Positions 1 to 64,000 of a DNA stretch of 64,000 nucleotides are shown here, one piece after another. A program made the position numbers and the translations under genes. The notes under the pieces are model-generated. The model was not told the DNA's origin. It did no database searches and worked only from the letters and a program-made list of their open reading frames with translations. This stretch comes from Luteitalea sp. TBR-22 (GTDB taxonomy: Bacteria; Acidobacteriota; Vicinamibacteria; Vicinamibacterales; Vicinamibacteraceae): assembly GCF_016865485.1 (NCBI RefSeq), contig NZ_AP024452.1, forward strand, positions 2,440,501 through 2,504,500. The letters are read 5' to 3'. Position 1 is the first letter of the stretch. Every line of letters begins with the position of its first letter.

Positions 1-2
1 TG

Positions 3-608
3 GGCGGCATGCAGGCGCTGGAGTGGGCGCTGCTGTACCCCGGGATGGTCGAGGCCATCGCGGTGCTCGCGGCGCCCGCCGTGCACGCGCCCTGGGCGAT
101 GGCCCTGGCCGAGGTGCAGCGGCAGGCCATCTTTGCCGACCCGGAGTGGCCGCACGGCCGTGCGGCGAAGGGACTGGCCGCGGCTCGGATGATGGGCATG
201 ATCTCCTACCGGAGCGCGCAGGCCTTCGAGGCGCGCTTCGGCGCCGGTCGGCACGACGCCTCGGCGCCGTCGGTGACCCGCTGGCTGCACCGGCACGGCG
301 AGAAGCTCGTCGATCGCTTCGACGCGCGGGCGTACGTCACCCTCACGCACGTGCTCGACTCGCATGACGTCGGCCGGGGACGCGGTGGCGTGCAGGCGGC
401 TCTCGCGCGCCTCCACCAGCCAGCGCTGGTGGTCGGCATCGACAGCGACGTCTTGTACCTGCCCGACGAAATGCGCGGCCTGGCCCGCGACCTGCCAGCG
501 GGTGAGCTGTTCTGGCTCGAATCGCCGCACGGGCACGACGCGTTCCTCATCGAGCAGGACGTCGTGCTGCGCGCCGTCCGCGACTTCCGCGCGCAATTGG
601 AAATGTGA
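3..608 (+). CDS. metX: Homoserine O-acetyltransferase-family alpha/beta hydrolase, C-terminal part (5' truncated by window)
   Basis: The reading frame is already open at the first base and begins with Gly-Gly-Met-Gln-Ala-Leu-Glu-Trp, the stretch just after the nucleophile elbow of MetX proteins; the catalytic Ser lies outside the window. The remaining catalytic residues are visible: Asp in the VVGIDSDVLYLP segment and His in the SPHGHDAF segment near the C-terminus. MetX transfers an acyl group from acetyl- or succinyl-CoA to homoserine in methionine biosynthesis, in the cytoplasm. The family includes close esterase and serine acyltransferase relatives that cannot be separated without the N-terminal half. 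The last codons and the stop lie inside a 7-bp repeat array. Confidence 0.8.
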   Translation, partial: GGMQALEWALLYPGMVEAIAVLAAPAVHAPWAMALAEVQRQAIFADPEWPHGRAAKGLAAARMMGMISYRSAQAFEARFGAGRHDASAPSVTRWLHRHGEKLVDRFDARAYVTLTHVLDSHDVGRGRGGVQAALARLHQPALVVGIDSDVLYLPDEMRGLARDLPAGELFWLESPHGHDAFLIEQDVVLRAVRDFRAQLEM

Positions 609-720
609 CATTTGAAATTCCCGGCGGCTCGGGCTTTGCCCTTCGCCGCTCGATATGCCGCGAGGGCGACAGGCCGAAGGCCGTCGCCTCGAGAATTTCA
701 AATTTCGAATTTCAAATTAC
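593..720. repeat. Mirrored 7-bp repeat arrays flanking a palindromic core (MITE-like)
   Basis: The left arm reads as heptads GCAATTG, GAAATGT, GACATTT, GAAATTC (593-620) and contains the metX stop codon. The right arm reads GAATTTC, AAATTTC, GAATTTC, AAATTAC (693-720). The arms are imperfect inverted copies: ATTTGAAATTC at 610-620 is the complement of GAATTTCAAAT at 693-703 and again at 707-717. Between them lie about 70 GC-rich bases, including the dyad GGCGAC...GTCGCC at 665-688. The AT-rich arms contrast sharply with the surroundings. No coding capacity is seen. Confidence 0.7.
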
Positions 721-729
721 CATCGCAGC

Positions 730-3369
730 ATGCGCACACGCCTCGCCGTGGCGGGCCTCGTCGCGGCCCTCTCCCTCATCTCCCTGCAGGCCCAGGTCCG
801 GTCGCCGTACAGGGAGGGCGCGGCCGGCCTGATCCAGAAGCTGCAGCGGCTCACCACGACCGCCAGCGCGATGCACACCGGCGCGCACCCCGACGATGAG
901 GACAGCGCGCTCATCGCGCGGCTGGCGCGTGGCGACCACGCGCGGGTGGCGTACCTTTCCCTGAATCGCGGCGAGGGCGGGCAGAACGTCCTCGGCCCCG
1001 AGTTCTACGAGGCGCTCGGCGTCATCCGCACGGAGGAGCTGCTGCAGGCGCGAGCCCTCGACGGCGGCGAGCAGTTCTTCACGCGCGTCGTCGACTTCGG
1101 CTACACGGTCAACATGCCGGAGACCGAGCGCAAGTGGGGCGGGCGCGACGTGCCGCTCGGTGACATGGTGCGCGTCCTGCGCACCTACCGGCCGCTCGTC
1201 GTCGCGTCACGGTTCTCGGGCACCTCGGCCGACGGGCACGGGAACCACCAGCTCGCGGGCGCGCTCACGCCCATTGCCGTCAAGGCGGCGGCCGACCCTG
1301 CGCAGTTCCCCGAGCAGATCGCGGAAGGGCTGCGGCCGTGGCAGGTGAAAAAGCTCTACGTGGGCATGCGGTTCGGACCCAACCAGCCGGAGCCACCGAC
1401 GCTCACGCTCCAGACGGGCGTGTTCGATCCGGCGCTCGGCCGGACGTACGCGCAGATCGCCGCGGAAGGCCGGTCACAGCACAAGACGCAGGAGATGGGC
1501 GGCGCGCAGCTGCATGGCCCGCAGACCACGGGCCTGCGCCTGGTCGAGTCGTGGGTGCCGCGCGTCGAGCGCGAGCAGTCGGTGTTCGACGGCATCGACA
1601 CGTCGATCGCCGGGCTGGCCCGACTGGCCGGCCTCCCCGACGGGGCGATCGCCGCGCCACTCGGCGTCATGGCGTCCTCGGCCAGCGAAGCGCTCTCGCG
1701 TGTCGACGTGCGGCAGCCGACGACGCTGCTGCCGGTGCTGGCGCGGGGCCTGACTGCGGCGCGCGAGGCGCGTGCGGCCCTTGCCACGCTGTCGGCGCCG
1801 GAGGCGGCGAGAGCGGAGGCCGCCTTCCTGCTGGATCAGGAGATTCGCCAGTGGGAGGACGCGTTGGTCCATGCGTCGGGCGTGCATGTCGAGGCGTTGG
1901 CGACCAGCGAAACGGTGACGCCGGGCGGGCAGGTCAGCGTCAGCGTCCGCGCATTCGTGCCCGCGGCGCCGGATCTCACCGTCACGGTGGCGCCGCCGAC
2001 GCTCACGCTGCCGATCGGCTGGACGCAGGCGCCGCTCGCCGAGGCGCCGCAGTTCACGGGACGCGGCTTCATGGCGCGCTTCCTTCGTGAGCAGCCGAGC
2101 GTCGAGGCGTCGTTCGCCGTGACGGCGGCAGCGGATGCGCGCATCACGCAGCCGTACTGGCTCGAGGCGCCAGCGCGGGGCGACGTGTTCGCCTGGCCGG
2201 CCGACGCGCCGCGCCACATGCCGTTCGCGCCCGCGGTCGCCAGCGGTCGCACCACGATCACCGTGGCGGGCACGCCCGTCGAGGTCACCGTGCCCGTGCA
2301 GTTCCGCATCGTCGATCCGGTGCGCGGCGAACTGCGGCGCAACCTCGAGGTCGTGCCGGCGCTGTCGGTGCAGGTCACCCCCGGCCTGGACGTCGTGGCC
2401 CTGTCGTCGGTGGGTGCGTCGCGCCAGGTCACCGTGCGCATCGACAGCCAGGCGCCTGCGGCGATCAGCGGCGAGGTGTCGCTCGACATGCCCTCCGGCT
2501 GGACGGCCACGCCGGCCAGGGCGGCCTTCACCATCGAGCAGGCGGGCCAGAGCGCCACGGCGACCTTTGCCGTCGCGCCGCCGAAGGGCGTCGCGCAGGG
2601 CAGTCACGTGTTCACGGCGAGGGCCGTGTCGGGCGGACGCACGTACGCGCACCGGCTGCGGACCATCGCCTACCCGCACATCCAGACGCACCGGATGTAC
2701 GAGCCGGCGCGCTTCGACCTGCGACTGGTGGACGTGACGGTGGCGCCCGTCACCGTCGGCTACATCATGGGCACGGGCGACGAGGTGCCCGAGGGGCTGA
2801 AGCGCCTCGGCGTGCCGGTCACGCTGCTCACGCCCAACGACGTCGCGTCGGGTGATCTCGCCCGCTACGACACGATCATGGTCGGCGTCCGCGCCTCCGA
2901 GGTGCGGCCCGACTTCGTGGCCAACCACGGGCGCCTGCTCGACTACGTGCGCAACGGCGGCACGCTCATCGTGCAGGAGCAGCACGAGGTCTACACGCAG
3001 AAGAAGCTGACGCCGTTCCCGGCCGAGATCGGGTCACGCGTGACCGACGAGGATGCGCCGGTCACGATCCTCGAGCCGACGCACCCGGTGTTCACGACGC
3101 CGAACCGCATCACGCTTGACGACTTCCGCAACTGGCGCCAGGAGCGGAACGCCTACGGTTTCCAGACCTTCGATCCGCAGTACACGCCGCTGCTGGAGAG
3201 CCACGACCCCTGGGACACCGAGCAGAAGGGCGGCCTGGTGTACGCGCGGCTGGGCAAGGGGCACTACGTGTACTCGGCCTACAGCTGGTTCCGCGAACTG
3301 CCCGACGGCGTGCCGGGCGCGTACCGGATCGTGGCGAACCTGATCAGCCTCGGGTCAAAGCGGCCGTAG
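730..3369 (+). CDS. Secreted PIG-L family deacetylase-like hydrolase with C-terminal amidotransferase-like domain
   Basis: 879 aa from the ATG at 730, chosen because it opens directly into a signal peptide (MRTRLAVAGLVAALSLISLQ); the longer frame would start inside the upstream repeat. The PIG-L/LmbE fold carries the zinc motif His53-Pro-Asp-Asp and a second motif His170-Gly-Asn-His; family members remove N-acetyl groups from GlcNAc-type sugars using zinc. The middle of the protein is beta-rich and resembles NEW3-like domains. The last 200 or so residues (Tyr-Ile-Met-Gly-Thr-Gly-Asp-Glu onward) look like a class I glutamine-amidotransferase/ThuA-type fold. Export suggests action on extracellular or periplasmic glycans. 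The substrate is unknown. Confidence 0.8.
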   Translation: MRTRLAVAGLVAALSLISLQAQVRSPYREGAAGLIQKLQRLTTTASAMHTGAHPDDEDSALIARLARGDHARVAYLSLNRGEGGQNVLGPEFYEALGVIRTEELLQARALDGGEQFFTRVVDFGYTVNMPETERKWGGRDVPLGDMVRVLRTYRPLVVASRFSGTSADGHGNHQLAGALTPIAVKAAADPAQFPEQIAEGLRPWQVKKLYVGMRFGPNQPEPPTLTLQTGVFDPALGRTYAQIAAEGRSQHKTQEMGGAQLHGPQTTGLRLVESWVPRVEREQSVFDGIDTSIAGLARLAGLPDGAIAAPLGVMASSASEALSRVDVRQPTTLLPVLARGLTAAREARAALATLSAPEAARAEAAFLLDQEIRQWEDALVHASGVHVEALATSETVTPGGQVSVSVRAFVPAAPDLTVTVAPPTLTLPIGWTQAPLAEAPQFTGRGFMARFLREQPSVEASFAVTAAADARITQPYWLEAPARGDVFAWPADAPRHMPFAPAVASGRTTITVAGTPVEVTVPVQFRIVDPVRGELRRNLEVVPALSVQVTPGLDVVALSSVGASRQVTVRIDSQAPAAISGEVSLDMPSGWTATPARAAFTIEQAGQSATATFAVAPPKGVAQGSHVFTARAVSGGRTYAHRLRTIAYPHIQTHRMYEPARFDLRLVDVTVAPVTVGYIMGTGDEVPEGLKRLGVPVTLLTPNDVASGDLARYDTIMVGVRASEVRPDFVANHGRLLDYVRNGGTLIVQEQHEVYTQKKLTPFPAEIGSRVTDEDAPVTILEPTHPVFTTPNRITLDDFRNWRQERNAYGFQTFDPQYTPLLESHDPWDTEQKGGLVYARLGKGHYVYSAYSWFRELPDGVPGAYRIVANLISLGSKRP

Positions 3370-3433
3370 GCGTCGAGCCTGCTCGACGCGCATTGCGCCA
3401 GCGCGTTGACCGTCGGCCAAGGCCGACGTCTAC
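3366..3433. terminator. Double-hairpin intergenic element between convergent genes
   Basis: Two perfect dyads lie back to back between the convergent PIG-L and DUF2264 stops: GCGTCGAG/CTCGACGC at 3370-3389 and CGTCGGCC-AA-GGCCGACG at 3411-3428. The block starts with GTAG and ends with CTAC. It probably ends transcription in both directions, although no T-tract follows. The second dyad matches palindromes at 13039 and 15350. Confidence 0.5.
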
Positions 3434-4677
3434 GAAATGGCCTTGTCGATGGGGATCGGCTCGCCGGCGAAGGCGCGCTTGGCCGTCCAGGCGCGCGCCG
3501 GCTCGGTCCAGAACGGGTCACTGGCCGGGAGTCCGAGGGGCAGGAACGCGGCCGAGCAGAGGTACAGGCTGCCGGTGGAGATGTAGGTCTCGGCGATGCC
3601 GGGTTGGTGGCCGCACAGGCCCAGCGTGAGCCAGCCGCCGGCGTCGACGGTGCCGGGCGCATCCAGCGTGCGCGCGATGACCGCCGACAGCGCGGCGCGG
3701 GCCTGGCCGGGTGTCACGTCCCCGGGAAGATCCTTGCGCAACGCCGCCTGCGCGAGCCCCTGGAACGCGCCGCAGCGATAGGCGAGCGAGCGGCCGACCG
3801 GCGGATACGAGCCGTCAGGAGCGATGAGGCGTTCCTGGATGGCGGCGAACCGCCGCGCCCGCGTCAGCACCGGCTCACGCATCGCCTGCCAGGCCGGCCG
3901 GTCGTCGGCGCAGGCGTCGAGCACGTCGACGAGCATCGGCTGGATGACGAAGGCGTTGTAGTAGTCGAAGTGGAACTGCGGACCGTCGCCGTAGATGCCG
4001 TCGCCCTTGTACCACTGCTCGTGCTGGCGCAGCGCGTAGTCGACGCGCATGCGGTCCCACGTCGGGTCGCCGGCCTTCTTCAGGAACGCTTCGACCGTCG
4101 CGGCGAACAACAGCCAGTTGTTGAAGCCCGGCAGGATCACGCGTGCCGATCGGAACGCGTCGACCAACCGCGTGCGGGTGGCCTCGGGCAGGCCGGTCCA
4201 GATCGCCGGCGCGCGCAGGAAGGCCTGGGCCAGGAAGGCCGCGTCGACCAGCGGTTGTGAGCCTTCGTTGAAGTTGAGCCGGTCGGGACCGCCGGGGCGG
4301 GTGCCGTGATCGAGGCCGGCGCGAATCAGGTCGATCGCGGCGGCCCGGGTGCGTCCCTCGGCGTCGGCGCTCGCCGGGAGGGCGAGCCACGGCGCCAGGC
4401 CCATGAGCGTGCGGCCCACGGCCTCGAGGTGCGTGACCGCCTCGCGGCCGGTGGCGCCGGGCACCGTCTCCACCGGCATGGTGGCACGCAGGCGCCCCTG
4501 CGCGAGGGCGCGCAGCACCGGCAGGAAGATGCGGTCGACGCGCGCGAGCCACGCGGCGCGGTCGGCGGCGCCGTCGGCGGGAGCCGGTTGTGCGTGTGCC
4601 GCTGCCGGCAGGACGGAGGGGGTGACGGCCGCCGTGCCGAGGCTCGCGGCGGTCGCGACGAAGCGCCGCCGGTCCAT
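3430..4677 (-). CDS. DUF2264 family protein with Tat signal
   Basis: 415 aa. The N-terminus has a twin-arginine signal (DRRRFVATAASLGTAAV followed by Ala-rich sequence ending AHA), so folded export is likely. The body matches DUF2264 by its characteristic segments: a Leu-Leu-Phe-Ala-Ala-Thr-Val-Glu motif, then GDGIYGDGPQFHFDYYNAFV, which resemble the alpha/alpha-toroid of glycan-degrading enzymes such as unsaturated glucuronyl hydrolases and heparinase-like lyases. No catalytic role is established for this family. Its ATG overlaps the TGA of the upstream Trm112 gene by one base, so the two are probably translated from one mRNA although functionally unrelated. Confidence 0.75.
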   Translation of the reverse strand: MDRRRFVATAASLGTAAVTPSVLPAAAHAQPAPADGAADRAAWLARVDRIFLPVLRALAQGRLRATMPVETVPGATGREAVTHLEAVGRTLMGLAPWLALPASADAEGRTRAAAIDLIRAGLDHGTRPGGPDRLNFNEGSQPLVDAAFLAQAFLRAPAIWTGLPEATRTRLVDAFRSARVILPGFNNWLLFAATVEAFLKKAGDPTWDRMRVDYALRQHEQWYKGDGIYGDGPQFHFDYYNAFVIQPMLVDVLDACADDRPAWQAMREPVLTRARRFAAIQERLIAPDGSYPPVGRSLAYRCGAFQGLAQAALRKDLPGDVTPGQARAALSAVIARTLDAPGTVDAGGWLTLGLCGHQPGIAETYISTGSLYLCSAAFLPLGLPASDPFWTEPARAWTAKRAFAGEPIPIDKAIS

Positions 4678-4922
4678 CAGAGCGCGATGGCCTCGTCGAT
4701 GAGCATCACGGGAATGTCCTCGCGCACCGGGTACAGGTACTTGCCGTCGGCGCGGACCAGGCCTTCGGTGACCGCTTCGGTCACTGGCGCACCGCCGCGG
4801 GTCTTCACGCCGCCGGCCGCGATGCGGGCGTTGAGCGTCGCGAGCGTGTCGGGGCTGGCCAGGGTGACGGGAGTCTTGTCCTCGGGGCACACGAGGATTT
4901 CGAGCAGTTCGGCATCGACCAT
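4677..4922 (-). CDS. Trm112/YcaR family small protein
   Basis: 81 aa. The start MVDAELLEILVCPEDK and the end (YLYPVREDIPVMLIDEA) are the two signatures of the Trm112-like family, whose best-known members are activating partners of methyltransferases; the bacterial role is unclear. Only one cysteine (Cys12) is present where zinc-binding members have CxxC, so this copy probably lacks the zinc site, as many bacterial YcaR proteins do. A TAGACT hexamer six bases upstream and no Shine-Dalgarno suggest a leaderless transcript. It is the first gene of a two-gene unit with the DUF2264 gene. Confidence 0.8.
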   Translation of the reverse strand: MVDAELLEILVCPEDKTPVTLASPDTLATLNARIAAGGVKTRGGAPVTEAVTEGLVRADGKYLYPVREDIPVMLIDEAIAL

Positions 4923-4928
4923 GGACAG

Positions 4929-4934
4929 AGTCTA
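4929..4934 (-). promoter_or_regulatory. -10 hexamer of Trm112 gene (leaderless)
   Basis: TAGACT on the minus strand, 6 nt before the ATG; no ribosome-binding site fits between them. Confidence 0.45.
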
Positions 4935-4976
4935 CATGCAGCCGGCCGTGGTGCCGGACAGGGCCGTGATTTCTGC

Positions 4977-4982
4977 TAGGAT
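4977..4982 (+). promoter_or_regulatory. Extended -10 of the TPR-protein gene
   Basis: TGCTAGGAT: a TAGGAT hexamer preceded by TG and one base. A leader of about 30 nt follows, with a GAGGAG Shine-Dalgarno some 8 nt before the ATG at 5014. It contrasts with the leaderless pattern elsewhere in the window. Confidence 0.4.
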
Positions 4983-5013
4983 GCGGCCCTCAACCCACCA
5001 GAGGAGTTCCGCC

Positions 5014-6642
5014 ATGCGCATGTTCGCGTGGACCCCGGCGTGCGCCGTGGTCCTGCTTGCCGGGCTGTCGGTCACCATGGACGCGCAGGAGAAGTCGAAG
5101 CTCAAGCCGAAGGACATCCCGCGGCTGATGGAGGAGGCCGACAAGTTCATCGCCGCCAACGACCTGCCGAAGGCCGAGGCCTACCTGAAGGCGATCATCG
5201 AACTGGATCCCAGGCAAGCGCAGGCCGCCTTCAAGCTCGCGACCGTCTGCGAGTCGCAGAAGAACTGGGACTGCGCGCTCGTGAACTACAACCTGGCGGT
5301 GTCCTCGCTCACCGGCGCCGAGAAGGCGCGAGCGCACATGGGACTGGCCACCGGCCACTTCGAGGCCCAGCGCTACGGCGATGCCGCGGAGCAGGCGGCG
5401 GCGGTGCTGGCCATCGACCCCGCCCGCCCGGAGGCGCACGTGATCCGGGCGCAGTCGCTCGTGAAGCTCAAGAGCCCGGAAGCCGTGGCGGCCTGCGAAG
5501 CCGCCGTCAAGGCGGTGCCAGGGCAGGCGGCGGTCCATGCCGCCTTGGGCGAGGCGCTGATCGCCGCGGGACGGCAGGCCGACGCGGAGGCGCCGCTCAA
5601 GAAGGCGCTCGAGCTCGAGCCCAAGCGCGCGGCCACGAGCGCGCAGCTGGCGCAGGTGCTCGGCGCCAAGGGCGATCATGCCGGGACGATCGCCGCCGCC
5701 ACCGCGGCGCTCGATGCCGAGCCCGGCCGGAAGGACCTGTACGCGGTGCGCGGTCGCGCCTACCTCGCGACGGGCGACGAGGCCAGGGCGCTGCCCGACC
5801 TGTATGCGGCCATCGCGGCCAATCCCCAGGACAAGGCCTTGCTGCTCGCGCTCGGCCGAATCCAGCAGAAGCAGGGCCGCCTCCCCGAGGCCGCGCAGCA
5901 GTTCCGGGCGGTGCTGGCCATCGACCCCAGGCAACCGGAGGCACTGCTCGGCCTGGCCGACGTGCTCGTGCGCGTCAACGACTTCGAGAACGCGAAGGCG
6001 CCGGCGGCCGCCGCGGCGGCCGCGCTGCCCGACAACGCGCAGGCCCAGTACCTGCACGGGCGGCTGCTCGAACAGGACAAGCAGTACGACCAGGCGCTGG
6101 CCGCGTACGGCAACGCCGTCCGCCTCGACGCCAGGCTCGCCCAGGCGCATTACGGCCAGGGCCGGATTCTGCGCGAGCAGAAGAAGGACGTGCCCGGTGC
6201 GCTCGCGGCGATGGAGAAGGCCGCGGCCCTCGATGCGGCCGACCCCGGCATCCTGACCGAGCTCGGCGCGGTGCTCTACGAGTCCAAGCAGGTCGATCGC
6301 AGCATCGACACGTTGCAGAAGGCGACCGCCACCGCAGGCTATACCAACCCGATGGGGTATGCCGTGCTCGGCCTGGCGCTGAAGGACAAGAAGGAGTTCG
6401 AGAAGGCGATTGCGCCGCTCGAGAAGGCCGCGGAACTGGCGCCCAAGTGGTGGATGCCGCGATGGGGCGCGGCCTGGGCCTACTTCGGCGGCTTCAAGAA
6501 GGGGTGCCCCTGCGGTCCCGACGACCAGGCGCGGGTGCAGAAGATGCAGGCGCACTTCGACCAGATGGTGGCGCTCGGCGGCAGCGACGCGGCCCTGGCA
6601 GAGCGCGTGAAGATGCTCGCCTCGGGCCTCAAGATCAAGTGA
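5014..6642 (+). CDS. Secreted tetratricopeptide-repeat (TPR) protein
   Basis: 542 aa from the ATG at 5014, which has a GAGGAG ribosome site and opens into a signal peptide (MRMFAWTPACAVVLLAGLSV...). After about 30 residues the whole chain is a run of roughly a dozen TPR-like helical hairpins with the usual Ala/Gly/Pro spacing (for example ALELEPKRAATSAQLAQVLG and AVLAIDPRQPEALLGLADVL). TPR solenoids mediate protein-protein contacts; no catalytic domain is visible. The protein is probably periplasmic. A CPCGPDDQ segment near the C-terminus is the only cysteine pair of note. The specific partner is unknown. Confidence 0.8.
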   Translation: MRMFAWTPACAVVLLAGLSVTMDAQEKSKLKPKDIPRLMEEADKFIAANDLPKAEAYLKAIIELDPRQAQAAFKLATVCESQKNWDCALVNYNLAVSSLTGAEKARAHMGLATGHFEAQRYGDAAEQAAAVLAIDPARPEAHVIRAQSLVKLKSPEAVAACEAAVKAVPGQAAVHAALGEALIAAGRQADAEAPLKKALELEPKRAATSAQLAQVLGAKGDHAGTIAAATAALDAEPGRKDLYAVRGRAYLATGDEARALPDLYAAIAANPQDKALLLALGRIQQKQGRLPEAAQQFRAVLAIDPRQPEALLGLADVLVRVNDFENAKAPAAAAAAALPDNAQAQYLHGRLLEQDKQYDQALAAYGNAVRLDARLAQAHYGQGRILREQKKDVPGALAAMEKAAALDAADPGILTELGAVLYESKQVDRSIDTLQKATATAGYTNPMGYAVLGLALKDKKEFEKAIAPLEKAAELAPKWWMPRWGAAWAYFGGFKKGCPCGPDDQARVQKMQAHFDQMVALGGSDAALAERVKMLASGLKIK

Positions 6643-6684
6643 CGGGCCCTGGGGCCGGCAGGCGCCGGCCCCAGGGGAACCTGC

Positions 6685-7566
6685 CTACTTCTTGCGCGCC
6701 GGGGCCGCGGCGGCCACCGGTTCCGGCGCCTTGACCGTCCAGAACGTCGGGTCGGCGTCGAGCCACTGCTTGCTGACCGTGCTCATCGACGGGCGCATCC
6801 TGAACACGTAAGTCATCGAAGACGAGATGGATGCCTGGTACATCTCGCGCATCTGGATGCGGCCACTCTCGCCGACCGCGTCGCGGAACGCGTCGCTGCC
6901 GTGCATCGGGCCTGCCGCGTCGATCCCGGCCAGGGACTGCTTCGGGTAGAAGAAGAAGAACGTGAGGTCGTCGGTGCCGGCCTCGACCTCGTACACCGAC
7001 CAGTGCTCGTCCATCTTGGCCTTCGCGTGGGCCTCGGCCATCGCGCGCCACGCCATGCGGAACTCGCGGTCGTGTCCCTGCTTCACCCGCACCACGTCCA
7101 CCTGCACGTACCGCATGGTCGGCAGGTCGACGGCAGGCTGGTAGCTCAGGCCCGGCCGGAAGCCGGTCATGATGGCGGTCGTGCGCGACAGGTGCTCGCT
7201 CTCCTGGGCGGAGAACTTGTCGTCGGCCGCGCGCAGCGTCGCGACGGCGTCCATGCCGTCCTCGACCTTCTGCATCGCCTCGTAGCTCTCGTAGCCCGAG
7301 AGGAACCACGCCTCGCCCGGGCCCATCATCGAGGTCATCGCCACCCAGCGACTCGGGGCATCGGCCTGCCTGAAGGCCGCCGACCAGGCCGCCTCGTTCG
7401 CGGCGTGCGCTGGCGCGTGGCCGGGCTTGACCTCTTCGCGATAGATCAGCAGCTTGGCGGGCGTCCACGGCGAAGCCGCCGGTTGCTGGGCCTGCGCCAC
7501 CATGGCCATCGGCGCGACCACGACCACTGCTGCGAGCACACAGAGGCGCCCAAGACGTCGGTTCAT
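6685..7566 (-). CDS. Secreted tandem dimeric alpha/beta-barrel (NIPSNAP/ABM-like) protein
   Basis: 293 aa with a signal peptide ending near AQAQQPAA. The mature protein looks like two ferredoxin-like dimeric-barrel modules, each beginning with a strand of the type 'YREEVKPGHAPAH' or 'VDVVRVKQGHDREF' followed by a helix, and each containing an aromatic strand; this arrangement is typical of NIPSNAP or antibiotic-monooxygenase-like proteins. No catalytic residues are conserved enough to infer a reaction. The start at 7566 is supported by a strong GAGGAGGAAC Shine-Dalgarno. The C-terminus is Ala/Lys rich. The gene is divergent from matB with 340 bp between them. Confidence 0.6.
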   Translation of the reverse strand: MNRRLGRLCVLAAVVVVAPMAMVAQAQQPAASPWTPAKLLIYREEVKPGHAPAHAANEAAWSAAFRQADAPSRWVAMTSMMGPGEAWFLSGYESYEAMQKVEDGMDAVATLRAADDKFSAQESEHLSRTTAIMTGFRPGLSYQPAVDLPTMRYVQVDVVRVKQGHDREFRMAWRAMAEAHAKAKMDEHWSVYEVEAGTDDLTFFFFYPKQSLAGIDAAGPMHGSDAFRDAVGESGRIQMREMYQASISSSMTYVFRMRPSMSTVSKQWLDADPTFWTVKAPEPVAAAAPARKK

Positions 7567-7906
7567 CGTTCCTCCTCGGAACCCGTCCACGGCGGCGACG
7601 ATCAGGCGGGACGCGGCTGGATGCCACGCCGTCGACCTGCACGCCACGACGCGTCGCTGCCGCAGCGGAGCCGGCCGACGCATGACCATGGATGAGTCAC
7701 GACGGTACGCCTCAACCATCGGCAATGCACGAGCCAAATCCACGAGGCCGCCTTGTGCGTTCAGGCACGGGCGCGTCGTTACGCGCGCGCCTCACCGACG
7801 CGCGAAAACATGGACGGCCCGCCTCCCGAGCCGCGCCGCCCGAGGCGCGTGCCCGACCGCCGTGCGTGGACGCCATGCCGCCGGGAGCGATATCGTTCGG
7901 GTCTCG
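7567..7906. other. Divergent intergenic region upstream of matB
   Basis: 340 bp between the start of the minus-strand barrel protein and matB. Reading frames cross it, but they have no Shine-Dalgarno and no recognisable protein. It probably holds both promoters. A TATCGT hexamer lies 10 nt before the matB ATG, slightly farther than in the other leaderless candidates of this window. No hairpin or tandem repeat was seen. Confidence 0.4.
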
Positions 7907-9375
<1,469 letters not shown>

Positions 9376-9379
<4 letters not shown>

Positions 9380-10623
9380 GCCCCGCGGCGCTGTCCGTGC
9401 TCGCCCTCGTGCTGGTGATGGCGGCGAGCTTCGGCACGCGGCTCAACGTCGGCGTGCTCGCCGTGGCGCTGGCCTGGCCGATCGCGGTCTACGTCGCAGG
9501 CTGGAAGCCCGACGCGCTGATGGCCGTGTTCCCGGCCTCGCTGTTCGTGACGCTGCTCGGCGTGACGCTCCTGTTCGGCATCACGCAGGCCAACGGCACG
9601 ATGGCGGCGCTCACCCAGCGCGCCTTGCGCGCGTGTGGCGGACGCGCCGGCTGGTTGCCCGCGATGCTGTTCGGCCTCTCGTGCACGGTCAGCGCGATGG
9701 GGCCGGGCGCGATCGCCGCATCCGCGCTGCTCGCGCCGGTCGGCATGGCGGCGGGCGTGCAGGCCGGGCTCTCGCCCCTGCTCGCGGCGCTGATGATCGG
9801 CAACGGCGCCAACGCGGGCAACCTGTCGCCGTTCAGCGCGGTGGGCGTGATCGTGGCGGCCGGGATGGTGAAGGCGGGGGTGCCGGGACACGCCTGGCAG
9901 GTGTTTGCGGCCAACTTCGTCGCCCACCTGCTCGCCGCCGGGCTCGCGTGGCTCGCCTTCGGCGGTCCGCGCCTGCTGCGCGACGACACGCGCGTCGACG
10001 TCGGTGAGGTACCGCCGTTGACCCGTCAGCACTGGCTGACGCTCGCGGTGGGCGCGGCGTGGGTCGTCGCCGTGGTGGGGCTCAAGGTGAACCTGGGTCT
10101 CGCCGCGTTCGCGGCCGCGTCGGTGCTCGTGCTGCTGCGCGCGTGCGAGGACGGCGCGATGCTGCGGCAGGTGCCCTGGGCGGTGATCGTGATGGTGTGC
10201 GGCGTCAGCGTGCTGATCGGCGTGCTCGAGGGCACGGGCGGCCTCGACCTGTTCAGCGGCGCGCTGGCGCGCATCGCGACGCCGGCCAGCGTCAACGGCG
10301 TGATCGCCTTCGTGACTGGTGCGATCTCGACCTACAGCTCGACGTCGGGGGTGGTCTATCCGACGTTCCTGCCGGCCATCCCGTCGCTCGTCGCGAAGCT
10401 GGGCGGCGGCGATCCGTTGCAGATTGCCCTCAGCATCAACGTCGGCGCGGCGCTCGTGGACGTGTCGCCGCTCTCGACCATCGGCGCGCTCTGCATCGCC
10501 GCGCTTCCCGCCGGCGAGCAGACGCCACTCCTGTTCCGCCGCATGCTCACCTGGGGCCTGGCCATGACGCTCGTCGGCGCGGCGTTCTGCCAGTTCGGGA
10601 TCCGCTTCTTCGCGTTCAGGTAG
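9376..10623 (+). CDS. matC: MatC-type dicarboxylate (malonate) carrier
   Basis: 415 aa integral membrane protein with about 10-12 hydrophobic segments. Conserved SLC13/ArsB-like features are the two halves carrying Gly/Asn/Ser-rich loops: ALMIGNGANAGNLSPFSAVG in the first and STYSSTSGVVYPTFLPAIP plus DVSPLSTIGAL in the second. MatC imports malonate in rhizobia. Coupling to matB through an ATGA overlap supports uptake followed by activation. No malonyl-CoA decarboxylase (matA) accompanies the pair, so malonyl-CoA may feed fatty-acid synthesis or be decarboxylated by an enzyme encoded elsewhere. Confidence 0.75.
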
Positions 10624-10692
10624 GCCCGCGTGTCCCAGGCGGCCGTGATCGACAGCGGCGCGGCGAGGCCACCGCGCCCGACCTTGGCGCTT

Positions 10693-11130
10693 CTAGATCG
10701 TCGCGGTCTTCTCGACGACGAAGATGTTGTTCTCGGTCTCCTGGATCAGCACTTCCACCGTGTAGGTGATGCCGCGCCCCGGGAACTTGTCCTGGATGTG
10801 GGCGACGACGTGCTCCCAGACGTAGAGCGCCACGTTCTCCACGCTGGGACCCTTGCCCTTCAGCAGGACCACGCCCTCGGGCTCGAACAGCTCGGAGTTC
10901 AGGAACGTCGAGTCCTGCTCGGTCACGAGCATCTTGTGGTCGAGGAACCGCATCACGGCCTTCAGGTCGCCGAAGTCGAGCGCCATGTCGAGCTCGTCGC
11001 GCGGGAAGGCTTCGCACGACACCGTCACGGTGCCGCGCCACGTGTGGCCGTGGACCCACTTGCACTTGCCGGGGTAGCCGAGCTGCCGATGCCCGGTGTG
11101 GAAATGGGAGTGGACGATGATCTTTTCCAT
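10693..11130 (-). CDS. queD: 6-pyruvoyl-tetrahydropterin synthase / 6-carboxytetrahydropterin synthase family protein
   Basis: 145 aa. The zinc ligands and nucleophile of the family are all in place: His14, Cys23, His27 and His29 in HTGHRQLGYPGKCKWVHGH, then the DFGDLKAVM substrate-binding segment and a late Glu (QETENN). QueD converts dihydroneopterin triphosphate to 6-carboxytetrahydropterin in queuosine/7-deazaguanine synthesis. The gene stands alone here with no queC, queE or folE nearby, so a tetrahydropterin role is also possible. A TAGAAT hexamer lies about 35 nt upstream of the start. It converges on matC. Confidence 0.8.
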   Translation of the reverse strand: MEKIIVHSHFHTGHRQLGYPGKCKWVHGHTWRGTVTVSCEAFPRDELDMALDFGDLKAVMRFLDHKMLVTEQDSTFLNSELFEPEGVVLLKGKGPSVENVALYVWEHVVAHIQDKFPGRGITYTVEVLIQETENNIFVVEKTATI

Positions 11131-11174
11131 ACGAGGTGTGGGACGCCCGGCGGGAGCGGGGCGCTCCGTCCATT

Positions 11175-12869
11175 CTAGCGGCCGCGCGTCCAGCGGGCCG
11201 CATGCACCGTCAGCGCGCGTGCGTCGCCGGGGCGCGCGTTGACGGTGTCCATCACCAGCAGCAGCGCATGGAGGCGGTCGAGGGCCGGCGGGCCGGTGGC
11301 TGGGCGGATCGGCCGGAAGTCCTCCAGCGGCAGCCTGACGAGGCGCCTGGTGCTGTCCACGTAGGCCGAATGGCGCCACCGCAGGCCTTCGCCCGGACGC
11401 GGCTCCCGGAGTTGGACCGACAGCCGCATGGGGCCCGAGGCCGATACGTCGAGCTCGAGCACGGCACCGGACGGCGGCGGACTCGCCAGGTCGCCGACGA
11501 GCGCCGCGAACTGGCTGGTGCGTGCGCCTGGTGCCAACGCCAGTCGGGCCGCGACCACCGCGTCGGCAGCGCCTGCCACGACGTCGACGCGAGATGCCGC
11601 ATCGTGCTCGCCGTGCCAGCCCCGCAGGGCCACGGCCGTCCCTTCGCCTGCGGTGTCCCGGTCACCGGGGGGCACGCTCGGAGCGACCGGGAGGTTGTGC
11701 CCGCGTGCCGGGCTGATGGCCAGCGGCAGGGCAGGTCCCCCGCCCGACGGCGCGCGCCACAGTTGGGCGCGATAGATGCCGGGCGGGTCGTTGGCCCCCA
11801 GCGGCACGCCCTCCGCCGATGGCGCGACGTCTCGCCAGGGTGTGCCGTTGCGCGTCACGCGCACCACCGAGCCTGCCGGGCCGTTGTGCCGCACGAGGAG
11901 GCGGGCCGCGCCACGGGCATCCGGCCCAGGCAGGGCCGCATCAGCCGGCTCGAGCAGGTCGAGGGCGAGCCATGGGGCGTCGGCGAGGCCGAACACCGCG
12001 CTGTACGCCACACGGTGCCTGATGGCGTCGAGCACGACGCGGGCATCGCGCGACGCATCGCCCGTCGGGGCGCCGTCGAGCCACGGCACGACCAGGCCGA
12101 AGGTGCCGAAGCTGGCCACGTATCCGGGAAACCGCGCCAGCGTCCGGCCGTCGTCCATCGGGTCGGCCTCGCGCTTCCAGCCGATGCGGGCGTGCGCATC
12201 GACGGCGGCGAGCGCAAGCTGTGGCGGCCGCGACGGTCGATCGCGGTCGGCCAGCAGGGCGGTGGGGTAGTGCGCCAGGCCGACGAGCGCCACTGCGCCG
12301 TTGAAGGGGTACACCGCCAGGCGCCCGAGCAGCGACGTCGTCGGCGCCGAGCGCCAGGTGCTGTCGGCGTTGATCCACTCGAACCCGTCGCCATCCACTG
12401 ACGGGTCATGCCAGGCGAGCGCCGGGCGCGGCGAGTCGGGGTGCGCGAGGATGCCCAGTCCACCGAGTCGACGCACGTCCTCGGCCACGGCGCGCCCCTC
12501 GCCCGCCAGCGGGTAGGGGGCACGCGGCAGGTCGAGTGCGACGTAGTGCCCGTCGTCGGTGCTGATCTCGACGCCGTCGATGAGGAGCACGCCCTCCACG
12601 ACCCGCGGCGGGTCGGGAAGGCGCGTTGCGTCGCCGTGGTCGGTGAGGATCACGAAGTCGAGGCCAGCCCGCGCCGCCGCCGTCGCGATCGCGTCGGGCG
12701 AGCCGCTGCCGTCGGAGCGCGTGCTGTGGACGTGGTACGCGCCGCGCCAGAGCCTCGGCTGGCCCGGCACGGGCGTGAGGACGAGGGGCTCCGGGGTGAG
12801 GAGCCAGAGCAGGCACGCGGCGGCTGCCATCAGCCCCAGTCCCACGAGTCCCGCGCGACGCGCCGTCAC
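11175..12869 (-). CDS. Membrane-anchored PHP-domain (CehA/McbA-type) phosphoesterase
   Basis: 564 aa from a GTG at 12869. This start is preferred because a TATGCT hexamer sits exactly six bases upstream (leaderless) and because the longer frame runs through a 7-bp repeat array. A single N-terminal transmembrane helix (LVGLGLMAAAACLLWLL) anchors a PHP domain with HVHSTRSDGSG, LTDHGD and LAHPDSP metal motifs. The C-terminal half is beta-rich and may bind carbohydrate or ligand. CehA-type PHP enzymes hydrolyse phosphoesters or carbamates; the substrate here is unknown. It is divergent from the sialidase-fold gene. Confidence 0.75.
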   Translation of the reverse strand: MTARRAGLVGLGLMAAAACLLWLLTPEPLVLTPVPGQPRLWRGAYHVHSTRSDGSGSPDAIATAAARAGLDFVILTDHGDATRLPDPPRVVEGVLLIDGVEISTDDGHYVALDLPRAPYPLAGEGRAVAEDVRRLGGLGILAHPDSPRPALAWHDPSVDGDGFEWINADSTWRSAPTTSLLGRLAVYPFNGAVALVGLAHYPTALLADRDRPSRPPQLALAAVDAHARIGWKREADPMDDGRTLARFPGYVASFGTFGLVVPWLDGAPTGDASRDARVVLDAIRHRVAYSAVFGLADAPWLALDLLEPADAALPGPDARGAARLLVRHNGPAGSVVRVTRNGTPWRDVAPSAEGVPLGANDPPGIYRAQLWRAPSGGGPALPLAISPARGHNLPVAPSVPPGDRDTAGEGTAVALRGWHGEHDAASRVDVVAGAADAVVAARLALAPGARTSQFAALVGDLASPPPSGAVLELDVSASGPMRLSVQLREPRPGEGLRWRHSAYVDSTRRLVRLPLEDFRPIRPATGPPALDRLHALLLVMDTVNARPGDARALTVHAARWTRGR

Positions 12870-12875
12870 GGGGGC

Positions 12876-12881
12876 AGCATA
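12876..12881 (-). promoter_or_regulatory. -10 hexamer of PHP gene (leaderless)
   Basis: TATGCT on the minus strand, 6 nt before the GTG start. It overlaps the edge of the repeat array at 12889. Confidence 0.45.
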
Positions 12882-12888
12882 CAAGACA

Positions 12889-13018
12889 GGGCACCGGGCA
12901 CCGGGCGCCGGGCACCGAAGCTCCGGTCGCACGGGCGGCGGGCACCGGTCGTCCGGGCGGCGGTCACCGGACGCTGGCCACCGGGCACCGGTCGTGGGCA
13001 CCGGACGTCGGACGCCGG
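12889..13018. repeat. 7-bp repeat array, unit GGGCACC and variants
   Basis: Begins GGGCACC, GGGCACC, GGGCGCC, GGGCACC and continues with degenerate units (GGTCGTC, GGACGCT, GGCCACC, GGGCACC, GGACGTC), with occasional phase slips, to about 13018. It fills most of the gap between the divergent PHP and sialidase-fold genes. Confidence 0.7.
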
Positions 13019-13038
13019 GGACATCAACAGCCGCGTAG

Positions 13039-13058
13039 CCGTCGGCCTTGGCCGACGG
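13039..13058. repeat. 20-bp perfect palindrome
   Basis: CCGTCGGCC-TT-GGCCGACGG, preceded by GTAG. The same core occurs at 3411-3428, and a variant occurs at 15350-15369. It may be a REP-like element or a terminator stem. Confidence 0.6.
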
Positions 13059-13089
13059 GCGCGCGCCGGTTCCACCCGGGCGACTCGGC

Positions 13090-13095
13090 TATCCT
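13090..13095 (+). promoter_or_regulatory. -10 hexamer of sialidase-fold gene (leaderless)
   Basis: TATCCT, 6 nt before the GTG at 13102; no ribosome-binding site. Confidence 0.45.
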
Positions 13096-13101
13096 GCGCC
13101 G

Positions 13102-14457
13102 GTGCGGCTCGTCGTCCACTCCCTCACTCTCGCCACGCTCGCCGCGCTGACGCTGGTCGTCGGCGAGGCGCAGGGTCCGGCGGTGCGCGTCGTGCGCGTC
13201 ACCGGGCCCGATGCCCCGAACACCGCGGAGGTCTCGGTGGCCATCGACCCCACCAACCGCGACCACATCGTCGTGTCGGCGTACCAGGTCAATAGACCCG
13301 GCGGGACCCGCGTGCGCAACGTGCTTTTCGAGTCGCGCGATGGCGGGAGCACGTGGCGCGAGGAACTGGCGGCCAATCCGGAGCGCCGCGCGACGCAGGG
13401 CGACGACGCGGTGACGTTCGGGCCGGACGGTACGCTGTATCACTCCTACATCGCGTTCGACGGGCTGCGGGTGGCCCGGCCGACGCTGGCCCGCAACGGC
13501 ATCTTCGTCCGCCGTCGTGATGCGGCGACGGGCGGATGGGATGCGCCCATCGCGGTCATCGATCACCGCAACACCGTCGCGCCGTTCGAGGACAAGCCGT
13601 GGCCCGGGGTCGATCGCGGGGCCCGCTCGCCTCGGCGGGGCAGCGTGTACGTCGCGTGGACGCGGTTCGACGAGTACAACACCACGAGGGCCGACTGCCG
13701 CAGCGAGATCCATTTCTCGCGCTCCACCGATGGCGGGCGTTCGTTCGCGGTGCCGCTACGCATCTCCGACCGGCAGGGCACCTGCCTCGACGACGATGAC
13801 ACGGTCGAGGGGGCGGTACCGGCGGCAGGACCGGACGGCGAGGTGTACGTGGCCTGGTCGGGGCCGGCAGGCCTGGTGATCGACAGGTCCGACGACGGCG
13901 GCGTGACGTTCGGCGAGGAGCGCCTCGTGTCGGCCATCCCGGGCGGGTGGGACATCGACATCCCGGCGCTGTCGCGCAGCAACGGCATGCCCGTGACGGT
14001 GGTGGACGGCTCGGACGGCCCGCGTCGTGGCACGGTGTACGTCGCGTGGGTCGACGCGCGCCATGGTGACCCGGACGTGTTCGTCTCGTCGTCTTCGGAC
14101 AAGGGCCACACGTGGACCACGCCGGTGCGCGTGAATGCCGACGCGCAGGGCAACGGCGTGCCGCAGTTCTTCGTGTGGCTGGCGCTCGACGCCTCGACGG
14201 GCGACCTTCACGTGGTCTACCACGAACGGGTCGGGCCGACGGGCACCGAGACGCGCGTCGTGCTGGCGCGCAGCGCCGATGGCGGCCGCACCTGGACGTC
14301 GGGGCCGGTGCCGCTTGCGCCCTTCACGACGACGGCCGATGCGGCGTTCGGCGACTACAACGGCATCGACGCATCGCAGGGACGCGTGGTGGCGGTGTTC
14401 CCGCACTTCGTCGGCGAGAAGAAGGTGGGGATTTCGGTGGCGATTGCTGACCGCTGA
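13102..14457 (+). CDS. Secreted Asp-box (BNR) sialidase-fold protein
   Basis: 451 aa from a GTG placed six bases after a TATCCT hexamer; it opens into a short signal peptide (VRLVVHSLTLATLAALTLVV). Five Asp-box motifs (SxDxGxTW type) are visible: SRDGGSTW, STDGGRSF, SDDGGVTF, SSSDKGHTW and SADGGRTW. They mark the blades of a six-bladed beta-propeller. The fold is shared by sialidases and many non-enzymatic exported proteins; the sialidase arginine triad cannot be assigned, so enzymatic activity is uncertain. The last residues (Ala-Asp-Arg) and the stop codon are encoded by the first units of a GCTGACC repeat array. Confidence 0.75.
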   Translation: MRLVVHSLTLATLAALTLVVGEAQGPAVRVVRVTGPDAPNTAEVSVAIDPTNRDHIVVSAYQVNRPGGTRVRNVLFESRDGGSTWREELAANPERRATQGDDAVTFGPDGTLYHSYIAFDGLRVARPTLARNGIFVRRRDAATGGWDAPIAVIDHRNTVAPFEDKPWPGVDRGARSPRRGSVYVAWTRFDEYNTTRADCRSEIHFSRSTDGGRSFAVPLRISDRQGTCLDDDDTVEGAVPAAGPDGEVYVAWSGPAGLVIDRSDDGGVTFGEERLVSAIPGGWDIDIPALSRSNGMPVTVVDGSDGPRRGTVYVAWVDARHGDPDVFVSSSSDKGHTWTTPVRVNADAQGNGVPQFFVWLALDASTGDLHVVYHERVGPTGTETRVVLARSADGGRTWTSGPVPLAPFTTTADAAFGDYNGIDASQGRVVAVFPHFVGEKKVGISVAIADR

Positions 14458-14545
14458 CCGCTGAACGCTGACCGCCGAACCAAGGCTCAAGGCGTCAGGC
14501 TCAAGGCTCAGAACCCATTGAGCGTGATCTCTGAGCCCTGAGCCC
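14447..14545. repeat. 7-bp repeat arrays, units GCTGACC, CAAGGCT and CTGAGCC
   Basis: Ten consecutive heptads from 14447: GCTGACC x2, GCTGAAC, GCTGACC, GCCGAAC, CAAGGCT, CAAGGCG, TCAGGCT, CAAGGCT, CAGAACC. A second block, CTGAGCC x2, lies at 14532-14545. The stop codon of the upstream gene lies inside the first block. Confidence 0.75.
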
Positions 14546-14561
14546 GAGCCGGACGGCCTGG

Positions 14562-15299
14562 CTAGCGTTTCTTTCTCGCGGTGCCCTTGGCGGCGGCTCG
14601 AGTCTTGTCCCCGGGCAGCGGCTCGATCGTGTCGAGCTTGCGCAGCACCTCGGCCAGCGTTTCGAGTGACGCGTCACCCGTGTTGCCGCGGTTGCTGAGC
14701 CATACGTCGGGCGCGTCCTGCGCGAGGATCTCGCGGAACGATCCGCCGCTCTTCACGCTCTTCGGGGCGAACTCGGTGATGTCGACCTGGCCGGCCCACT
14801 CGTCCTTGTGCTTGATGAGCAGCCAGGACCGCCCGTCGTCCTTGGCGGCCTTCCGCTCGCCCCATCCCCGGGTTCGTACCAGGACCCACGACCCCTTCAA
14901 CTTGTAGCCATTCAGCTTCATCTTGAGGTCGCCCTTCTTCAGGGCGGCGTCCACGTCGTCGGTCTCGGGCTCCCACGTGCCGACGTCCCAGAGCATGACG
15001 ACGCCGGCGCCGTAGCCCTCGGGGATCACGCCCTCGAACTCGCCGTACTCCAGCGGGTGGTCCTCGACGTGCATCGCCAGCCGCTTGGTCGCGGGATCGA
15101 GCGAGGGGCCCTTGGGCACGGCCCACGACAGCAGGACGCCCTCGTGCTCGATGCGGAAGTCGTAGTGCAGCGCCGTGGCGAGGTGCTTCTGCACGCAGAA
15201 GAACCGGGCGGGCACGTCCCGGGCCGAGGCGCCCGTATCGCCTGCCGGCTCGGGCGTCTTCGTGAAGTCGCGCTTGCGCCGATATTCCTCGAGGGCCAT
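14562..15299 (-). CDS. Stand-alone DNA ligase D-type 3'-phosphoesterase domain protein
   Basis: 245 aa. The segments FCVQKHLATALHYDFRIEH, LSWAVPKGPS, HVEDHPLEYGEFEGVIPEG and GAGVVMLWDVGTWEP match the LigD 3'-phosphoesterase (PE) domain, including its catalytic His and Asp residues. PE domains remove 3'-phosphates and 3'-ribonucleotides from DNA ends during non-homologous end joining. No ligase, polymerase or Ku gene is adjacent, so the module is detached here. The C-terminal tail is basic (KTRAAAKGTARKKR). The ATG at 15299 is chosen over an upstream TTG because a TAGGCT hexamer lies five bases before it. Confidence 0.85.
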   Translation of the reverse strand: MALEEYRRKRDFTKTPEPAGDTGASARDVPARFFCVQKHLATALHYDFRIEHEGVLLSWAVPKGPSLDPATKRLAMHVEDHPLEYGEFEGVIPEGYGAGVVMLWDVGTWEPETDDVDAALKKGDLKMKLNGYKLKGSWVLVRTRGWGERKAAKDDGRSWLLIKHKDEWAGQVDITEFAPKSVKSGGSFREILAQDAPDVWLSNRGNTGDASLETLAEVLRKLDTIEPLPGDKTRAAAKGTARKKR

Positions 15300-15304
15300 G
15301 GGCA

Positions 15305-15310
15305 AGCCTA
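15305..15310 (-). promoter_or_regulatory. -10 hexamer of LigD-PE gene (leaderless)
   Basis: TAGGCT on the minus strand, 5 nt before the ATG. Confidence 0.4.
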
Positions 15311-15349
15311 CCGCGAGAGGTGCGAGGCCGCCTCAGCGGCATTGGCTGC

Positions 15350-15369
15350 CCGTCGCCCAGGGGCGACGG
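15350..15369. repeat. Palindrome CCGTCGCC-cagg-GGCGACGG
   Basis: Variant of the palindrome family at 3411 and 13039, flanked by CTAC. It lies directly before the heptad array upstream of pgi. Confidence 0.55.
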
Positions 15370-15376
15370 CTACGCC

Positions 15377-15439
15377 CGGTGCCCGATGTCCGGCGCGCTG
15401 CGCCCGGCGCCCGGTGCCCGGTGCCCGGTGCCCGAGGTC
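15377..15439. repeat. 7-bp repeat array, unit CGGTGCC
   Basis: Nine contiguous in-phase heptads: CGGTGCC, CGATGTC, CGGCGCG, CTGCGCC, CGGCGCC, CGGTGCC x3, CGAGGTC. The array ends about 15 bp before the pgi -10 element. Confidence 0.8.
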
Positions 15440-15454
15440 CCGTCCGGGCCGGAT

Positions 15455-15460
15455 TACACT
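15455..15460 (+). promoter_or_regulatory. -10 hexamer of pgi-zwf-pgl operon (leaderless)
   Basis: TACACT within GGATTACACT, 7 nt before the GTG start. The same ten bases precede the epimerase gene at 33339 on the other strand. Confidence 0.5.
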
Positions 15461-15467
15461 GGTCGCC

Positions 15468-17177
15468 GTGACTGCCACCCCGCTTACCCTGCAGCCCGGC
15501 TCGCTGGCCGAGGCGATTGCCCGCACGCTCGCACTCTGGACGGCCGAGCGTCGCGTGGCCCGGCTCTGGACCAAGGACGCGTCGCTCTGGACCAACAGCG
15601 GCGAGGAGAAGTGGCTGGGCTGGCTCGACGTCATCGAGCAGCAGCGCAAGGAGCTGCCGGCGCGCGCCGCGCTGGCGCAGGCCATCCGCGACGAGGGCTT
15701 CACCGACGTGCTCCTGCTCGGCATGGGCGGATCGAGCCTGGGCCCTGAGGTGGTGTCGCGCGTGATCGGCGGGGCGCCGGGGGCGCCGCGACTGCACGTG
15801 CTCGACTCGACCGACCCGGCCCAGGTGAAGCGCTTCGACGAGGCCGTCGACCTCAGCACGACGCTCGTGCTGGTGGCCAGCAAGTCGGGCAGCACGCTCG
15901 AGCCCAACGTGTTCCTCGCGTACTTCTTCCACCGCCTGGTGCAGGTGGTCGGCGCCGAGGCGGCCGGCCGTCACGTGGTGGCGATCACCGATCCGGGATC
16001 GCAGATGCAGAAAGTGGCCGAGCGCGACGGGTTCCGGGCCATCGCGTTCGGCGAGCCGACGGTGGGCGGCCGCTTCTCGGTGCTGTCGGCGTTCGGCACG
16101 GTGCCGGCGGCGCTCGGTGGGGTCGACGTGGCGCGGCTGCTCGGCGAGGCCGCGCAGATGGCCGATGCGTGCCGTCGCGAGGATGCCGCCAACAACCCGG
16201 GCGTCGCCCTCGGCATCGTCATCGGCGAGGCCGCCCTCGCGGGCCGCGACAAGCTGACGATCATCGCCTCGCCCGACATCGCCCCGCTCGGTGCGTGGCT
16301 CGAGCAACTGGTGGCCGAGTCCACTGGCAAGAACGGCACGGCGGTCATCCCGGTCGACCTCGAGCCCGAGGGCGACGCCTCGACGTACGGCGCCGACCGG
16401 CTGTTCGTCTACGTGCGCCTCGCCTCGGCGCCCGAGGCTGCGCAGGACGCGTTCGTCGAGCAACTCAACCGCGCCGGCCAGCCGGTCGTGCAGATCGACG
16501 TGCGCGACGCGTACGCGCTCGGCCAGGAGTTCTTCCGTTGGGAGATCGCGACGGCCGTGGCCGGCTCGGTCCTCGGCATCAACCCGTTCGACCAGCCCGA
16601 CGTCGAGGCGAGCAAGATCAAGACGCGAGCGCTGACCGACGCGTTCGAGAAGGAGGGGGCGCTGCCCGCCGAGGCGCCGGTGGTGCTCGACGCCGACCTC
16701 GCGATCTTCGCCGACGAGGCCAACGTCCGCGCCCTCGGCCCGGTGGCGACGCCCGGCGAAGCCATCGCTGCGCACCTGAAGCGGATCGGCGGCGGCGACT
16801 ACGTGGCCCTGCTCGCCTACATCGACATGACCACCGACAACGTCGCGGCGCTCCAGGAGATTCGCGCGGTGATACGTGCGCAGTCGGGCGCGGCCACCTG
16901 CCTCGGCTTCGGGCCGCGCTTCCTGCATTCGACCGGACAGGCGTACAAGGGCGGCCCCAACTCCGGCGTGTTCCTGCAGATCACCTGCGACGACGCGCAG
17001 GATCTCGAGGTGCCCGGGCGTGACTTCACGTTCGGCGTGGTCAAGGCGGCGCAGGCGCGCGGCGACTTCGGCGTCCTCGAGGAACGGGGGAGGCGCGCCC
17101 TGCGCGTGCACCTGGGCCCCGACGTGTTCGCCGGCCTGCAGGCGCTGCGGCAGGCGGTGGAGGCGACGTACCAGTGA
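15468..17177 (+). CDS. pgi: Glucose-6-phosphate isomerase (transaldolase-fusion-type PGI)
   Basis: 569 aa from a GTG seven bases after a TACACT hexamer. It has two SIS domains: LLLGMGGSSLGPEV and the phosphate loop ASKSGSTLEPN in the first, ELVAEST/KNGTAVIP in the second. The C-terminal HSTGQAYKGGPNSGVF segment is characteristic of the PGI half of bifunctional transaldolase/PGI proteins rather than classic E. coli-type PGI. No transaldolase domain is fused here. The enzyme interconverts glucose-6-P and fructose-6-P in the cytoplasm. The stop overlaps the GTG of zwf by four bases, so the three genes form a coupled sugar-phosphate operon. Confidence 0.88.
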   Translation: MTATPLTLQPGSLAEAIARTLALWTAERRVARLWTKDASLWTNSGEEKWLGWLDVIEQQRKELPARAALAQAIRDEGFTDVLLLGMGGSSLGPEVVSRVIGGAPGAPRLHVLDSTDPAQVKRFDEAVDLSTTLVLVASKSGSTLEPNVFLAYFFHRLVQVVGAEAAGRHVVAITDPGSQMQKVAERDGFRAIAFGEPTVGGRFSVLSAFGTVPAALGGVDVARLLGEAAQMADACRREDAANNPGVALGIVIGEAALAGRDKLTIIASPDIAPLGAWLEQLVAESTGKNGTAVIPVDLEPEGDASTYGADRLFVYVRLASAPEAAQDAFVEQLNRAGQPVVQIDVRDAYALGQEFFRWEIATAVAGSVLGINPFDQPDVEASKIKTRALTDAFEKEGALPAEAPVVLDADLAIFADEANVRALGPVATPGEAIAAHLKRIGGGDYVALLAYIDMTTDNVAALQEIRAVIRAQSGAATCLGFGPRFLHSTGQAYKGGPNSGVFLQITCDDAQDLEVPGRDFTFGVVKAAQARGDFGVLEERGRRALRVHLGPDVFAGLQALRQAVEATYQ

Positions 17178-18700
17178 GCACACCGACGACCGGCCCGTCG
17201 CGTCGCGCACCCATCACGCCGGCCGACCCGGCCGTCTTCGTCGGGTTCGGCGCCTCCGGCGACCTCACGCGCCGGAAGCTGGTACCGGCGCTGATCAACC
17301 TGCGGCGGGCCGACGCCCTGCCCGCCGGGTTCGCCTTCCTCGCGGTGATCCGCCAGGCCGACGTGGGTGGCACGCTCGCCGAGGACGTGTTGCGGACCGC
17401 CGACGAGCACCTCGACACGCCGCTCACCGATGAAGAACGTGGCTGGTTCCTCGGGCGCATCGGCGTGGTCGTCGGCGACGTCGAGCAGCCGGCGCTCTAC
17501 GCCGACATCGCCGCCCGCCTGGCGGAACTGCAGGCCGAGCACGGCACGGGCGGCAATGCGTTGTTCTACCTGGCGACGCCGCCGCAGTTGTTCGCGCCGA
17601 TCGCCGCCGGACTCGGCCAGGCCGGGTTGCTCGACGAGGCCGCCGCCGGCGGCTGGCGGCGCGTGATCGTGGAGAAGCCGTTCGGCAGCGACCTGGCGTC
17701 GGCGCAGGCGCTCAACCGGGCGCTGGCCGCCGTGCTGAACGAGCGGCAGATCTACCGAATCGATCACTACCTCGGCAAGGAGACCGTGCAGAACCTGATG
17801 ATCTTCAGGTTCGCCAACAGCATCTTCGAGCCGATCTGGAACCGCCGGTACGTCGATCACGTGCAGATCACCGTCGCCGAGTCGGACGGCATCGGATCGC
17901 GCGGCGGCTACTACGACGCGGCCGGCGCGCTGCGCGACATGGTGCAGAACCACCTGTTCATGCTGCTGGCCCTCACCGCGATGGAGCCGCCCATCTCCTT
18001 CGACGCCGATGCCGTGCGTGACGAGCGACTCAAGGTGCTGCAGGCCATCGCGCCGTTCACCAGGGCGATGGTGCAGCGCGACGTGGTGCGGGCGCAGTAC
18101 GCCAGCGGTCGCGTCAAGGACGTCCCGGTCAAGGGCTACCCACAGGAGGACCGGGTGGCGGCCGGGTCGACCACCGAGACCTTCGTGGCCCTGCGCCTGC
18201 AGATCGAGAACTGGCGCTGGGCCGGCGTGCCGTTCTACCTCCGCACCGGCAAGCGGCTGGCGCGCCGCGTGTCGGAGATCGCCGTCCACTTCCGGCAGCC
18301 GCCGTTCATGATGTTCCGCGACACGGGGGTCCGCAGCCTGAACTGCAACGTGCTGGTGATCCGCGTCCAGCCGGAGGAGGGCATCACGCTCCACGTCGAT
18401 GCCAAGGTCCCCGGCCAGGCCCTGGACCTCGAGACCGTCGCGATGGACTTCAAGTACGACGATGCCTTCGCGCAGACGCCGTCGACCGGCTACGAGACGC
18501 TGCTGTACGACGCGCTCACCGGCGACCAGACGCTGTTCCACCGCGCCGACAGCACCGAGGTCGGCTGGCAGGTGGTGATGCCCATTCTCGAAGCGTGGCA
18601 GTCGCAGCCGGCGCCGCCCTGCTACGAGTCGGGGAGCTGGGGGCCCGAGGAGTCCCACGAACTGCTGGAGCGCGACGGCCGCGAGTGGCGCCGCCCGTGA
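17174..18700 (+). CDS. zwf: Glucose-6-phosphate 1-dehydrogenase
   Basis: 508 aa. The dinucleotide-binding motif GFGASGDLTRRKLVPAL is near residue 20 and the active-site signature RIDHYLGKETVQN near residue 195, both in the positions usual for G6PDH. It oxidises glucose-6-phosphate to 6-phosphogluconolactone with NAD(P)+. It starts at a GTG overlapping the pgi stop (GTGA) and ends with another GTGA overlap onto pgl, a textbook translational coupling. The first eight or so residues (Ser/Thr/Pro-rich) are non-conserved. Confidence 0.95.
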   Translation: MSTPTTGPSRRAPITPADPAVFVGFGASGDLTRRKLVPALINLRRADALPAGFAFLAVIRQADVGGTLAEDVLRTADEHLDTPLTDEERGWFLGRIGVVVGDVEQPALYADIAARLAELQAEHGTGGNALFYLATPPQLFAPIAAGLGQAGLLDEAAAGGWRRVIVEKPFGSDLASAQALNRALAAVLNERQIYRIDHYLGKETVQNLMIFRFANSIFEPIWNRRYVDHVQITVAESDGIGSRGGYYDAAGALRDMVQNHLFMLLALTAMEPPISFDADAVRDERLKVLQAIAPFTRAMVQRDVVRAQYASGRVKDVPVKGYPQEDRVAAGSTTETFVALRLQIENWRWAGVPFYLRTGKRLARRVSEIAVHFRQPPFMMFRDTGVRSLNCNVLVIRVQPEEGITLHVDAKVPGQALDLETVAMDFKYDDAFAQTPSTGYETLLYDALTGDQTLFHRADSTEVGWQVVMPILEAWQSQPAPPCYESGSWGPEESHELLERDGREWRRP

Positions 18701-19452
18701 CGACGATCGGCATGCCGCGTGGAGCCGTGCTGCGCCTGGCCGCGACGCCCGATGCCCTGGCCGCGGCGGCCGCCAGCGAGGTGCTGGCGGTGATCGAGGC
18801 CGCGATGGCGTGGCGGGGCGAGGCGCACCTGGCGCTGGCCGGCGGGCGCACGCCCGCGGCGCTGTACCAGGCGCTCGCGGCGCTCCCGTTCGACGGCTGG
18901 GCGCACGTCCACGCGTGGTTCGGCGACGAACGGACGGTGCTGCCCGACGACCGGGAGAGCAACTACCGCATGGCGCGGGAGTCGCTGCTCGACGTCGTGC
19001 CGATCCCCGCGTCGCAGGTGCATCGCCTCGAAGGGGAGCGTTCGCCTGCCGAGGCGGCGTCGGCCTACGACGAGGCGCTGCGCGCCCTCGCAGCCCGCCA
19101 GGAGCGCCCGGCGCCGACCTTCGACCTGCTGCTGCTCGGCATGGGCGCCGACGCCCACACGGCCTCGCTGTTCCCGGGCTCGCCCCTGCTCGAGGGCGAC
19201 CTCGCTGCCGGCCCCTGCGCCGCCGCCGTGCACGTGCCGGCGATGGACACATGGCGGCTCACGATCACGCCACGCGTCATCCGCGCCGCGCGCACGATCC
19301 TGGTGCTGGTGGCCGGCATCGACAAGCACCAGGCCCTCGTGCGGGTGCTCGGCGAGGACTCGCCGTTGGCCGATGCGCCAGCGACGCTGCTGCTCGACGC
19401 CCCCGGCGACGTCGCATGGTTCGTCGATCGCGCCGCGCTGTTCGGCGAGTGA
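18697..19452 (+). CDS. pgl: 6-phosphogluconolactonase
   Basis: 251 aa from the GTG overlapping the zwf stop. DevB/SOL-type features: LALAGGRTPAALYQAL near residue 50, WFGDERTVLPDDRESNYRMA near residue 75 and GMGADAHTASLFPGS near residue 150. It hydrolyses 6-phosphogluconolactone made by Zwf, completing the oxidative branch begun in this operon. The next step (gnd or the Entner-Doudoroff edd/eda) is not in the window. The operon converges on the gluconate-dehydrogenase-like pair downstream, with only 7 bp between stop codons. Confidence 0.93.
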   Translation: MTTIGMPRGAVLRLAATPDALAAAAASEVLAVIEAAMAWRGEAHLALAGGRTPAALYQALAALPFDGWAHVHAWFGDERTVLPDDRESNYRMARESLLDVVPIPASQVHRLEGERSPAEAASAYDEALRALAARQERPAPTFDLLLLGMGADAHTASLFPGSPLLEGDLAAGPCAAAVHVPAMDTWRLTITPRVIRAARTILVLVAGIDKHQALVRVLGEDSPLADAPATLLLDAPGDVAWFVDRAALFGE

Positions 19453-19459
19453 CGGCCGC

Positions 19460-20008
19460 CTAGGCCTGCCGCTGGCAGCCCGGGAACGTCGCGAGCATCT
19501 GCGGCCCCAGGTAGCCGAGCTCCTGCCGCAAGCCGATCTCCGACGTGTAGTAGGCGTCGATGGTGGCCTGCTTGACGCGTGCGAACGCCCGCACGTCGTC
19601 GCCGTCCAGCGCCCGCTCGCGGGCGCTCACCGCGTCGAGCACGCGTCGTCGTGCCGCCTCGTCGAGCGTGGCGAAGGGGCCGCCGGCCGTGCGCGTGCAC
19701 GTGGCATCGAACGCCGCGAGTTGGGTTCGCCAGTCGTCCTGCGTCGCGCCGGGGCCATGCGCCACCACGAGGTCGATGAACTCGGCCACGCGCGCCGCGC
19801 GTGCGCCGGGCGACCGCGGCGTCGTCGGGATGATGCACTCGGAGAGCGCCTCGAGCAGGCGGTGCTCGTCCGCGGTGAAGAAGGTCGGCTGGTACGGCCC
19901 TGGCGACGGTTGCCAGCGCGCCAGTGCGCCGGCGGCGGCTTCGAGGTGCACCCGGGCGATCCCGGCGCCGAGGAGCGCGAGCACGAGTCGTCGGTTGAGG
20001 TCGGTCAT
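19460..20008 (-). CDS. Gluconate 2-dehydrogenase subunit 3 family protein
   Basis: 182 aa. An N-terminal NRRLVLALLGAGIA stretch resembles a Tat-type signal, followed by the family core (FFTADEHRLLEALSECIIP ... VAEFIDLVV). This small subunit accompanies FAD-dependent sugar dehydrogenases such as gluconate 2-dehydrogenase, FAD-glucose dehydrogenase or glucoside 3-dehydrogenase, probably carrying the flavoprotein through the Tat pathway. Its ATG overlaps the TGA of the GMC gene by four bases. A cytochrome c subunit, found in some such complexes, is not present next to it. Confidence 0.8.
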   Translation of the reverse strand: MTDLNRRLVLALLGAGIARVHLEAAAGALARWQPSPGPYQPTFFTADEHRLLEALSECIIPTTPRSPGARAARVAEFIDLVVAHGPGATQDDWRTQLAAFDATCTRTAGGPFATLDEAARRRVLDAVSARERALDGDDVRAFARVKQATIDAYYTSEIGLRQELGYLGPQMLATFPGCQRQA

Positions 20009-21663
20009 CCCACATCTCCCGTCCGCAGGCCCTCGGCCAGGTACTCGCTGGCACGCCAGGCGAGCGCCATGATCCAGGTGGTGATGCCGTGGGTGCCGGG
20101 ACTGGTCACGAACCCGCTGGCGTCGGTCACGAACAGGTTGGGCACGTCGTGGGCCTGGCCCCAGCGGTTCAGCACGCTGGTCTTCGGGTCGATCCCCATG
20201 CGGGCCGTGCCGCATTCGTGGGTGGCGTCGCCGAGCGGTTCGAGTCGCTTCTCGTAGGGCAGGATCTCGGCGCCACAAGCACGGAGGATCTGCTCCATCC
20301 ACCCGTACATGTCGTCCATCATCCGGCGTTCGTTGTCGCCGTGACCGCAGGTGAACCGGACTTGCGGGATCCCGAACGCGTCGGTGCGGGCCGGGTCGAT
20401 CTCGAAGCGATTCTCGTAGCGTGACAGGCACTCGCCGTAGCCGCGCAGCGAGAGCACGCTGCCGTAGCGGCTGTAGATCTCGTCCTTGAGCGACGCGCCG
20501 TAGCCGGGGATGCCCTGCGCCGCCGTGGCGCTGCGGCCGAAGCCGGTGCCGAGCAGGATGAAGTAGCCGCCGTGGTACCCGGTGCGTCGCCCGTAGTTGA
20601 AGCGCGGGATGGTGGCGTGACTGCCACCGGCGCCGTCGTCGTTCACCCGCGGCCGGTTGCGCCACGTCGGCAGGATGCCGACCATCGGGCCGCTCTTGAT
20701 CGTGTCCATCAGGTGATGGCCCAACCGGCCGCTCGAGTTGGCCAGGCCGTCGGGGTGTTGCCGCGACCGCGAGTTGAGGAGCAGCCTGCCGGTCTCCACG
20801 GTGCTCGCCGCCAGCACCACGGCCCGCGCCGTCACCTCCTCGTCCTGCCGGGTGCGGGCGTCGATGAAGGCCACGCCCCGGGCGCGCCCCCGATCGTCGA
20901 CCAGGACCTCACGCGCCACGGCATGGGTTCGCAGGGTGAAGTTCGGTCGGCCCTGCAGCTTCGGCACGATCGCGTCCAGCGTGCTGAACCGCGCGCCGAC
21001 GGGGCAGCCACGGCCGCACCCGGAGCAGTAGTGGCACTTCGGTCGGCCGTCGTGCGGCACGCTGAGGGCCGCCGTCCGCTCGCTGAGCACCGGCACGCCA
21101 ATCCGGTCGCAGGCCGCCTTGAGGTCGCGCTCGGTGCAGCGCCACGGGTGCGGTGGCCCGGCATAGATGCCGTCGGGCATGTTCGTGTACCGGTCGGCCT
21201 CGCCGGCGATGCCCACCAACCGCTCCACCTTGTCGTAGTAGGGCGCGAGGTCCTCGTAGTCGAGCGGCCAGTCGTCGCCGTACCCCTGTCGCGACGCCGG
21301 CTTGAAGTCCAGCGGCCCGTGACGGAAGCAGGAGCGGCCCCAGGTGTTGGTGCGACCGCCGACCGCCCGCAGCCGTGTCCAGTGGAAGCGATCCGGCGCG
21401 TCGTAGGTGTCTTCGCGAGGATTGGTGTACAGGTGCGCGGTGTACTCGTTGATCTTCCAGAGCCCGTCGTACTTGCCCGGCGGCCCCTCGCCGCGGAACT
21501 TCAAGTCCCACGGCATCTGGTGGGACATGAAATCGGCAGCCGGGGTCAGCATGCGGCCGGCCTCGAGCATCAGCACCCGCGCGCCTGCGTTCACCAGCAC
21601 CAGCGCGGCGGTCGCGCCGCCCGCACCCGAGCCCACCACGATCACGTCGTAGTCCTGCGCCAT
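20005..21663 (-). CDS. GMC family FAD-dependent oxidoreductase (sugar/glucoside dehydrogenase type)
   Basis: 552 aa. It has the FAD motif VVGSGAGGATAALVLVNAG at the N-terminus, the cysteine-rich CHYCSGCGRGCPVGA segment near residue 210, and the C-terminal GMC signature (HECGTARMG, VTDASGFVTSPGTHG with catalytic His and the second FAD contact). Together with the coupled subunit-3 gene this points to a periplasmic dehydrogenase oxidising a sugar, glycoside or sugar acid and passing electrons to the respiratory chain. The actual substrate cannot be read from sequence. A leader with a GGAGAGG-like ribosome site precedes the ATG; a TAGACT hexamer lies further up. Confidence 0.85.
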   Translation of the reverse strand: MAQDYDVIVVGSGAGGATAALVLVNAGARVLMLEAGRMLTPAADFMSHQMPWDLKFRGEGPPGKYDGLWKINEYTAHLYTNPREDTYDAPDRFHWTRLRAVGGRTNTWGRSCFRHGPLDFKPASRQGYGDDWPLDYEDLAPYYDKVERLVGIAGEADRYTNMPDGIYAGPPHPWRCTERDLKAACDRIGVPVLSERTAALSVPHDGRPKCHYCSGCGRGCPVGARFSTLDAIVPKLQGRPNFTLRTHAVAREVLVDDRGRARGVAFIDARTRQDEEVTARAVVLAASTVETGRLLLNSRSRQHPDGLANSSGRLGHHLMDTIKSGPMVGILPTWRNRPRVNDDGAGGSHATIPRFNYGRRTGYHGGYFILLGTGFGRSATAAQGIPGYGASLKDEIYSRYGSVLSLRGYGECLSRYENRFEIDPARTDAFGIPQVRFTCGHGDNERRMMDDMYGWMEQILRACGAEILPYEKRLEPLGDATHECGTARMGIDPKTSVLNRWGQAHDVPNLFVTDASGFVTSPGTHGITTWIMALAWRASEYLAEGLRTGDVG

Positions 21664-21759
21664 GTGCGCGTCCTCTCCTGGATGGCGGCCAGTCTATGCC
21701 AGGCGACGACCTTCGGCGACTGGGCGCCCGAGGCCAGCGCTGGGAGCTCGAGCTGCCGC

Positions 21760-21780
21760 CGTGAGCGTGAGCCGTGAGCG
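21760..21780. repeat. Short 7-bp repeat, unit GTGAGCN
   Basis: CGTGAGC, GTGAGCC, GTGAGCG between the GMC gene and the phosphodiesterase gene. It is related to the CTGAGCC units at 14532 and 62135. Confidence 0.5.
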
Positions 21781-21785
21781 ACCCC

Positions 21786-22259
21786 TCACGTCAGCTCGAT
21801 GATCTCCACGTCGGCCTGGCCAGGCGAGAGGGTGAGGCGCGCGACGCTGGGCACCACGTCGAAGCGCTTCGGCCCGGCCGCGCCGGGATTGATGACCAGG
21901 CGGCCGCCGGCCCGGTGCACCAGGGCGCGGTGGGTGTGACCGAAGACGATGATCCCGGCATCCCGGTAGCGATGGAGGAGGGCCTCCGGGTCCGGGCGGC
22001 GCAGCTCGTGGCCGTGACTGACGTGGACCTGCCAGCCCTCGACGGTCAACCACTGGTGGGCCTCCAGCCCCGGCGTGTGCGCGTCGTCCACGTTGCCGAA
22101 GACCGCGTGGACCGGCGCCAGCGCACCGAGCTCGATCAGGACGTCGCGACTGCCGACGTCGCCAGCGTGCAAAATCAACGCGACCCCGTTCAAGGCATGC
22201 ATCGCCGATGCGCGCACCAGCCCGTGTGTATCGGAAATGAGGCCCACCGTCGTCGGCAT
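21786..22259 (-). CDS. YfcE/MJ0936-type metallophosphoesterase
   Basis: 157 aa. All five calcineurin-like metal motifs are present: SDTHG at the N-terminus, HAGDVGS, GNVDD, VSHGHE and FGHTHRA, then the INPGAAGPKR segment typical of the YfcE/YsnB/MJ0936 group. These are Mn/Ni-dependent phosphodiesterases acting on bis-pNPP in vitro; the natural substrate is usually unknown. The ATG at 22259 gives the standard N-terminus (MPTTVGLISDTHG). It is divergent from the esterase gene, and the two start regions nearly touch. Confidence 0.85.
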   Translation of the reverse strand: MPTTVGLISDTHGLVRASAMHALNGVALILHAGDVGSRDVLIELGALAPVHAVFGNVDDAHTPGLEAHQWLTVEGWQVHVSHGHELRRPDPEALLHRYRDAGIIVFGHTHRALVHRAGGRLVINPGAAGPKRFDVVPSVARLTLSPGQADVEIIELT

Positions 22260-22287
22260 GCGTCTTGTATTGCATCGATCGATTCCG

Positions 22288-22986
22288 ATGTCCACCTCGC
22301 CACGCGATCTCGCCATCGTCACTCCGATTCACGGCCGCTACCTCCTGCGCGTACCGGAGTCGCCCGACCTGGGGCCGATTCGCAATGCACCGATGGCGGT
22401 CGGCTTCCACGGGTACGGCGAATCGGCGGAGGCCCATCTCGAACGGCTCGAGGCGATTCCCGAACTGGCCAACTGGACGCTGGTCAGCATCCAGGGGCTG
22501 CACCGTTTCTACGACCGCTCCCGCCAGGTCGTGGCCAGCTGGATGACGTCGCAGGATCGGGAGGACGCCATCGAGGACAACCTCCGCTACGTGCGCAGCG
22601 TCGTGACCGAGGCCATCCACCACACCGGGGAGCCGCAGGCGCTCGTGTACATCGGCTACTCGCAGGGGGTGGCGATGGCCTGGCGCGCCGCCGTGCTCGG
22701 GGCGCGACGGGTCGACGGCCTCGCCGTGTTCGGTGGCGACGTCCCGCCCGAACTGCATGTGCGACCGCTGACGCAGTGCCCGGCGGTGCTGATCGGGCGC
22801 GGCCGCGACGACGCGTACTACACGGCCGACAAGTTCAAGGCCGATCTCGACATGCTGGCCGGGCGGTTCGTCGTCGTCGAGCCCTACGAGGTGGTGGGCG
22901 GCCACGCCTGGTCGTCGGACGTGGGCACCGAGGTGGGCGGCTTCGTGGCGCGGTTGGTGAACCCGACCGCGGCGGCCAATCCGTGA
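22288..22986 (+). CDS. Phospholipase/carboxylesterase-like alpha/beta hydrolase
   Basis: 232 aa (an upstream in-frame ATG at 22258 would add 10 residues). The catalytic triad is recognisable: nucleophile Ser in GYSQG, Asp in GRGRDDAYY and His in VVGGHAWSSD. Other family landmarks are GFHGYGESAE (oxyanion) and the SIQGLHRFYDRS loop. It resembles the YpfH/PhoC-like carboxylesterase group; no signal peptide is seen, so it is probably cytoplasmic. The substrate is unknown. Confidence 0.75.
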   Translation: MSTSPRDLAIVTPIHGRYLLRVPESPDLGPIRNAPMAVGFHGYGESAEAHLERLEAIPELANWTLVSIQGLHRFYDRSRQVVASWMTSQDREDAIEDNLRYVRSVVTEAIHHTGEPQALVYIGYSQGVAMAWRAAVLGARRVDGLAVFGGDVPPELHVRPLTQCPAVLIGRGRDDAYYTADKFKADLDMLAGRFVVVEPYEVVGGHAWSSDVGTEVGGFVARLVNPTAAANP

Positions 22987-23001
22987 GCGCCGGCGCGTGA
23001 A

Positions 23002-24282
23002 TCACTCGTAGCGCAGGGCCTCGACGGGATCGAGGCGGGCGGCCCGCCGGGCCGGCAGGTACCCGGCCAGGATGCCGGTGCCGATCGACATGCCCAGCCC
23101 CGCCGCGACCGCCCATCCCGGGGGCACCGCCGAGAACCCGCTGACGAACAACGAGGCGAGCAGGCCCAGGCCGACCGCGAGCAGGACGCCGGCCAGCCCG
23201 CCGATGCCCGAGAGCACGGCGGCTTCCACCAGGAACTGCTGCAGCACCGCGGATCGGGGCGCGCCGAGCGCGAGGCGCACGCCGATCTCACGCGTCCGCT
23301 CGGTCACCGCGATCACCATCACGTTGGCGATGCCGATGCCGCCGATGAGCAGGCTCACGGCCGCCAGCGCGACCGTGACGGCGCCGATGGCGGCGCTCAC
23401 CTGGTCGAACGTGCGGATGATCTGGTCGGCCGACGAGAGGTTGAAGTCGTTGGGGGCGTCGGGCGCGAGGCCGCGGAGCCGCCGCAGGACGAAATCGGCC
23501 TCGGCACGCGCCGCTTCGCGCAGGCCCGGCTTCGCCCGGATGTAGAGCACGGTCCGATCCACGCCAGGGTACCGGCGCTTCACCGTGCCGGTTGGCAGCG
23601 CCAGCACGGAGTCCTGCCGGTTCTCGCCGAAGAACCCGCCCCTGCGCGGCGCGATCTCGCCGACCACCGTGTAAGTGTCGCCCGAGAGCTGCAGCGTGCG
23701 CCCGACCGCCGTGCGTCCGCCGAAGAGCGCGCGCGACAGGCTCGCGCCGATCACGCACACCCGGGCGCCCGAGCGGTCTTCCAGCTCGGTGAACGGCCGC
23801 CCGGCGGCGAACTCGGCGCCGATCACCTCGTACAGGTTCGGCGAGGCGCCCTCGACCAGCACGGTGTCCGACTCCGCGCCGCCGGCCCGGGCCACCAGCG
23901 GCCGGCCGTCGATCACCGTCGGCACGATCACCTGCACCGCCACTTCCCGGACCGACGGGGCGAGCCGCGCGATGACCGGCGCGAACTCGGGTTGGAGCGG
24001 CTTGCGCTGGGCCTCCCGCTCCGACGCCGCCGCGTACGGGTCGCCCGTCAGGTGGAACGCGAAGATGTTCTCGGTGCCCAGCTCCCGGAACAGGAGCGCG
24101 ACCTGATTGCGCACGTTGGCGAGCACCGAGGCGACCAGCACCACGGTGACGATGCCGATGACGATCCCGACGCTGGCCAGGATCGACCGCGACAGGTTGG
24201 CGCGCACCGAGGAGAAGGCGAGCCCGACGATCTCGCGCCACAGCCGGAGCCGCTGCGACATGCCCATGCGCGCGTGACTCAT
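23002..24282 (-). CDS. MacB/FtsX-type ABC transporter permease
   Basis: 426 aa. One N-terminal membrane helix (SILASVGIVIGIVTVVLVASVL) is followed by a periplasmic MacB core domain of about 210 residues and three C-terminal helices of the FtsX domain, including IGIANVMVIAVTERTREIG and the end LARRAARLDPVEALRYE-like tail. Such permeases drive mechanotransmission of substrates out of the periplasm or lipoproteins to the outer membrane, but need an ATPase, which is not encoded here. The start at 24282 overlaps the stop of the upstream permease gene (ATGA). It probably forms a heterodimer with that protein. Confidence 0.82.
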   Translation of the reverse strand: MSHARMGMSQRLRLWREIVGLAFSSVRANLSRSILASVGIVIGIVTVVLVASVLANVRNQVALLFRELGTENIFAFHLTGDPYAAASEREAQRKPLQPEFAPVIARLAPSVREVAVQVIVPTVIDGRPLVARAGGAESDTVLVEGASPNLYEVIGAEFAAGRPFTELEDRSGARVCVIGASLSRALFGGRTAVGRTLQLSGDTYTVVGEIAPRRGGFFGENRQDSVLALPTGTVKRRYPGVDRTVLYIRAKPGLREAARAEADFVLRRLRGLAPDAPNDFNLSSADQIIRTFDQVSAAIGAVTVALAAVSLLIGGIGIANVMVIAVTERTREIGVRLALGAPRSAVLQQFLVEAAVLSGIGGLAGVLLAVGLGLLASLFVSGFSAVPPGWAVAAGLGMSIGTGILAGYLPARRAARLDPVEALRYE

Positions 24283-25568
24283 TCCTGTCGCAGGGCCTCG
24301 ATCGGGTCGATGCGTGAGGCGATGCGCGCCGGGTACCAGCCGGCGATCACGCCCGCGCCGCCCGCCGCGGCCAGGCTCCACAGCGCGGTCGTCAGCGGCA
24401 CCGGCAGGGCGAGACCGGCGAGCCGGCCGGCCAGCGAGAGCACGCCCCAGGCCACCGCCAGCCCGATGGCCCCGCCGACCACCGCCGTCAGCAGTGCCTC
24501 GGCCACCACTTCGGTCGTCACCTCGCTGCGTGTGGCGCCGAGCGCCCGGCGGATGCCGATCTCGCGCGTCCGCTGCGCCACCGACACCAGCACCGTGTTG
24601 GTCACCACGACGACCGCGGCGAGCAGGGCCATGAAGGCGATGGGGATGGCGGCCGCGCCGATGCGGTCGGACAGCCGGAGGACGAACGTCCGGGCGGCCT
24701 CGGGGGAGAGGATGTCGAACGTGTCCGGCCTGCCGGGTTGCAGCTGCCGGCGGGCCCGCATGCCGGCACGCGCCGCGCCCTCGGCTTCCTCGGAGGGAAT
24801 GTTGCGCCCGGTGGCGAAGACCTGCAGCGTCGCCGGTGCGCCGAAGGTGCGCTCGAACGCGGTCAGCGGGATGTACACGTAGCGATCGAGCGAGACGCCG
24901 CCGCCCGTGCCCTGCGGACGCACCAGGCCGATGACGCGGAAGCCGCGCCCACCGAGGCGCACGACCTGCCCGAGCGGGTCGGATGCCGGGAACAACGTGG
25001 TCGCGATTTCGTTGCCGATCACGGCCACCTGCGCCGCCTGCTGGTCCTCGGCGGGGAGGAAGAAGCGGCCCTCGCCGATGTCGAGGTCGCGGATGCGCGA
25101 CAGCTCCGCCGTCGTCCCGTTGACGTTGGCCGCCTCGTACTTGCGCCCGCCGGCGCTGATGTCGGCGGCTCGCTGCGTCGTCGGCGCGACGAGGATTGCC
25201 TCGCGAGCCACTCGATCGAGGTAGCGCGCGTCGGCGCGCCGGATGGGCGGATTGCGGCGCAGGCGGTCCGCCACTTCCTGCCGACTCAACTGACCGGCGA
25301 CGACCTGCGCGACCACGAACGTGTTGCTGCCGACGGTCCGGGCGCCGACGGCGAGCGCGTACTGGCGCACGCCCTCCAGCCCCGCGGTGGTGAGAAGCAT
25401 GGTGGCCACCGCGGTCGCGACGGCCAGCGTCGCGAGCGACGACCGTAGCGGATTGCCACGGGCGGTGGCGGCAGCCTGCGTGAGCGCGTTGCGCAGGCGG
25501 GTGAGGGAACGGGGCGCGGGCACGTGGCTGCTCTGACGCCCGACGGGGGCGTCCCGGTGCATCATCAT
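24279..25568 (-). CDS. MacB/FtsX-type ABC transporter permease (partner of the next gene)
   Basis: 429 aa from the first of three consecutive ATGs (25568, 25565, 25562); which is used is not clear. The architecture is the same as its neighbour's: an N-terminal helix (SLATLAVATAVATMLLTTAGL), a periplasmic core, then FtsX helices with VVVTNTVLVSVAQRTREIG and a YPARIASRIDPIEALRQE terminus. It is coupled to the downstream permease by ATGA. The HlyD-type adaptor gene starts divergently within about 60 bp, completing two of the three parts of a tripartite exporter; the nucleotide-binding subunit must be elsewhere. Confidence 0.8.
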   Translation of the reverse strand: MMMHRDAPVGRQSSHVPAPRSLTRLRNALTQAAATARGNPLRSSLATLAVATAVATMLLTTAGLEGVRQYALAVGARTVGSNTFVVAQVVAGQLSRQEVADRLRRNPPIRRADARYLDRVAREAILVAPTTQRAADISAGGRKYEAANVNGTTAELSRIRDLDIGEGRFFLPAEDQQAAQVAVIGNEIATTLFPASDPLGQVVRLGGRGFRVIGLVRPQGTGGGVSLDRYVYIPLTAFERTFGAPATLQVFATGRNIPSEEAEGAARAGMRARRQLQPGRPDTFDILSPEAARTFVLRLSDRIGAAAIPIAFMALLAAVVVVTNTVLVSVAQRTREIGIRRALGATRSEVTTEVVAEALLTAVVGGAIGLAVAWGVLSLAGRLAGLALPVPLTTALWSLAAAGGAGVIAGWYPARIASRIDPIEALRQE

Positions 25569-25626
25569 GCCGGAGATTGCGCCAGGTCCGGGACTCGCCC
25601 GACCTCGTGCGCGTCCTAAGCCGGCA

Positions 25627-26889
25627 ATGCGTCGACGCACCCTCGTGATCGGAGCCCTGGTGCTGGGGCTCGTGGCAGCAGCAGCCCTCGTCGCCCGTCG
25701 TGGCCCGGCCGGCATCGAGGTGGACACGGCCGCCGTGACGCGCCGTCCCCGCCTGCAGGCCTTCGTGACCGCCTCGGGCGAGATCGTGGCCGATCGCTAC
25801 GCCGACATCGGGTCGAGCGTGATGGGCCGCATCGACGACCTGCGCGTGAAGGAAGGCGACCAGGTCCGCGCCGGCCAGGTGCTCGCGCGGCTCGACCCGG
25901 TGCAGGCGCGCAGCCAGCGCGATGCCGCCACGGCCGGCGTCCAGGCCCTCGCTGCCGAGCAGGTGGCGGCTCGTGAGCAGGCGCGCGCGGCACGCGCCGA
26001 CATCGAGGCCGCCCGCGCCCGCGTCGCCGAGACGGAGGCGAACCAGCGGCGCGTCGAGGCGTTGTTCAAGGAACGGCTCGTCTCGGCTGCCGAGCGTGAC
26101 ACCGCCCAGGCCGCCGCCGATGGCGCCCGGGCGCAGCTGGCCGCCGCCCAGGCGGCGGTCGCGCGGGCCGACGAGAGCATCCGGACCGCCGAGCGCCGTC
26201 AGCAGCAGGCGCGCGCCCAGGCCGCCGGCGCCGGCGACCTCCTCTCGAAGACCGAGATCACCTCGCCCATCGACGGTGTGGTGTCGCGCATGCAGGTCCG
26301 GCAGGGCGAGATGGTCGTGATCGGCATCCAGAACCAGCCGGGCACCACGCTGATGACCATCTCCGACCTCACCGACATCAACGCGGAGATCAAGGTCGCC
26401 GAGGCCGACGTGATGCGCCTGAAGCTCGGGCAGCCGGCGACCGTCTCGCTCGACGCCGTGCCCGGCCGCACGTTCAGCGGCAAGGTCATCGAGATCGGTA
26501 CCGGCGCGCTGCCACCGCCGACCGGCGCCGCTGCGACGGCCGCGGCGCGCGAGTTCCGCGTCGTCGTGCGCATCACCGATGCCGACACCGGCCTGCGTCC
26601 CGGCCTGACCTGCGACGCCGAGATCCTCACCGACGAGCGGCCCAACGCCATCGTCGTGCCGCTGCAGGCGGTGGTGCTGCGTCAGCTCGCCGGGCGGGAA
26701 GACGACGCGACCGGCGTCTTCGTCGTCAAGGACGGCACGGCGCGGTTCGTGCCGGTGAAGACCGGCATCATCGGCGGGCTGCTGATCGAGGTGGCCGGCG
26801 TCGAGCCCGGCACCGAAGTCGTCTCAGGCCCCTTCCAGGTGCTCCGCACGCTGAAGGACGGCGACAAGGTGACCGCGGCCAGGAAGTGA
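25627..26889 (+). CDS. HlyD/MacA-type periplasmic adaptor protein
   Basis: 420 aa from the ATG at 25627, chosen because an N-terminal anchor helix follows at once (LVIGALVLGLVAAAALVA); an in-frame ATG at 25567 is possible. A biotinyl-lipoyl-like segment (DDLRVKEGDQVRAGQVLARLD) precedes a long Ala/Gln/Arg-rich coiled-coil hairpin (about residues 90-200), then the second half-lipoyl (TSPIDGVVSRMQVRQGEMV), beta-barrel and membrane-proximal domains. It links an inner-membrane ABC permease to an outer-membrane channel. It is divergently paired with two MacB-type permeases. Confidence 0.85.
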   Translation: MRRRTLVIGALVLGLVAAAALVARRGPAGIEVDTAAVTRRPRLQAFVTASGEIVADRYADIGSSVMGRIDDLRVKEGDQVRAGQVLARLDPVQARSQRDAATAGVQALAAEQVAAREQARAARADIEAARARVAETEANQRRVEALFKERLVSAAERDTAQAAADGARAQLAAAQAAVARADESIRTAERRQQQARAQAAGAGDLLSKTEITSPIDGVVSRMQVRQGEMVVIGIQNQPGTTLMTISDLTDINAEIKVAEADVMRLKLGQPATVSLDAVPGRTFSGKVIEIGTGALPPPTGAAATAAAREFRVVVRITDADTGLRPGLTCDAEILTDERPNAIVVPLQAVVLRQLAGREDDATGVFVVKDGTARFVPVKTGIIGGLLIEVAGVEPGTEVVSGPFQVLRTLKDGDKVTAARK

Positions 26890-26922
26890 TGCCGCGATGC
26901 CGGGAACGCCGGCAATGGCGGA

Positions 26923-26988
26923 GCGCCGACGTAAACGTCGGCGCCCACGAACAGCACGTTTCGTGGCCGTCGACGTTCACGTCGACGG
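26923..26988. terminator. Tandem palindromes between convergent HlyD and ppc genes
   Basis: Three dyads: GCGCCGACGTAAACGTCGGCGC (26923-26944), CACGAA...TTCGTG (26946-26965) and CCGTCGACGTTCACGTCGACGG (26967-26988). An outer GCCGGG/CCCGGC pair encloses them. They probably form a bidirectional terminator; no T-tract is present. Confidence 0.5.
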
Positions 26989-27006
26989 TCAGTGATCCCG
27001 GCTTCA

Positions 27007-29544
27007 TCAGCCAGAATTCCGCAACCCCGCCGTGATGCCGGCGATCGTCCGCACCAGCGGGCGCGCGGCGTCGGGGTCGCCGCCCCGGTGCGCGCGCAGC
27101 AGAGCCACCTGCATGGCGTTGATCGGGTTGACGTAGGGGTTGCGCAGGCGGATGGTGCGCTGCACGACCGGGTGCCGATCGAGCAGGCGGTCCGCTTCAA
27201 CGATGCGCAGCACGACGTCGGTGGTGCGCGCGTGTTCGTCGGCGATGCGCGCGAAGTGGCCGTCGGGATCGGCGCTTTCCGGCACGAGGTCGAGGTAGGC
27301 CTTGGCGATCTCGAGGCTCGACTTGGCCAGCGTCATCTCCAGGTTCTCGACGATCGAGCGGAAGAACGGCCAGTCGCGATAGAGGCGCCGCAGTTGCTCG
27401 AGGCCTTGCGGCGTCTCCAGCAGCGGCGCCAGGCCGCTCCCGCACCCGAACCACGCCGGCAGCAGCGACCGGTTCTGCGTCCACGAGAACACCCAGGGAA
27501 TCGCCCGCAACGACTGCAGGTACTCGGCATCGGCCGACGGCCGGCGTGCCGGCCGCGAACCGATCTCGAGCAGCGCCAGTTCGTCGACGGGCGTGAACGA
27601 CCGGAAGAACGGCACGAAGGCCGGGTTCTGCCATACGAACGCGCGGAACGCCTGTTCCGAGGCGCGCGCCGCCTGCGCCATCAGCTCGCGGCCGTAGGCG
27701 GGCGCACTCGACCCCGTGACGTTCGGGAAGACCGACAGCAGCGTCGCCGAGAGCGCCGCCTCGAGGTTGCGATACGCCAGGCCGGGCAGGCCGTACTTGA
27801 ACGAGATGGTCTCGCCCTGTTCGGTCAGCTTGAGGCGCCCGCGGGCGTGGCCGCCAGGCTGCGCGAGAATCGCGGCGTGGGTGGGGCCGCCGCCGCGCCC
27901 GGTGCTGCCGCCGCGACCGTGGAAGATCGTCAGCTCGAGGCGATGCCTGGCCGCAACGGCCGACAGGTCTTCCTGCGCGCGGTAGATCTCCCACTGCGCG
28001 GCGAGGTAGCCGCCGTCCTTGGCCGAGTCCGAGTAGCCGACCATCACCTCCATCCGGCGTCGCCTGGCCTCGAGTACCGCGCCGTACTCCGGCGAGGTCG
28101 CCAGCGCCTCGACGATGCTGCCGGCGCGCTGCAGGTCGTCGATGGATTCGAACAGCGGCACGATCGACATCGTGAGGCCCGCGCCGCGCGCGAGCTCCAC
28201 GGCCTGCAGCACCGGCTCGGCGCCTGTCGTGCCCGACAGGATCAGCGTGTCGCACGCCGCGGGGCCGTGCTGTCGCTGCAGGTCGGCCACCACCTGCAAG
28301 GTCTCCTTGACGCGATCGGCCTGCGCCGTCAGGTCGCGGCAATGCACGCGCACGTCGAGCTTGGCGACGTGGAAGCCGAAGAGCTCGACGCGCCGGCGGA
28401 GCGCGGCCAGGCGCCCGTTGGCGATGCGCTCGCCGCGATGTGCGCGCAGCGACGCGTCGATGACCTCGAGGTCGGCGACGAACTCGTGGACGTGGCCGTA
28501 GCCGCCCGGCTGGTTCTCCGCCGTCGCCAGCAGGCGGTGGTGCATCAGCCACAGCTTGCGTCGGTACGGCTCGTCGTCGGCCGAAGCGGTGCTCTCGCCG
28601 GTGCCGAGGCCGGGGAGGCGCTGCTCGTCGGCGGCAATGGAGGTGAGCAGGGCCTCGTTGACCTCCACCAGCGTGCGCGAGACACCCATCGTGCGCGCGA
28701 GCTCGCGCACCTCGTCGGCGTAGCGGCGGAGCACGAGCTCTCGCGCACGGTGCGCCGCGGCTCGGAGTGTCGCCGGGCCGGCGTTGGGGTTGCCGTCCTG
28801 GTCACCGCCGATCCAGCTGCCGAAGCGGAGCGGCAGGGGCGCGCCCGGGATCCGGCGCCGGTAGTCGCCGACCAGTGCCGGCGCGACGTCGAACAGGCTC
28901 TGCTCGAAGAACCACAGGCCGTGGCGGATCTCGTCGACGACGCGCGGCCGCTTGGCGCGGGTCTCGTCGGTCTGCCACAGCGTCGTGATCTGCTCGGCGA
29001 GCGCGTCCTCGATGTCGCGGCGGCCCGGATCGGACAGCTGCGGGTCGTCGAGGCGGTGCAGCAACGCGCTGATCTGCAACTGCGCGGTCAGCACCGTGCG
29101 CCGCGTCGCCTCGGTGGGGTGCGCGGTGAGGACCAGTTCGAGCGACACGCGCCGCGAGGCGTCGCGCAGCTGCCCGCTCGTGACGCCGGCGGCCTGCAAC
29201 TGCTGGAAGGCGGCGTCGAGCGACTCGGCGGCCACCCGGCGCTCGACGGCGTACTGCCGGCGCCGACGGATCCGGTGGTGCTGCTCGGCGAGGTTGGCCA
29301 ACTGGAAGTACAGCGAGAAGGCGCGCACCAGCCGGCCCTGCTCGTCGATCGGCAGATCGGCCACGAGGTCCTTGACGGCGTCGAAGTCGCCGGCGCGCGA
29401 GGTCTGGCGCACGCGCTCTTCGGCGTCGTAGAGGGCCTGGCCCTCCTGCTCGAGGATGACGTGTCCGAGCAACTCGCCGAGCAGGCGGACGTCGCGACGA
29501 AGGGGACCCTGCGAATCGGGAGCGGGCGGCGGCGCCACGGGCAT
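27007..29544 (-). CDS. ppc: Phosphoenolpyruvate carboxylase
   Basis: 845 aa, slightly shorter than the 880-960 usual for bacterial PEPC. Both PROSITE-type signatures are present: VLTAHPTEATRRT with the catalytic His near residue 140, and VMVGYSDSAKDGGYLAAQW near residue 490. The glycine-rich FHGRGGSTGRGGGP loop and the C-terminal Asn-Ser-Gly ending resemble the usual Asn-Thr-Gly. It carboxylates PEP to oxaloacetate for anaplerosis. A TAGAAT hexamer six bases before the ATG suggests a leaderless transcript. The gene is divergent from the POT transporter. Confidence 0.95.
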   Translation of the reverse strand: MPVAPPPAPDSQGPLRRDVRLLGELLGHVILEQEGQALYDAEERVRQTSRAGDFDAVKDLVADLPIDEQGRLVRAFSLYFQLANLAEQHHRIRRRRQYAVERRVAAESLDAAFQQLQAAGVTSGQLRDASRRVSLELVLTAHPTEATRRTVLTAQLQISALLHRLDDPQLSDPGRRDIEDALAEQITTLWQTDETRAKRPRVVDEIRHGLWFFEQSLFDVAPALVGDYRRRIPGAPLPLRFGSWIGGDQDGNPNAGPATLRAAAHRARELVLRRYADEVRELARTMGVSRTLVEVNEALLTSIAADEQRLPGLGTGESTASADDEPYRRKLWLMHHRLLATAENQPGGYGHVHEFVADLEVIDASLRAHRGERIANGRLAALRRRVELFGFHVAKLDVRVHCRDLTAQADRVKETLQVVADLQRQHGPAACDTLILSGTTGAEPVLQAVELARGAGLTMSIVPLFESIDDLQRAGSIVEALATSPEYGAVLEARRRRMEVMVGYSDSAKDGGYLAAQWEIYRAQEDLSAVAARHRLELTIFHGRGGSTGRGGGPTHAAILAQPGGHARGRLKLTEQGETISFKYGLPGLAYRNLEAALSATLLSVFPNVTGSSAPAYGRELMAQAARASEQAFRAFVWQNPAFVPFFRSFTPVDELALLEIGSRPARRPSADAEYLQSLRAIPWVFSWTQNRSLLPAWFGCGSGLAPLLETPQGLEQLRRLYRDWPFFRSIVENLEMTLAKSSLEIAKAYLDLVPESADPDGHFARIADEHARTTDVVLRIVEADRLLDRHPVVQRTIRLRNPYVNPINAMQVALLRAHRGGDPDAARPLVRTIAGITAGLRNSG

Positions 29545-29550
29545 CCGCTC

Positions 29551-29556
29551 ATTCTA
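29551..29556 (-). promoter_or_regulatory. -10 hexamer of ppc (leaderless)
   Basis: TAGAAT on the minus strand, 6 nt before the ATG. Confidence 0.5.
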
Positions 29557-29651
29557 GGCGGCATGGCGCGCGTACCTGTGCTATTTGTGTCGCTTATGTC
29601 GCGATACGAGCGGGCCCGGACCGGCACCTGCGCCGCGACGAAGGAGCCTGC

Positions 29652-31157
29652 ATGAGCGGAGGCACGGGTTCGACCTCGGCCGAAGCGCCGATTCCGGCGT
29701 TCGGCGAGGTGCTGGGGCATCCACGACCGCTGTGGATGCTGTTCATGACGGAGTTCTGGGAGCGCTTCGCCTTCTACGGCATCCGCTGGGCGCTGGTCCT
29801 CTACATCGTCGCGCAGTTCCATGCCGGCAGCCCGACGGGCGAGGAGCCGGCCAGCCAGCTGTACGGCGCGTACCTCGCACTGGTCTACGCGGCGGCGATC
29901 TTCGGCGGCTACGTGGCCGACAAGATCCTCGGCTACCAGCGGTCGATCCTGCTCGGTGCGGTGATCATGGCGTGCGGGCTCTTCATGATCGCGGTGCCCG
30001 ACCCGCGGATCTTCGAGTTCGGCCTCGCCACGGTGATCGTCGGCAACGGCCTGTTCAAGCCGAACATCTCCGCGATGGTCGGCAAGCTCTACGCGCAATC
30101 GGATGGGCGGCGCGACTCCGGCTTCACCATCTTCTACATGGGCATCAACGCGGGGGCCTTCCTCGCGCCCGTCCTGACCGGCTGGCTGGCCGAGCAGGTG
30201 TTCGGCACGGCGGCGATGCCGGCCTACAAGTACGTGTTCATCGCCTCGGGCCTGGGCATGCTGGTGAGCCTGGTGTGGTTCTGGTTCGGGCGCCGGCAGT
30301 TGCAGGGCATCGGCGCGCCGGTCGTCGGCCTCGAGGGCGTGCAGACGGTGGCCTACGTGGCGGTCGGGTGCCTGGTGGCCATCCCGGTGATGTGGGTGCT
30401 GCTGGCGCAACTGGGCGCCACGACGCTGCAGTACGTGCTCACCGCGATGTTCGTCGGGTTGTGCGCGCTGCTGCTGGCCGAGGGCGTGCGCAACGGGCCG
30501 GTGGCGCGCGACAAGGCGATCGCGATGCTGATCATCTTCGCCTTCAACGTGATGTTCTGGATGTTCTTCGAGCAGGCGGGCAGCTCGTTCACCTTCCTGG
30601 CCGACAAGATCGTCGACCGGCAGTTCGGCGACTGGACGTTCCCGGTCGCCTGGTTCCAGTCGGTCAACTCGATCGCGATCATCGGCCTGGCGCCGGTGGT
30701 GGCCTGGGTGTGGGTGAAGCTGGGGGAGTGGAACCCGTCGATCCCGCGCAAGTTCGGCCTCGGCCTGGTGTTCAACGGCCTGGCGTTCCTGCTGCTGATG
30801 TTCGCGCTCTCGAGCCTGGTCGACGCTGCCGGCAAGATCCCGTTCTGGACGCTCTTCATGGTCTACGTGATCCAGTCGGTGGGCGAGCTCTGCCTGTCGC
30901 CGATCGGCCTCTCGATGGTCACCAAGCTCGCGCCGGTGCGCCTGGTGGGCTTCGGCATGGGCGGGTGGTTCCTCTCGACCGGGATCGGCAACAACCTGTC
31001 GGGCATCTTCGCCGGGTACGTGAGCGGCGAGACCGGCATGACGACGGCCTCGGCACTGGGCGGGTACACGTTCGGCTTCTGGGCCCTGGTGATCTCGGGC
31101 GTGATCCTGCTGGCGGTGTCGCCGGTGCTGAACCGGTTGATGCACGGGGTGAAGTAG
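29652..31157 (+). CDS. POT/PTR-family proton-dependent oligopeptide transporter
   Basis: 501 aa with about 12-14 membrane helices. The first helix carries the proton-coupling ExxER motif and PTR signature (EFWERFAFYG); the second signature, FYMGINAGAFLAPVLTGWLAE, follows near residue 160, and GELCLSPIGLSMVTKLAP lies in the C-terminal half. It imports di- and tripeptides, or nitrate-type or other substrates in divergent members, with protons. A well-placed AAGGAG Shine-Dalgarno at 29641 shows that this is a leadered gene, unlike the divergent ppc. It is followed immediately by the TCATGAC repeat block of the cassette. Confidence 0.9.
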   Translation: MSGGTGSTSAEAPIPAFGEVLGHPRPLWMLFMTEFWERFAFYGIRWALVLYIVAQFHAGSPTGEEPASQLYGAYLALVYAAAIFGGYVADKILGYQRSILLGAVIMACGLFMIAVPDPRIFEFGLATVIVGNGLFKPNISAMVGKLYAQSDGRRDSGFTIFYMGINAGAFLAPVLTGWLAEQVFGTAAMPAYKYVFIASGLGMLVSLVWFWFGRRQLQGIGAPVVGLEGVQTVAYVAVGCLVAIPVMWVLLAQLGATTLQYVLTAMFVGLCALLLAEGVRNGPVARDKAIAMLIIFAFNVMFWMFFEQAGSSFTFLADKIVDRQFGDWTFPVAWFQSVNSIAIIGLAPVVAWVWVKLGEWNPSIPRKFGLGLVFNGLAFLLLMFALSSLVDAAGKIPFWTLFMVYVIQSVGELCLSPIGLSMVTKLAPVRLVGFGMGGWFLSTGIGNNLSGIFAGYVSGETGMTTASALGGYTFGFWALVISGVILLAVSPVLNRLMHGVK

Positions 31158-31169
31158 CGGGAGCCACAG

Positions 31170-31246
31170 TCATGACTCATGAGTCATGACTCATGACGAG
31201 CAAAGGGGAAAGGGGCAAGGGACAAGGGGAGAAGGGGAGAAGACCC
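31170..31246. repeat. Left heptad block of the cassette
   Basis: Contiguous heptads: TCATGAC, TCATGAG, TCATGAC, TCATGAC, GAGCAAA, GGGGAAA, GGGGCAA, GGGACAA, GGGGAGA, then degenerate purine-rich units. Confidence 0.75.
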
Positions 31247-31263
31247 AGGGGCGGTGCCGGCTG

Positions 31264-31611
31264 TCATCTGCGCGCTGATCGGGAGATCGCGGAGATCACC
31301 TGCCCGACCGACGTGGCTTCGACTCGCAGCTCCTGCAGGACAGGCTTCTCGAACACCCCGACGGCTTCGGCGAGGCGCAGCCACCACTGCGCCTCGCCGA
31401 TTTCCTTTTTCGAGATGGCCACCTTGGCAACGAAGTCGGGCTTCGACTGCGCCGCCGTGGCTTCCGACAGGTTTGCGCCTACCGACGTCGCCGACGCCAC
31501 GAGCTGTCGGCTGATGGCCCGGCGAACGATGTCCTTGAACCACGGATCGTCGCTGAGTGCGCAGACGCGCACGGCAAACACGAAGGCGCGATCATGGATG
31601 TCATGTCGCAT
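31264..31611 (-). CDS. Four-helix-bundle protein (S23/Avd-like, TIGR02436 type)
   Basis: 115 aa from the ATG at 31611, which has a GAAGG ribosome site; a TTG ten codons upstream is the alternative. The sequence has the family pattern: an N-terminal helix (AFVFAVRVCAL), then ISRQLVASATSVGANLSEA with the conserved Gly-Ala-Asn-Leu-Ser-Glu turn, a KPDFVAKVAISKKEIGEAQWW helix and a final Leu-rich helix. Relatives are encoded by 23S rRNA intervening sequences and as accessory (Avd) proteins of diversity-generating retroelements. Neither an rRNA nor a reverse transcriptase is present here. The function is unknown. The gene sits centrally between mirrored repeat blocks. Confidence 0.8.
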   Translation of the reverse strand: MRHDIHDRAFVFAVRVCALSDDPWFKDIVRRAISRQLVASATSVGANLSEATAAQSKPDFVAKVAISKKEIGEAQWWLRLAEAVGVFEKPVLQELRVEATSVGQVISAISRSARR

Positions 31612-31761
31612 GTCGCAGACCTTCTGCAGCGCGTGTGCCAACGCGCCACCTCACAAAACGCCATCTGCCGGTCGCCGACCTACGGCGGCGAGTCAAGACC
31701 TGCCATCACAACGACGAGGAGCCGGAGGCAGAAACTGCCATCCGGCTCCTTTGTCCTTCTA

Positions 31762-31827
31762 CCTTGCCCCTTGCCCCTTCAGTCCTTGCCGGTCATGACT
31801 CATGACTCATGACTGATGACTCACGAC
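31762..31827. repeat. Right heptad block of the cassette
   Basis: CCTTGCC x2, CCTTCAG, TCCTTGC, a 3-nt break, then TCATGAC x3, TGATGAC, TCACGAC. It mirrors the left block. It ends 13 bp before the ferredoxin stop codon. Confidence 0.75.
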
Positions 31828-31840
31828 CGAGCCGCCAGCC

Positions 31841-32188
31841 TCACACCCACTCCGGCGGCGGCTGGATCGCCGGATCCGGCGGGCCGCCGGCGTCGGCGCG
31901 GCCGGAGCCTTCCAGGCGGCTGATCGCGCGCACGGTCATGTCGTGGTCGCAGGCGATCTGGCACGAGAGGCGCACGCCCGTGAGCCCCTTCTGCTCGAGC
32001 TTCTCCTTCTCGGCGCGCGTCATCGTCGAGGGCTCGCCCTCGATGAACTCGACGCGGCAGGTGGTGCAGCGGGCATTGCCGCCGCAGGCGTGGAGGATGT
32101 CCACGCCCTGCTGCTCGATGGCCAGCACCAGCCGCTGCCCCTGCGGCACGTCGTACGTCCCCACTCCCTCGATCGTCAGTTTCGGCAT
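31841..32188 (-). CDS. [2Fe-2S] ferredoxin (plant/adrenodoxin type)
   Basis: 115 aa. The cluster ligands are Cys35, Cys41, Cys44 (HACGGNARCTTC) and Cys76 (LSCQIAC), the spacing of adrenodoxin/plant-type ferredoxins. It is a soluble one-electron carrier. The 25-residue C-terminal tail is Gly/Pro-rich. The partner is not evident; the upstream epimerase gene on the same strand is separated by a heptad array, so co-transcription is possible but unproven. Confidence 0.85.
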   Translation of the reverse strand: MPKLTIEGVGTYDVPQGQRLVLAIEQQGVDILHACGGNARCTTCRVEFIEGEPSTMTRAEKEKLEQKGLTGVRLSCQIACDHDMTVRAISRLEGSGRADAGGPPDPAIQPPPEWV

Positions 32189-32228
32189 CTGTATCCCTCT
32201 GGCCGCGGCGTCGATCGCCCGGCATTCC

Positions 32229-32263
32229 GATCCGCGATCCGCGGAACCCGATCCGCGAATCCC
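32229..32263. repeat. 7-bp repeat array, unit GATCCGC
   Basis: Five contiguous heptads: GATCCGC x2, GGAACCC, GATCCGC, GAATCCC. The last base is the final base of the epimerase stop codon on the minus strand. Confidence 0.75.
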
Positions 32264-33339
32264 TAGAAGAACTTCTTCAACAGCCCGATCGCGCCCTGCT
32301 TCCACGGCACCCGGTGCGAGATGCCCGAGGCCTGCGCGAACGAATCCTTGTGCGCGATGTACCACTCGAAGTTCCGCAGCAGCGCGTCGCGGTTCGAGTA
32401 CTTCGGCGTGAACTGCAACTGGCGCTCGGCCTTCTCGATCGAGACGAACGAGTCCTTCGACGCCGTCTCGTAGACCCACTTGTACAGCGGCGATACCCCG
32501 AGCGCCTCGAGGAACCGCAGGCCCCAGATGGCCGGGGCCGCCGGGAAGCCGACGATCTTCCTGCCGAACCCGGCGCGATCGAGCACCACCTGGTAATCCT
32601 CGCGCATGGTGAGGAATTCCTTGGCGCCGATGTTGAACGTGTCGTTCACCGCCTCGACGGGCAACTCGAGGCAGCGCACGATCGCCTCGCACAGGTCCTC
32701 GACGTCGAGCAACTGGTAGCGGTTGCGCCCGTTGCCGATCATCGGGAAGTTGCGCTGGTCGAGCGCCCAGTCGTACAGCAGCGCGAACACGCCGAGGCGC
32801 TCGGGTCCGATGAACGACTTGGGCCGCAGTACGGGCACCACCATGCCCGCCTTCCGGAAGCTCTCGGCGACCCCCTCGGCCTCGACCTTGGCGATCCCGT
32901 AGGGGCCCACGCCGTGCAGCGCGTCATCCTCCTTCAGGGGATGGTGGTCCGGGATGCCGTAGACGGCCGTGGACGAGATGTGGACGAACCGCGCGACGCC
33001 ATGGTCGCGCGACGCCTCCAGCATGATGCGGGTGCCGACGACGTCGGTCGTGTGGATGTCCTCGGGCGAGTAGAGCGGCAGCGCCGCGGCGCAATGGACC
33101 ACGTGCGTGCAGCCCTCGAGCGCGGTGTCCACGTCGGCGCGCTTCCGGATGTCGCCGAGCACCACGCGCACGTGCGGCGTCATGTCGGGGTATCCGAAGG
33201 GCTCGATGTCGAGCGACGAGGTCGCGTATCCCCGCGCATGCAGGTAGCGCAGCAGGTTGATGCCGAGGAAGCCGGATCCGCCCGTCACCAGCACCCGGGG
33301 CGCGCGCACAGGCTCTGCGATGGTCATCGTGTCAGCCAC
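32263..33339 (-). CDS. NAD-dependent epimerase/dehydratase (extended SDR)
   Basis: 358 aa. The Rossmann motif VLVTGGSGFLGINLL, the ISSTAVYG segment with catalytic Ser/Thr, and the active-site YGIAK (Tyr-x3-Lys) define an extended short-chain dehydrogenase. It probably acts on a nucleotide sugar or similar substrate, which is not identifiable from sequence. The GTG at 33339 is accepted as start because a TACACT hexamer lies eight bases upstream; an ATG four codons later is the alternative. A C-terminal Lys-Lys-Phe-Phe ends the protein next to a heptad array. Confidence 0.85.
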   Translation of the reverse strand: MADTMTIAEPVRAPRVLVTGGSGFLGINLLRYLHARGYATSSLDIEPFGYPDMTPHVRVVLGDIRKRADVDTALEGCTHVVHCAAALPLYSPEDIHTTDVVGTRIMLEASRDHGVARFVHISSTAVYGIPDHHPLKEDDALHGVGPYGIAKVEAEGVAESFRKAGMVVPVLRPKSFIGPERLGVFALLYDWALDQRNFPMIGNGRNRYQLLDVEDLCEAIVRCLELPVEAVNDTFNIGAKEFLTMREDYQVVLDRAGFGRKIVGFPAAPAIWGLRFLEALGVSPLYKWVYETASKDSFVSIEKAERQLQFTPKYSNRDALLRNFEWYIAHKDSFAQASGISHRVPWKQGAIGLLKKFF

Positions 33340-33347
33340 AACCCCCT

Positions 33348-33353
33348 AGTGTA
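33348..33353 (-). promoter_or_regulatory. -10 hexamer of epimerase gene (leaderless)
   Basis: TACACT in the ten-base context GGATTACACT, identical to the pgi promoter; 8 nt before the GTG. Confidence 0.45.
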
Positions 33354-33431
33354 ATCCGGCGGGGGCCGGATGCCGGCGGGCCCTTCGCGTTGGCGCGGGG
33401 AGAGGCCTGCCTGCCGGACAGTTCGGGCGGC

Positions 33432-33437
33432 TACACT
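33432..33437 (+). promoter_or_regulatory. -10 hexamer of ATP-grasp gene (leaderless)
   Basis: TACACT, 6 nt before the GTG at 33444. Confidence 0.45.
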
Positions 33438-33443
33438 GGGACC

Positions 33444-34718
33444 GTGATCGCGTCTCGCCGCACCGTCCTGCTGTTCACCGCTGGAACTGGCGCCGAGGTG
33501 CAGGCATTCGCCGAGGCGGCCAGCCGGGCCGGGGCCGACGTGCGGATCGTGTCCGACCGCGTCGACGCCCTTCCCGCGGCCCTGGGCGACGGGGCGATTG
33601 CGGCGTCCTTCGCGCGCGATCCGGCGCAGGTCGATCGTGTGCGACGCGCTCTCGATGGCGCGACCATCGACGGCGTCCTCGTCATCGGGCCGGGTCCAGC
33701 GTGGCTGGCTGCCCACGTCGCCCGTGACCGCAACCTGCCCTTCCACGCACCCGAGGCCGTGGCGCTCTGCGCCGACCGGCTGCGCATGCGTGGCCGATTC
33801 CTGGCCGCCGGACTGCCGACGCCGTGGTTTGTCGGCGTCCCCGCTGGTGGTGACGACGATCTCGGCCTGCTGGCCCGCGTGCGCTTCCCGTGCCTGGTGT
33901 CGGCCAGCGACACCGCCGCGCCGGGCGGCGCGCTGCGCTGCGACTCGTGGGACGCCTTCCTCGACGCACGCCGGTCATGGGCCGCGGTCCTGGACGGCGA
34001 GGGCGCCGACGCAGGGAGTTCGGCCACCCGCGACCTGATCGTCGAAGGGATCGTGCCGGGTCGCGGCGTCGTCGTCGACGGTGTGCTCGAAGCCGGTGCG
34101 CTCCGCGTGTTCGCGCTCTTCGAGGAACTCACCGTGACGGGCCCGTCGGCGACGACCGGCCGCCTGCTCGTGAGCCCGGCCCGCATGCCGCCCGAGGAGC
34201 AACACGTGGTGGCTGGCCACGTCGCCCGTGCCGCGCTCGCGCTGGGCCTGCACCATGGCCCGGTGCATGCGACCTGTCGCGTCGACGGCCAGGACATCGT
34301 GGTCCTGTCGGTGGCGCCGCGACCGCCGTCGGCGCGCCTGGCGCGCGCCCTCCCGGTCGTGGCGCCCGATCGCACGCGCTGCACGTTCGAGGACGCGCTG
34401 CTGGCGCACGCGCTGGGGCGTCCGCTCGATCGCTACGGCCATCAGGCCATTGCGAGCGGGATGCTGGCGTTGCACGCGGCCGAGCCCGGACGCCTCGTGG
34501 CCATCGAGGGCGTCGACCAGGTCGGCGCGATGTCGTGGGTGACCGGACTCGAGGTCCTGGCGCAGCGAGGGGAACAGCTGAGGCCCGGAGGCGGCCGCAC
34601 CAGCGTCGCGGTGGTGTACGCCCAGGGCGCGCAGCCAGACGACGTGATCGCGACCCTGGAGGCGGCGGCGCGTCGGCTGCGCGTGGTGGTCGATGGGACG
34701 CCTACGTCGTCGAGCTAG
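33444..34718 (+). CDS. ATP-grasp-like (carbamoyl-phosphate-synthase/biotin-carboxylase-type) protein, probably degenerate
   Basis: 424 aa from a GTG six bases after TACACT. An N-terminal Rossmann-like PreATP-grasp half (TVLLFTAGTGAEVQAFAEAA ... VIGPGPAWLAAHVARDRNLPF) is followed by an ATP-grasp region (ADRLRMRGRFLAAGLPTPWF ... LIVEGIVPGRGVVVDGVLEAG). The usual metal-binding strand Glu-Val-Asn-Pro-Arg appears here as SVAPRPP, so the Glu and Asn are replaced and catalysis may be lost or altered. The ligase substrate is unknown. The 3' end overlaps the convergent yggX by 17 nt. Confidence 0.7.
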   Translation: MIASRRTVLLFTAGTGAEVQAFAEAASRAGADVRIVSDRVDALPAALGDGAIAASFARDPAQVDRVRRALDGATIDGVLVIGPGPAWLAAHVARDRNLPFHAPEAVALCADRLRMRGRFLAAGLPTPWFVGVPAGGDDDLGLLARVRFPCLVSASDTAAPGGALRCDSWDAFLDARRSWAAVLDGEGADAGSSATRDLIVEGIVPGRGVVVDGVLEAGALRVFALFEELTVTGPSATTGRLLVSPARMPPEEQHVVAGHVARAALALGLHHGPVHATCRVDGQDIVVLSVAPRPPSARLARALPVVAPDRTRCTFEDALLAHALGRPLDRYGHQAIASGMLALHAAEPGRLVAIEGVDQVGAMSWVTGLEVLAQRGEQLRPGGGRTSVAVVYAQGAQPDDVIATLEAAARRLRVVVDGTPTSSS

Positions 34719-34974
34719 GCGTGTACCCCGGAGGCAAGGACGCGCCCTCTCCGAAGAAGTACTCCTCCATGTGCTTGGCCACCAGATCCTGCGCCTCCTT
34801 CTGCCACGGCATCAGGCGATATTCGTTCAGGATCATCTTCATCCGCTCTTCCCACATGTCCCAGGCCTCCTGGGACACGCTATCGTAGATACGCTGTCCG
34901 AGCGGTCCCGGCCACGGGGCTTCCTCGAGCGCCGGCAGTTCCCGCCCCAGCTTCACGCAATGCACGGTACGCAT
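34702..34974 (-). CDS. yggX: Fe(2+)-trafficking / oxidative damage protection protein YggX
   Basis: 90 aa. The start MRTVHCVKLGRELPAL with Cys6, and the segments EAWDMWEERMKMILNEYRL and KHMEEYFFGEG, match YggX throughout. YggX helps protect iron-sulfur proteins against oxidants. A TACGAT hexamer six bases before the ATG suggests leaderless expression. It converges on, and overlaps the tail of, the ATP-grasp gene. Confidence 0.93.
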   Translation of the reverse strand: MRTVHCVKLGRELPALEEAPWPGPLGQRIYDSVSQEAWDMWEERMKMILNEYRLMPWQKEAQDLVAKHMEEYFFGEGASLPPGYTPSSTT

Positions 34975-34980
34975 GGGGCG

Positions 34981-34986
34981 ATCGTA
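34981..34986 (-). promoter_or_regulatory. -10 hexamer of yggX (leaderless)
   Basis: TACGAT on the minus strand, 6 nt before the ATG, preceded by TGG (extended -10 type). Confidence 0.45.
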
Positions 34987-35000
34987 CCAGAGCCCTAGAC

Positions 35001-36413
35001 ATGTCCTTGCTCCATCGCCTGCGCTCCTCGCGCCGACTCCTGGTCACCCTCGGCGTGCTCGGGGGCAGCTTCCTCGCGGCCATGGAAGCGACGATCGTCG
35101 CCACCGCGATGCCCACGGTGGTGGACCAGTTCGGTGGCCTGGCGCACTACAGCTGGGTGTTCTCCGGCTACATGCTCACGTCCACCGTGACGACCCCGGT
35201 GTGGGGGCGACTGGCCGACGTCCACGGACGGCGCCGACCGTACCTCCTCGCGCTCGGCTTGTTCATCGTCGGGTCGATGCTGTGTGGGGCGGCGACGTCG
35301 ATGACGCAACTGATCGCCTACCGGGCGCTGCAGGGCATCGGCGCGGGCGGGATGCTGCCGCTCGGCATGGTCATCATGGGCGACATGTTCACCCTCGAGG
35401 AGCGCGCCCGGGCCCAGGGGCTCTTCGCCGCCGTGTGGGGCGTCTCGTCGGTGGCCGGCCCGCTGGTCGGCGCGGTGCTGACCGAAAGCGCGTCCTGGCG
35501 GTGGATCTTCTTCATGAACCTGCCGTTCGGCCTGGTCGCCGCCTGGCTGGTGGGCACCTACCTCGTCGACCGGCACGCCGAGCGCAAGGGAGACGTCGAC
35601 TACGTGGGCGCGGCCCTGCTCATGGCCGCCGTGTCGGCGCTGATGCTCGCCCTGAACCAGACCGGCGTGCGCGACGCGACGTTGTCACCCGGCGTGGTGC
35701 GCGCCCTCTATGCCGGCGCCGTACTGCTTGGTGTCGTGTTCGTGGCCCGCGAGCGGCGCACCGAGCACCCGCTGCTGCCGGTGTCGCTCCTCGGCCAGCG
35801 CATGGTGGCCACCACCACCCTGACCGGAACGTTGCTCGGCATCGGCATCTTCGGCGCGCTGGCGTTCGTGCCGCTGTACGTGCAGGCGGCGCTGGGCCGA
35901 TCGGCGCGCGAGGCCGGAAGTGTGCTCACGCCCTTGCTCCTCGGTTGGGTGCTCACCTCGATCGTCACGGGGCGGCTGATCCCGAGGTTCGGGTTCCGGC
36001 CCTTCATCATCGGCGGCCTGTCCTTCGTCACCGTCGGCTTCGTCGGCCTGGCGATGGTGGGGCTGGACAGCCCGATGTGGAAGATGCGCGTCGATCTGGG
36101 CCTGATGGGCATCGGCATGGGCATGACGATGCTGTCGTTGCTGTTGGCCGTGCAGGGGACGGTGGCGCGCGAGCAACTCGGCGTGGCCACCTCGCTGGGG
36201 CAGTTCACGCGCAGCATCGGCGGCGCCATCGGGGTGGCCGTGATGGGGGCCGTGGTGGCGGCGGCCGTCCCGGTCGGGGGACAGACCCCCGTCGCGCTCG
36301 CACTCGGCCTGCACCGGGCCTTCGTCCTGGGGGCGGGCGTGTCGGCCGTGGCGCTGCTGTCGGCGTTGCTGGTGCCCGGGGGACTACCTGAGCAAAAGCC
36401 AACGGCTGTGTAG
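35001..36413 (+). CDS. DHA2 (EmrB/QacA-type) MFS drug:proton antiporter
   Basis: 470 aa with about 14 hydrophobic helices. Helix 1 carries LAAMEATIVATAMPTV (DHA2 motif D1); the loop after helix 2 has GRLADVHGRRRPYLLAL (motif A); AVWGVSSVAGPLVGAVL with WRWIFFMNLPFG is the antiporter motif C and its typical continuation. It exports hydrophobic compounds in exchange for protons. No regulator or adaptor gene is adjacent. Its 3' end is followed by about 200 non-coding bases leading to the KGG gene. Confidence 0.9.
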   Translation: MSLLHRLRSSRRLLVTLGVLGGSFLAAMEATIVATAMPTVVDQFGGLAHYSWVFSGYMLTSTVTTPVWGRLADVHGRRRPYLLALGLFIVGSMLCGAATSMTQLIAYRALQGIGAGGMLPLGMVIMGDMFTLEERARAQGLFAAVWGVSSVAGPLVGAVLTESASWRWIFFMNLPFGLVAAWLVGTYLVDRHAERKGDVDYVGAALLMAAVSALMLALNQTGVRDATLSPGVVRALYAGAVLLGVVFVARERRTEHPLLPVSLLGQRMVATTTLTGTLLGIGIFGALAFVPLYVQAALGRSAREAGSVLTPLLLGWVLTSIVTGRLIPRFGFRPFIIGGLSFVTVGFVGLAMVGLDSPMWKMRVDLGLMGIGMGMTMLSLLLAVQGTVAREQLGVATSLGQFTRSIGGAIGVAVMGAVVAAAVPVGGQTPVALALGLHRAFVLGAGVSAVALLSALLVPGGLPEQKPTAV

Positions 36414-36524
36414 GAATTACTGTTGGGTTTTCAGACACGGATGAGCCTGGGAGGCCCTGTTGATTCCTAACTTGCGGTAGTGCGCCTGTTCTCGCACGGA
36501 CGGGGTGGGACAAACCGCCTCAGG

Positions 36525-36541
36525 CTGGCACGGTTGTTGTA
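36525..36541 (+). promoter_or_regulatory. Candidate sigma-54 (-24/-12) promoter
   Basis: CTGGCACG-N4-TTGTA matches the RpoN consensus YTGGCACG-N4-TTGCW except for T instead of C in the -12 element. The GG-to-GT spacing is exactly 10 nt. It lies about 75 nt upstream of the KGG stress-protein gene, the only gene it could serve. Confidence 0.45.
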
Positions 36542-36615
36542 GAGGTGAGGGTGACTTTCGACAGGGTCGCAAGGCACTTCCGCGAGCGTCCGAGTCGTTG
36601 AGGGGAGGCTTCACC

Positions 36616-36852
36616 GTGAGCAATGACAACATGAGCGAGCAGGGCGAACCGCGACGCAAGGAACGGCGGGGATTCGCATCCATGTCCCCGGAAAAGCAGC
36701 GTGAAATCGCCAGCAAGGGCGGGCGCGCGGCACACATGAAGGGCACCGCGCACGAATGGACTTCGGAGGAGGCTCGCGCGGCGGGCCGGAAGGGGGGGCG
36801 CGCCAGCCGTGGCGGGCGCGGCCGTCTTCCCGAGGGAGGCACGGCCGAATAA
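36616..36852 (+). CDS. KGG (con-10/GsiB-like) stress-induced protein
   Basis: 78 aa, highly charged, with repeated Lys-Gly-Gly motifs: REIASKGGRAAH, ARAAGRKGGRASR and GRGRLPEGG, plus an RRGFASMSPEKQ start to the repeat region. This is the small intrinsically disordered KGG family induced by general stress in many bacteria. The GTG at 36616 has a strong AGGGGAGG Shine-Dalgarno 7 nt upstream and is preferred over the ATG five codons later. It is monocistronic: a candidate sigma-54 promoter lies in front and a strong terminator behind. Confidence 0.85.
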   Translation: MSNDNMSEQGEPRRKERRGFASMSPEKQREIASKGGRAAHMKGTAHEWTSEEARAAGRKGGRASRGGRGRLPEGGTAE

Positions 36853-36880
36853 GCCGGGCCGTGACTTCGTGCACCACCTG

Positions 36881-36909
36881 GGGCGTCCGTGAGGGCGCCC
36901 TTTCTTTTT
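36881..36909 (+). terminator. Rho-independent terminator after the KGG gene
   Basis: 8-bp stem GGGCGTCC/GGGCGCCC (one G-U pair) with a GTGA loop, followed by TTTCTTTTT. It is the clearest intrinsic terminator in the window. Confidence 0.85.
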
Positions 36910-36949
36910 CTGTGGTTCACGTTGTCGGCGCCGTACCAACGCAGGCAAC

Positions 36950-38887
36950 ATGGAACGCGTGACGGGACGAGCACTGCGGCGGGGCCTGCGCGCCTGCTGC
37001 CTGGCGTGGCTGGTGGCCTGCGGGCCGGCGTCGGCGCAGGAGGAGGGCGCCAGCGAGGTCCGCCTCAAGGTGCGTAGCTTCGACATACACGGTGTGTCAG
37101 GGCTGGACGTCAAGCAGATCACGAGCGTCCTGGCGACCCGCGAAAGCGGCGGGTTGATTCCATTCCTCGGCAAGGACCGCTACTTCAGCGCACGGCAACT
37201 GCAGGCCGACCTCTATCGCATCATCGCGTTCCTGTCCGATCAGGGCTGGCCGCAGGCCCGGGTCACCCGCGTCGACATCGACAAGGACGTCAAGGCCCGC
37301 GCCGTCGACCTGCGGGTGCAGGTCGAACAGGGGCCGCCGGTCATCATCGACAGCGTCCAGACCTTCGGGTTCGAGGTCCTCGCACCCCGCGACCAGGAGG
37401 CGGTACGCAGCCGGGTGTCCCTGGCCGCGGGGCAGCGACGCGTGCAGGGCGACGTCCGCAACACCCGCAATGCCACCCTCGCCGTCCTGCAGGAGCGGGG
37501 ATACGCGTATGCGTCGGTCAACGTACTCGAGGGCGAGGGCACGCAGCCGGGGCACGTCTCCCTGTACGTCATCGCGGAGCCGGGCCCGGTCTCGACCTTC
37601 GGCCGCATCACCGTCCGGGGCAACGACGGCGTGAGCGACGGCCGGGTGAAGTCGCTGCTGTCCATGAAGGAAGGGCAGCAGTTCCGCATCAGCCGGGTCG
37701 TCGACAGCCAGCGGCGCCTGTACAACCGCGAGATCTTCCAGTTCGTCTCGGTCAACGCCGAGCCGAACGGGACGATCGGCGCGCCCGTGCCCGTGGAAGT
37801 GGTGCTCACGCAGGCCAAGCCGCGGCGGCTGTCGTTGACGCCCGGCTACGGCAGCGAGGAGAAGGCGCGCATCACGACGACGTTGCGCCACCTGAACTTC
37901 TTCGGCGGCGCCCGCACGGCGCAGGCGACGCTGCGCTGGTCGTCCCTCGATCGCGGCGTCCGCGCCAACGTGGAGGAGCCGTCGCTGTTCCGGCGTGGCA
38001 TCTCGATGAGCGTCGGCGCCCAGTACTGGTACGCCAACGAGCCGGCCTACGAGCTGACGACCAAGGGCGGACGGGTGACGTTCGCCAAGCAGCGCGAGCG
38101 GAGCGATCCGGTGCGCCGCAAGCAGTCGCTGACCACGCTGTCGGTCACCTTCGTGGACGAGTTCGAGGACTACACCGTCTCCGAGCAGGCGCTCGAGGAT
38201 CCGGCGTTCTACGACGACCTGATCGCGCTTGGCCTCAACCCGAACACCGGCCGCGCCAAGGGCCAGCTGATCGCGCTCGCCGTCGACCTGAACAGGAACA
38301 CCACGCCCAACCTGATCGACGCGCGCAGCGGCTACCTGCTGCAGGCGCACGTCGAGCAGGCAGGGCAGTGGCTGCCCGGTGACTACAACTACCGCGAGTA
38401 CACCGTGGAGGCGCGCAAGTACCACACGTTCGGCCCGCTCGTCCTGGCGGGACGGGCGCGCGTCGGGACCATCGAGGCCGACGGCGTGCTGGCGCGCAAC
38501 GTGCCGTTCTTCAAGCGGTACTTCCTGGGTGGGTCGGCCAGCCTGCGCGGCTGGGGGCGCTTCGAGATCGCCCCGCTCACGTTCAGTGGCAACCCGATCG
38601 GCGGCCACTCGATGTTCGAGAGCTCGGGGGAACTCCGCGTCCCGGCGTTCGGACAACTCTCGGTCGTGGCCTTCGTCGATGCCGGCAACGTCTGGTACGA
38701 GAGCTTCGACATCAACCTCGACGACCTGCGCGTGGACGTCGGCCCGGGCCTGCGGTATCGCACCCCCATCGGCCCCGTGCGTGTCGATCTCGGCTACCAG
38801 GTCACGCGCATCGAGGGCCTGCTCGTCAACGGCGAGCCCGAGCCCCGCCGCTGGCGGATCCACTTCAGCATCGGGCAGGCGTTCTGA
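36950..38887 (+). CDS. tamA: TamA/BamA-like outer-membrane assembly protein (Omp85)
   Basis: 645 aa. A signal peptide ends near PASAQ; POTRA-like domains occupy about residues 38-285 (for example VRSFDIHGVSGLDVKQI and FGRITVRGNDGVSDGRVKSL). A 16-strand barrel follows, with the L6 signature GGSASLRGWGRF (the VRGF-type motif) and a terminal Phe. The translocation and assembly module inserts autotransporter-like and other beta-barrel proteins together with TamB, whose gene starts two bases after this stop. Confidence 0.87.
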   Translation: MERVTGRALRRGLRACCLAWLVACGPASAQEEGASEVRLKVRSFDIHGVSGLDVKQITSVLATRESGGLIPFLGKDRYFSARQLQADLYRIIAFLSDQGWPQARVTRVDIDKDVKARAVDLRVQVEQGPPVIIDSVQTFGFEVLAPRDQEAVRSRVSLAAGQRRVQGDVRNTRNATLAVLQERGYAYASVNVLEGEGTQPGHVSLYVIAEPGPVSTFGRITVRGNDGVSDGRVKSLLSMKEGQQFRISRVVDSQRRLYNREIFQFVSVNAEPNGTIGAPVPVEVVLTQAKPRRLSLTPGYGSEEKARITTTLRHLNFFGGARTAQATLRWSSLDRGVRANVEEPSLFRRGISMSVGAQYWYANEPAYELTTKGGRVTFAKQRERSDPVRRKQSLTTLSVTFVDEFEDYTVSEQALEDPAFYDDLIALGLNPNTGRAKGQLIALAVDLNRNTTPNLIDARSGYLLQAHVEQAGQWLPGDYNYREYTVEARKYHTFGPLVLAGRARVGTIEADGVLARNVPFFKRYFLGGSASLRGWGRFEIAPLTFSGNPIGGHSMFESSGELRVPAFGQLSVVAFVDAGNVWYESFDINLDDLRVDVGPGLRYRTPIGPVRVDLGYQVTRIEGLLVNGEPEPRRWRIHFSIGQAF

Positions 38888-38889
38888 CC

Positions 38890-41800
38890 ATGACACGGGG
38901 ACGACGGGCGCTGCGCGCCCTGGCGGTCCTGACCGTCCTGCTCGTGGGTCTGGTGGCCGCGGCTGCGGTCCTCACGCAGACGGCTTGGTTCCGCGAGCGG
39001 CTGCGGCGACTGGCGATGCGCCAGGCCGACCAGGCACTCGAGGGCCACCTCGTGATCGGCGCGGTCGAGGGAGATCTCTATCGCGGCATCACGTTGCGCG
39101 ACGTCGCCCTCGACCAGCAGGGCGCGACCGTCGTGCGTGTCGGCCGGGTCCGGCTCTCGTACGGCCTCGGGGACCTGCTGTCGAAGGGCCGGGTGGTGCA
39201 GCGGATCGACATCGAGCGTCCCGAGATCGACGCCGTCCGTACGCCGCAAGGGTGGAACGTCGCGCACCTGCTGAAGCCGCGTCCGCCAGCCGACCCGAAC
39301 AAGCCCCGCGCCACGTTCTCGCTCCCCGACGTCCGCGTCACCGACGGGCGCGTCACCGTCCGCGAAGTGGGCGTGCCGCGGTCGCAGGCCATCCCGCGCC
39401 GGATCGAGGGGCTCGCCTTCGAGGGCAGCATCGCCAGCAGCCCTCGTGAGCTGAGCGTCGACGTCCGCCGGCTGACGTTTCGCGCCGGTCAGCCCGACCT
39501 CGACATGCGGGCACTCGCCGGGCGTTTCGTCAGCGTCCCGACCGGCTGGCGCTTCCAGGATCTGTCGGTCCGGACCGGCGAGTCCACCCTGGGCGTGAAC
39601 GGCACGCTGACCCGTGCCCAGCCGTCGGCGCCGTGGGCCTTCGACCTGCAGGTCGCCGGGCAGCCGGTGTCGCTGCCCGAGATCGCCAGGCTCGTCCCGG
39701 CGGCCAACTTCGCGCTGCACCCGCGATTGCGCGTCGGCGTCACCGGCACGCTCGACGCGCTCGGCCTGGACGTGGACATCACGCAGTCGGAAGCCGGGAC
39801 CGCCAGGGGCGCGATCACGATCGACACCACCGGGCCGACGCGCGGCGTCGCCGGCAAGCTCGCGGTGGCCGACCTCACGCTCGCGCCGATCCTCAAGAGT
39901 CGCGACGCGGCAGGCCGCATCACCGGCGAGGCGACCTTCGACCTGCGCTTCCCCTCGGCCGCCGAGGGCTTCCCGACCGACGGCTCGTTCGAGTTCCGCG
40001 GCTCGCGCGCTGGCGCCTACGGGTACGCGGCGACCAACGTCCGTGCGAAGGGCCGGATCGACGGCCGCACCATCACCCTGGATGCGTCAGCCAACGCCTA
40101 CGGGGGGACCGCGACCACCACCGGGACCATCGCCGTCGCGGGGAGCGGCCAGCGCGAGCTCGCGCTCGACCTCGCGGGGCGTGTCGCCGGCGTCGACCTG
40201 CGCAACCTGCCAGCCGCCCTGCGCGTGCCCCGGCTGCAGACCGCGATCGCCGGGCGATATGCCGTGAAGGGGCCGCTGTCGGCGGTGGTTGCCGACGTCA
40301 CGCTCGCACCCTCGACGATCGAGGGCGCCACGCTCGCCGACGGCACCACGGGGCGCTTCGCGCGCACGCCGGCCGGCTTCACCTTCGGGGCGACCGGCAC
40401 CGTCGCCGGCCTCGACGTGCAGCGGCTGGGGGCGGCGCTGCAGGTGCCGGCCATGACCGAGGCTCGCCTGGCCGGCGTCGTCAACGGCACCTTCGACGCG
40501 GCCGGTGAGCAGCGCGGGGCCGCCGGCCTGCGCGTGACCGCGACCGGCACGCTCTCCGACACGACCATCTACGGCGGGTCGCTCCCCGAGATGGCCTACG
40601 ACGTCACCCTGGACGGTGACCGCCTCGAGCTGGCGGCGAAGGGTCGCGTGCAGGGCTTCGAGCTCGAAACCGTGACGGGTACCCCCTCGGCCACGGGGAC
40701 GCTCGACGGCACGGTCGATGCGCGCGTCACGGTGCCCGATGTCGGCGCCGTCTCGCTCGACACGCTGGGCCTGACCGGAACGGTGAGCCTCGACCACCCC
40801 ACGCTCTTCAAGGTGCCGTTCCGCGATCTCTCGGCCGACGTCGTGCTCGACCAGGGACGGCTCGATCTGTCACGTCTCGAGGGCGCCGGCGACGGGTTCA
40901 CGCTGTCGGGCCGTGGCCGCGTGGGCATCGGGACCGACGACGCCTCGGACTTCACGTACCGGGTCGAGGCGACCTCACTGGTCGACCTCGCCAGGATCGC
41001 CGACCTGCCGTTGACGGGAGCGGCCACGACGGAAGGGCGCATCACCGGGACGCGCGCCGACTTCCTCGTCACCGGCACCGTCGCCGGCGACCAGGTCGCC
41101 TACGGCGATACGGCCGCCGCGGGCACGGTGACCGCGCAGTACGCCGTGCGCCTGCCCGACTTCGATGTCGAGCGCATCGACGTCCAGGCGTCGGTGGACG
41201 CGCAGCAGGTGCAGGTGGCCGGGCAGGTGTGGCCGGTCGCCAACGGCACGGTCGGCTACACGCAGGATCAGGTCCGGTTCGACGTCACCGGGAGCGACGG
41301 CCTCCGCGACCTCGCCGCCAGGGGCGCGCTCGCCCTCGAGGCCAGCCGCCAGCGGCTGCAACTCGAGCGGCTCGACATCGCGCGCAATGGCGTGCGCTGG
41401 GGGCTGGCGCCCGGCACCACGGCTCGGGCCGTGTTCACGACGCGGCAGGCGACGATCGGCGCGCTCGAGCTCGCCAATGGGGCGCAGCGTCTCGCCGTCG
41501 AGGGCACGGTGGGCCTGCAGGACGACGCGGAGTCGTCGCTGCGGGTGCAGGCCACCGCGGTGGACGTGGGCGACGTGCTCCTGCTGGCCGCCGTGGACAC
41601 GCCGGCCGACGGGATCCTCGAGGGCACGGCGACGCTCGGTGGCACCCGCGAGCGGCCGCTCGCCGACGGCACGTTCGCCCTCACGCAGGGACGCATCCGC
41701 AACATCGACGTGCAGCGTGTCGGCGGCCGCGTGACCTTCGACGGCATGCTGGCGCTCGTCGACGTCGAACTCGTCAAGGACGGCTTTGCGCGCCTCACGG

Positions 41801-43560
41801 CCAAGGGCGTCGTCCCTCGCACCATTCTCGAGGGGCGTTCGGACGAGCACGTCGCGTCGACGGCCGCCGACCGGCTCGACGTGGCCATCGTCTCGACGCC
41901 GATCGACCTCGCCCTGGCGGAAGGCATCACACCGCAGGTCACCAGGCTGGGCGGGCAGGCGCAAATCGACGTCCGCGTGACCGGATCGGGGCGCGACCCG
42001 CACATCGAGGGCGCGCTGTTCCTGATGAAGGGCACGTTCGTGCTGCCGCTCACCGGCGTGACCTACAAGAACCTCGATGCCGTCCTGTCGTTCGAGGAGG
42101 AGCGCGTCGTTATCAGCGAACTCGGGGTCGAGACCGACAACGGCGACCTGCTGACCGTCCAGGGGGAACTGGGGCTCAGTCGCGAGCAGGCGCGCACCGT
42201 CAAGTTGCGCATGCAGGGCAAGGACTTCCGCGTCCTGGACAACGAGTTCGGCCTGCTCGACCTGCACACCGATCTCACCATCAGCGGCACGCTGCTGGCG
42301 CCGGTCGTCGAGGGCACCCTCGAGGTGTCCGACGGGCGCCTCGAACTCGACGAGATCCTGCCGCAGTTCACCGACTCGGCCTACGCGACGCAGGCCGAGT
42401 ACCAGGGCATTCCCACCGCGCGCCTGCGCGGCGAGATCGTGCCGGACCTGCTCGGCGAGGACGATCGCATCCCGCAACTGGTCGACGGGCAGAACACCTT
42501 CGTCGTGGGTACCGTGCCGGCCTCGCCACCGCCGGCGCCGGGAACGCCCGGCGCGCCGCCGCCCGGCCCACTTGGCGATCCGTCGACCGGACGGCCGGTG
42601 GCCAGCACGCCCGTGCCGCCGGCGGCCGAGGGTTCGGCGCCCGCTGCCGCACCAGCCACCGCGCCATCCGCCGCATCACCCGCGGCGCCCGCCGCCGCGC
42701 CAGCCGCTGCTCCAGCCGCCGCTGCGAAGGCGGCAGCCGCCGACGCCAGCAGTGTGTTCGCGGACACGGCCCTCAACATCCAGGTGCGCATCCCCGACAA
42801 CCTCGTGGTGCGGGGGCAGAGCATCGAGGCGGCCCGGGCCTCGGTGGGCGACCTGAACGCCACGCTGGGCGGCAACTTCCGGGTCGCCAAGACGGCGGGC
42901 AAGCCGCTCGTGCTGTTGGGGTCGGTGAACACCGTGCGCGGCATCTACTCGTACCAGGGGCGGCGGTTCGACCTGGTGCGCGACGGCCAGATCCTGTTCC
43001 GCGGCAACGAGGAGATCGACCCGCGCCTCGACCTGACCGCGCAGCGAGTCATCCAGGGCGTCGAGGCGCGCGTCCGCATCCAGGGCACGGCGCGCAAGCC
43101 GGAACTCTCCCTGTCGTCCACGCCGCCGCTCGACGAGGGCGACATCCTGGCGCTGATCGTGTTCAACCAGCCGCTCAACCAGCTGGGCACCGGCCAGCAG
43201 AACTCGCTGGCCCAGCGCGCCGGTGGCATCGCCGCCGGTTTCGTGGTGTCGCCGCTGGCCGAGGCGATCGGCAGCACGCTCGACCTCGACCAGTTCGACG
43301 TGGAGACGACCGATCCGACGGGCCGCGTCAACCCCGCGGTGGTGATCGGCCAGCAGGTCACGCAGGATCTCTTCCTGCGCTTCCGTCAGCAGTTCGGCAA
43401 CCAGCAGGTGTCGCAGTTCCTGCTCGAGTACCGTCTGGCCGACTTCCTGCGCCTGCAGGGCAACGTCGCGGAGGGCGACGGCCTCAGTGCCGGCAACCGC
43501 TCGCTCACGCAGCGCATCGAGCGCTACGGCGTCGATCTCGTCTTCTATTTCTCGTTCTGA
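38890..43560 (+). CDS. tamB: Translocation and assembly module inner-membrane component TamB (AsmA-like/DUF490)
   Basis: 1,556 aa. An N-terminal signal-anchor helix (ALAVLTVLLVGLVAAAAVL) is followed by more than 1,100 residues of repetitive beta-strand sequence typical of the TamB/AsmA hydrophobic groove that spans the periplasm and conducts phospholipids or assists barrel assembly. The C-terminal TamB domain contains TPPLDEGDILALIVFNQPL and ends in Tyr-Phe-Ser-Phe. Between residues about 1212 and 1284 sits an unusual Pro/Ala-rich low-complexity linker inside the otherwise beta-rich chain. It directly follows tamA. Confidence 0.88.
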   Translation: MTRGRRALRALAVLTVLLVGLVAAAAVLTQTAWFRERLRRLAMRQADQALEGHLVIGAVEGDLYRGITLRDVALDQQGATVVRVGRVRLSYGLGDLLSKGRVVQRIDIERPEIDAVRTPQGWNVAHLLKPRPPADPNKPRATFSLPDVRVTDGRVTVREVGVPRSQAIPRRIEGLAFEGSIASSPRELSVDVRRLTFRAGQPDLDMRALAGRFVSVPTGWRFQDLSVRTGESTLGVNGTLTRAQPSAPWAFDLQVAGQPVSLPEIARLVPAANFALHPRLRVGVTGTLDALGLDVDITQSEAGTARGAITIDTTGPTRGVAGKLAVADLTLAPILKSRDAAGRITGEATFDLRFPSAAEGFPTDGSFEFRGSRAGAYGYAATNVRAKGRIDGRTITLDASANAYGGTATTTGTIAVAGSGQRELALDLAGRVAGVDLRNLPAALRVPRLQTAIAGRYAVKGPLSAVVADVTLAPSTIEGATLADGTTGRFARTPAGFTFGATGTVAGLDVQRLGAALQVPAMTEARLAGVVNGTFDAAGEQRGAAGLRVTATGTLSDTTIYGGSLPEMAYDVTLDGDRLELAAKGRVQGFELETVTGTPSATGTLDGTVDARVTVPDVGAVSLDTLGLTGTVSLDHPTLFKVPFRDLSADVVLDQGRLDLSRLEGAGDGFTLSGRGRVGIGTDDASDFTYRVEATSLVDLARIADLPLTGAATTEGRITGTRADFLVTGTVAGDQVAYGDTAAAGTVTAQYAVRLPDFDVERIDVQASVDAQQVQVAGQVWPVANGTVGYTQDQVRFDVTGSDGLRDLAARGALALEASRQRLQLERLDIARNGVRWGLAPGTTARAVFTTRQATIGALELANGAQRLAVEGTVGLQDDAESSLRVQATAVDVGDVLLLAAVDTPADGILEGTATLGGTRERPLADGTFALTQGRIRNIDVQRVGGRVTFDGMLALVDVELVKDGFARLTAKGVVPRTILEGRSDEHVASTAADRLDVAIVSTPIDLALAEGITPQVTRLGGQAQIDVRVTGSGRDPHIEGALFLMKGTFVLPLTGVTYKNLDAVLSFEEERVVISELGVETDNGDLLTVQGELGLSREQARTVKLRMQGKDFRVLDNEFGLLDLHTDLTISGTLLAPVVEGTLEVSDGRLELDEILPQFTDSAYATQAEYQGIPTARLRGEIVPDLLGEDDRIPQLVDGQNTFVVGTVPASPPPAPGTPGAPPPGPLGDPSTGRPVASTPVPPAAEGSAPAAAPATAPSAASPAAPAAAPAAAPAAAAKAAAADASSVFADTALNIQVRIPDNLVVRGQSIEAARASVGDLNATLGGNFRVAKTAGKPLVLLGSVNTVRGIYSYQGRRFDLVRDGQILFRGNEEIDPRLDLTAQRVIQGVEARVRIQGTARKPELSLSSTPPLDEGDILALIVFNQPLNQLGTGQQNSLAQRAGGIAAGFVVSPLAEAIGSTLDLDQFDVETTDPTGRVNPAVVIGQQVTQDLFLRFRQQFGNQQVSQFLLEYRLADFLRLQGNVAEGDGLSAGNRSLTQRIERYGVDLVFYFSF

Positions 43561-43586
43561 TCGCCGGCGATTGCCGGCGGCGCGTC

Positions 43587-44825
43587 TCACTCGCGGACGA
43601 TCGCCTCGATCGGCGAGAGGCGTGCCGCCCGCAGGGCGGGGTAGGTGCCGAACACCAGGCCGACGACGAGCGCCGCGGCGGCACTCACCACGATCGTGCT
43701 CACGCTGACCGAGGCGTAGAGCAGGGCCTCCGTGCGCGCGCGGATGACGGCGGTGACCAGGTAGGCGCCGGCCAGTCCGGCGATCACCCCGATGAGGCTG
43801 CCCGTGGCGGAGATGGCGACCGACTCGGTGAGGAACTGCGCCAGGATGTCGCGCCGCCGAGCCCCGACGGCCTTCCTGATGCCGACCTCGCGGGTGCGCT
43901 CCGCGACCGACGCCAGCAGGACGTTCATGATGCCGATGCCGCCGACCAGCAGCGAGATCGACGTGAAGGCCCCGAGCAGCAGCTTCATGACCAGGATGCC
44001 CTGGGCGACCTGTGCCAGGCGTTCGGGCCCGTGCGCAATCACCTGTGCCTGGCCTCGCCAGTCGGCGCGGGCTTGCACCAGGCGTTCCAGCCTGGCGCGG
44101 GTGTCGGGCGCCTGCTCCACGGTGTCGACCACGACGACCAGCGACCGAGCCCGCGGCTGCGGCACCGGCACCAGCGCATCCGCGGCCGTGTCGAGGGGCA
44201 CCGTCACCGTGAGTTCCGGTTTGCCGGGCCGGTCGGCCACCAGGCCGACGACGCGATACGACGCCCGCCCGAGCGTGAGCAACTGGCCGATGGCCGGCTC
44301 CTGCCCCGCGACGATGCGCACGGTGTGCGGAGTCGTCACGGCGACGCGCGCGCCGGTGCGCAACTCGTCCTCGGTGAACCACCGGCCCGCCATCAGCGGC
44401 GGCGCGGCCTGCCGTCCAGCCTGCCAGAGACCCAGCATCCGCACGGCGTGGGGAGCGGGTGCGCCAGGCGCGGCGGCGCATCCGGGCGACGAGCAGCCGG
44501 TGAGGGCGGTGCCGGTCTCCTCGAGGCGCACCTCGGTGCCCGGCAGGACGGTCGCCACGGCCTGCGCGTCGTCGGGCGTGAAGATCGGGTACCGCTCCCG
44601 GGGGACCCGGTGTCCGTCGATCAGGTCGGACGTCTTCGCCTCGACCGCCACGCGCTGCATGCCTTCGTAGGCGATGCGTTCACGGGCGAACGACTCGGCG
44701 CCGTCGCCCAGGGAGAGCACGGCGGCGAGCGAGGCGGCACCCATCACGACGCCGACCGTGGACAGCAGCGTGCGGAGCGGATTGGCACGAAGCGCGTCCA
44801 GCCCGGTGGAAACGGCAGCAGGCAC
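43587..44825 (-). CDS. MacB/FtsX-type ABC transporter permease (solitary)
   Basis: 412 aa from a GTG. A first helix (LLSTVGVVMGAASLAAVLSL) precedes a periplasmic domain with a Cys pair (GCSSPGCAAAPG) and three C-terminal FtsX helices (GGIGIMNVLLASVAERTREVGIRKAVGA; end ARLSPIEAIVRE). It is MacB-like but has no ATPase, adaptor or partner permease next to it. It may work with an NBD encoded elsewhere. It converges on tamB with 26 bp between stop codons. Confidence 0.82.
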   Translation of the reverse strand: MPAAVSTGLDALRANPLRTLLSTVGVVMGAASLAAVLSLGDGAESFARERIAYEGMQRVAVEAKTSDLIDGHRVPRERYPIFTPDDAQAVATVLPGTEVRLEETGTALTGCSSPGCAAAPGAPAPHAVRMLGLWQAGRQAAPPLMAGRWFTEDELRTGARVAVTTPHTVRIVAGQEPAIGQLLTLGRASYRVVGLVADRPGKPELTVTVPLDTAADALVPVPQPRARSLVVVVDTVEQAPDTRARLERLVQARADWRGQAQVIAHGPERLAQVAQGILVMKLLLGAFTSISLLVGGIGIMNVLLASVAERTREVGIRKAVGARRRDILAQFLTESVAISATGSLIGVIAGLAGAYLVTAVIRARTEALLYASVSVSTIVVSAAAALVVGLVFGTYPALRAARLSPIEAIVRE

Positions 44826-44895
44826 GGGGCAGGAGACGGAGGGCGGCCGGCGCGAGTTCCGTTTCGTGAGTCATGAGCGCACGACTCGTGGCGCG

Positions 44896-45453
44896 TCAGG
44901 CAGCCGGCGCCTTCCAGCACGTCGCGACGTGGTCGTTGACCAGTCCCGCCGCCTGCATGAACGCGTAGCAGATCGTCGGGCCGACGAAGGTGGCGCCCGC
45001 CTTGACGAGCGCCCGGCTCATCGCCGTCGCCTCGCGCGTGACCGTGGGCACGTCGGCCAACGTGGCGGGCCTGTTGATCCGGGGCGTACCGCCGACGAAG
45101 GCCCAGAGGAAGGCGTCGAGCGAGCCGTGCGCGGCCTGCAGGTCGAGCACGGCGCGGGCGGTGCGAATGGCGCCACGCACCTTCAGGCGGTTGCGCACGA
45201 TCCCCGGGTTGGCGAGCAGCCGGGCCACGTCCTCCTCGCCGTACGCGGCGACACGGGCGATGTCGAAGCCGTGGAACGCCTCCCTGTACGCCGGACGCTT
45301 GCGCAGGACGGTCAGCCAGCTCAGCCCAGCCTGGGCGCCCTCGAGAATCAGCAGTTCGAACAACGCGCGGTCGTCATGGAGCGGTACGCCCCATTCCTCG
45401 TCGTGGTAGGCGACATACAGCGGGTCGGTGCCGCACCAGGAGCAACGGAGCAT
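44896..45453 (-). CDS. tag: DNA-3-methyladenine glycosylase I
   Basis: 185 aa. The zinc snap ligands Cys4, His17, His175 and Cys179 are in place (LRCSWCGTDPLYVAYHDEEWG at the start, NDHVATCW at the end), and the catalytic/base-pocket Glu38 lies in LILEGAQAGLSW. Tag excises 3-methyladenine from alkylated DNA. A TATCCT hexamer six bases upstream suggests a leaderless mRNA. It is not linked to other repair genes. Confidence 0.95.
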   Translation of the reverse strand: MLRCSWCGTDPLYVAYHDEEWGVPLHDDRALFELLILEGAQAGLSWLTVLRKRPAYREAFHGFDIARVAAYGEEDVARLLANPGIVRNRLKVRGAIRTARAVLDLQAAHGSLDAFLWAFVGGTPRINRPATLADVPTVTREATAMSRALVKAGATFVGPTICYAFMQAAGLVNDHVATCWKAPAA

Positions 45454-45459
45454 GCGGAC

Positions 45460-45465
45460 AGGATA
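45460..45465 (-). promoter_or_regulatory. -10 hexamer of tag (leaderless)
   Basis: TATCCT on the minus strand, 6 nt before the ATG. Confidence 0.45.
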
Positions 45466-45479
45466 GTGCCGCGATGCGG

Positions 45480-45507
45480 CGATGCGAATGCCGAAGGCCG
45501 AAGGGCG
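45480..45507. repeat. Short 7-bp repeat array, CGATGCG to AAGGCCG
   Basis: Four heptads CGATGCG, AATGCCG, AAGGCCG, AAGGGCG, drifting from one unit type to the next, between tag and the HD-GYP gene. Confidence 0.5.
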
Positions 45508-45514
45508 TCCGTCG

Positions 45515-46573
45515 CTACGCTTGTGGACGCGGCGCGCGCAGTGACTTGACGAACTGCTGCAGCAGGTCCTGGTCGAAGTGGGAGGCCAGGTGCGTGGACA
45601 TCAGGTGCAGGGCATCGACGGGCTTCATCGCCCGCTGGTAGCTGCGGTCGCTGGTCATCGCATCGTAGACGTCCGAGATCGCGGCGATGCGGCCGAACAG
45701 GTGGATGTGCTGCGGCTCGAGCGCCCGCGGGTAGCCCAGGCCCGTGAGCCGCTCGTGGTGCTGCGACACGACGACCATGCCGAGCGACCCCATCCGGCCG
45801 TCCTGCTGCAGGATGGCCTCGCCGCGCACCACGTGGGTGCGCATCAGCGCCATCTCCTCCTCGGTGTACGCACCCGGCTTGACGATCAGTTCCCGTGGCA
45901 GTTCGCTCTTGCCGATGTCGTGCAGCAGGCCGCCGAGCGCGATGTCGCGCAGGTCGCTGGCATTCTTGACGCCGGCCGCCACCGCCAGGCCCGTGGCGAA
46001 GACGCTGACGTTCATCGAGTGACGGACGGTGTCGTAATCGCGCGCCATGAGGGCGGCCATGTGGGCCAGCGCCTCCTTCTCGCGCACGATGAGTTGCACG
46101 GTCTGGTTGGCGACCCGGCGCGTCCGGGGCACCGCGTCGGTGTGCCGCGGGTCCACCATGATCGACTCGAGGGTCGTCTGGGCTGCCGACCGCAGCAGTT
46201 CCACCTTGCGCGGGGTGGCGATCTGCGGGTTGGCCAGCAACGTCTCGAGGTGTCGCTCGACGTACTGTTCGTACCGGCGGCGCTCGTCTCCCTTCAGCCA
46301 CAGGGTCTGGACGTTGTTGGCCAGCAGCCGCTGATGGTGGACGGTCGTGAACTCGAGGTCGGGCCCGCGGAACAGGATGAAGTGGCCCGGCGAGGTCTGC
46401 AGGTAGAGGTGGAAGTCGACCACCGAGTCCATCACCAGGCCGTCGAGCTGGACCGGGATGTAGAGGGGCCGCACGTGTCCGAACGCCGCCCGTACTGCCC
46501 CCTCGGGGCCGTCGGCCGCTGCTCGGACTGCGTGTGCCGGGGTCGCCACGCACAGGGGCAGAGCAAGTGCCAT
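45515..46573 (-). CDS. HD-GYP domain protein (probable cyclic-di-GMP phosphodiesterase)
   Basis: 352 aa. The C-terminal HD-GYP domain has HSMNVSVFATGLA, GGLLHDIGKSELP, HVVRGEAIL, VVSQHHERLTGLGYP and ISDVYDAMTSDRSY, so the metal-binding His/Asp residues and the GYP motif are intact. The N-terminal 130 residues resemble the DUF3391-type region that precedes many HD-GYP domains (YIPVQLDGLVMDSVVDFHLY). The predicted reaction is hydrolysis of c-di-GMP to GMP. The first 16 residues look signal-like, but no export is expected, so the true start may be a little downstream. The PilZ protein at 63.4 kb is the only other c-di-GMP-type gene here. Confidence 0.88.
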   Translation of the reverse strand: MALALPLCVATPAHAVRAAADGPEGAVRAAFGHVRPLYIPVQLDGLVMDSVVDFHLYLQTSPGHFILFRGPDLEFTTVHHQRLLANNVQTLWLKGDERRRYEQYVERHLETLLANPQIATPRKVELLRSAAQTTLESIMVDPRHTDAVPRTRRVANQTVQLIVREKEALAHMAALMARDYDTVRHSMNVSVFATGLAVAAGVKNASDLRDIALGGLLHDIGKSELPRELIVKPGAYTEEEMALMRTHVVRGEAILQQDGRMGSLGMVVVSQHHERLTGLGYPRALEPQHIHLFGRIAAISDVYDAMTSDRSYQRAMKPVDALHLMSTHLASHFDQDLLQQFVKSLRAPRPQA

Positions 46574-46715
46574 GCCTCAGCCGTCGAGCGCGAAACGGGC
46601 AAGATCGGCGCGCGGCGCAGGCGCTGGAGCACGGTTCCGGCCGGCGGACCGACAGATTCGTGATCGCCCGTCGGGTCGCCGACCATGGCTGAGCTCCGTG
46701 GCGCCATCGGTCTGC

Positions 46716-46721
46716 TAGGGT
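46716..46721 (+). promoter_or_regulatory. -10 hexamer of GH13 gene (leaderless)
   Basis: TAGGGT preceded by TGC, 5 nt before the ATG. Confidence 0.4.
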
Positions 46722-46726
46722 GACCC

Positions 46727-48601
46727 ATGGCCCTCGACTCCCGGCCCACGGGCGCTCCTGCGACCCCCGGCGGCCGACCCGTCCCCTACGCGACCGAGCC
46801 CGACTACACCCGTCCCGCCGTTCGCCTGACCGACGACCAGCGGCGCCGCTTCGCCAGGCTCCTCGGCGTGATGTACGGCGAGGACGCGGTGGATGGCATC
46901 CTCCCCGAACTCGAACGCCTGTTGCGCGTCCACGAGGCCCACAAGAGCGACGACCTGCGCAGGCGCGAGGCGGCCTTCCGCCCCGAGGATCGCTTCAGCG
47001 AGCGCGACGTCGTCCTGATCACCTACGGCGACCTGCTGACCTCTCCGGGCCACCCGCCGCTGCAGGTACTCGCGCGGTTCCTGCGCCGCTTCATGCGTGG
47101 CGCCATGAACACCGTGCACATCCTGCCGTTCTTCCCGTACTCGTCCGACCGCGGCTTCGCGATCATCGACTACGAAGAGGTCGACCCGCGGCTGGGCACG
47201 TGGGACGACATCGCGGCGCTCGCGGGCGAGTTCCGGCTGATGTTCGACGGCGTCTTCAACCACGCGTCGAGCCGGTCCCGCTGGTTCCAGCACTTCCGCG
47301 ACCGTCGCCCCGGCTACGAGGACTTCTTCGTGGCCTTCACCACGCGCGACGCCATCGCTCCCGACTACCTGCGCCTGATCCTGCGGCCGCGCACCTCGGA
47401 CCTCCTCACGCCCTTCGCAACCCTCGATGGCACGCGGTACGTCTGGACCACCTTCTCGCCCGACCAGGTCGACCTGAATTTCCGCAACCCCCGCGTGCTG
47501 CTGCGGGTCGTCGAGATCCTGCTCGCCTACGTGCGGCGCGGCGCCGATCTCGTGCGCCTCGATGCGGTCACCTACATCTGGCGCGAACTGGGGACCAGCT
47601 GCGCGCACCTGCGCGAGACACATGCCGTGGTGCAGTTGTTCCGCGCGGTGCTCGATGCGGCGGCGCCGGCCGTGGCGCTCATCACCGAGACCAACGTGCC
47701 GCACGTCGACAACGTCTCCTACTTCGGCGACGGCTCGGACGAGGCGCAACTGGTCTACAACTTCGCGTTGCCGCCGCTGGTGCTCCATACGTTCCACACG
47801 GGCTCGTGCGACGCGCTGGCCCGGTGGGCCCGCACCCTGGCGCCGCCCTCGCCGACGACGACGTTCTTCAACTTCCTGTCGTCGCACGACGGCGTGGGCC
47901 TGCTCGGCGCCCGCGGCATCCTGACCGACGAGCAGATCGGTGACCTGGTCGCGCGCACCCGGGCCCACGGCGGGTACGTCTCGTACCGGTCCAACGGCGA
48001 TGGCACCGAGAGTCCGTACGAGCTGAACATCACGTGGTACAGCGCGCTCAATCGCGACGACGCCGGCGAGCCGCAGGCGCTGCAGGTGGCCCGCTTCGTG
48101 GCGGCGCGGGCCCTCGCGCTGGTGCTGCAGGGCGTCCCCGGCATCTACCTGCCGACGCTGTTCGGGGCCACCAACGACACCGAGACGGTGCGCCGGGGGG
48201 CCGAGAAGCGCAGCATCAACCGGCGGACGTACGACGAGGCGACGTTGGTGCGGGCCCTCGAGGACCGGGCCAGCCGGGAGTCACAGGTCGGCCGGCGCAT
48301 GCGTCGCCTGGTGCGTCGCCGCGTCGCGCAGCCGGCGTTCCATCCGGCGGCCTCACAGGCCGTGCTCGATCTCGGGCCGCACGTCTTCGGCGTCCTGCGG
48401 GAACGGCCCGGCGTGCAACGGCTGCTGGCCCTGGTCAACGTCACGGCGGAGTCGCAGGTGGCCGACGTGCCGTCGGCAGTCACGGGACCGGCCGAGATGT
48501 GGGTGGACGTGTTGTCGCGCCGGACCCACCGCCCCGAGGGCGACCGCCTGACCGTGCACCTGCCGCCTTACGGCGTGGCCTGGCTCACGGCCGTGGTGTA
48601 A
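46727..48601 (+). CDS. GH13 subfamily-18-type sugar phosphorylase (sucrose or glucosylglycerate phosphorylase)
   Basis: 624 aa. The alpha-amylase-fold catalytic residues are Asp279 (LVRLDAVTY, nucleophile), Glu321 (LITETNVPH, acid/base) and Asp388 (SSHDGVG). ITYGDLL near the start, VHILPFFPYSSDRGFA and a C-terminal beta domain fit GH13_18 phosphorylases, which reversibly phosphorolyse sucrose, sucrose-6-phosphate or glucosylglycerate to glucose-1-phosphate. The extra N-terminal segment (about 60 residues) and the length favour the glucosylglycerate-type over classic sucrose phosphorylase, but this is not decisive. No sugar transporter is linked. Confidence 0.85.
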   Translation: MALDSRPTGAPATPGGRPVPYATEPDYTRPAVRLTDDQRRRFARLLGVMYGEDAVDGILPELERLLRVHEAHKSDDLRRREAAFRPEDRFSERDVVLITYGDLLTSPGHPPLQVLARFLRRFMRGAMNTVHILPFFPYSSDRGFAIIDYEEVDPRLGTWDDIAALAGEFRLMFDGVFNHASSRSRWFQHFRDRRPGYEDFFVAFTTRDAIAPDYLRLILRPRTSDLLTPFATLDGTRYVWTTFSPDQVDLNFRNPRVLLRVVEILLAYVRRGADLVRLDAVTYIWRELGTSCAHLRETHAVVQLFRAVLDAAAPAVALITETNVPHVDNVSYFGDGSDEAQLVYNFALPPLVLHTFHTGSCDALARWARTLAPPSPTTTFFNFLSSHDGVGLLGARGILTDEQIGDLVARTRAHGGYVSYRSNGDGTESPYELNITWYSALNRDDAGEPQALQVARFVAARALALVLQGVPGIYLPTLFGATNDTETVRRGAEKRSINRRTYDEATLVRALEDRASRESQVGRRMRRLVRRRVAQPAFHPAASQAVLDLGPHVFGVLRERPGVQRLLALVNVTAESQVADVPSAVTGPAEMWVDVLSRRTHRPEGDRLTVHLPPYGVAWLTAVV

Positions 48602-48608
48602 TCGAGGT

Positions 48609-49154
48609 ATGCGAGTCCTCGCCGCCTGCGCGCTGCTGGTCATCGCCGCGCCCCTCGTGCTGGTCGCCCAGGGCCGTCCGGGCCAGCCCGCCCTGGTGTT
48701 GCCGGGCGAGGCGGACCTGCCCGAAGGGGGGATCCAGACCCGTCACCTGCAGGCCCAGGTCGTGGGGGAGTCGCGCGTCGGTCCCGACGGCACCGGCAGC
48801 ATCACGCTGGCGGTCACGCCCTCACCGCGCATGCACATCTATGCACACGACGCCGAGGGCTATACGGCGTTCCGGCTGGAGTTCGAGTCGCGCCCCGACC
48901 TGGTCGGCGGCTCGCACGCCTATCCGGCCTCGGAGATCTCGGTGTTCGCGCCGACGGGAGAGACCTCCAACGTCTACACGAGGCCGTTCCGCGTGACGCG
49001 CGGGTTCACGGTCAAGGGGCGCCTGCGCGATCAGGTGCGTACGTCGGCCGACGGTGTGCCGATCACGCTGCTGGTGCGATACCAGGCGTGCGACGACCGC
49101 GTCTGCTATCGCGCCGAGCAGCGCAGCCTGACCGTCCGCCTGCGACCGCGATGA
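48609..49154 (+). CDS. Secreted DsbD N-terminal-domain-like protein
   Basis: 181 aa with a signal peptide (MRVLAACALLVIAAPLVLVA). The mature part resembles the immunoglobulin-like periplasmic domain of the thiol:disulfide interchange protein DsbD, including its diagnostic YQACDDRVCY cysteine pair near the C-terminus. The membrane DsbD-beta and thioredoxin domains are missing, so it is either a free redox-active domain or an adaptor. The ATG lies 7 nt after the GH13 stop codon, so the two genes are probably co-transcribed. Confidence 0.75.
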   Translation: MRVLAACALLVIAAPLVLVAQGRPGQPALVLPGEADLPEGGIQTRHLQAQVVGESRVGPDGTGSITLAVTPSPRMHIYAHDAEGYTAFRLEFESRPDLVGGSHAYPASEISVFAPTGETSNVYTRPFRVTRGFTVKGRLRDQVRTSADGVPITLLVRYQACDDRVCYRAEQRSLTVRLRPR

Positions 49155-49208
49155 CCGGCGGGCTGGCCTGGCCGGCCTCCCGAGCCCGAAACTGCGGCGC
49201 GCGGGCCG

Positions 49209-51281
49209 TCAGTGCACGTCGCGCGGGCTGGCGGGCACGAAGAGGCTGACTTCCGAGCTGCCGACTGACGCGCTGACGATGCGCGCCACCTCGACGCGTG
49301 CGTCGTTGAAGCAGGCGCCGCCCGAGTGCCGCTCGAGGGTGGCCGGCGCCAGCGCGTTGGCCGTCTCGCCATTCATGGTGCTCTGCCGCCACAGCCCCTT
49401 GGGCAGGCTGACGACGCCCTGCGCGACGAGCGGGGTCACCTGCGCGATGCAGTGCACGTCGCCGAGGGCGTTGAAGGCGCGTACCGGGTCGCCATCGCCG
49501 ATGGCGCGACGCTCGGCGTCGGCCGGGTGGATCTGCAGGCGCGCGACATTGGTGCGCAGTTGCCCGAAGGTCGAACTGATCGTCTTCTCGCTCGCCGGCG
49601 AGATCAGGGCGAGGGGGAACTCGGCCGAGGCCGGGTCGGGCTCGTAGCTGTAGAGCGGCCCCTGCGTCGCCAGCGTCTCCGGGTAGAGATGGATGCGACC
49701 GTCGGGCGTGTTCGGGAACACGTCGACCATCTGCACCGGTCGCGCCCCTGACGGCGGCGGCACGGCCTGCTGGTCCATCACCCTGGCGGCGAGGTCCTCG
49801 GGCAGGCCGGCGGTGACGCGCAGCAGCGCGTCGGTCTCGTCCTCTTCCTCGCCGAGGCCGAGGCGTGCGGCCAGGTCGCTGAAGACCACGACGTTGGGGC
49901 GCGCTTCGCCGATCGGCTCGATCACCGGCTTGACCAACTGCATCGCGTAGTTGCCGTAGCCGCGCGTGATGTCGTAGTGCTCGAGGAAGGTGGTGGCCGG
50001 CAGGATCACGTCGGCCAGCCGCGCCGTGTCGGTGCGCACCTGGTCGAAGACCACGGTGAACAGGTCGTCGCGCTGCAGACCCTGCTGGATCCGGTTCATG
50101 TCCGGCGAGGTCACCAGGGCGTTGCTGTTGTAGACGAACAGCACCTTCACCGGCGGGGTGGTGGCCGGCGCGAGCGCCTCGCCGAGCTGGTTCATGTTGA
50201 TCACGCGCGTCGTCGGCTCGGGGTGTCGCCGCCAGCGCTCGCCATCGATCTTCCACGCCCCGCTGTTGCTCATCGTGAAGCCGCCGCCGGACACCCCGAA
50301 GGCGTTCACGAGCGCCGGCAGCGCCAGCACGGCCATCACCGCCTCGGTGCCGTTGCGATTGCGCTCGAGCCCCCAGCCGCAGCGGATCACCGACGGCCTG
50401 GTCGTCGCGTACAGGTCGGCGAGCCGCTGCAGGGCCGCCTCGGGCAGGCCCGTGATGGCCGCGACGCGATCGAAGGTCCACGGCAGGGCGCGTTCGCGGA
50501 ACGCCTCGACGCCGGAGGCGTGGCGCGCGAGGAACGCCTCGTCCACGGCGCCGCGCGCGAACAGGTCGCGCGCCAGGCCGAGCGCGAGGACGAGGTCGGT
50601 GCCCGGTCGCACCGGCAGGTGCAGGTCCGCCAGGCGCGCCAGGGGCGTGGCCCTGGGATCGATGACGACCAGCGTCGCGCCAGCCTCGCGTGCCTGCTTC
50701 AGGAAGGGCACCAGATGGATGCCGGAGCCGGAGGGGTTCGCGCCCCAGACGATGATCAGGCGTGCCCTGGCGTAGTCCTCGTAGGCGACGCCCGCCATCT
50801 TCCCGTACATGGCTTGCGCCGCCACTCCGGTCGGTGCGGCACACACGGTGCGGGCCAAACGGGAGGCGCCGAGCGCCCGCCAGAGGTCGGCGTCGGTGCT
50901 CTGGTGGGTCAGCAAGCCGTTGGAGCCCCCGTACGAGTAGGGAAGGATCGACTCGCCGCCGAACTGGTCGCGGGCCTCCCGGATCCGATCGGCGATGAGC
51001 GACATCGCCTCTTCCCAGGTGGCGCGCCGGAACTTGCCGAGCCCCTTGGCTCCGTCGCGGATCTCCGGCGTCAGCAGCCGCTGCTCGCCATACAGGTGCT
51101 CGGTGAAGCGGCGCACCTTGCCGCAGATGAACATGCCGGTGGTGGGGCTCGCCGGTCCGGCGTCGACCGCCGTGACGCGTCCCTGCTCGACGCTGACCCT
51201 CAGGCTGCAGCAGTCGGGACAGTCCAGCGGACAGGCGGTTTCGACGACGGTCGGGCTTCTTCGGCGGGGATTGGCAGGCAC
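49209..51281 (-). CDS. Molybdopterin-dependent oxidoreductase (DMSO reductase superfamily)
   Basis: 690 aa from a GTG. The N-terminal [4Fe-4S] ligands Cys17, Cys21, Cys25 and Cys53 fit CX3CX3CX27C. The MGD-binding cores follow (ILPYSYGGSNGLL, IIVWGANPSGSGIH, VVIDPRAT), and the C-terminal molydopterin dinucleotide-binding domain includes ASEKTISSTFGQL. There is no Tat signal, so it is probably cytoplasmic, and no electron-transfer or membrane subunit is adjacent. The substrate is unknown; formate-, polysulfide- and acetylene-hydratase-like relatives share the fold. It is divergent from the D-aminoacylase gene with 20 bp between starts. Confidence 0.85.
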   Translation of the reverse strand: MPANPRRRSPTVVETACPLDCPDCCSLRVSVEQGRVTAVDAGPASPTTGMFICGKVRRFTEHLYGEQRLLTPEIRDGAKGLGKFRRATWEEAMSLIADRIREARDQFGGESILPYSYGGSNGLLTHQSTDADLWRALGASRLARTVCAAPTGVAAQAMYGKMAGVAYEDYARARLIIVWGANPSGSGIHLVPFLKQAREAGATLVVIDPRATPLARLADLHLPVRPGTDLVLALGLARDLFARGAVDEAFLARHASGVEAFRERALPWTFDRVAAITGLPEAALQRLADLYATTRPSVIRCGWGLERNRNGTEAVMAVLALPALVNAFGVSGGGFTMSNSGAWKIDGERWRRHPEPTTRVINMNQLGEALAPATTPPVKVLFVYNSNALVTSPDMNRIQQGLQRDDLFTVVFDQVRTDTARLADVILPATTFLEHYDITRGYGNYAMQLVKPVIEPIGEARPNVVVFSDLAARLGLGEEEDETDALLRVTAGLPEDLAARVMDQQAVPPPSGARPVQMVDVFPNTPDGRIHLYPETLATQGPLYSYEPDPASAEFPLALISPASEKTISSTFGQLRTNVARLQIHPADAERRAIGDGDPVRAFNALGDVHCIAQVTPLVAQGVVSLPKGLWRQSTMNGETANALAPATLERHSGGACFNDARVEVARIVSASVGSSEVSLFVPASPRDVH

Positions 51282-51287
51282 TGCCGG

Positions 51288-51293
51288 TATTCT
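51288..51293 (+). promoter_or_regulatory. -10 hexamer of the D-aminoacylase-like gene (leaderless)
   Basis: TATTCT, 8 nt before the ATG at 51302. Confidence 0.4.
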
Positions 51294-51301
51294 GGCACAG
51301 C

Positions 51302-53083
51302 ATGCCTGGGTGCCCCGGACCCCTCGTCACGTGCATCACCGCCGACGCATCCGCCCGTCGGCGACGCACCTCGTCTGCGTTCCGCTGGACCGTCGTGGCA
51401 GCGCTGGCCGTCGCCCTCAGCGGGTGCCGGGCGGTGCCACCCGAGTTCGATCTCGCCGTGCGCGGCGGCTGGGTGCTGGATGGCACCGGCACGCCGGCGA
51501 TGCGTGCCGACGTCGGGGTCAAGGGCGATCGGATCGTGGCGATCGGCGATCTGTCGGGGCGCGCCAGCGTCGCGACGCTCGACGCGACGGGACTGGTCGT
51601 CGCGCCCGGGTTCATCGACACGCAGGGGCAATCGGGACGCACGCTGCTCGAGGACGGCGCCGGGGCGAGTCACGTGCTCCAGGGCATCACGTCGGAGATC
51701 ATCGGCGAAGCGAGCACGCCGGCGCTGTGGATTCCCGGCTCGGCCGACCTGCCGTTCCTCACCAGGCTCGGGATCGCCTTCGACTGGGGCGGCGTCGACG
51801 GGTTCCTGACGCGGCTGGCCGGGCGCGGCATCACGGTGAACGTCGGCACGCTGGCGCCCCTCAACCAATTGCGCGTCGACGTGGTCGGCACGGCGCAGCG
51901 CGACGCCCGGCCGGAGGAACTCGAGGAGATGCGTCGTCGCCTCGACAAGGCGATGCGCGAGGGCGCGTTCGGCCTCTCCAGCGCCTTGATCTACCCGCCC
52001 GGGTCGTATGCGAGCACCGACGAGATCGTCACGCTGGCGCGGACGGCCGCCGCGCACGGCGGGCGCTACGTGTCGCACATCCGCGGTGAAGGGGACAGGC
52101 TGGAGACGGCGCTCGACGAGGCCATCACCATCGCCGAGCAGGCCGACATCCCGGTGGTCGTCTATCACCTCAAGGTCGCCACGCGCAGCAAGTGGAAGTC
52201 GATGCCGGCGATCGTCGCGCGCATCGAGCGGGCGCGTGCCCGCGGGCTCGACGTGTCGGCGACTGCCTACCCGTATCCGGTCGCGGGGACCAGTCTCGAC
52301 GCCTCGCTGCCCGACTGGGTGCACGACGGCGGCGACACCGCCATGCTGCGACGCATCGCCGATCCAGCGACCCGGGCCCGCATCAAGCGCGACATCACCC
52401 GGGGCCACGATGGCTGGGAGAACTTCCTGCGGAGCGCCGGGTTCGACGGCGTGACCATCGCCGACGTGCGGCAGGGCGGCGACACGTCGGTGATCGGGCG
52501 CACGCTGACCGAGGTCGCGCAGCAGCGCGGCCGGGATCCCTGGGACGTCTTCTTCGACCTGTTGATCGAGCACGACGGGCACGTGGCCGCGCTGTACGCG
52601 CTGATGCACGAAGACGACGTGCGCGAGGTGCTGCGGCAGCCGTGGGTGAGCATCGGCAGCGACTCGTCGGCACAGCCGGCCGACGGGCCGATGGCGGTCG
52701 GCCGTCCGCATCCGCGCGGGTTCGGCACCTTTCCGCGAGTGCTGGGACGCTACGTGCGCGACGAGCAGCTCGTGGCGCTGCCCGAGATGATCCGCAGGAT
52801 GACCAGTGGCGCGGCCGCCCAGATGGGCATCGCCGAGCGGGGCCAGTTGCGGCCGGGCTGGTTCGCCGATCTCGTCGCGTTCGACCCGGCCACCATCCGC
52901 GATCGCGCCACCTTCGAGCGTCCGAGGCAGTACCCTGAAGGCATGCGCGCCGTGGTGGTCAACGGGGTGGTGACCGTGCGGGACGGGAAGCTGACCGGAC
53001 AGCGGGCCGGGCGCGGACTGCTCGGCCCGGGAGTCGTCCGCCCGGCCACTGCCGCCCCCGTGCCGGTCGGGGGGACGCGATGA
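51302..53083 (+). CDS. N-acyl-D-amino-acid deacylase-like amidohydrolase lipoprotein
   Basis: 593 aa. A long n-region followed by VVAALAVALSGC gives a lipobox (Cys42). The amidohydrolase body has LAVRGGWVLDGTGTPAMRAD, the strand-1 motif VVAPGFIDTQGQSG, the HLKVATRSKW metal-site His and IGSDSS with the catalytic Asp. The canonical strand-1 HxH metal ligands are replaced by QxQ, a change seen in a subgroup of D-aminoacylase relatives, so metal content may differ. It would hydrolyse N-acyl-D-amino acids or related peptides in the periplasm. The stop overlaps the NADH dehydrogenase ATG (ATGA). Confidence 0.8.
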   Translation: MPGCPGPLVTCITADASARRRRTSSAFRWTVVAALAVALSGCRAVPPEFDLAVRGGWVLDGTGTPAMRADVGVKGDRIVAIGDLSGRASVATLDATGLVVAPGFIDTQGQSGRTLLEDGAGASHVLQGITSEIIGEASTPALWIPGSADLPFLTRLGIAFDWGGVDGFLTRLAGRGITVNVGTLAPLNQLRVDVVGTAQRDARPEELEEMRRRLDKAMREGAFGLSSALIYPPGSYASTDEIVTLARTAAAHGGRYVSHIRGEGDRLETALDEAITIAEQADIPVVVYHLKVATRSKWKSMPAIVARIERARARGLDVSATAYPYPVAGTSLDASLPDWVHDGGDTAMLRRIADPATRARIKRDITRGHDGWENFLRSAGFDGVTIADVRQGGDTSVIGRTLTEVAQQRGRDPWDVFFDLLIEHDGHVAALYALMHEDDVREVLRQPWVSIGSDSSAQPADGPMAVGRPHPRGFGTFPRVLGRYVRDEQLVALPEMIRRMTSGAAAQMGIAERGQLRPGWFADLVAFDPATIRDRATFERPRQYPEGMRAVVVNGVVTVRDGKLTGQRAGRGLLGPGVVRPATAAPVPVGGTR

Positions 53084-54420
53084 CCGGGTCGGTGCCCGGC
53101 GGCGACGCCCGCGTCGCCGTGCGCACCACGCCCGGACGCCGGCGCGTGGTGATCGTCGGCGGCGGCTTCGGCGGACTGCAGGCGGCGCGCGCCCTGCGTT
53201 GGGCCGACGTCGACGTCGTGCTCGTCGACCGTCGCAACCATCACGTGTTCCAGCCGCTGCTGTACCAGGTGGCAACGGCCGGCCTGTCGCCGGGCGACAT
53301 CGCGTCGCCGATCCGGTGGATCCTGCGTCGTCAGCAGAACGTGCAGGTGCTGCTCGGCGAGGCGCAGCGGGTGGACACGCAGGCGCGCGTCCTGCACCTC
53401 GACGTCGGGCAACTCGGCTACGACGCGCTGATCCTGGCGACCGGGGCGACACATGCCTACTTCGGCCACGACGAGTGGCAGGCGCACGCGCCCGGCCTGA
53501 AGACCCTCGAGGACGCGGGGCTGATCCGCCGCCACCTGCTGCTGGCGTTCGAGGAGGCCGAACGCACGCCCGATGCCGAGGCCCGCAGTCGCGCGCTGAC
53601 GTTCGTGATCGTGGGAGGCGGGCCGACCGGCGTGGAGCTGGCCGGCGCCCTCGCCGAACTGGCCAATCACTCGATCGCGCGCGACTTCCGCGCCATCGAC
53701 ACCAGCTGCGCGCAGGTGTTGCTCGTGGAAGCCGGGCCACGGATCCTCGGTGCCTTTCCCGAGGACCTGCAGGCACGAGCCGAAGCGTCGCTCGTGCGGC
53801 TCGGCGTCAAGGTGCGCAAGCAGACGCCCGTCACCGCGATCGACGCGCAGGGCGTCACGCTGGCCGACGGCAGCCGCATCGAGGCGTCGACGGTGCTGTG
53901 GGCCGCCGGCGTCGCGGCCTCGCCGCTCGGTCGCTCGCTGGGCGTCGAGGTGGACCGTGTCGGCCGCGTGATCGTCCAGCCGGACCTCACCGTGCCCGGC
54001 CTCGACGACGTGTACGTCGTCGGCGACCTCGCGCATGTCGAGCAGGACGGCCGGTTGCTGCCCGGCGTCGCGCAGGTCGCGATGCAGCAGGGCGCGCACG
54101 CCGTCGAGAACATCCTCCGACGCTTCGGCAACCAGCCGCCACGGCCGTTCCGGTATCACGATCTGGGCAACCTCGCCACCATCGGCCGGCACTCGGCGAT
54201 AGCCGATTTCGGCGGACGCTGGCGGTTCTCCGGGGCCCTTGCGTGGTGGCTGTGGCTCTTCATTCACGTCCTCAAGCTGACCGGGTTCCGCAATCGGTTG
54301 GCCGTCCTCGTCCAGTGGGCATGGGCTTACCTCACGCACCAGCGCGGCATCCGGCTCATCACGGGGCAGGACCCCGTCGCCTCGTCGCCGCCGTCCTCCT
54401 CGTCGCCCTCGCCGCGCTGA
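53080..54420 (+). CDS. ndh: Type II NADH dehydrogenase (NDH-2)
   Basis: 446 aa. There are two Rossmann motifs: FAD-binding VVIVGGGFGGLQAARAL at residue ~22 and NAD-binding FVIVGGGPTGVELAGALAEL at ~170. HHVFQPLLYQVATAGLSPGDIA and YVVGDLAHVEQDGRLLPGVAQVAMQQG match bacterial NDH-2. A C-terminal amphipathic/membrane segment (WWLWLFIHVLKLTGF) tethers it to the inner membrane, where it passes electrons from NADH to quinone without pumping protons. It is translationally coupled to the deacylase gene. The last residues are Ser/Pro-rich. Confidence 0.9.
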   Translation: MTGSVPGGDARVAVRTTPGRRRVVIVGGGFGGLQAARALRWADVDVVLVDRRNHHVFQPLLYQVATAGLSPGDIASPIRWILRRQQNVQVLLGEAQRVDTQARVLHLDVGQLGYDALILATGATHAYFGHDEWQAHAPGLKTLEDAGLIRRHLLLAFEEAERTPDAEARSRALTFVIVGGGPTGVELAGALAELANHSIARDFRAIDTSCAQVLLVEAGPRILGAFPEDLQARAEASLVRLGVKVRKQTPVTAIDAQGVTLADGSRIEASTVLWAAGVAASPLGRSLGVEVDRVGRVIVQPDLTVPGLDDVYVVGDLAHVEQDGRLLPGVAQVAMQQGAHAVENILRRFGNQPPRPFRYHDLGNLATIGRHSAIADFGGRWRFSGALAWWLWLFIHVLKLTGFRNRLAVLVQWAWAYLTHQRGIRLITGQDPVASSPPSSSSPSPR

Positions 54421-55439
54421 CGGCTGCCGCGCGCCTGCCGGCGCCCGTCCTCGCGGCGTGGCGTCGGGGCTACGAGGCGCTGCAACCACTCGTCTCGCGC
54501 GTCAGCGCAAGGTTGCCCGTGTCGGCCATGGACGCGTGCCTGCTGGTGCTCGTGGGCGCACTGGCGTGGCTGGTCTGGTCGCGCCGCCTCGCACTGTTGC
54601 GGCCGATGCCCGTGGTGCTCGGCCTGGCCGCAGTCGCCGCCGCGTGGCTGGTCTTCCTGCTGGCCTGGGGCTGGCACTACCAGGTGCCGACGGTCGAGGT
54701 CCGCCTCGGCCTGACGCCCGCGGAGGTGACCGTGGAGCGCGGCGAAGCCTTTGCGGCGGGGCTCGTCGCCCAGCTCAATGCCCTGCACGGCGCGGCGCAC
54801 GCAGCCGGCTTTCCGTCGCGGCCCGAACTGCCGTCAGTGCTCGCTCCCCTGATGGCCGACGCGTTGTCGCAGGTCGGGCAACCCTGGACGCCGTGGCTGC
54901 CGAGGCCCCGCCGCACGATGCTGGACGTGTACTTCCGGAACGCGGGCATCGACGGGATGACCAACCCGTTCGGCCTCGAGGTGCTGCTCAACAGCCGTGT
55001 GTTGCCGATGGAACTGCCGGCGCTCGCGGCGCACGAGTACGCGCACCTGGCCGGCTTTGCCGACGAGGCCGATGCGAGCATCGTGGCCTGGCTGGCGTGC
55101 CAGCGTGGCTCGGCGGCGCTCAAGTACAGCAGCGGCCTGGCCGTGCTGCCCCATGTGCTGACGGGACTGGATCGTGAGCGGCGTCAGCGCGTGCTGGCGG
55201 CCCTGGGCGAGGGCCCCCGCGCCGACCTGCGGGCGATTGCGGCGCGGCTGGCCGAGCAGCGCCCGTGGGTGCAGCTGATTGCGTGGCAGACCTACGACCG
55301 GTTCCTGAAGGCGAACCGTGTGGCCGAGGGGGTCGCGCGCTACGACGCTGTCGCGCGGGTCCTGGTCGGCGCCGGCGACATCGTCAGCGGGACTCTGCGT
55401 CGGCGGCCGTCGCCGTGGCCGGCGCCGCGCCGCCGTTGA
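54321..55439 (+). CDS. DUF3810 family membrane protein with HExxH-like motif
   Basis: 372 aa from an ATG inside the ndh 3' end (100-nt overlap). This is the only in-frame ATG, GTG or TTG that keeps the first hydrophobic segment (LVAAVLLVALAALTAA); ATG 54528 is a shorter alternative. Two or three N-terminal helices precede a soluble domain with YFRNAGIDGMTNPFGLEVLLN and AHEYAHLAGFADEADA, a zinc-peptidase-like HExxH motif followed by a downstream Glu. DUF3810 has no established function; a membrane metallopeptidase role is plausible. The 3' end overlaps the convergent DUF4097 gene by 56 nt. Confidence 0.75.
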   Translation: MGLPHAPARHPAHHGAGPRRLVAAVLLVALAALTAAARLPAPVLAAWRRGYEALQPLVSRVSARLPVSAMDACLLVLVGALAWLVWSRRLALLRPMPVVLGLAAVAAAWLVFLLAWGWHYQVPTVEVRLGLTPAEVTVERGEAFAAGLVAQLNALHGAAHAAGFPSRPELPSVLAPLMADALSQVGQPWTPWLPRPRRTMLDVYFRNAGIDGMTNPFGLEVLLNSRVLPMELPALAAHEYAHLAGFADEADASIVAWLACQRGSAALKYSSGLAVLPHVLTGLDRERRQRVLAALGEGPRADLRAIAARLAEQRPWVQLIAWQTYDRFLKANRVAEGVARYDAVARVLVGAGDIVSGTLRRRPSPWPAPRRR

Positions 55440-56217
55440 TCGTCACCCCACCGTTGACCGTCTCGACGCGCAACGTGGGTCCGCCGCCGTTGACCTTGCC
55501 CTCGAAATGCCGGCGGCGACGCTCGCCTTCCTGCAACTGGCTGAATCCGTCGACCGTGATGGCGCCGTTCACGGTCCGCACCGAGACGTCGGCGGCAGCG
55601 CGCGAGGGCAGCGAGACGCTGACGCTGCCGTTCACGGTTTCGATCCGGGCGCCCGGTCCGGGCAGGCCGGCGAGTTCGAGCCGGACGCTGCCGTTGACGG
55701 TCTCGGCCTTGGTGAGGGTCGGGATGGCGCGCGCGTCGATGCCGCCGTTGACGGTCTCGAGCGCCACGGCGCCGGCCACGCCTGTCACTTCGACCCGTCC
55801 GTTGACGGTCGTGAGGGTGACGGAGGCGCTCGAGGGGACGAGGATCTCGTAGCGCACGTCCACCTGCTGCCCCTTGGTGAAGCCCTGGGAACGGGGGGTG
55901 ACCAGGCGCACGAGGTCGGCGGTGGCTCCTGCTTCCAGGCGAGTGCGTTCGAGCAGCTCGCGTGCCCCTTGCTCGCTCACGGCTCGTGCGGTGCGGTGGG
56001 CGACGACCTGGAAGGACGGCGCCTCGTGCGTCGACACCTGGATGGCGCCGTTGGTGTTCTCGATCTCGAGGCGGGCGCCGGGGTTGACGGCGTAGGTCTT
56101 CTCCCAGCGGTCCGACGCCTGGGCGCGAGGCCCGGCGATCATCAGCTCGCAGCCCCCTGAGAGCAAGGCGAAGGGGAACAGGGCACCGGCCCACAGGGCA
56201 CGCGACGGCAGTTGCAT
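55384..56217 (-). CDS. DUF4097 (adhesin-like) putative lipoprotein
   Basis: 277 aa. A signal sequence with a possible lipobox (FALLSGGC) is followed by a beta-helix-like domain made of short repeats, each with a Thr-Val-Asn-Gly turn (TLTTVNGRVEV, ALETVNGGIDA, KAETVNGSVRL, RIETVNGSVSV and so on; seven to eight copies). This is the DUF4097/DUF4098 pattern; the family has no proven function. A clear AGGAGAT ribosome site precedes the ATG. It is divergent from the first TIG gene. Confidence 0.8.
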   Translation of the reverse strand: MQLPSRALWAGALFPFALLSGGCELMIAGPRAQASDRWEKTYAVNPGARLEIENTNGAIQVSTHEAPSFQVVAHRTARAVSEQGARELLERTRLEAGATADLVRLVTPRSQGFTKGQQVDVRYEILVPSSASVTLTTVNGRVEVTGVAGAVALETVNGGIDARAIPTLTKAETVNGSVRLELAGLPGPGARIETVNGSVSVSLPSRAAADVSVRTVNGAITVDGFSQLQEGERRRRHFEGKVNGGGPTLRVETVNGGVTINGGAAPATATAADAESR

Positions 56218-56304
56218 GGGATCTCCTGCAAGACCCTTACGTCAGGACGCCGGCGATGTTCCCATTGTTCACCCCAGCCGGCGACGAACGCACCGTGCCG
56301 CACG

Positions 56305-56348
56305 CTATCCAAGGTGGGTCAACCTTCAGCGAACACTATCCATGGTGG
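56305..56348 (+). promoter_or_regulatory. Direct repeat CTATCCWWGGTGG (possible operator)
   Basis: CTATCCAAGGTGG at 56305-56317 and CTATCCATGGTGG at 56336-56348, 31 bp apart, about three helical turns. They sit in the divergent region between the DUF4097 and TIG genes, followed by an AT-rich stretch unusual for this genome. The binding protein is unknown. Confidence 0.4.
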
Positions 56349-56478
56349 TGAATAACAAAGTTTCGACATTGTTGCTTCAAAAACGTAATCGGGTTGTGAC
56401 CGTCTTCACACGCGCAGACATGCCACCTGTGCCGATTCCCGCAGAAATCCAGCGATCCTGCGGCGACGCCACCAGGGC

Positions 56479-59448
56479 ATGCGCCGTGCCCACTTCGGGG
56501 GCATGGTACGCCCGGGCCTCGCCAGCCACCTCCGTCGCTCGTTCCTGGCGTTGTGCCTCCTGCTCGTTGCGCAGGTCGAACACGCCGTCGCCGGTTCCGT
56601 GCGCCTCTCGTGGGACGCCAACACCGAGCCCGATCTCGCGGGCTACGTGCTCGTGTGGGGCACCTCGCCTGGCAGCTACAGCCAGTCGCTGACCGTCCCC
56701 GCCACGGCGGTGACCCAGGACGTGACCGGCCTGGTCGATGGCACGTACTACTTCGCCATCCGAGCCTTCAACGTGGCCGGGCAGCACAGCGCCTACTCCA
56801 ACGAGGTGGTCGTCACGCTGGCCCCGTCCATCTCCACACCGGCGATCACCTCGGTCACGCCCGCGACGGGCACGACCCAGGGCGGTACGACCCTGACCAT
56901 CGCCGGCAGCGGCTTTGTGGCAGGCGCCACCGTGCGGGTCGGATCCGCGGCCGCGACGGTCCTCTCGGTGTCGGCGACGGCGATCTCCGCCCGGACGCCG
57001 GCGGGCGCGGCGGGCGCGGCGGCGGTGACGGTCACCAATCCCGACGGCGGCACGGCGAGCCGTGCCGCGGCGTTCACCTACGTGGCGTCGGCGCTGCCGG
57101 CGATCAGCAGCTTCGCACCGGCGCTGGGCCCGACCTCGGGCGGCACCGACGTGGTCATCACGGGCACCAACTTCCAGAACGGCGTGATCGTCCGCTTCGG
57201 CGCGATCGCGGCCACGGTGTCGAGCGTGACGACCACCCGGCTCGTCGCTCGGACGCCCGCACAGTCGAGGGGGACCGTCGCGATCAGCGTCGTGAACCCT
57301 GATGGCAACGGCGTCGAACTGCCCAACGCGTTCACGTACCGCGGCCCGGCGCCGCGCATCACGTCGGTCACGCCGGCCATCGGCGCCAGTGTCGGCGGCA
57401 CCGAGGTGCAGGTGGACGGCGCCGACTTCGATGCGGGCGTGAGCGTGTCGGTCGATGCCCTGCCCGCGACGGTGATCTCGGTCACGGCGTCGCGGCTGGT
57501 GATTCGCATGCCGGCCCACGCGCCCGCGACCGTCGGACTCACCGTCACCAACCCCGATGCGCAGCTGGCCTGGGCCCCTGCCGTCTACACGTACGTGAAC
57601 GCCGCGCCGACGATCACGGCGGTGGCTCCCGCCAACGGACCGACCGAGGGTGGAAATGCCGTGACGATCAGCGGATCAGCGTTCGCGGCAGGCGCCACGG
57701 TGTCGTTCGGCGGCGTGCCGGCAGTGATCGCCTCGCTCGCGCCCGACACGCTCGTCGTCAAGGCGCCCGCCCACACCAGCGGTGCGGTGAGCGTGCTCGT
57801 GAAGAATGCCGACGGACAGTCGGCGACGCTCGTCAACGGCTATGGCTACGACGACACCACGCCGGTCATCACCTCGGTGACACCTGCGAAGGGACCGGTC
57901 GCGGGCGGCACCGTCATCACGATCACGGGGCAGCGATTCGGCGCACAGCCGACGGTGGCGGTGGACGGTCGGCCGGCCAGGGTGCTGTCGTCGAGCGACA
58001 CGGTGGTTAGCGCCGAAACGCCGGCGCACCCGGCGGGGACCGTGGGCGTGTCGCTGGTGACGGCAGGCGGTCAGTCGGCGGTGGCGCCGGCCAGTTTCAC
58101 TTACGAGCAGACGTCCGCCCCGGCGCCCTTCACGCGGTACTTCGCCGAGGGCGCGTCGGGCGGGTTCTTCCAGACGCGGTTTGCGCTGGCCAACCCGCAC
58201 GACGAGGCGGTGCCGGTGACGGTGACCTTCACCGACACGCAGGGCACCGCGACGCCGATGCAGGTGACCCTGCCGGCGCGGGCCCGGCTCACGATCGACG
58301 AGAACAATCGGCCGGCGCTGGCTTCCGAGGCGTTCGCGACCAAGTTCGAGGCGCCGAAGGTGATCGGAGTGGAGCGGACGATGACGTGGGCGGCCGGCGG
58401 GCCGGCCTACGGCGCGCACAGCGAGATCGGCGTCGAGGCCCCGCGCACCTCGTGGGTGCTGGCCGAGGGCGCGACCATTGCCGGGTTCAATACCTTCTAC
58501 CTGCTGCAGAACCCGACGACGACGGCGGCGCAGGTCAAGGTGCAGTACCTGCTGGCGACCGGGCAGCGGATCGAGAAGATCCACCCGGTGGCGCCCCTGT
58601 CGCGGACCAACATCTGGGTGAACAAGGACGATCCGGCACTGGCCGCGGCGGAGATGTCGGCCAGCATCACCTCGCTCAACGACGTGCCAGTGGTGGTGGA
58701 GCGGTCGATGTACCGCAACAACGGCAACGAGCTGTTCTCGGCCGGGCACAACAGCGCGGCGGTGGACGCGCCGGCGTTGCGGTGGTTCCTGGCCGAGGGC
58801 GCGACGGGCGGGACCTTCGACGAGTTCGTGCTGATTGCCAACCCGAACACGGCGGCCGCGCAGCTGCGGGTGAGTTACCTGCGGGCGGGCAAGGCGCCGC
58901 TGGTCAAGACCTACACGGCCGCGGCCCAGAGCCGGTTGACCATCTGGGTGGACCAGGAAGCGCCGGAACTGGCCAACGCGGAAGTGAGCGTGGTGGTGGA
59001 GTGCCTGACGGCGACGCCGGTGGTGGTGGAGCGGTCGATGTGGTGGCGGGCAACGCCGGCCGGCGAGTGGGTGGAGGCGCACAACAGCCGTGGCACGACG
59101 ACGACGGCGGCGCGGTGGCTGGTGGCCGACGGCGAGGCCGGGGGGCCGGGACAGGCGAGCACCTACGTGCTGGTGGCCAACACGGGCGCGACAGCGACGG
59201 GCGTGAAGTTCACGCTGCTGACCGAGCAGGGCGCGGGGCGGACGGTGCAGGACACGGTGACGGCCAACGGGCGGTACTCGCTGGACGTGGCCGCGACCTT
59301 CCCGGAAGTGGCCAGCGGCCGGTTCAGCGTGCTGGTCGAGAGCGTGACGGGCACGGCGCCCCTGGTGGTGGAGCGGGCCTCGTACAGCAGCACGGCGACC
59401 ACGACCTGGGCGGCAGGCACCAACGCCGTGGCGATGCCGCTGCCCTAG
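56479..59448 (+). CDS. Secreted FN3 + five IPT/TIG-repeat surface protein with AEGA-repeat C-terminus
   Basis: 989 aa. A signal peptide (FLALCLLLVAQVEHAVAG) is followed by a fibronectin type III domain (VRLSWDANTEPDLAGYVLVW...YYFAIRAFNVAG), then five IPT/TIG domains of about 85 aa, each opening like ITSVTPATGTTQGGTTLTI. The last 440 residues are four modules of about 105 aa, each with an [FLV]A[ED]G opening, an Asn-Pro loop and a VVERSM-type strand. It is probably a cell-surface or secreted adhesive protein. The start may be the ATG at 56503 instead. The C-terminal 1,320 bp is almost identical to the next gene. Confidence 0.8.
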   Translation: MRRAHFGGMVRPGLASHLRRSFLALCLLLVAQVEHAVAGSVRLSWDANTEPDLAGYVLVWGTSPGSYSQSLTVPATAVTQDVTGLVDGTYYFAIRAFNVAGQHSAYSNEVVVTLAPSISTPAITSVTPATGTTQGGTTLTIAGSGFVAGATVRVGSAAATVLSVSATAISARTPAGAAGAAAVTVTNPDGGTASRAAAFTYVASALPAISSFAPALGPTSGGTDVVITGTNFQNGVIVRFGAIAATVSSVTTTRLVARTPAQSRGTVAISVVNPDGNGVELPNAFTYRGPAPRITSVTPAIGASVGGTEVQVDGADFDAGVSVSVDALPATVISVTASRLVIRMPAHAPATVGLTVTNPDAQLAWAPAVYTYVNAAPTITAVAPANGPTEGGNAVTISGSAFAAGATVSFGGVPAVIASLAPDTLVVKAPAHTSGAVSVLVKNADGQSATLVNGYGYDDTTPVITSVTPAKGPVAGGTVITITGQRFGAQPTVAVDGRPARVLSSSDTVVSAETPAHPAGTVGVSLVTAGGQSAVAPASFTYEQTSAPAPFTRYFAEGASGGFFQTRFALANPHDEAVPVTVTFTDTQGTATPMQVTLPARARLTIDENNRPALASEAFATKFEAPKVIGVERTMTWAAGGPAYGAHSEIGVEAPRTSWVLAEGATIAGFNTFYLLQNPTTTAAQVKVQYLLATGQRIEKIHPVAPLSRTNIWVNKDDPALAAAEMSASITSLNDVPVVVERSMYRNNGNELFSAGHNSAAVDAPALRWFLAEGATGGTFDEFVLIANPNTAAAQLRVSYLRAGKAPLVKTYTAAAQSRLTIWVDQEAPELANAEVSVVVECLTATPVVVERSMWWRATPAGEWVEAHNSRGTTTTAARWLVADGEAGGPGQASTYVLVANTGATATGVKFTLLTEQGAGRTVQDTVTANGRYSLDVAATFPEVASGRFSVLVESVTGTAPLVVERASYSSTATTTWAAGTNAVAMPLP
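58129..59448 (+). repeat. 1,320-bp direct repeat, copy 1 (C-terminal half of first TIG gene)
   Basis: Aligns without gaps to 60735-62054. By eye there are about 35 mismatches, roughly 97 percent identity. Mismatches cluster at the two ends; the stretch 58510-59030 has only two. Confidence 0.9.
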
Positions 59449-59557
59449 GCACGGCTCGTGAGGCATGACCCAGGCAGGGCGCACCAATCGCGTAAGACGG
59501 CATACGAATCTGTGATCGGGCACCTCCGGCACAATGCCTGACGAACGGCAGGTTCGC

Positions 59558-59576
59558 CGAATTCCTCGGGAATTCG
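59558..59576. repeat. Inverted repeat CGAATTCC-tcg-GGAATTCG
   Basis: Perfect 8-bp arms with a 3-nt spacer in the gap between the two TIG genes. It could be a regulator site or a weak terminator; no T-tract follows. Confidence 0.4.
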
Positions 59577-59627
59577 CGTGATTGCATCGGTCGAGTCAGG
59601 GGCACGCCCGTTGCCCTGACCTCGGGC

Positions 59628-62054
59628 GTGGATCGTCGAACCTGCTCCCCGCTGCTGCGCGCCCTCCTGGTGGGATTCCTCCTCCTGTGGGCGCAGGTCG
59701 GGCAGGCGGCAGCCGGGAACGTGCGGCTCTACTGGGACGCCAACACCGAAGCCGACCTGGCCGGGTATGTCCTTGCGTACGGCCGGCTCCCCGGCACGTA
59801 CACGACCTCGGTGACGCTGGCGCCGTCGGCCGTCACCCACGAGTTCACCAACCTGTCTGACGGCACGTACTACTTCGCGATCCGCGCGTTCAACGCGGCC
59901 AACGTGTACAGCGGGTACTCCAACGAGGTCCGCGTGGTCGTCGGGACCGGCGTGGCCCCCACTGCGCCGACCGTCACCAGCTTCGGGCCCGCCTTCGGGC
60001 CGGTGACCGGTGGCACCGATGTGGTCATCACGGGCACGAATTTCCAGAACGGCGTGGTCGTCAGGTTCGGCAATGCCGCCGCCGTGGTCTCCAACGTGAC
60101 GACCACGCGCCTGGTCGCCCGCACCCCCGCCGGCGCCGAGGGCATTGTCGCGATCTCGGTCGTCAACCCCGATGGCAACGGCGTGCAGGTGCCGCAGGCG
60201 TTCACGTACCGGGGCGCCGCCCCGACCGTGACCACGGTGACGCCGGCGCGCGGGCCCGCAGCGGGCGGCACCGAAGTGACCATCGACGGAACCAACTTCA
60301 AGCCCGGCCTGAGCGTCTCCATCAATTCGCTCACCGCAAAGGTGCTCTCGGTGACCGCGACGCGCATCGTGGCGCAGATGCCTCCGCATGCCGAGGCGGT
60401 GGTCGGCATCACGGTGACCAATCCCGACTCGCAGCTGGCCTGGAAGGCGAGCGCCTACACCTACGTGGCCGGTGGCCCCGCCATCACGCAGGTGCTTCCT
60501 CCCTCCGGGCCCATGGCCGGTGGCAACACGGTGACCATCGTCGGCAGCGGCTTTGCCAGCAGCAGCGTCACCATCGGCGGCGTCGCCGCTGCCGTGGTCA
60601 CCCGCGCAGCCGACATGATCACGGTTCGCGCACCGGCCCGTCCCGCCGGCGTCGCGAGCGTGCTCGTGCGCAACGGCGATGGCCTGTCGGTGACTGCGGT
60701 GAACGCCTACACATATGTCGACCCCGCGGCGACGTTCACGCGGTACTTTGCCGAAGGGGCGTCGGGCGGGTTCTTCCAGACGCGGTTTGCGCTGGCCAAC
60801 CCGCACGACGAGGCGGTGCCGGTGACGGTGACCTTCACCGACACGCAGGGGACCGCGACGCCGATGCAGGTGACGCTGCCGGCGCGGGCCCGGCTGACCA
60901 TCGACGAGAACAACCGGCCGGCGTTGGCTTCCGAGGCGTTCGCGACGCTGTTCGAGGCGCCGAAGGTGATCGGCGTGGAGCGGACGATGACGTGGGCGGC
61001 CGGCGGGCTGGCGTACGGCGCGCACAGCGAGATCGGCGTCGAGGCCCCGCGCACCTCGTGGGTGCTGGCCGAGGGCGCGACGATTGCCGGGTTCAACACG
61101 TTCTACCTGCTGCAGAACCCGACGACGACGGCGGCGCAGGTCAAGGTGCAGTACCTGCTGGCGACCGGGCAGCGGATCGAGAAGATCCACCCGGTGGCGC
61201 CCCTGTCGCGGACCAACATCTGGGTGAACAAGGACGATCCGGCACTGGCCGCGGCGGAGATGTCGGCCAGCATCACCTCGCTCAACGACGTGCCAGTAGT
61301 GGTGGAGCGGTCGATGTACCGCAACAACGGCAACGAGCTGTTCTCGGCCGGGCACAACAGCGCGGCGGTGGACGCGCCGGCGTTGCGGTGGTTCCTGGCC
61401 GAGGGCGCGACGGGCGGGACCTTCGACGAGTTCGTGCTGATTGCCAACCCGAACACGGCGGCCGCGCAGCTGCGGGTGAGCTACCTGCGGGCGGGCAAGG
61501 CGCCGCTGGTCAAGACCTACACGGCCGCGGCCCAGAGCCGGTTGACCATCTGGGTGGACCAGGAAGCGCCGGAACTGGCCAACGCGGAAGTGAGCGTGGT
61601 GGTGGAGTGCCTGACGGCGACGCCGGTGGTGGTGGAGCGCTCGATGTGGTGGCGGGCGACACCGGACGGCGAGTGGGTGGAAGCGCACAACAGCCGTGGC
61701 ACGACGACGACGGCGGCGCGGTGGCTGGTAGCCGACGGCGAGGCCGGGGGCCCAGGGCAGGCGAGCACCTACGTGCTGGTGGCCAACACGGGCGCGACGG
61801 CGGCGGGCGTGAAGTTCACGCTGCTGACCGAGCAGGGCGCGGGGCGGACGGTGCAGGACACGGTGACGGCCAACGGGCGGTACTCGCTGGACGTGGCCGC
61901 GACCTTCCCGGAAGTGGCCAGCGGCCGGTTCAGCGTGCTGGTCGAGAGCGTGACGGGCACGGCGCCCCTGGTGGTGGAGCGGGCCTCGTACAGCAGCACG
62001 GCGACCACGACCTGGGCCGCCGGCACCAACGCCGTGGCCATGCCGCTGCCGTAG
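59628..62054 (+). CDS. Secreted FN3 + three IPT/TIG-repeat surface protein, paralogue of the preceding gene
   Basis: 808 aa from a GTG. The layout is the same as in the previous gene: signal peptide (LLRALLVGFLLLWAQVGQAAAG), FN3 domain, then only three TIG domains, corresponding to domains 2, 3 and 4 of the longer paralogue, then the four-module AEGA region. N-terminal halves differ substantially, while the C-terminal 440 residues differ at about four positions. Tandem duplication followed by gene conversion of the 3' half explains this best. A surface role is inferred from domain content only. Confidence 0.8.
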   Translation: MDRRTCSPLLRALLVGFLLLWAQVGQAAAGNVRLYWDANTEADLAGYVLAYGRLPGTYTTSVTLAPSAVTHEFTNLSDGTYYFAIRAFNAANVYSGYSNEVRVVVGTGVAPTAPTVTSFGPAFGPVTGGTDVVITGTNFQNGVVVRFGNAAAVVSNVTTTRLVARTPAGAEGIVAISVVNPDGNGVQVPQAFTYRGAAPTVTTVTPARGPAAGGTEVTIDGTNFKPGLSVSINSLTAKVLSVTATRIVAQMPPHAEAVVGITVTNPDSQLAWKASAYTYVAGGPAITQVLPPSGPMAGGNTVTIVGSGFASSSVTIGGVAAAVVTRAADMITVRAPARPAGVASVLVRNGDGLSVTAVNAYTYVDPAATFTRYFAEGASGGFFQTRFALANPHDEAVPVTVTFTDTQGTATPMQVTLPARARLTIDENNRPALASEAFATLFEAPKVIGVERTMTWAAGGLAYGAHSEIGVEAPRTSWVLAEGATIAGFNTFYLLQNPTTTAAQVKVQYLLATGQRIEKIHPVAPLSRTNIWVNKDDPALAAAEMSASITSLNDVPVVVERSMYRNNGNELFSAGHNSAAVDAPALRWFLAEGATGGTFDEFVLIANPNTAAAQLRVSYLRAGKAPLVKTYTAAAQSRLTIWVDQEAPELANAEVSVVVECLTATPVVVERSMWWRATPDGEWVEAHNSRGTTTTAARWLVADGEAGGPGQASTYVLVANTGATAAGVKFTLLTEQGAGRTVQDTVTANGRYSLDVAATFPEVASGRFSVLVESVTGTAPLVVERASYSSTATTTWAAGTNAVAMPLP
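60735..62054 (+). repeat. 1,320-bp direct repeat, copy 2 (C-terminal half of second TIG gene)
   Basis: Gap-free partner of 58129-59448. Amino-acid differences include Lys to Leu, Pro to Leu, Ala to Asp and Thr to Ala. Confidence 0.9.
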
Positions 62055-62060
62055 GGGGCT

Positions 62061-62190
62061 GACGTCTGGCGTCTGACGTCTGACGTTTGACGTCTGACGT
62101 TTGACGTCGGTACCTCTTCGCCTGGGCGCTTCGCCTGAGCCTCGAGCCCTGAGTGCTGAGCCCCGTCAAGCGTTAGACGTCAAGCGTCAA
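62061..62190. repeat. Two 7-bp repeat arrays between convergent TIG gene and ispG
   Basis: First array 62061-62109: GACGTCT, GGCGTCT, GACGTCT, GACGTTT, GACGTCT, GACGTTT, GACGTCG. Second array 62135-62190: CTGAGCC, TCGAGCC, CTGAGTG, CTGAGCC, CCGTCAA, GCGTTAG, ACGTCAA, GCGTCAA. The second contains the ispG stop codon and its last five codons. Confidence 0.8.
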
Positions 62191-63411
62191 CCTGCGGTAG
62201 CGCGTCGCCACGTAGTCCTCGACCAGCGCCTGGAACTGCGCCGAGAGTTCCTCATACGTGCCGCGCAGCGTCATCGCGTGCCGGCCATCGATGAAGACGG
62301 GGCAGTTGGGCGCTTCGCCCGTGCCGGGCAGCGAGATGCCGATGTTGGCCGCCTTGGACTCGCCCGGGCCGTTCACCACGCACCCCATCACGGCGAGGGT
62401 CATCTCCTCGACGCCCTCGTACTCCTGCTTCCAGGTCGGCATCCGTTCGCGGATGTAACCCTGGATGCGCTCGGCCAGTTCCTGGAAGGTGGTGCTGGTG
62501 GTGCGGCCGCACCCGGGACAGGCGGTCACGCTCGGACTGAAGGCCCGCAGGCCGAGGGCCTGCAGGATCTCGCATGCCGCGTAGACCTCCTCGCAGCGAT
62601 CGCCGTCGGGCCGCGGCGTCAACGACACGCGGATCGTGTCGCCGATGCCCTCGTGCAGCAGGACGCCCATCGCGGTCGACGACCACACCAGGCCCTTCAT
62701 GCCCATGCCCGCCTCGGTGAGCCCGAGGTGGAGCGGCTGGCGCGTCGCCCGGGCGAGCCGACGGTAGACGTCGATCAGATGGAGCGGCCGCGACACCTTG
62801 CACGAGATGATGATCTGGTCCTCGCGCAACCCGGCCTCGAGCGCCAGCTCGGTCGAGGTGACGGCCGACTCCACCATGCAGTCGTTCAGGATCTCGTCCG
62901 ACGACTTGCCGAGGTTGCCGTCGGTGTTCTCCTGCATGCGGCGCATCACCAGTTCCTGGTTCAGCGACCCACCGTTGACGCCGATCCGCACGGGCTTGTC
63001 GTGCTCGCGCGCCACGGCACAGATCATCGCGAACTGCTCGTCGCGCCGCGCGCCGGTGCCGACGTTCCCCGGGTTGATCCGGTACTTGTCCAGCGCCCTG
63101 GCGCACTCGGGATATCGCGTCAGCAGCAGGTGACCGTTGTAGTGGAAGTCGCCGACGATCGGGACCGTGCAGCCCTGGTCGAGCAGCCGGCGCTTGATTT
63201 CGGGGACCGCGGCGGCCGCTTCGGGCACGTTGACGGTGACGCGGACGATCTCCGAGCCGGCGGCCGCGAGCGCCGCGACCTGGGACACCGTCCCGGCGAC
63301 GTCGGCGGTGTCGGTGTTGGTCATCGACTGGACGACGACCGGGGCGCCCCCGCCGACCTGGACGTGGCCGACCTTGACGCCGATGGTGCGATGGAGACGA
63401 GCGATGGTCAT
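62173..63411 (-). CDS. ispG: (E)-4-hydroxy-3-methylbut-2-enyl-diphosphate synthase
   Basis: 412 aa. [18 protein letters not shown] at the N-terminus, YRINPGNVG in the barrel, and the C-terminal [4Fe-4S] motifs ACPGCGRTT and [12 protein letters not shown] give full-length bacterial IspG (GcpE). It converts MEcPP to HMBPP in the MEP isoprenoid pathway. The ATG overlaps the PilZ stop by four bases (ATGA), so it is translated from the PilZ mRNA. The C-terminal Leu-Thr-Leu-Asp-Val is encoded by 7-bp repeat units, a possible late extension of the protein. Confidence 0.95.
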
Positions 63412-63791
63412 GAATGGTCCTGCAAGAGGGTGACGCGGGGGGCGTCGAGGGCCTGCAGCAGCGCCGACAACTGTGCGGCGTGCGCGGGCGACACGTGCTG
63501 GAACGCCACTCCCGCCAGGCACGCCGGCGGCTCGCCATAGCGCACGGCGAGGATCAGGCGACTGTGGGCGACGTGTCCGTCGAGCGGCCCGATGGTCGTC
63601 GCACCGGCACCGAGGGTGAAGCGCAGCGAATCGCCCGCCGCGAGCGGCCGCGTCGATGCCACGACCATCCCACCGGCACTCAGCTCGTGGACCCGCCACG
63701 GCTCGTCCTCGCCCTGCACGACGGCGTGGCAGGCGATGGTGACCGGCCGGCGATCGGCCCGGCGACGGTCGGGCGTCCACGAATCCGGCAT
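63408..63791 (-). CDS. PilZ domain protein
   Basis: 127 aa from the ATG at 63791, seven bases after a TAGGCT hexamer; an ATG at 63797 would add two residues. The c-di-GMP-binding signatures are recognisable: RRRADRRPV (RxxxR) near the N-terminus and [10 protein letters not shown] (usually D/NxSxxG; Glu replaces Asp) about 20 residues later, followed by barrel strands. It is probably a c-di-GMP receptor, though the first residue of the second motif is altered. It overlaps ispG by four bases, an unusual pairing of a signalling and a biosynthetic gene. Confidence 0.78.
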
Positions 63792-63798
63792 CACCATC

Positions 63799-63804
63799 AG
63801 CCTA
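63799..63804 (-). promoter_or_regulatory. -10 hexamer of PilZ-ispG unit (leaderless)
   Basis: TAGGCT on the minus strand, 7 nt before ATG 63791. It overlaps the stop codon of the upstream hypothetical gene. Confidence 0.4.
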
Positions 63805-64000
63805 GCGGCGACCGTCCTCGAGGCGGGTCCGCGCGCTGCGATGCAGGTCGAGCACGTGCGGCCCGAGCTGCTTGCTCAGGAACACCTTGGACTCGAGGTT
63901 CTCGATCGGGTTGGGCGCGTACTTGATCACGTTGAAGTGCAGGTTGGCCAGCGTGCCGCGCATCTCGTAGTGGCGGTTCTTCGTCTTGACGACCACTTCA
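63802..64000 (-). CDS. Hypothetical protein, C-terminal part (5' truncated by window)
   Basis: The frame is open to the window edge (Glu-Val-Val-Val-Lys at the edge), so the true start lies outside. About 65 residues are visible: basic, with KNRHYEMRGTLANLHFNVIK and a NLESKVFLSKQLGPHVLDLHR stretch. There are no recognised motifs. It lies upstream of PilZ on the same strand with 10 bp between its stop and ATG 63791, so it may belong to the same unit. Function unknown. Confidence 0.5.
   Translation of the reverse strand, partial: EVVVKTKNRHYEMRGTLANLHFNVIKYAPNPIENLESKVFLSKQLGPHVLDLHRSARTRLEDGRR

What the first reader, a model, noticed from the sequence alone, without database searches (positions are those of the whole stretch)
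31170..31827. Four-helix-bundle gene inside a cassette with mirrored double heptad ends
Both ends carry two heptad blocks in mirror order (TCATGAC outside, GGGGCAA/TTGCCCC inside), enclosing exactly one gene, a minus-strand S23/Avd-like four-helix-bundle protein. Relatives of that protein are known from 23S rRNA intervening sequences and diversity-generating retroelements, both poorly understood insertion contexts. Here there is neither rRNA nor reverse transcriptase, so this may be a non-autonomous mobile unit whose ends are repeat arrays, possibly recognised by the four-helix protein itself.
Basis: partly seen in the sequence, partly recalled or inferred. Interest (0 to 1): 0.75.

Follow-up and report, generated by a model that had tools for sequence, protein, structure and literature searches.

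The report
Minimal mobile gene with mirrored heptad ends
A tiny insertion-element-like unit, one small helical-bundle gene between mirror-image arrays of 7-letter repeats, recurs in many bacteria and some archaea and may explain scattered 7-letter repeats long noticed in bacterial genomes.

Summary
The window holds an S23/IVP (PF05635) four-helix-bundle gene between inverted heptad arrays (60-nt arms, 82% complementary). In 72 S23 loci from related genomes, 76 from many phyla and 30 from one proteobacterial family, most genes have matching inverted repeats on both sides, usually of period 7. The unit differs between loci but matches within a locus (score >=36: 52/72, 44/76, 24/30; swapped flanks 22/864, 10/912, 31/360). 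At several orthologous loci both arms changed together. On cyanobacterial plasmids, gene plus arrays (418 and 428 bp at the two best-defined sites) is present or absent at one site in related plasmids, with a 5-bp target duplication in those two of eight cases. In one family, genomes with S23 more often carry the same heptads dispersed (39/54 versus 9/65). The window copy is an old resident: present in a sister genome, absent from another. How it moves is unknown: it encodes no known transposase, and the host shows no reverse transcriptase. A REP/RAYT-like model, in which S23 recognises its own heptads, fits best but is inferred. Nine capped open-library searches found no paper joining the two.

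The parts
31168..31197 (.). outer left heptad array (TCATGAC, 4 units); 3' arm of the element, since the gene is on the minus strand
31202..31238 (.). inner left heptad-like array (AAAGGGG/AAGGGGC)
31264..31611 (-). S23/IVP four-helix-bundle gene, 115 aa (ORF open to 31641); computed pI 9.7; AlphaFold2 model of four helices, mean pLDDT 96
31755..31779 (.). inner right array (CCTTCTACCTTGCCCCTTGCCCCTT), mirror of the inner left array
31792..31827 (.). outer right heptad array (TCATGAC, 5 units), mirror of 31168-31197; 5' arm of the element
29652..31157 (+). flanking POT-family peptide transporter; left side of the insertion site
31841..32188 (-). flanking 2Fe-2S ferredoxin-like protein (PF00111); right side of the insertion site

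Best explanation
The cassette is one member of a widespread class of minimal insertion elements, each made of one S23/IVP four-helix-bundle ORF bracketed by inverted tandem arrays of a roughly 7-bp unit. Shown by sequence: in plasmid relatives the gene and both arrays are present or absent as a unit at intergenic sites; the two arms match each other while units differ between loci, and at several orthologous loci both arms changed together; the ORF is under purifying selection; in one bacterial family, genomes with S23 genes more often carry the same heptads dispersed. Inferred: the basic S23 protein recognises its own heptad arrays as ends, much as a RAYT is thought to recognise REPs, and directs insertion by a staggered cut that leaves about 5 bp duplicated, using host or co-resident cutting and polymerising enzymes. 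Solo and S23-less mirrored heptads would be its non-autonomous derivatives or leftovers, and the known 23S rRNA IVS the same kind of element caught in rRNA. In the window the element is old and probably not moving.
For: Mirror match specific to the locus: own flanks >=44 in 42/72 versus 10/864 swapped and 8/72 direct; 27/76 versus 6/912 and 8/76; 17/30 versus 11/360 and 1/30. Base rate in this genome: 7 of 2897 positions >=44, only the window element >=52. Occupied/empty plasmid sites: A (L188, L198 versus L182, L196, L197, L203; flanks of L188/L182 91-92% identical) with TTCTA on both sides; D (L194, L208 versus L205; flanks 99-99.7%) with GTAAT on both sides. Blast of site A aligns, in four records, only the unit: left edges 1942-1951, right 2360-2362 of L188, against 1944-2361 from the empty site; three of the four are copies at site D. 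Concerted change: own 56/46 versus cross 24/25 for L036/L002; 72/70 versus 31/33 for L038/L005; likewise L017/L001 and L039/L004. dS exceeds dN in 9 of 9 chosen pairs. GGGAWTC x3 in 39/54 S23+ versus 9/65 S23- genomes. Two PF05635 genes beside RT pieces (L267, L268) lack the mirror match, 19 and 22.
Against: Nothing here shows that S23 binds heptads or cuts DNA. 10/72, 22/76 and 2/30 loci score under 30. The duplication is clear at 2 of 8 sites, short or imperfect at C and F, unresolved at B, E, G and H. No clean empty junction exists at the window's locus. Nine of 65 S23-minus genomes carry the heptad, the association is not corrected for kinship, and G066, whose examined S23 gene has another unit, carries 124 matches. 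In samples of four genomes (156 arrays) only 7 inverted-matching neighbour pairs lie within 1.5 kb, so most dispersed arrays are solo and their derivation is inferred. The window's own outer unit matches none of 41 sampled arrays. Several orthologous pairs kept the same unit.
Confidence: 0.6

Rival explanations
1. RNA-level element: the mirrored arms form a long RNA stem around the S23 message, cut out by RNase III as in 23S rRNA IVSs; the arms are kept because the RNA stem matters, and movement is by rare recombination.
For: The window element folds with the arms as one long stem, z=-9.3 against 20 shuffles. The Coxiella IVS has a 28-bp terminal stem, heptameric repeats before its S23 ORF and RNase III excision (PMC4990558, passages). 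In 10 of 14 plasmid loci the gene lies co-directionally between two co-directional neighbours.
Against: Mismatches between arms show no preference for G-U pairs on the gene's strand: 74 sense, 76 antisense, 153 other. A good inverted repeat folds well whatever its role. The duplications at two sites point to DNA insertion.
Confidence: 0.2
2. A MITE-like passenger: an ordinary transposase or reverse transcriptase elsewhere moves the unit in trans, and S23 is cargo or a regulator.
For: No known transposase in the unit; short duplications as many transposases leave; the fold resembles the DGR accessory protein Avd (4dwl, 8ub7 and others, Z 9.5-9.9).
Against: End sequences differ between most loci, which one transposase could hardly recognise. 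No RVT_1 match in G000 and none in 9 of 14 further S23-bearing genomes, including the single-contig G001; the others are drafts that may miss genes. The Avd resemblance is within the range of unrelated helical bundles. Transposase families other than Y1 were not searched for.
Confidence: 0.15
3. Hot-spot reading: heptad arrays arise by slippage in intergenic DNA, and S23 genes merely survive between them; inverted matching arises by hairpin-templated repair (quasi-palindrome correction, recalled).
For: Heptads are common away from S23 genes: 41 lag-7 arrays in 400 kb of G000. Equal wobble counts and concerted change would also follow from hairpin-templated correction. G003, without the gene, keeps a heptad-like run at the site (by eye).
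Against: Mirrored pairs of this strength are all but absent elsewhere in G000. Insertion into an existing array would leave direct flanks. The empty plasmid sites A, C, D and F show no array (by eye).
Confidence: 0.05

Closest known systems
23S rRNA intervening sequences (IVS) with S23p ORF
   Same: Same protein family; terminal inverted repeats; heptameric repeats just before the ORF and a 428-nt unit in Coxiella (PMC4990558, abstract and passages).
   Different: Intergenic DNA, not rRNA; both ends are tandem arrays whose unit differs per locus; insertion with target duplication seen in two plasmid relatives.
REP/RAYT and REPIN system
   Same: A gene next to its own repeat type, with copies of the same repeat dispersed in the genome (PMC3116915, abstract and passages).
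   Different: No Y1 tyrosine transposase; repeats are tandem heptads, not REP palindromes; the gene is present or absent together with its ends.
Short tandem heptad repeats: cyanobacterial STRR (recalled and search listings), GGGAATC in Xanthomonas and Nostoc (PMC4692102), TAACTGA in Beggiatoaceae (PMC4679880)
   Same: Same unit length; the GGGAATC/GGGATTC unit recurs at S23 genes in the family of G040; PMC4692102 reports 70 and 75 inverted pairs in two Xanthomonas genomes.
   Different: The main texts of both papers contain neither 'four helix' nor 'S23'; here the heptads form the matched ends of S23 genes.
DGR accessory protein Avd
   Same: Four-helix-bundle protein of similar size; weak PF05635 matches lie beside RT pieces in G044.
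   Different: No reverse transcriptase match in this genome; the two RT-adjacent relatives scored lack mirrored heptads.

Membership tests
23S rRNA IVS | encodes an S23/IVP protein | tested here: met
   PF05635 61.3 bits, cut-off 33.8; TIGR02436 69.7 bits, cut-off 24
23S rRNA IVS | terminal inverted repeats able to form a stem | tested here: met
   60-nt arms, 82%; RNA fold z=-9.3
23S rRNA IVS | inserted within 23S rRNA | tested here: not met
   No rRNA match in 30500-32500 at E up to 1; neighbours are a POT transporter and a Fer2 protein
23S rRNA IVS | excised from the transcript by RNase III | not testable with these tools
   needs RNA data
REP/RAYT | Y1 tyrosine transposase beside the repeats | tested here: not met
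   The gene inside is PF05635. Two weak Y1_Tnp matches lie elsewhere in the genome, without heptad arrays in 3.2 kb
REP/RAYT | same repeat dispersed in the genome without the gene | tested here: inconclusive
   Units of the S23 genes of G000 match 16 of 41 sampled arrays exactly, but the window's own outer unit matches none; association seen in the family of G040
IS element / MITE | terminal inverted repeats | tested here: met
IS element / MITE | target-site duplication | tested here: inconclusive
   clear in two plasmid relatives; no clean empty junction at the window's locus
IS element | encodes a known transposase | tested here: not met
   the gene inside matches only S23-type models in Pfam and NCBIfam
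DGR | reverse transcriptase | tested here: not met
   0 RVT_1 matches in the single-contig genome; the same search rings in 3 of 14 control genomes
DGR | Avd fold | tested here: inconclusive
   Z 9.5-9.9 to Avd chains, not above unrelated helical bundles
STRR-type heptad repeats | tandem heptanucleotide arrays in intergenic DNA | tested here: met

The most novel reading that the evidence does not exclude
The S23/IVP four-helix-bundle protein is itself the mobility protein of a new class of autonomous element, among the smallest known (418-428 bp at two sites: one ORF of about 120 codons plus heptad ends), which writes or copies its own heptad ends. The heptanucleotide repeats scattered through cyanobacteria, xanthomonads, Acidobacteriota and others are its footprints.
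Probability: 0.2. Interest if true: 0.95.

Novelty: new variant of a known kind. Interest (0 to 1): 0.82.

Why it matters
Two old loose ends may be one thing. S23/IVP proteins are known from 23S rRNA intervening sequences, whose function and origin are called unclear (PMC4990558, passages); heptanucleotide repeats have been described in xanthomonads, cyanobacteria and Beggiatoaceae without a settled origin (PMC4692102, PMC4679880, passages). If the S23 gene and the heptads belong to one element, the origin of these repeats becomes testable, a protein family annotated as hypothetical, 'four helix bundle' or 'S23 ribosomal protein' gets a role, and the rRNA IVS becomes a special case of a broad class of mobile elements. 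How one small protein could serve ends whose sequence differs at each locus would be a new question in DNA recognition.

Tried and rejected
Simple insertion into a pre-existing heptad array: rejected, since that gives direct, not inverted, flanks, and empty plasmid sites A, C, D and F show no array.

RNA-strand selection: no strand bias, 74 against 76; the RNA stem was kept only as a rival.

Resident reverse transcriptase as obligate partner: no RVT_1 match in G000; 5 of 14 further S23-bearing genomes have one. Some of these pieces lie beside weak PF05635 matches (G044 C6 and C16; also G017 C298 by coordinates) and look like DGR Avd.

Y1 transposase as partner: two weak matches, no heptad arrays nearby. 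Other transposase families were not searched for.

Phages: no match in 50,697 records with one query at E<=1e-5.

Rfam: two chance-level matches, none at its gathering score. Fold searches: 2rld and 2gsc head Foldseek, but a designed bundle scores between them in VIA-align, and Avd is within the helical background.

Junctions at sites B, E, G and H and at the window's own locus were looked for and not resolved. G002 and G004 have other genes downstream of the transporter and say nothing.

Heptad consensus: a weak motif (3.3 bits against 2.5-2.9 in 12 shuffled sets), not used.

Rows dropped: 1 of 73 loci and 4 of 80 for short flanks. L253 of the set of 30 is the same gene as L128 of the set of 76; other overlap between sets was not checked. 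No swapped control was run for the 14 plasmid loci.

Prior art: open-access PMC library only, and only the top rows of long lists were seen; no subscription papers or preprints.

Full report
OBSERVATION. The minus-strand gene at 31264-31611 is a PF05635/TIGR02436 four-helix-bundle protein between two double arrays in mirror order: TCATGAC outside, AAGGGGC inside. The arms are 60 nt long and 82% complementary; their alignment scores 70, against at most 36 in 5000 first-order Markov shuffles. The neighbours are a POT transporter and a Fer2 protein.

HEPTADS IN THIS GENOME. Period-7 arrays are a feature of the genome: 48 in 464 kb at lag 7, against 0-7 at ten other lags; in samples of G001, G030 and G012 lag 7 also leads (55, 26, 34 arrays against 0-14 at seven other lags). 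So heptads as such are not special; the mirrored, matched arrangement is. With 600-bp flanks around a 315-bp core, 7 of 2897 overlapping positions of G000 score 44 or more inverted, and the only one at 52 or more is the window element; direct repeats are commoner, 68 at 44 or more. Among neighbouring arrays within 1.5 kb in samples of four genomes, 7 of 41 pairs match inverted, 5 direct, 29 not at all.

EACH S23 GENE HAS ITS OWN UNIT. The genome has six PF05635 matches. Five have mirrored heptads with five different units (GGGAGTC, CGGCAGT, GGCTCAG, AATTTGA, TCATGAC); the sixth, a weak match, has no matching pair within 600 bp. In 40 genomes (own included) 30 have matches, 142 in all. I took 73 of the 142, mostly the better-scoring ones; 72 had both flanks of at least 200 bp. 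Left flank against reverse-complemented right flank: >=36 in 52/72, >=44 in 42/72. Swapped between loci: 22/864 and 10/864. Direct: 9/72 and 8/72. Ten of 72 score under 30. Of the 52 arms at >=36, 37 have 7 or 14 as best period; the rest are 4, 8, 9, 10, 16, 17 or 18.

BREADTH. An independent scan gave 80 loci from many phyla (a capped best list), including Methanophagales archaea and candidate phyla; 76 had usable flanks: >=36 in 44/76, swapped 10/912, direct 9/76; 22 score under 30. In the family of G040 (the Lysobacteraceae genome of L128), 54 of 119 genomes have S23 and the tool's 30 best loci give >=36 in 24/30, swapped 31/360, direct 3/30. About a third of these carry GGGATTC or GGGAATC, the repeat described for Xanthomonas in PMC4692102 (passages); others carry variants such as CGGGACC or GTGAATC. 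I had written this down as a prediction beforehand, because family member 2gsc is XCC0516 (the species, recalled then, is named). Of 36 plasmid records with a match, mostly Nostoc and relatives, I fetched 14, mainly the better-ranked; 10 of 14 score >=36, three 29-34, one 20.

INSERTION AS A UNIT. Eight plasmid loci were compared with relatives that lack the gene. Site A: L188 and L198 occupied; L182 (another plasmid of the same strain), L196, L197 and L203 empty; flanks of L188 and L182 91-92% identical; insert 418 bp with TTCTA on both sides. Site D: L194 and L208 occupied, L205 empty, flanks 99.7% and 99% identical; 428 bp with GTAAT on both sides. A simple simulation puts the chance of 5 or more matching bases at one fixed junction at about 0.002. 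Site C (L184/L202) shows TTAG, site F (L182/L188, L196) an imperfect repeat. Sites B, E, G and H could not be resolved. Blast of site A finds four records that align only over the unit, left edges 1942-1951 and right edges 2360-2362 of L188 against 1944-2361 from the empty site; three of them are copies at site D, and the surroundings of the fourth (Aulosira) were not looked at. By eye, at site B two plasmids hold mirrored heptads without the gene (L200, L204), and at site D one holds a truncated copy (L207). Hence the unit that comes and goes is gene plus arrays.

THE WINDOW'S LOCUS. All 5 genomes searched in the genus have the transporter. G000 and G001 carry the element between transporter and ferredoxin; in G003 the two genes are about 190 bp apart with a short heptad-like run; G002 and G004 have other genes downstream. 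So it is neither recent nor fixed. In G001 the unit has become GTCATTG/GTCATGG in both arms: own scores 72 and 70, cross scores 31 and 33. The same concerted change is seen for L036/L002 (56, 46; cross 24, 25), L017/L001 (38, 55; 20, 23) and L039/L004 (40, 52; 21, 30). Other orthologous pairs, such as L015/L001 and L042/L049, keep the same unit.

PROTEIN. AlphaFold2 gives four helices at mean pLDDT 96; by sequence the PDB relatives are 2rld and 2gsc, both without known function. Median computed pI of 72 relatives is 9.7. In nine chosen pairs dN is 0.07-0.44 and dS 0.7-1.9, near saturation, so the ORF is selected as a protein. Invariant residues over 26 sequences are Q36, S43, N47, E50 and E73 of the 115-aa form. 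No catalytic signature is claimed.

DISPERSED HEPTADS. In the family of G040 the pattern GGGAWTC x3 occurs in 39 of 54 genomes with S23 and 9 of 65 without (at five or more matches: 33 and 8); the reversed control pattern occurs 4 times in 119 genomes. Kinship is not corrected for, and G066 carries 124 matches though its examined S23 gene has another unit. In four sampled genomes the units of a genome's own S23 genes match its dispersed arrays exactly more often than those of the other three: 16 against 4, 0, 0; 3, 5 and 3 against none. With one mismatch allowed this holds for three of the four; the units of G001 match 24% of its own arrays and 26% of those of G012. The window's own outer unit matches none of the 41 sampled arrays.

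MECHANISM. Shown: matched ends, presence or absence of gene plus ends, 5-bp duplications at two sites, selection on the protein, association with dispersed heptads. Inferred: the basic S23 protein recognises its arrays and directs insertion with borrowed enzymes, as RAYTs are thought to do for REPs (PMC3116915, passages). An RNA role as in the rRNA IVS (PMC4990558, abstract and passages) is not excluded, but mismatches between arms show no G-U preference, 74 against 76. A resident reverse transcriptase seems not to be required: no match in G000, none in 9 of 14 other S23-bearing genomes, most of them drafts. Hairpin-templated correction could keep the arms alike whatever moves the element.

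PRIOR ART. Nine searches of the open library, with capped lists, found papers on IVSs and on heptads and none that joins intergenic S23 genes with mirrored heptads. The Coxiella paper does report heptameric repeats inside an IVS. PMC4679880 speculates that a repeat-binding protein might be the mobile element (passage).

Noticed in passing
window 694-718, 12889-13019, 14446-14510, 15374-15434, 62059-62108: Further heptad arrays (AATTTCA, GGGCACC, GCTGACC, GCCCGGT, CTGACGT) at places without a PF05635 match; possible solo ends or derivatives.
   Followed up: partly
L189 1989-2345; L187 1989-2357; L191 1992-2351: S23 elements sit inside CRISPR operons of cyanobacterial plasmids: between cas10 and cmr3, and between cas6 and cas4.
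   Followed up: partly
L200 1199-1500, L204 1199-1580, L207 860-1060: S23-less or truncated units with mirrored or single heptad ends at sites that carry full elements in other plasmids; possible non-autonomous derivatives (by eye).
   Followed up: partly
G044 (genome of L102), L251, L254, L259-L268: A 1.1-Mb candidate-phylum genome with 12 PF05635 and 8 RVT_1 matches; two weak PF05635 genes lie beside RT pieces and lack mirrored repeats, as DGR Avd would.
   Followed up: partly
L021, L051, L032 (3' ends of the S23 ORFs): The repeat array seems to run into the C-terminal codons, giving repetitive tails such as SPQSPAPS.
   Followed up: no
52 S23 loci: The arm before the gene is richer in G than C on the coding strand in 42 of 52 loci (orthologues included); a polarity without explanation.
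   Followed up: no
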